From NCBI GenBank assembly GCA_003560355.1, contig PWIP01000067.1, positions 1-11,148 on the forward strand: a stretch of DNA of 11,148 nt, written 5' to 3'. Under the pieces are notes generated by a model, which was not told the DNA's origin, ran no database searches, and was given only the letters and a program-made list of their open reading frames with translations. The DNA comes from Candidatus Dojkabacteria bacterium. GTDB lineage: Bacteria; Patescibacteriota; Dojkabacteria; SC72; T1SED10-24. The position numbers and the translations under genes are program-made. Below are positions 1 to 11,148 of this stretch, in pieces (the stretch's first letter is position 1; every line of letters starts with the position of its first letter).

Positions 1-1
1 T

Positions 2-1831
2 TTTACAAAAAAGGCTTCAGAAGAAATGACAGAAAGAATAGGTAGCATGTTGAAAGAATTGGGTATAAAAGCGGTCTCAAATCCACTTGTGGGAACATTT
101 CATTCAATTAGTGCTTTGATTTTGAGAAAAGATGGAGATAAATTGGGAATTTCAACAAACTATTCAATATATGATTCGGCAGATTCAGAAAAATTAGTAA
201 AGGACGTTATGTTGGAAATGAATATTGATACAAGTCAATTCAAACCAAAAGCGATTTCACAAATGATTAGTAGTGCAAAAAATGAATACATAGGGCCAGA
301 AAATTACAGAATTCAACACTCAGGATTTATTGAAGATATGGTTTCAGAAATATATCCTCAATATCAGCAACATCTAGAAAGTTCAAATGCCTTAGATTTT
401 GGAGATCTTCTTTTTAAAGTAGTCAAACTTTTTGAAGAACATCCAGATGTTTTAGAAAAATATCAAGAACATTTTAAATATATTATGGTTGATGAATATC
501 AGGATACGAATAAAATACAGTATCTTTTTGTTAAATTACTCTCAGGAAAGTACAAAAACATTTGCGTGGTTGGAGATGATGACCAAGGTATTTATGGCTG
601 GCGAGGTGCAGATATTAAAAATATCATTTCATTTGAAAAAGATTTCCCCAATGTAAAAGTTGTAAAACTAGAACAAAACTATCGCTCTGTTCAAAATGTC
701 ATAGATGCAGCAGTTGCAGTTATATGTGGAAATAATCACAGAGTAGACAAAAAACTTTGGACAGATAGGGAGTGTGGTAGCCCTCTAACGGTATATCAAG
801 CAGAGGACGAAAAAGCGGAGGCAGAGTATGTGGTTGATGAAGTTGTAAGTTTGCAAAATCAAGGATATACATTAAATGATATGGCAATACTTTATAGAAC
901 GAATTTCCAGTCTAGAATTTTTGAAGAAGCTTTTTTAAAAAATGGAATACATTACAAATTAGTAGGTGGTTTTAGATTTTATGAAAGAAAAGAAATTAAG
1001 GACATATTGAGTTTTATGAGATTCATTAATAATCCAAAAGATGACCTTAGCCTTCTTAGGATTATCAATGTTCCACCCAGGAAAATGGGACCAACTTCTT
1101 TAGAATCTTTGACTAAGATTTCCAAGGAATTAAAAATGCCTCTAGCTTATGTCTTGTTACTAGGTTTTTGTTTGATAAATAAGGTTGATAAAAAAGATAT
1201 AGGTAGTGAATTAGATGTATCTAGAATTAGTGAATTGAAAAAATACGAAGACATTTTGTTAAAACAAGAGAGGTGTGTAAATATATTCGGAGAAATATAT
1301 TTTGAGTCTTTTGACTTGGATGTACTTGCCGTTATTGAAAATATACTCTCCAAAACGAAATATGTAGATTGGTTGGATGATGGTTCTGAAATAGCTGAGC
1401 AGAAAAAAGAAAATATTAATGAATTAAAAAATTTAGCAAATAGTTATGTTGAAGCTGAAAATCCAAATTCACTAGCTGAATTTCTTGCAGACATTGCTTT
1501 AATAGAGGCAGAACAAGAAAAAATAGATGAAAGTAAAAATACTATTACTCTAATGACTTTACACTCTTCTAAAGGTTTGGAATTCCCTGTTGTTTTTATG
1601 GTTGGTATGGAAGAAGGTTTTTTGCCTCATTCAAGATCATTTACAACGGAAAAAGAGTTGGAAGAAGAAAGGAGGCTTTGTTATGTGGGTATTACTAGAG
1701 CAAGGGAGAAACTTTTTTTAACTTTTGCTGAAAGTCGTACAACAATGCACGGTATTCAAGAAAGAGTACCATCCAGATTCCTTTCTGAAATTCCCCAGGA
1801 AATTTGTGAATATTACAGTTGGAAATGTTAA
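2..1831 (+). CDS. uvrD: UvrD/PcrA/Rep-type superfamily 1 DNA helicase, 5'-truncated by the window edge
   Basis: This is an ATP-driven 3'-5' single-strand DNA translocase/helicase of the UvrD-PcrA-Rep family, which acts in nucleotide excision repair, mismatch repair and removal of blocks from replication forks. The reading frame is open from base 2, and its first residues (FTKKASEEM) match motif Ia, so the Walker A segment and the true start lie outside the window; the Met at 26 is internal. Numbering from that Met: motif Ib GTFHS about 23-27, Walker B DEYQDTN 156-162, motif III GDDDQGIYGWRGAD 183-196, motif IV QNYRS about 217-221, motif V TLHSSKGLEF 511-520, and motif VI with the arginine finger, LCYVGITRAREKL, 551-563. 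The protein stops soon after PSRFLSEIP, so the C-terminal Tudor-like domain of PcrA that binds RNA polymerase is missing. The stop codon overlaps that of the convergent downstream gene. Family assignment is firm; the choice between UvrD, PcrA and Rep is not. Confidence 0.93.
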   Translation, partial: FTKKASEEMTERIGSMLKELGIKAVSNPLVGTFHSISALILRKDGDKLGISTNYSIYDSADSEKLVKDVMLEMNIDTSQFKPKAISQMISSAKNEYIGPENYRIQHSGFIEDMVSEIYPQYQQHLESSNALDFGDLLFKVVKLFEEHPDVLEKYQEHFKYIMVDEYQDTNKIQYLFVKLLSGKYKNICVVGDDDQGIYGWRGADIKNIISFEKDFPNVKVVKLEQNYRSVQNVIDAAVAVICGNNHRVDKKLWTDRECGSPLTVYQAEDEKAEAEYVVDEVVSLQNQGYTLNDMAILYRTNFQSRIFEEAFLKNGIHYKLVGGFRFYERKEIKDILSFMRFINNPKDDLSLLRIINVPPRKMGPTSLESLTKISKELKMPLAYVLLLGFCLINKVDKKDIGSELDVSRISELKKYEDILLKQERCVNIFGEIYFESFDLDVLAVIENILSKTKYVDWLDDGSEIAEQKKENINELKNLANSYVEAENPNSLAEFLADIALIEAEQEKIDESKNTITLMTLHSSKGLEFPVVFMVGMEEGFLPHSRSFTTEKELEEERRLCYVGITRAREKLFLTFAESRTTMHGIQERVPSRFLSEIPQEICEYYSWKC

Positions 1832-2700
1832 TAGGTATTTTGGGAACATGCAGGCCAGTGGTGACTAAGCCCTCCGGCTCTAAGGATATTTAGAGCTGAA
1901 AGAATTTGTTGTTCACCGTCCCAGATATCTTTCCCACCGTAATGTTCAAAAGTATTTCTGTTAAACTGCAAAAGTCCTAAATATCTGTTGATGTTATTTT
2001 TAGCATCGTTACAATGAGATTCGCATCTAATTAAAGACTTTAACGTCTCTCTTTCCCATTCATCTTCTGTAGCTCTATCTACAATTTCAAACCAGTGAGG
2101 GCAATTTCTGCCTCCCATAGCAGATGTTTTTGTACCTAAAGCTATAACTTTATCAATAGGTTCTCTCAAAACTTCCTCCCTGTAAATTCTCTTTTCTATA
2201 AGTTCATTATTTTCATAAATCCCTTCATATGTAATTTCCTTTATCCCCATTAAACCACTTTGTATGACTTTTTCTATACCATAGTCTAATGAAGAATCTT
2301 GTGTTCTTGTAGTTTTAAAAGGTATCTCCTCTCTTGTTGTAATTAATTCCTTTTCAATTAAAACAATCCTTATCAAACTTTTGTCTTTAATTTCGTAATC
2401 TAAAGAAGGAAGAATAATATCGTAATCAGCATAACTAAAGTTATGATTTTGTAAAACCTCTCTAACGTTTTCCTCATATGTAAGTAAATCTATTTTTTCA
2501 TCTGCATATATTACTGTAACTCTCTTTGGTGGAAAAATACGTATGATGTTATTTTCTTCCTCTGGAATAGATTCTAAATTCCAGGAATTTCTATCCTCAT
2601 CAGAATAGGCAAATCCTGTTAAAAAAATTAAAGATGTTAAGCAGATGAAGAAAGTTTTTAAAAAAGATTTTCTCTCCAGAAAAGAGAAAAAATATTTCAT
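1828..2700 (-). CDS. Secreted Rpf-like peptidoglycan hydrolase with DUF348-like and G5 domains
   Basis: This is a predicted exported cell-wall lytic enzyme of the resuscitation-promoting-factor type, 290 aa. Residues 13-33 form a hydrophobic signal peptide ending AYS, a plausible signal peptidase I site. Residues about 60-107 (beginning RVTVIYADEK) look like the beta-grasp DUF348 domain of YabE/RpfB proteins. Residues about 113-190 resemble a G5 domain, which binds wall glycans. Residues about 217-290 match the Rpf lysozyme-like fold: CES at 226-228 with the expected catalytic Glu227, LGLLQFNRNTF at 241-251, YGG at 254-256, the EQQI helix start at 263-266, and a terminal WPAC with Cys285 placed to pair with Cys226. 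Known relatives cleave the glycan strand to allow growth or reactivation. The start is preceded by no Shine-Dalgarno sequence; an extended -10 promoter lies about 65 bp upstream. Architecture is confident; the physiological role is inferred. Confidence 0.87.
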   Translation of the reverse strand: MKYFFSFLERKSFLKTFFICLTSLIFLTGFAYSDEDRNSWNLESIPEEENNIIRIFPPKRVTVIYADEKIDLLTYEENVREVLQNHNFSYADYDIILPSLDYEIKDKSLIRIVLIEKELITTREEIPFKTTRTQDSSLDYGIEKVIQSGLMGIKEITYEGIYENNELIEKRIYREEVLREPIDKVIALGTKTSAMGGRNCPHWFEIVDRATEDEWERETLKSLIRCESHCNDAKNNINRYLGLLQFNRNTFEHYGGKDIWDGEQQILSALNILRAGGLSHHWPACSQNTY

Positions 2701-2765
2701 TGTAGATTATTAAAAGCTTATTCCTACTGAACTTATATCTTGCTTGGTGGTGTAGGATGGGAAAC

Positions 2766-2774
2766 ATTATAGCA
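2766..2774 (-). promoter_or_regulatory. Extended -10 promoter element for the Rpf-like gene
   Basis: Read on the minus strand these bases are TGCTATAAT: a perfect TATAAT hexamer with the TGn extension, which can reduce the need for a -35 box. No good -35 match is seen 17-18 bp upstream (CTGGAC at 2789-2794 is the nearest). The predicted transcription start is near 2759, giving a leader of about 59 nt before the ATG at 2700. Confidence 0.6.
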
Positions 2775-2779
2775 TTTGA

Positions 2780-2808
2780 TTGACTAATGTCCAGTCTACA
2801 AGTATTAT
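2780..2808 (+). promoter_or_regulatory. Sigma70-type promoter for the TPR lipoprotein gene
   Basis: TTGACT (2780-2785) and TATTAT (2803-2808) are separated by exactly 17 bp, a near-consensus housekeeping promoter. Transcription would begin around 2815, about 27 nt before the preferred start codon at 2842. Its -35 box lies between the -10 and the putative -35 of the divergent promoter, so the two promoters are interleaved. Confidence 0.65.
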
Positions 2809-2841
2809 CTTTATATGGTATTAAATTTAGGTAAAATAGTT

Positions 2842-4233
2842 ATGAAATCAAAAATTCTCTTGTATATATTTGTTTTTCTTTTTTCTGTATTTTTTCTTAC
2901 AGGTTGTACAAGCAATGAAAACAAGAATATTTCAAATGATTTAACACAGGAAGGTTTGGAACTTTATGAAGAGAGGTATTACAAAAAGGCTATGGATAAA
3001 TTTATTGAAGCTTTGGAAAAATATCCTAGTAATTTTGAAGCATATGTTGGTTTGGCAGATGTTCTTTTAGACAAGGGTTTTCTTGAAGAGGCTGAAGAAT
3101 TGGCAAGTGAAGCTTCTATACGAGTAAGCAAGACTGAATCTGCAGAAATATATTCAATGGTTGGAAGTAAATATTATGATATTGAAGAGTATGAAAAGGC
3201 CAAAGAAATGTTTGAGAGTGCAATAAATTCTGATAGTGGCTATGAAGGTGGGCGAATAGGTTTGGCTCAGACAAATATACAAGAAGGTGATATCAATGAA
3301 GCTCGTAGAGCATTAGGCAGTAGAGGGGAAAGTGACGATTTCTTACTACTGTATTCTTTTTTAACTCTTGATGATTGGGATGAAGGTTTTAAAAAAATTC
3401 GTAAAATTCAAGACAGTGAATTAAAAAATCAAATGACAAGAATATATGAAATAGATGATGAAGATGCTTTGTACAAAAATACTTCTCTAGCGGGAGAGTA
3501 TATTAATGCAGGCTATCCTTTTTTGGCGATTGAACTTTTAAATAAACAGGATGAGGAAATAGAACAATATCCAGAAGGACAGTATTTTTTAGGGAAGGCG
3601 TATCTTGATTATGGTAATTATAATAGTGCGATAGAGAAATTAAATGCTGCTCTAATGTTAGATATAGATGAAAAAAATGTATATATTAATCTTGCTAGAG
3701 CTTACCTATTCAACAATGATATGGATAGAGCATTAAATGCTTATGAAACAGATATCTCTCCAACAGATTTAAAATCTCTTGAAGAGTACGTAGACGTATT
3801 ACTTGCAAATGATATGAGGAATAAAGCTCAGACAACTTTAATGAGTCTTTTAGCAGAAGAGGACTCTTTTGCTTTGAATATAATGTTAGTAAGAGTGTAT
3901 TATGAGTATAAGGAGTTAGAAAAAATGAGTGAAATTCTTGAAAAACTTGATACTAAAACCAATCTTACTCAATCAGAAACGAAAGAATTAAAAAGATATA
4001 AAATTCTATATTCTCTTGAAGACATAGAAAACATTGGAGAACTTGATAGTTTAATAGAAAGATATTCTGTTTTTGATAGATACAATCCAGAACTGTATTT
4101 ATTTAGAGGTATGTTATTAAAAAATAAAAACGAAGTTTTGAAAGCGCAAGAAGCTCTTGAGAGAGCGATTGAATTAGACTTAAAAGGTGATGTGGCTGAA
4201 CAGGCTGAAGAATTGTTGGCTAGTATGAATTAA
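2842..4233 (+). CDS. TPR-repeat lipoprotein
   Basis: This is a predicted membrane-anchored lipoprotein of 463 aa that probably works as a protein-protein interaction scaffold on the outer face of the membrane. The start at 2842 is preferred over the in-frame ATG at 2815: it gives a classic lipoprotein signal (MKSK, hydrophobic stretch, lipobox LTGC with Cys22), while the ATG at 2815 coincides with the predicted transcription start. After Cys22 comes a short polar linker, then helical repeats with TPR-like spacing: about 35-65 (YYKKAMDKFIEAL), 66-98, 101-135 (YEKAKEMFESAI), 136-165, 247-280 (YLDYGNYNSAIEKLNAAL), 281-311 and 415-450 (AQEALERAIEL). The middle and the 360-400 stretch are more degenerate. 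There is no catalytic motif. Its divergent neighbour is a wall hydrolase and the next gene is fusA, so an envelope role fits the first neighbour only. A weak AGG (2829-2831) is the only ribosome-binding hint. Confidence 0.85.
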   Translation: MKSKILLYIFVFLFSVFFLTGCTSNENKNISNDLTQEGLELYEERYYKKAMDKFIEALEKYPSNFEAYVGLADVLLDKGFLEEAEELASEASIRVSKTESAEIYSMVGSKYYDIEEYEKAKEMFESAINSDSGYEGGRIGLAQTNIQEGDINEARRALGSRGESDDFLLLYSFLTLDDWDEGFKKIRKIQDSELKNQMTRIYEIDDEDALYKNTSLAGEYINAGYPFLAIELLNKQDEEIEQYPEGQYFLGKAYLDYGNYNSAIEKLNAALMLDIDEKNVYINLARAYLFNNDMDRALNAYETDISPTDLKSLEEYVDVLLANDMRNKAQTTLMSLLAEEDSFALNIMLVRVYYEYKELEKMSEILEKLDTKTNLTQSETKELKRYKILYSLEDIENIGELDSLIERYSVFDRYNPELYLFRGMLLKNKNEVLKAQEALERAIELDLKGDVAEQAEELLASMN

Positions 4234-4244
4234 TCTGCTATAAT
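4216..4244 (+). promoter_or_regulatory. Promoter upstream of fusA, inside the 3' end of the lipoprotein gene
   Basis: TTGGCT (4216-4221), a 17-bp spacer and TATAAT (4239-4244) with a TGn extension (TGC at 4236-4238). The -35 lies in the last codons of the lipoprotein gene. The predicted start is near 4251, leaving a leader of about 63 nt before the fusA ATG. This is the best promoter candidate for the translation-factor block. Confidence 0.65.
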
Positions 4245-4313
4245 CTCTTTTGTTTCTGAATGCAGCGAAAACATTTCAAAGCTTCTTATTAATTTAATTA
4301 TTTGGGACTTTTT

Positions 4314-6410
4314 ATGGCAACAATTAGTTATAACGTAAAGTTTGATTTTGATAAAATACGCAATATTGGTATTATCGCACACATTGATGCAGGTAAAACA
4401 ACAACCACAGAGAGACTTCTTTATTTCACGGGACAAAAACATAAAATAGGTGAAGTTCATGAAGGGGAATCAACTACAGACTTCATGGATCAAGAAAAAG
4501 AAAGAGGTATTACGATAATGTCTGCAGCCGTTACTTGTTTTTGGAAATACAGTGGTGAGGATTACAGAATTAATATTATTGATACTCCAGGACATGTTGA
4601 CTTTACTGCAGAGGTAGAAAGATCGTTGAGGGTTTTGGATGGGGCAGCGGTAATCTTTGATGGAAAAATGGGAGTTGAACCACAATCTGAAACCGTTTGG
4701 AGACAAGCTACAAAGTACAATGTTCCAAGAATATGTTTTGCAAACAAACTAAACCTTTTAGGTGGTGATTTTAAAATGACTCTAGAATCTATTAAAGAAA
4801 GGCTTACTCCGAATGCCGTAGCTCTTTGGTTACCTATTGGCCGGGAGACAGCTCTTAGGGGTTTTGTAGATTTACTTAAAGAAAAAGCATATACATATAA
4901 ATCTGTTGAAGAGAAGGAATTAAAAGAGGAAGAAGTCCCGGAGGATATGAAAGCGGATGTTGCTAAGTATAGAGAAGAATTAATAGAAAAGATTGCTGAA
5001 CAAGACGATGAATTGATGACCAAATATCTTGATGGAGAGGAATTAACATACGATGAAATGCTTCAAGGATTGAGAAAAGGTACCCTCTCTGGAGGTTTAT
5101 TCCCTGTTATGTGCGGAGATTCTAGGTCTCCAGTAGTTGTTAAATTCTTGGATATGGTTATCCAATGTCTTCCTTCTCCTGTAGATGTAAATGCTGTTGA
5201 AGGTATTGATCCTAAAACTGAGGAAACTATTGTTAGGAAAACAAATGAAGAAGACCCATTCGCGGCATTAGTTTTTAAGATAGTTAATGATCCACATATT
5301 GGTAATTTGTCATACATTAGAATATATTCTGGTCAATTGAAGGCTGGCTCTTATGTTTACAATTCAACAAAGAAAATTAAGGAACGAGTTGGAAGGTTGC
5401 TACTTATGCATGCTAATGATAGGGAGGAAGCAGATTCTTTGAGAGCTGGTGATATAGGTGCAGTTGTTGGACTTAAGGATTCAGTGACGGGAGATACTTT
5501 GTGTGATCAAAGTGATCCAGTTATATTAGAACAGATACAATTTTCTGAACCAGTAGTTTCTCAAGCGGTAGAGCCTGTAACAAAATCAGATGAAGAAAAA
5601 CTAAGCCTTGCTCTTGCTCGCCTTATGAAAGAGGATCCAACTTTTAAGGTTGAGTCTAATATTGAAACTGGACAAACAGTTATTTCAGGTATGGGTGAAT
5701 TACATTTGGAAATTTTAATAGATAGGCTTAAAAGAGAATTCAAAGTAGAAGCAAATGTTGGCGTACCTCAGGTGGCATACAAAGAAACCATTAAATTGGA
5801 AGTAGAATCGGAAGGACGTTATGTTAAGCAATCTGGTGGTAGAGGACAGTATGGGCACTGTTATTTACGTCTTATCCCAAATGAAAGAGGAGAGGGTTTT
5901 GAATTCATAAACTCTATTAAAGGTGGGGCTATACCACGCGAATTTATTCCTGCTATTGAAAAAGGAGTGCAAGAAGCTTTAATGTCAGGTGTTGTAGCGG
6001 GATATCCTGTAATTGACTTAAAAGTTGAAGTTTATGATGGCTCATTTCATGAAGTAGACTCCTCAGAAGCTGCATTTAAGGTTGCAGGTTCTATGGCTTT
6101 CAAAGAAGGTTGTAGAAGAGCAAACCCTGTACTTCTAGAACCTATTATGTCTGTGGAGGTTATTGCACCAGAAAAGTTTGTTGGTGATGTTACAGGATCG
6201 CTTAGTAGTAAGAGAGGGATAATTAAAAAGACTGAAACAAGGGGAGACCTTCACGTAATATCGGCAGATGCACCATTGGCAGAATTGTTTGGCTATACGA
6301 CACAATTGAGATCAATTACTAGTGGAAGAGGTAATGCAACTATGGAAATGTCGCACTTTGCTGAGGTTCCAAAAAATGTAGTGGAGGAAATTGTTGCAAA
6401 AAAGTCTTAA
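4314..6410 (+). CDS. fusA: Elongation factor G with altered guanine-recognition motifs
   Basis: EF-G, the translocase that moves tRNA and mRNA through the ribosome; 698 aa, normal length. The ATG at 4314 (MATISYN) is preferred over an in-frame TTG at 4302. All five domains are recognisable. G1 [13 protein letters not shown]2 ERGITI and G3 DTPGH are canonical, and domain IV keeps SGGRGQYGH and the tip HEVDSSE. The base-recognition motifs are not canonical. G4 is N144-K-L-N147, where NKMD is expected (Asp to Asn; bases 4743-4754). G5 is G268-D-S-R-S, where GSAFK is expected (Ser to Asp, Ala to Ser, loop one residue shorter; bases 5115-5129). Flanks align without frameshift on both sides (VPRICFA before G4, LPSPVDV after G5), so these are real substitutions. 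The context before tuf and S10 argues for the main housekeeping EF-G, not a paralogue. Only a weak GGA precedes the start. Identity is certain; altered nucleotide preference is inferred. Confidence 0.97.
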
Positions 6411-6418
6411 AAAGACTT
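6402..6418 (+). other. Hairpin spanning the fusA stop codon
   Basis: AAGTCTT (6402-6408) and AAGACTT (6412-6418) form a perfect 7-bp stem around a 3-nt AAA loop. The fusA TAA (6408-6410) lies in the stem and loop. No U-tract follows on the plus strand, so this is not a convincing terminator in the gene direction; it may protect a 3' end or mark a processing site. Confidence 0.45.
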
Positions 6419-6451
6419 GAAACAAAAGAAAATTTTTGATAACATACCTCC

Positions 6452-6504
6452 AGTTTATTTCCTATTGGAAAAATGATAAAGAATAATGTAAAATAAACTT
6501 TATC
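6452..6504 (+). repeat. Overlapping inverted repeats in the fusA-tuf spacer
   Basis: AGTTTATTT (6452-6460) is the exact inverse complement of AAATAAACT (6491-6499). GATAAAG (6475-6481) is the inverse complement of CTTTATC (6498-6504). A small TTTCC/GGAAA hairpin (6458-6471) lies inside. The right arms overlap by 2 nt, so the two pairings compete. The set covers the predicted tuf -10 and could be an operator or alternative leader folds; in AT-rich DNA, chance is also possible. Confidence 0.35.
6465..6494 (+). promoter_or_regulatory. tuf: Possible promoter for tuf
   Basis: TTGGAA (6465-6470) and TAAAAT (6489-6494) with an 18-bp spacer, preceded by TG directly next to the -10. It would start transcription near 6501, about 36 nt before the tuf ATG, and would give tuf extra expression independent of fusA. 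Both boxes are imperfect and the spacer is AT-rich, so support is moderate to low. Confidence 0.4.
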
Positions 6505-6536
6505 TTTTAATAATTAAATTTTTTATATTTTTTAAA

Positions 6537-7706
6537 ATGGCAGACAAATTTGAAAGAACAAAGCCTCATATAAATATTGGTACCCTTGGTCATATTGATC
6601 ACGGAAAAACCACCCTTATTAGAGGTGTTTTGAGTGTTTTCGCAAGTGATCCAGCGAAAATGATTGACAAACTTGACAAAGACCCTATGTCAAGGCAAAA
6701 GAGTATTACCATTTCGGTAGCTCATGTTGAATTTGAGACAGAAAATAGGCATTATGCTTTGGTGGACTGTCCTGGGCATAAAGACTACATCAAAAATATG
6801 ATTACTGGTGCTGCTCAAATGGACGGTGCAGTTTTGGTCGTTTCATCTGCGGATGGTGCTATGCCTCAGACAAGAGAACATATTCTTTTGGCAAAGCAGG
6901 TTGGTGTCCCAAGTATTGTTGTTTACATCAATACTTTTGGTGAAACTGACAATGAAATTCTTGAACTAATTAAATCTGATGTTCAGGAACTTTTGGATAA
7001 GTATGGTTATGATAAAGACAGCCCTATAATCGTAGGAGATGCTTTGAAAGCTGAAAAAGGAGAAGAAGAGGGTTTGGAATCTGTGAAAGAATTGATGAAA
7101 GCAGTAGATGAATATATTCCAGAACCTGAAAGACCAATAGATCAAGACTTTTTAATGCCAATTGAGGATGTTTTTTCAATTGAGGGAAGAGGTACTGTTG
7201 TAACAGGTAGAATTGAAAGAGGGAAAGTTAAAGTTGGCGAAGAGGTAGATGTTTTGGGTATGGGAAGGAAAGATCAGGTCACTGCTGTAACAGGTGTTGA
7301 AATGTTCAACAAATCCTTGGATGAGGGTCTTGCTGGAGATAATGTAGGTATTCTTTTAAGAGGATTTAAGAGAGAAGATGTTGAAAGAGGACAGGTTTTG
7401 GCAAAGAAAGGTAGCACAAAAACTCACACAGAATTTACAGCAGAAGTATATGTTTTGAGTAAAGAAGAAGGTGGTAGACATACTCCATTCGTTAGTGGTT
7501 ACAAACCACAGTTCTATATTCGTACAGCTGATGTTACTGGAGAGGTTCAACTAAAAGAAGGTGTTGAAATGGTTATGCCTGGAGATAACACAGAGGTGAC
7601 CATTAAATTACTAGCTCCAGTTGCAATTGAAAAAGGATTGAATTTTGCAATTCGAGAAGGAGGTCAAACCGTAGGTAAGGGAGTAATCACAGAGATTATT
7701 AAGTAA
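6537..7706 (+). CDS. tuf: Elongation factor Tu with degenerate G4/G5 motifs and altered switch I
   Basis: EF-Tu, which carries aminoacyl-tRNA to the ribosomal A site; 389 aa, slightly shorter than the usual 394 or so. G1 GHIDHGKT (18-25) and G3 DCPGH (77-81, with catalytic His81) are intact; domains 2 and 3 look normal ([19 protein letters not shown]-like KPQFY, AIREGG). Three parts of the G domain deviate. Switch I is about three residues shorter and reads RQKSITI where KARGITI is expected, keeping the Mg-binding Thr58. G4 reads N132-T-F-G135 where NKCD is expected, losing both the Lys and the guanine-specifying Asp (bases 6930-6941), with a one-residue deletion just after. G5 reads G167-D-A-L-K171 where GSALK is expected (bases 7035-7049). 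The residue after DCPGH is Lys, not the usual bacterial Ala. Sequence aligns in frame throughout, so a read error is unlikely. Placement between fusA and rpsJ marks it as the main EF-Tu. Confidence 0.97.
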
Positions 7707-7712
7707 GATTTC

Positions 7713-7742
7713 GAAAAGGAGGGGTTAAATCCCCTCCTCTTC
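7713..7742 (+). terminator. GC-rich terminator-like hairpin between tuf and rpsJ
   Basis: AGGAGGGG (7717-7724) pairs perfectly with CCCCTCCT (7731-7738) around a TTAAAT loop. After one mismatch, GAA (7713-7715) pairs with TTC (7740-7742). It is by far the most GC-rich structure in the spacers. The following tract is only moderately T-rich (CTTCTTA), so it may be a partial terminator or attenuator that lowers S10-cluster expression relative to tuf; on the minus strand it is followed by TTTT. The 5' arm includes AAGGAGG, a perfect Shine-Dalgarno string, too far (about 50 nt) from rpsJ to serve it. Confidence 0.7.
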
Positions 7743-7772
7743 TTAGGTTTAATTTTAGCTCTTTATTTTAAA

Positions 7773-8084
7773 ATGGTTAAGCAAATAGCGAGAATTCGGG
7801 TGAAGCTACAAGGCTATGATTCATCTGTTGTGGATCGCTCTGCGAAGAGTATCGTCGAAACAGCGATTGGAACAGGTGCAAGGGTTGTTGGACCTATACC
7901 TCTTCCTACAAAGAAGAGAAGATTTACTGTAAATAGGTCTCCTCATGTATACAAAAGTTCCATGGAACATTTTGAGATTAAAACACATAAGAGAGTTATA
8001 GATATATTAGATCCAACTAATAAAACTATAGATTCTTTACAACATCTTGAGATGCCCAGTGGTATAGAGATTGAGATTCAATAA
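7773..8084 (+). CDS. rpsJ: 30S ribosomal protein S10
   Basis: S10 (uS10) is a protein of the 30S head that, in many bacteria, also pairs with NusB in antitermination. The 103-aa product has normal length and carries the family signatures [20 protein letters not shown], then [11 protein letters not shown], then [12 protein letters not shown]. It is the first gene of the S10 cluster, 66 bp after tuf and just after the GC-rich hairpin. No Shine-Dalgarno precedes the ATG (TATTTTAAAATGG), a context very like that of tuf. No clear promoter lies between the hairpin and the start, so expression probably depends on read-through from tuf or on a promoter not visible here. Confidence 0.97.
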
Positions 8085-8101
8085 AATTCTGCCAGAATTT
8101 T
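8083..8101 (+). other. Hairpin at the rpsJ stop codon
   Basis: AAAATTCT (8083-8090) pairs exactly with AGAATTTT (8094-8101) around a GCC loop, beginning inside the rpsJ TAA. It resembles the hairpin at the end of fusA. It is AT-rich with only a TTTT as part of the stem, so termination would be weak; an mRNA-stability or processing role is equally possible. Confidence 0.45.
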
Positions 8102-8130
8102 GAAATAATTAATAATATTTATATATATAA

Positions 8131-8733
8131 ATGAAGGTAATACTTGGCAAAAAAAAAGGTATGACAAGAGTTCTACAGGAAGGTAAATCTATACCTGTAA
8201 CCATTGTGGATGTAGAAGGTTGTGTGGTTTCTTTTAAAGATGGAAATTCTGTTGAACTTGGTTTGGAAAAAAGTCGTGGTAATAAAGCTAGCTTAGGTAA
8301 ATATAAAGCACTTGGTTTTGTCCCTAGGTATTCAAGAAATTTTAAAGATGAAAAAAATTCTTTGAAAGTTGGGGATAAAATTGAAGGTTCTGTTTTTAAT
8401 CCAGGCGATATTGTGAGCATAAAAGCAAAGTCCAAAGGTAAAGGATTTGCTGGAGTTGTCAAAAGATATGGCTTTGCTGGAGGGCCTAAAACGCATGGAC
8501 AATCAGATAGATTGAGAGCTCCAGGCTCAATTGGTGCTGGTACAACACCGGGAAGAGTTCTTAAAGGTAAAAAAATGCCAGGTAGAATGGGAAGTGATAA
8601 TTTAACTTTGAAAAACAAGAAAATTGTAGATGTAGTTGAAAACTATCTTTTGGTCTCTGGTCCTGTACCAGGAAATAATGGAGATCCTGTTTTAATTTAT
8701 GGTGAAAGCAGTGATGCAAAGCAAGATAATTAG
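8131..8733 (+). CDS. rplC: 50S ribosomal protein L3
   Basis: L3 (uL3) is an early 50S assembly protein whose extended loop reaches toward the peptidyl transferase centre. 200 aa, normal for bacteria. Visible signatures are LGKKKGMTRV at the N-terminus, the central GKGFAGVVKRYGF, then GPKTHGQSDRLRAPGSIG and the loop TPGRVLKGKKMPGRMG. It follows rpsJ after 46 bp of very AT-rich DNA ending in a TATATATATA run, with no Shine-Dalgarno. It ends in TAG, the only non-TAA stop in the window, and its last codons overlap the start of rplD. Confidence 0.97.
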   Translation: MKVILGKKKGMTRVLQEGKSIPVTIVDVEGCVVSFKDGNSVELGLEKSRGNKASLGKYKALGFVPRYSRNFKDEKNSLKVGDKIEGSVFNPGDIVSIKAKSKGKGFAGVVKRYGFAGGPKTHGQSDRLRAPGSIGAGTTPGRVLKGKKMPGRMGSDNLTLKNKKIVDVVENYLLVSGPVPGNNGDPVLIYGESSDAKQDN

Positions 8734-9334
8734 TCAAAAAGGAAAAGCAACGGAAAAGAAATTAACTTTGGACAAAGAAGTCTGGGGTTTACCAGAAAAT
8801 ATTGATTTGGTAACCCAAGTTCTTTATGTTTACAACAGCAACAAGCGCAGAGGCACTGCACATGCAAAAACAAGAGCACAGGTTGCTGGTGGAGGAAGGA
8901 AACCATGGAGGCAAAAAGGTACAGGAAGAGCTAGAGCCGGTTCAATAAGGTCGCCTTTGTGGGTAAAGGGAGGAGTTACATTTGTACCTAGTGATAGAAA
9001 TTGGAAGAAAAAGGTCAATGAAAAAATGAAGAAAAAAGCTACAGCAACAGCCCTGTCGTCTAAACTAAGAGAAGAGAAAATAAAATTTGTTAAGTTTAAT
9101 ACTAAAGATGAGCTAAAAGCATTAAGAGAAGATATAGTTAAATTATCCGAAGGAGTTAAAACATTAGTTGTATCTGAAGATGAAAAAGTTTTGAAATCTG
9201 TTAGAAATATAAAAAAACTTAAAACAACAAATCCAAAAATATTGAATATTTTTAATACTTTAGACAACAAGCAAATAATTATGGATGCAGATAGTGTGGA
9301 AATAATTGAAAAAAGATTAAAAAATGAAAAATAA
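8714..9334 (+). CDS. rplD: 50S ribosomal protein L4
   Basis: L4 (uL4) binds 23S rRNA domain I and sends a loop into the peptide exit tunnel; in E. coli it also represses the S10 operon. 206 aa from the ATG at 8714. In-frame ATG 8699 and GTG 8702 are possible but would lengthen the overlap with rplC, and the protein aligned from 8714 (MQSKIISQKG) has a normal N-terminus. The tunnel loop is well conserved: GGGRKPWRQKGTGRARAGS then SPLWVKGGVTF. The overlap with rplC is 20 bp, suggesting translational coupling. GGTG at 8701-8704, 9 nt upstream, is one of the few Shine-Dalgarno-like matches in the window. The downstream half is Lys-rich and less conserved, as is usual. Confidence 0.95.
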   Translation: MQSKIISQKGKATEKKLTLDKEVWGLPENIDLVTQVLYVYNSNKRRGTAHAKTRAQVAGGGRKPWRQKGTGRARAGSIRSPLWVKGGVTFVPSDRNWKKKVNEKMKKKATATALSSKLREEKIKFVKFNTKDELKALREDIVKLSEGVKTLVVSEDEKVLKSVRNIKKLKTTNPKILNIFNTLDNKQIIMDADSVEIIEKRLKNEK

Positions 9335-9614
9335 CTTTGATATACAACCACATATTACAGAGAAGAGTTTTGAAATGGCGAATGCCCTAAACAAATACGT
9401 ATTTATAACTAATGAAAAGATAAACAAAATAGAATTAAAAAAACACATAGAAAGAGAATACAGGGTTAAGGTTGAAAATATAGCAAGTCTTACGAAACCA
9501 GGTAAAAAACATATAGATTGGAAAACGAACAGAAAGTTTAGAAAATCAGATAAAAAGAAATACATTGTTCAATTGAAAAAAGGAGATAAAATAGAGGAAT
9601 TTTTAAATAAATAA
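9324..9614 (+). CDS. rplW: 50S ribosomal protein L23
   Basis: L23 (uL23) sits at the tunnel exit and is the docking site for trigger factor and SRP. 96 aa, normal. It carries the N-terminal PHITEKSFEMA signature, the segment NKYVFITNEKINKIELKKHI and the internal loop around KPGKKHIDWKTNRKFRKSDKKK, then KKYIVQLKKGDKI. The start overlaps the end of rplD by 11 bp; no Shine-Dalgarno is seen, so coupled translation from rplD is likely. Confidence 0.96.
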   Translation: MKNNFDIQPHITEKSFEMANALNKYVFITNEKINKIELKKHIEREYRVKVENIASLTKPGKKHIDWKTNRKFRKSDKKKYIVQLKKGDKIEEFLNK

Positions 9615-9616
9615 TT

Positions 9617-10465
9617 ATGGCAATAAAGACATTTAAACCTACAACACCAACAAGAAGAGGGACAAAATTGGAAGATCGTTCTAATCTTAAAAAGGACGCT
9701 GGACCAAGAAATCTTACTGTTGCTAAAAGGCAAAAGTCAGGGAGGAACAATCAAGGGAGAATAACAGTAAGGCACAGAGGAGGAGGAGTAAAAAGAAGAA
9801 TCAGGATTGTTGATTTTAAACGAGACAAGCATGGAGTTCCAGCAAAAGTATTGGACTTTTACTTTGATCCTAATAGATCAGCTAATTTAGCACTTTTACA
9901 GTATGCAGATGGTGAAAAAAGATATATAATCGCTCCCAAAGGTTTAAAAAAAGGCAAGACAATTGTATCAGATGAAAAGGTAGAACTTACTCCTGGTAAT
10001 GCTATGCACATAGGTAATATACCGGCAGGAGTTGAAGTTCACTGTGTTGAAAATACTCCTGGGAAAGGTGCAGTGTATGGCCGTTCAGCTGGTGAAGCAA
10101 TTATTGTCCAAGGTAGAGATGCGACAGGCAAGTATGTTCAAATAAAAATGCCATCTGGTGAAATTCGATTGGTTAATGCTAAGAGTATGGCTACAATTGG
10201 TCAAATAGGAAATGAGGAAAAAATGAATGTAAAAATTGGTAAAGCAGGTAGAAAGAGATTATTAGGTTGGAGACCAACTGTTAGAGGTAAAGCCATGCAT
10301 CCAGCACAACATCCTCATGGAGGTGGTGAAGGACAGGGTTCAATAGGTAAAGCGAAAGACATTTGGGGACACAAATTGCATACCAGAACAAGAAGAAATA
10401 AAAGAACAGAGCAATATATAATAAAGCGAAGAAGGTCAAAAACAAGACCATTCGCAAAGAAATAA
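9617..10465 (+). CDS. rplB: 50S ribosomal protein L2
   Basis: L2 (uL2) bridges subunits and supports the peptidyl transferase centre. 282 aa, normal. Visible signatures: KTFKPTTPTRRG at the N-terminus, GRITVRHRGGG, RRIRIVDFKRDK, IPAGVEVHCVE, PGKGAVYGRSAG, then RPTVRGKAM and HPHGGGEG near residue 232-239, and the basic tail RRNKRTEQYIIKRRR. One deviation: the residues before HPHGGGEG are HPAQ where most bacteria have NPVD or similar, so the usual Asp before the conserved His232 is Gln231. It starts 2 bp after the rplW stop. A GAGG string lies about 19 nt upstream, too distant for a normal ribosome-binding site. Confidence 0.97.
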   Translation: MAIKTFKPTTPTRRGTKLEDRSNLKKDAGPRNLTVAKRQKSGRNNQGRITVRHRGGGVKRRIRIVDFKRDKHGVPAKVLDFYFDPNRSANLALLQYADGEKRYIIAPKGLKKGKTIVSDEKVELTPGNAMHIGNIPAGVEVHCVENTPGKGAVYGRSAGEAIIVQGRDATGKYVQIKMPSGEIRLVNAKSMATIGQIGNEEKMNVKIGKAGRKRLLGWRPTVRGKAMHPAQHPHGGGEGQGSIGKAKDIWGHKLHTRTRRNKRTEQYIIKRRRSKTRPFAKK

Positions 10466-10482
10466 TTTAATAACAAAAAAGA

Positions 10483-10788
10483 ATGTCTAGATCATTAAAG
10501 AAAGGACAATTTGTAGATAAGAAACTAGAGAAAAAGGTTAAAAAAGCAAAAGAATCTGGAGATCGAAAACCAATTAAAACATGGTCAAGATCAAGCGTTA
10601 TTACCCCAGAGATGGTAGGTTTAACATTTGCTGTACACAATGGTAAAAAGCACGAAAATGTTTTAGTTTTAGAAACAATGGTAGGTCATAGACTAGGAGA
10701 ATTTGCTCCTACTAGGATTTTCAAAGGACATGCTAAGAAAGGTAAAATTTCTAAAGTATATGGTGGAACAGGACGATTTGAAGAATAA
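10483..10788 (+). CDS. rpsS: 30S ribosomal protein S19
   Basis: S19 (uS19) is a 30S head protein that binds with S13 near the A site and contacts the 50S. 101 aa. Family signatures: [12 protein letters not shown] at the start, [27 protein letters not shown] and [13 protein letters not shown], then GHAKKGK. It lies 17 bp after rplB; the upstream context is AATAACAAAAAAGA with no Shine-Dalgarno. Nothing odd is seen in the protein. Confidence 0.97.
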
Positions 10789-10804
10789 TATTATAAAAAA
10801 CTAA

Positions 10805-11146
10805 ATGGAAAAGAAAGTATACAAATCACAATATAAGAATGCAGCACAGTCTCCACAGAAGTTGAGATTAGTAGCAGATGTTATTAGAGGAAAAAGAGTT
10901 GATATCGCTATTGATTTGCTTACTCTCTTGAATAAAAAAGGAGCTAGTATAGTATTAAAGGCTTTAAAGAGCGCAGCTGCAAATGCAAAAAATTTGGATG
11001 GTATTCAGCCAGAAAAATTGTACATTACAAAAATAAATGTAGACCAGGCAACGACTTTGAAAAGAGTGATTTATGAATCTAGAGCTAATGTTTCAACTTT
11101 GAACAAAAGAAGATCTAATTTAAATATTGAATTATCTGTTAAATAA
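10805..11146 (+). CDS. rplV: 50S ribosomal protein L22 with an altered tunnel-loop tip
   Basis: L22 (uL22) spans the 50S and its long beta-hairpin lines the exit tunnel constriction opposite L4. 113 aa, complete; the stop is 2 bases from the window end. The globular part is typical: QSPQKLRLVADVIRGKRVDIA, then KALKSAAANAKN. In the hairpin the ungapped alignment with E. coli L22 puts LKRVIYESRANVSTLNKRRSN (85-105) against the region whose tip normally reads MPRAKGRADRI. The almost universal P-R-A-x-G-R-A tip is therefore not present as such (YESRANV at 90-96). The gene is 16 bp from rpsS and has no Shine-Dalgarno. Identity is firm; the functional effect of the tip change is unknown. Confidence 0.95.
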   Translation: MEKKVYKSQYKNAAQSPQKLRLVADVIRGKRVDIAIDLLTLLNKKGASIVLKALKSAAANAKNLDGIQPEKLYITKINVDQATTLKRVIYESRANVSTLNKRRSNLNIELSVK

Positions 11147-11148
11147 AA

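What the first reader, a model, noticed from the sequence alone, without database searches (positions are those of the whole stretch)
4314..7706. Coordinated base-pocket rewiring in both elongation factors: a possible non-GTP elongation cycle
EF-G and EF-Tu are distant paralogues, yet both lose the G4 Asp and both gain Asp in the G5 position while keeping the phosphate-binding motifs. Random decay would not be expected to hit the same two positions in both and spare the rest. The exact G4 solutions differ (NKLN against NTFG), which argues for parallel adaptation to a shared change such as use of ATP or another purine triphosphate, or unusual GTP levels. I know of no described bacterium that runs elongation this way, but cannot search.
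Basis: inference. Interest (0 to 1): 0.95.

Follow-up and report, generated by a model that had tools for sequence, protein, structure and literature searches.

The report
Elongation factors with rewired guanine pockets
In a little-known group of tiny bacteria the two proteins that drive protein synthesis have lost the amino acid that normally recognises the fuel GTP; in one of them it seems to have moved to a neighbouring loop, in the other it eroded away, and the two changes look independent rather than one switch to a new fuel.

Summary
The window is a Ca. Dojkabacteria (Patescibacteria) contig; its EF-G reads NKLN (G4) and CGDS (G5), its EF-Tu NTFG and GDAL. Both genes are intact and under strong purifying selection; no canonical extra copy was seen.

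The "coordinated switch" reading fails. EF-G: of 162 Patescibacteria EF-Gs with both motifs read, 81 NKxD all carry G5 Ser/Thr/Ala, while the 81 without the Asp (79 NKxN, 2 NKxA) carry G5 Asp (80) or Asn (1). The G4 and G5 changes arose together about six times, several in lineages whose EF-Tu is canonical. That looks like the guanine-reading Asp moving from G4 to G5, keeping GTP.

EF-Tu: a separate, single-origin change seen only in Dojkabacteria (67 of 78; 0 of 40 read elsewhere): NKxD became NxFD, then the Asp was lost several times to G, P, E, K, Q or V, often with no acid left at either site. That suggests relaxed base recognition. Of 108 genomes, 31 have only EF-G altered and 12 only EF-Tu.

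IF2, LepA, TypA and Obg keep [N/T]KxD in the few genomes checked. Which nucleotide EF-Tu uses is untested; ATP/GTP promiscuity is the boldest reading not excluded. My searches listed no paper describing either change.

The parts
4314..6410 (+). EF-G gene (698 aa)
   Evidence: AlphaFold model matches EF-G structures
4377..4400 (+). EF-G G1 AHIDAGKT, unchanged
4743..4754 (+). EF-G G4 NKLN (canonical NKxD)
5112..5123 (+). EF-G G5 CGDS, with a one-residue deletion relative to canonical GSALK loops
6537..7706 (+). EF-Tu gene (389 aa)
   Evidence: AlphaFold model matches GTP-form EF-Tu
6588..6611 (+). EF-Tu G1 GHIDHGKT, unchanged
6699..6713 (+). EF-Tu switch I KSITI in place of RGITI
6780..6782 (+). 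Lys82 right after the catalytic-His position (Ala in 98% of 51 canonical rows)
6930..6941 (+). EF-Tu G4 NTFG (canonical NKxD); the Phe is in 67 of 67 altered rows
7035..7046 (+). EF-Tu G5 GDAL (canonical GSAL)

Best explanation
Two independent remodellings of the guanine pocket sit side by side. (1) EF-G: the acidic residue that reads guanine N1/N2 has moved from G4 (Asp to Asn) to the first residue of a mostly shortened G5 loop (Ser/Thr/Ala to Asp). The new Asp is inferred to hold the G4 Asn amide and/or accept the guanine N2/N1 hydrogens, so EF-G stays a GTPase. This swap arose about six times in the Patescibacteria sampled. (2) EF-Tu: in one Dojkabacteria lineage the residue after the G4 Lys became Phe and the Lys was often lost (NxFD); after that the Asp became dispensable and was lost several times, with G5 drifting between Ser, Asn and Asp. 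The inference is that base recognition is relaxed: the protein still runs on GTP in the cell but with lower guanine selectivity. Shown: sequences, coupling, number of origins, selection. Inferred: hydrogen bonds, nucleotide, affinity.
For: EF-G coupling in 162 of 162, plus the 120 listed database EF-Gs nearest the window (window included; all NKxN with GD) and the 120 listed nearest genome G096 (all NKIN/GGDG). G4 and G5 each change 6 times on the masked tree and agree in 5 of 5 starred independent pairs (6 pairs on all branches). EF-Tu NxF is one change, NxFD against NxF[not D] several more. 21 of 51 NxF[not D] EF-Tus have no acid at the G4 Asp position or at the first G5 residue. GTP-type G4 kept in LepA (NKVD) and IF2 (TKTD) of the same genome, in IF2, TypA and Obg of G013, in IF2 and TypA of G018 and in Obg of G041 (names by NCBIfam). 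dN/dS about 0.02 to the nearest relative. Precedent: in V. cholerae FeoB a G5 residue contacts guanine N1 or the G4 Asp, and that position is variable in promiscuous FeoBs (PMC11406355, abstract and section 7 read; equating it with the EF first G5 residue is my inference); 20.5% of 298 guanine-binding structures lack NKxD and use another D/E (PMC11594714, passages).
Against: Asp-to-Asn alone switches EF-Tu, Ras and FtsY to xanthine nucleotides (PMC3466195, passage), so GTP retention in EF-G rests on the G5 Asp. Five starred independent pairs give p 0.0625 only. One altered EF-G has Asn, not Asp, in G5 (G041), and two have NKxA. The EF-G tree is a FastTree tree. Only a handful of other GTPases were read.
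Confidence: 0.6

Rival explanations
1. Coordinated switch of both elongation factors to ATP or another NTP.
For: Both altered in 48 of 108 genomes, including the window; precedents for GTP-to-ATP change through G4 and G5 in SpoIVA (PMC7952092, passages) and an altered G4 NxxE in YchF (PMC8779481, passage).
Against: 31 genomes have only EF-G and 12 only EF-Tu altered; independent pairs show no clear association; the EF-Tu site varies instead of settling on a new motif.
Confidence: 0.07
2. EF-Tu alone has become NTP-promiscuous (GTP and ATP), EF-G remains GTP-specific.
For: No acid left at the G4 Asp position or at the first G5 residue in 21 of 51 rows; G5 Asn in 14 of 51, the residue of promiscuous V. 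cholerae FeoB; guanylate kinase over cut-off in only 22 of 96 and NDK in 61 of 96 genomes.
Against: Guanylate kinase is also missing from 8 of 12 class genomes in the families with canonical EF-Tu and 8 of 11 genomes of other classes, against 58 of 73 in the altered families; EF-Ts kept in 92 of 96; no binding data.
Confidence: 0.2
3. The change tunes nucleotide affinity or exchange rate, not specificity: weaker GDP binding speeds turnover.
For: EF-Tu also changed in switch I (KSITI) and next to the catalytic His; loss of Lys and Asp should weaken nucleotide binding (general knowledge).
Against: EF-Ts is retained in 92 of 96 genomes, so exchange still seems to need a factor.
Confidence: 0.25
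4. EF-G uses xanthosine triphosphate, as D-to-N mutants do.
For: NKxN is the classical xanthine-switch substitution (PMC3466195, passage).
Against: XTP is not a normal pool metabolite (general knowledge); D-to-N was never seen without a G5 change in 162 EF-Gs, unlike the laboratory mutants.
Confidence: 0.03
5. Pseudogene decay, contamination or assembly error.
For: The window genome is a fragmented MAG (93 contigs, 68% complete).
Against: Clade-wide, also in two records titled complete chromosomes, dN/dS about 0.02.
Confidence: 0.01

Closest known systems
Bacterial EF-G (TIGR00484; T. thermophilus EF-G 1efg/1dar)
   Same: Whole sequence, fold, G1 and G3, locus beside EF-Tu
   Different: G4 NKxN, G5 GD with a one-residue deletion; the solved EF-G aligned has NKMD and GSAL
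Bacterial EF-Tu (TIGR00485; T. aquaticus 1eft)
   Same: Whole sequence, GTP-form fold, G1, G3
   Different: No G4 Lys or Asp, Phe at the third position, KSITI switch I, Lys after the catalytic-His position
Xanthine-switched D-to-N GTPase mutants (EF-Tu, Ras, FtsY; named in PMC3466195, passage)
   Same: G4 Asp to Asn, as in EF-G here
   Different: Natural, and paired with a G5 change in all 79 NKxN EF-Gs read
Promiscuous FeoB (V. cholerae NFeoB, PMC11406355)
   Same: Variable G5 residue near the base, Asn in V. cholerae as in 14 of 51 altered EF-Tus
   Different: V. cholerae FeoB keeps its G4 Asp (Asp122); altered EF-Tus lose it
SpoIVA (PMC7952092) and YchF/Ola1 (PMC8779481)
   Same: TRAFAC proteins with altered G4 and different nucleotide preference
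   Different: SpoIVA acid is at the third G5 residue (SxE), YchF has NxxE in most species; neither is an elongation factor

Membership tests
EF-G | TIGR00484 equivalog score over cut-off | tested here: met
   1023.2 vs 659.4 bits
EF-G | EF-G fold over its full length | tested here: met
EF-G | Canonical G4 NKxD and G5 SA | tested here: not met
   NKLN/CGDS; it is an EF-G by the other features, as a variant
EF-Tu | TIGR00485 equivalog score over cut-off | tested here: met
   606.4 vs 522.4 bits
EF-Tu | EF-Tu fold | tested here: met
   TM about 0.9 to 1eft and 1exm
EF-Tu | Canonical G4 NKxD and G5 SAL | tested here: not met
   NTFG/GDAL
EF-Tu | GTP as the nucleotide | not testable with these tools
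   needs protein
ATP-type TRAFAC proteins (SpoIVA, YchF) | G4 altered | tested here: met
ATP-type TRAFAC proteins (SpoIVA, YchF) | G5 SxE (SpoIVA) or G4 NxxE (YchF) | tested here: not met
   Window: acid in the first G5 residue, no SxE, no NxxE; 5 of 51 NxF[not D] EF-Tus of relatives are NxFE
ATP-type TRAFAC proteins (SpoIVA, YchF) | ATP preference | not testable with these tools
   needs protein
Xanthine-specific GTPase mutants | G4 Asp to Asn with the rest of the pocket kept | tested here: not met
   G5 changes with it in 79 of 79 NKxN EF-Gs

The most novel reading that the evidence does not exclude
Dojkabacteria run EF-Tu as a nucleotide-promiscuous elongation factor that can use ATP as well as GTP, next to an EF-G that keeps GTP through a relocated Asp: a mixed-fuel elongation cycle in cells that mostly lack a recognisable guanylate kinase.
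Probability: 0.2. Interest if true: 0.92.

Novelty: new variant of a known kind. Interest (0 to 1): 0.72.

Why it matters
The G4 Asp is treated as the fingerprint of GTP specificity, and EF-Tu and EF-G are among the most conserved GTPases. A phylum in which EF-G repeatedly trades that Asp between two loops, and a class in which EF-Tu dispenses with it, give natural experiments on how guanine is read and on whether translation needs strict GTP specificity. The proteins should be easy to express and test.

Tried and rejected
EF-Ts loss as partner of a weakened EF-Tu pocket: rejected, EF-Ts found in 92 of 96 genomes. Guanylate kinase loss as the driver: PF00625 over cut-off in 22 of 96; missing in 58 of 73 class genomes of families with altered EF-Tu, 8 of 12 of families with canonical EF-Tu (f9, f12, f16) and 8 of 11 of other classes, so it does not single out the altered ones (several hits are weak and may not be the enzyme). 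One paper passage says Microgenomatia lack it (PMC9166423). Canonical extra copies: none among the matches listed (both lists were cut); the second EF-Tu of G037 is also altered (L114). A first motif count by loose regular expression on 120 EF-Gs gave apparent exceptions; proper alignment showed 120 of 120 GGDG. Docking: not possible, no model coordinates lie in the Python box.

Literature, listings only unless said: 2 papers; 46, 20 listed; 5; 11, 10 listed; 99, 12 listed; 0; 5; 2; 12, 8 listed; no title or abstract shown describes these motif changes; the library holds open-licence papers only. Passages by term: PMC11594714, PMC12641178, PMC7952092, PMC3150367, PMC3466195, PMC5624781, PMC8779481, PMC9166423, PMC8321541, PMC10768705. 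PMC11406355: outline with abstract, and section 7. Numbering of E. coli EF-Tu, Ras geometry and 'catalytic His' are recalled.

Sampling limits. EF-G: G4 read in 164 genomes (75 of 85 in the class, 89 outside), G4 plus G5 in 162. Class genomes without a G4 reading: G025, G027, G032, G066 (not fetched), G029, G036, G039, G064 (cut or split), G078, G083 (no usable EF-G). Of the phylum sample of 116 genomes 10 had no match at 1e-100, and eight EF-Gs split or cut short were not fetched (G098, G118, G124, G126, G142, G154, G176, G189). EF-Tu: 118 genomes, 78 of 85 in the class; outside it 40, of which 30 were picked (26 with altered EF-G, 4 with canonical), so these are no frequencies.

Full report
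What is in the window. The contig (G000:C21, 11148 bases; genome 487 kb, 93 contigs, 68% complete) carries EF-G and EF-Tu, then ribosomal proteins S10, L3, L4, L23, L2, S19 and L22 (L23 below the cut-offs of its models). Named relatives are Ca. Dojkabacteria / WS6. The 12 ORFs whose stops were printed end in TAA or TAG.

EF-G has NKLN and CGDS, EF-Tu NTFG and GDAL, with G1 and G3 intact. Thirty of 30 EF-Tu loci (L005-L034) and 30 of 30 EF-G loci (L035-L064), the window's own and 29 relatives each, share the losses; so do the 120 listed database EF-Tus nearest the window (all N-x-F-G). dN/dS to G001 is 0.024 and 0.019, to G003 0.040 and 0.107. EF-Tu has other changes: RGITI reads KSITI in the window (the Lys is in 100% of NxFD and 90% of NxF[not D] rows, the Ser in 38% and 76%), and Ala after the catalytic-His position is Lys or Arg in most altered rows.

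EF-G across Patescibacteria. G4 and G5 were read in 162 EF-Gs: 79 NKxN (78 with G5 Asp, one with Asn; 74 of the 79 also show a one-residue gap in the G5 loop), 2 NKxA (both G5 Asp), 81 NKxD (58 Ser, 14 Thr, 9 Ala). There is no uncoupled case. A FastTree tree with the motif columns masked needs 6 changes of G4 and 6 of G5; on independent pairs the two go together in 5 of 5 starred pairs, 6 pairs on all branches (sign test p 0.0625, the floor for five). Two further lists of 120 database EF-Gs, nearest the window and nearest genome G096, are 120 of 120 NKxN with G5 Asp; both are capped best-hit lists, so they add depth rather than independent origins. Source names in the second include CPR3, CPR2, Microgenomates, Howlettbacteria and Berkelbacteria.

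EF-Tu. Of 118 EF-Tus, 51 are NKxD (all with G5 Ser), 16 NxFD, 51 NxF with another residue (36 Gly, 5 Pro, 5 Glu, 3 Lys, 1 Val, 1 Gln). The altered ones are 67 of 78 in the class and 0 of 40 outside it. On a tree with motif columns masked NxF is one change; the three states need 6 changes there, and Asp loss needs 4 on the joint tree. G5 is Asp in 25 of the 51, Asn in 14, Ser in 12; 21 of 51 have no acid at the Asp position or at the first G5 residue, and 8 of these none at the residue after the Asp position either.

The two are not coordinated. In 108 genomes on a joint tree: both altered 48, EF-G only 31, EF-Tu only 12, neither 17; independent pairs show no clear association. Within the altered-EF-Tu clade of the class, Asp loss and altered EF-G do occur together more often than not (44 both, 8 neither, 6 and 4 mixed), but most of that is one large clade. 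EF-Tu-only genomes are families f7, f11, f14 and f17; EF-G-only genomes are f12 (NKxA) and other classes. The EF-Tu sample outside the class was picked mainly for altered EF-G, so the 31 is no frequency; it does show that the combination is common.

Context. In the same genome LepA is NKVD and IF2 TKTD with SAK; in G013 IF2 is NKTD, TypA NKID, Obg TKAD; in G018 IF2 NKID and TypA NKID; in G041 Obg TKTD (names, TypA and Obg just under their cut-offs). EF-Ts is present in 92 of 96. Guanylate kinase is over cut-off in 22 of 96, NDK in 61 of 96, neither found in the window's incomplete genome. The guanylate kinase gap does not single out the altered genomes. guaA and guaB were not searched.

Mechanism. 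In V. cholerae FeoB, Thr at G5 position 150 hydrogen-bonds guanine N1, and Asn there engages the G4 Asp (PMC11406355, section 7). If that position corresponds to the first G5 residue here (my inference), an Asp there can plausibly take over guanine reading from a G4 Asn. That would explain why EF-G changes both together and why the lone D-to-N (a xanthine switch in EF-Tu, Ras and FtsY; PMC3466195, passage) was not seen. For EF-Tu the free variation of the lost Asp argues for relaxed recognition rather than a new fixed specificity. Both steps are inference; no nucleotide was tested.

Models. AlphaFold2 gives EF-Tu at pLDDT 85.9, closest to GTP-form EF-Tu, and EF-G at 83.2, matching EF-G structures. 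They show the fold, not the ligand.

Novelty. The listings of my literature searches show neither the EF-G swap nor the EF-Tu erosion; the library lacks most subscription journals. I file it as a new variant of known families.

Noticed in passing
G000-G095: No Ffh over the TIGR00959 cut-off in 96 genomes (25 have weak matches of at most 22.6 bits), and no SRP54 domain (PF00448) in 5 genomes tested: the SRP GTPases seem to be missing from these Patescibacteria.
   Followed up: partly
G000-G095: Guanylate kinase domain over cut-off in 22 of 96 and NDK in 61 of 96 genomes, missing even from some near-complete ones: GTP supply in these cells is unclear.
   Followed up: partly
L191-L194 (G047, G053, family f12): Another EF-G solution: NKLA in G4 with CGDAL in G5, no deletion, with canonical EF-Tu.
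   Followed up: partly
window 6699-6713 and 6780-6782: EF-Tu switch I KSITI for RGITI and Lys after the catalytic-His position, common in the altered EF-Tu clade; GTPase activation may be changed as well.
   Followed up: partly
L018 / L099 (G023) and L262 (G040): EF-Tu reading frames of two relatives are listed with in-frame TAG codons (1 and 2); sequencing error or something else, not examined.
   Followed up: no
window 26-4233: Upstream of EF-G: a PcrA/UvrD-type helicase cut by the contig start, a minus-strand protein with a weak resuscitation-factor-like match, and a TPR protein that looks like a lipoprotein.
   Followed up: no
G037 (L019, L114): Two EF-Tu genes in one MAG, both altered but with different G4 (NKFGEA, NKFPGA); possibly mixed bins.
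   Followed up: no
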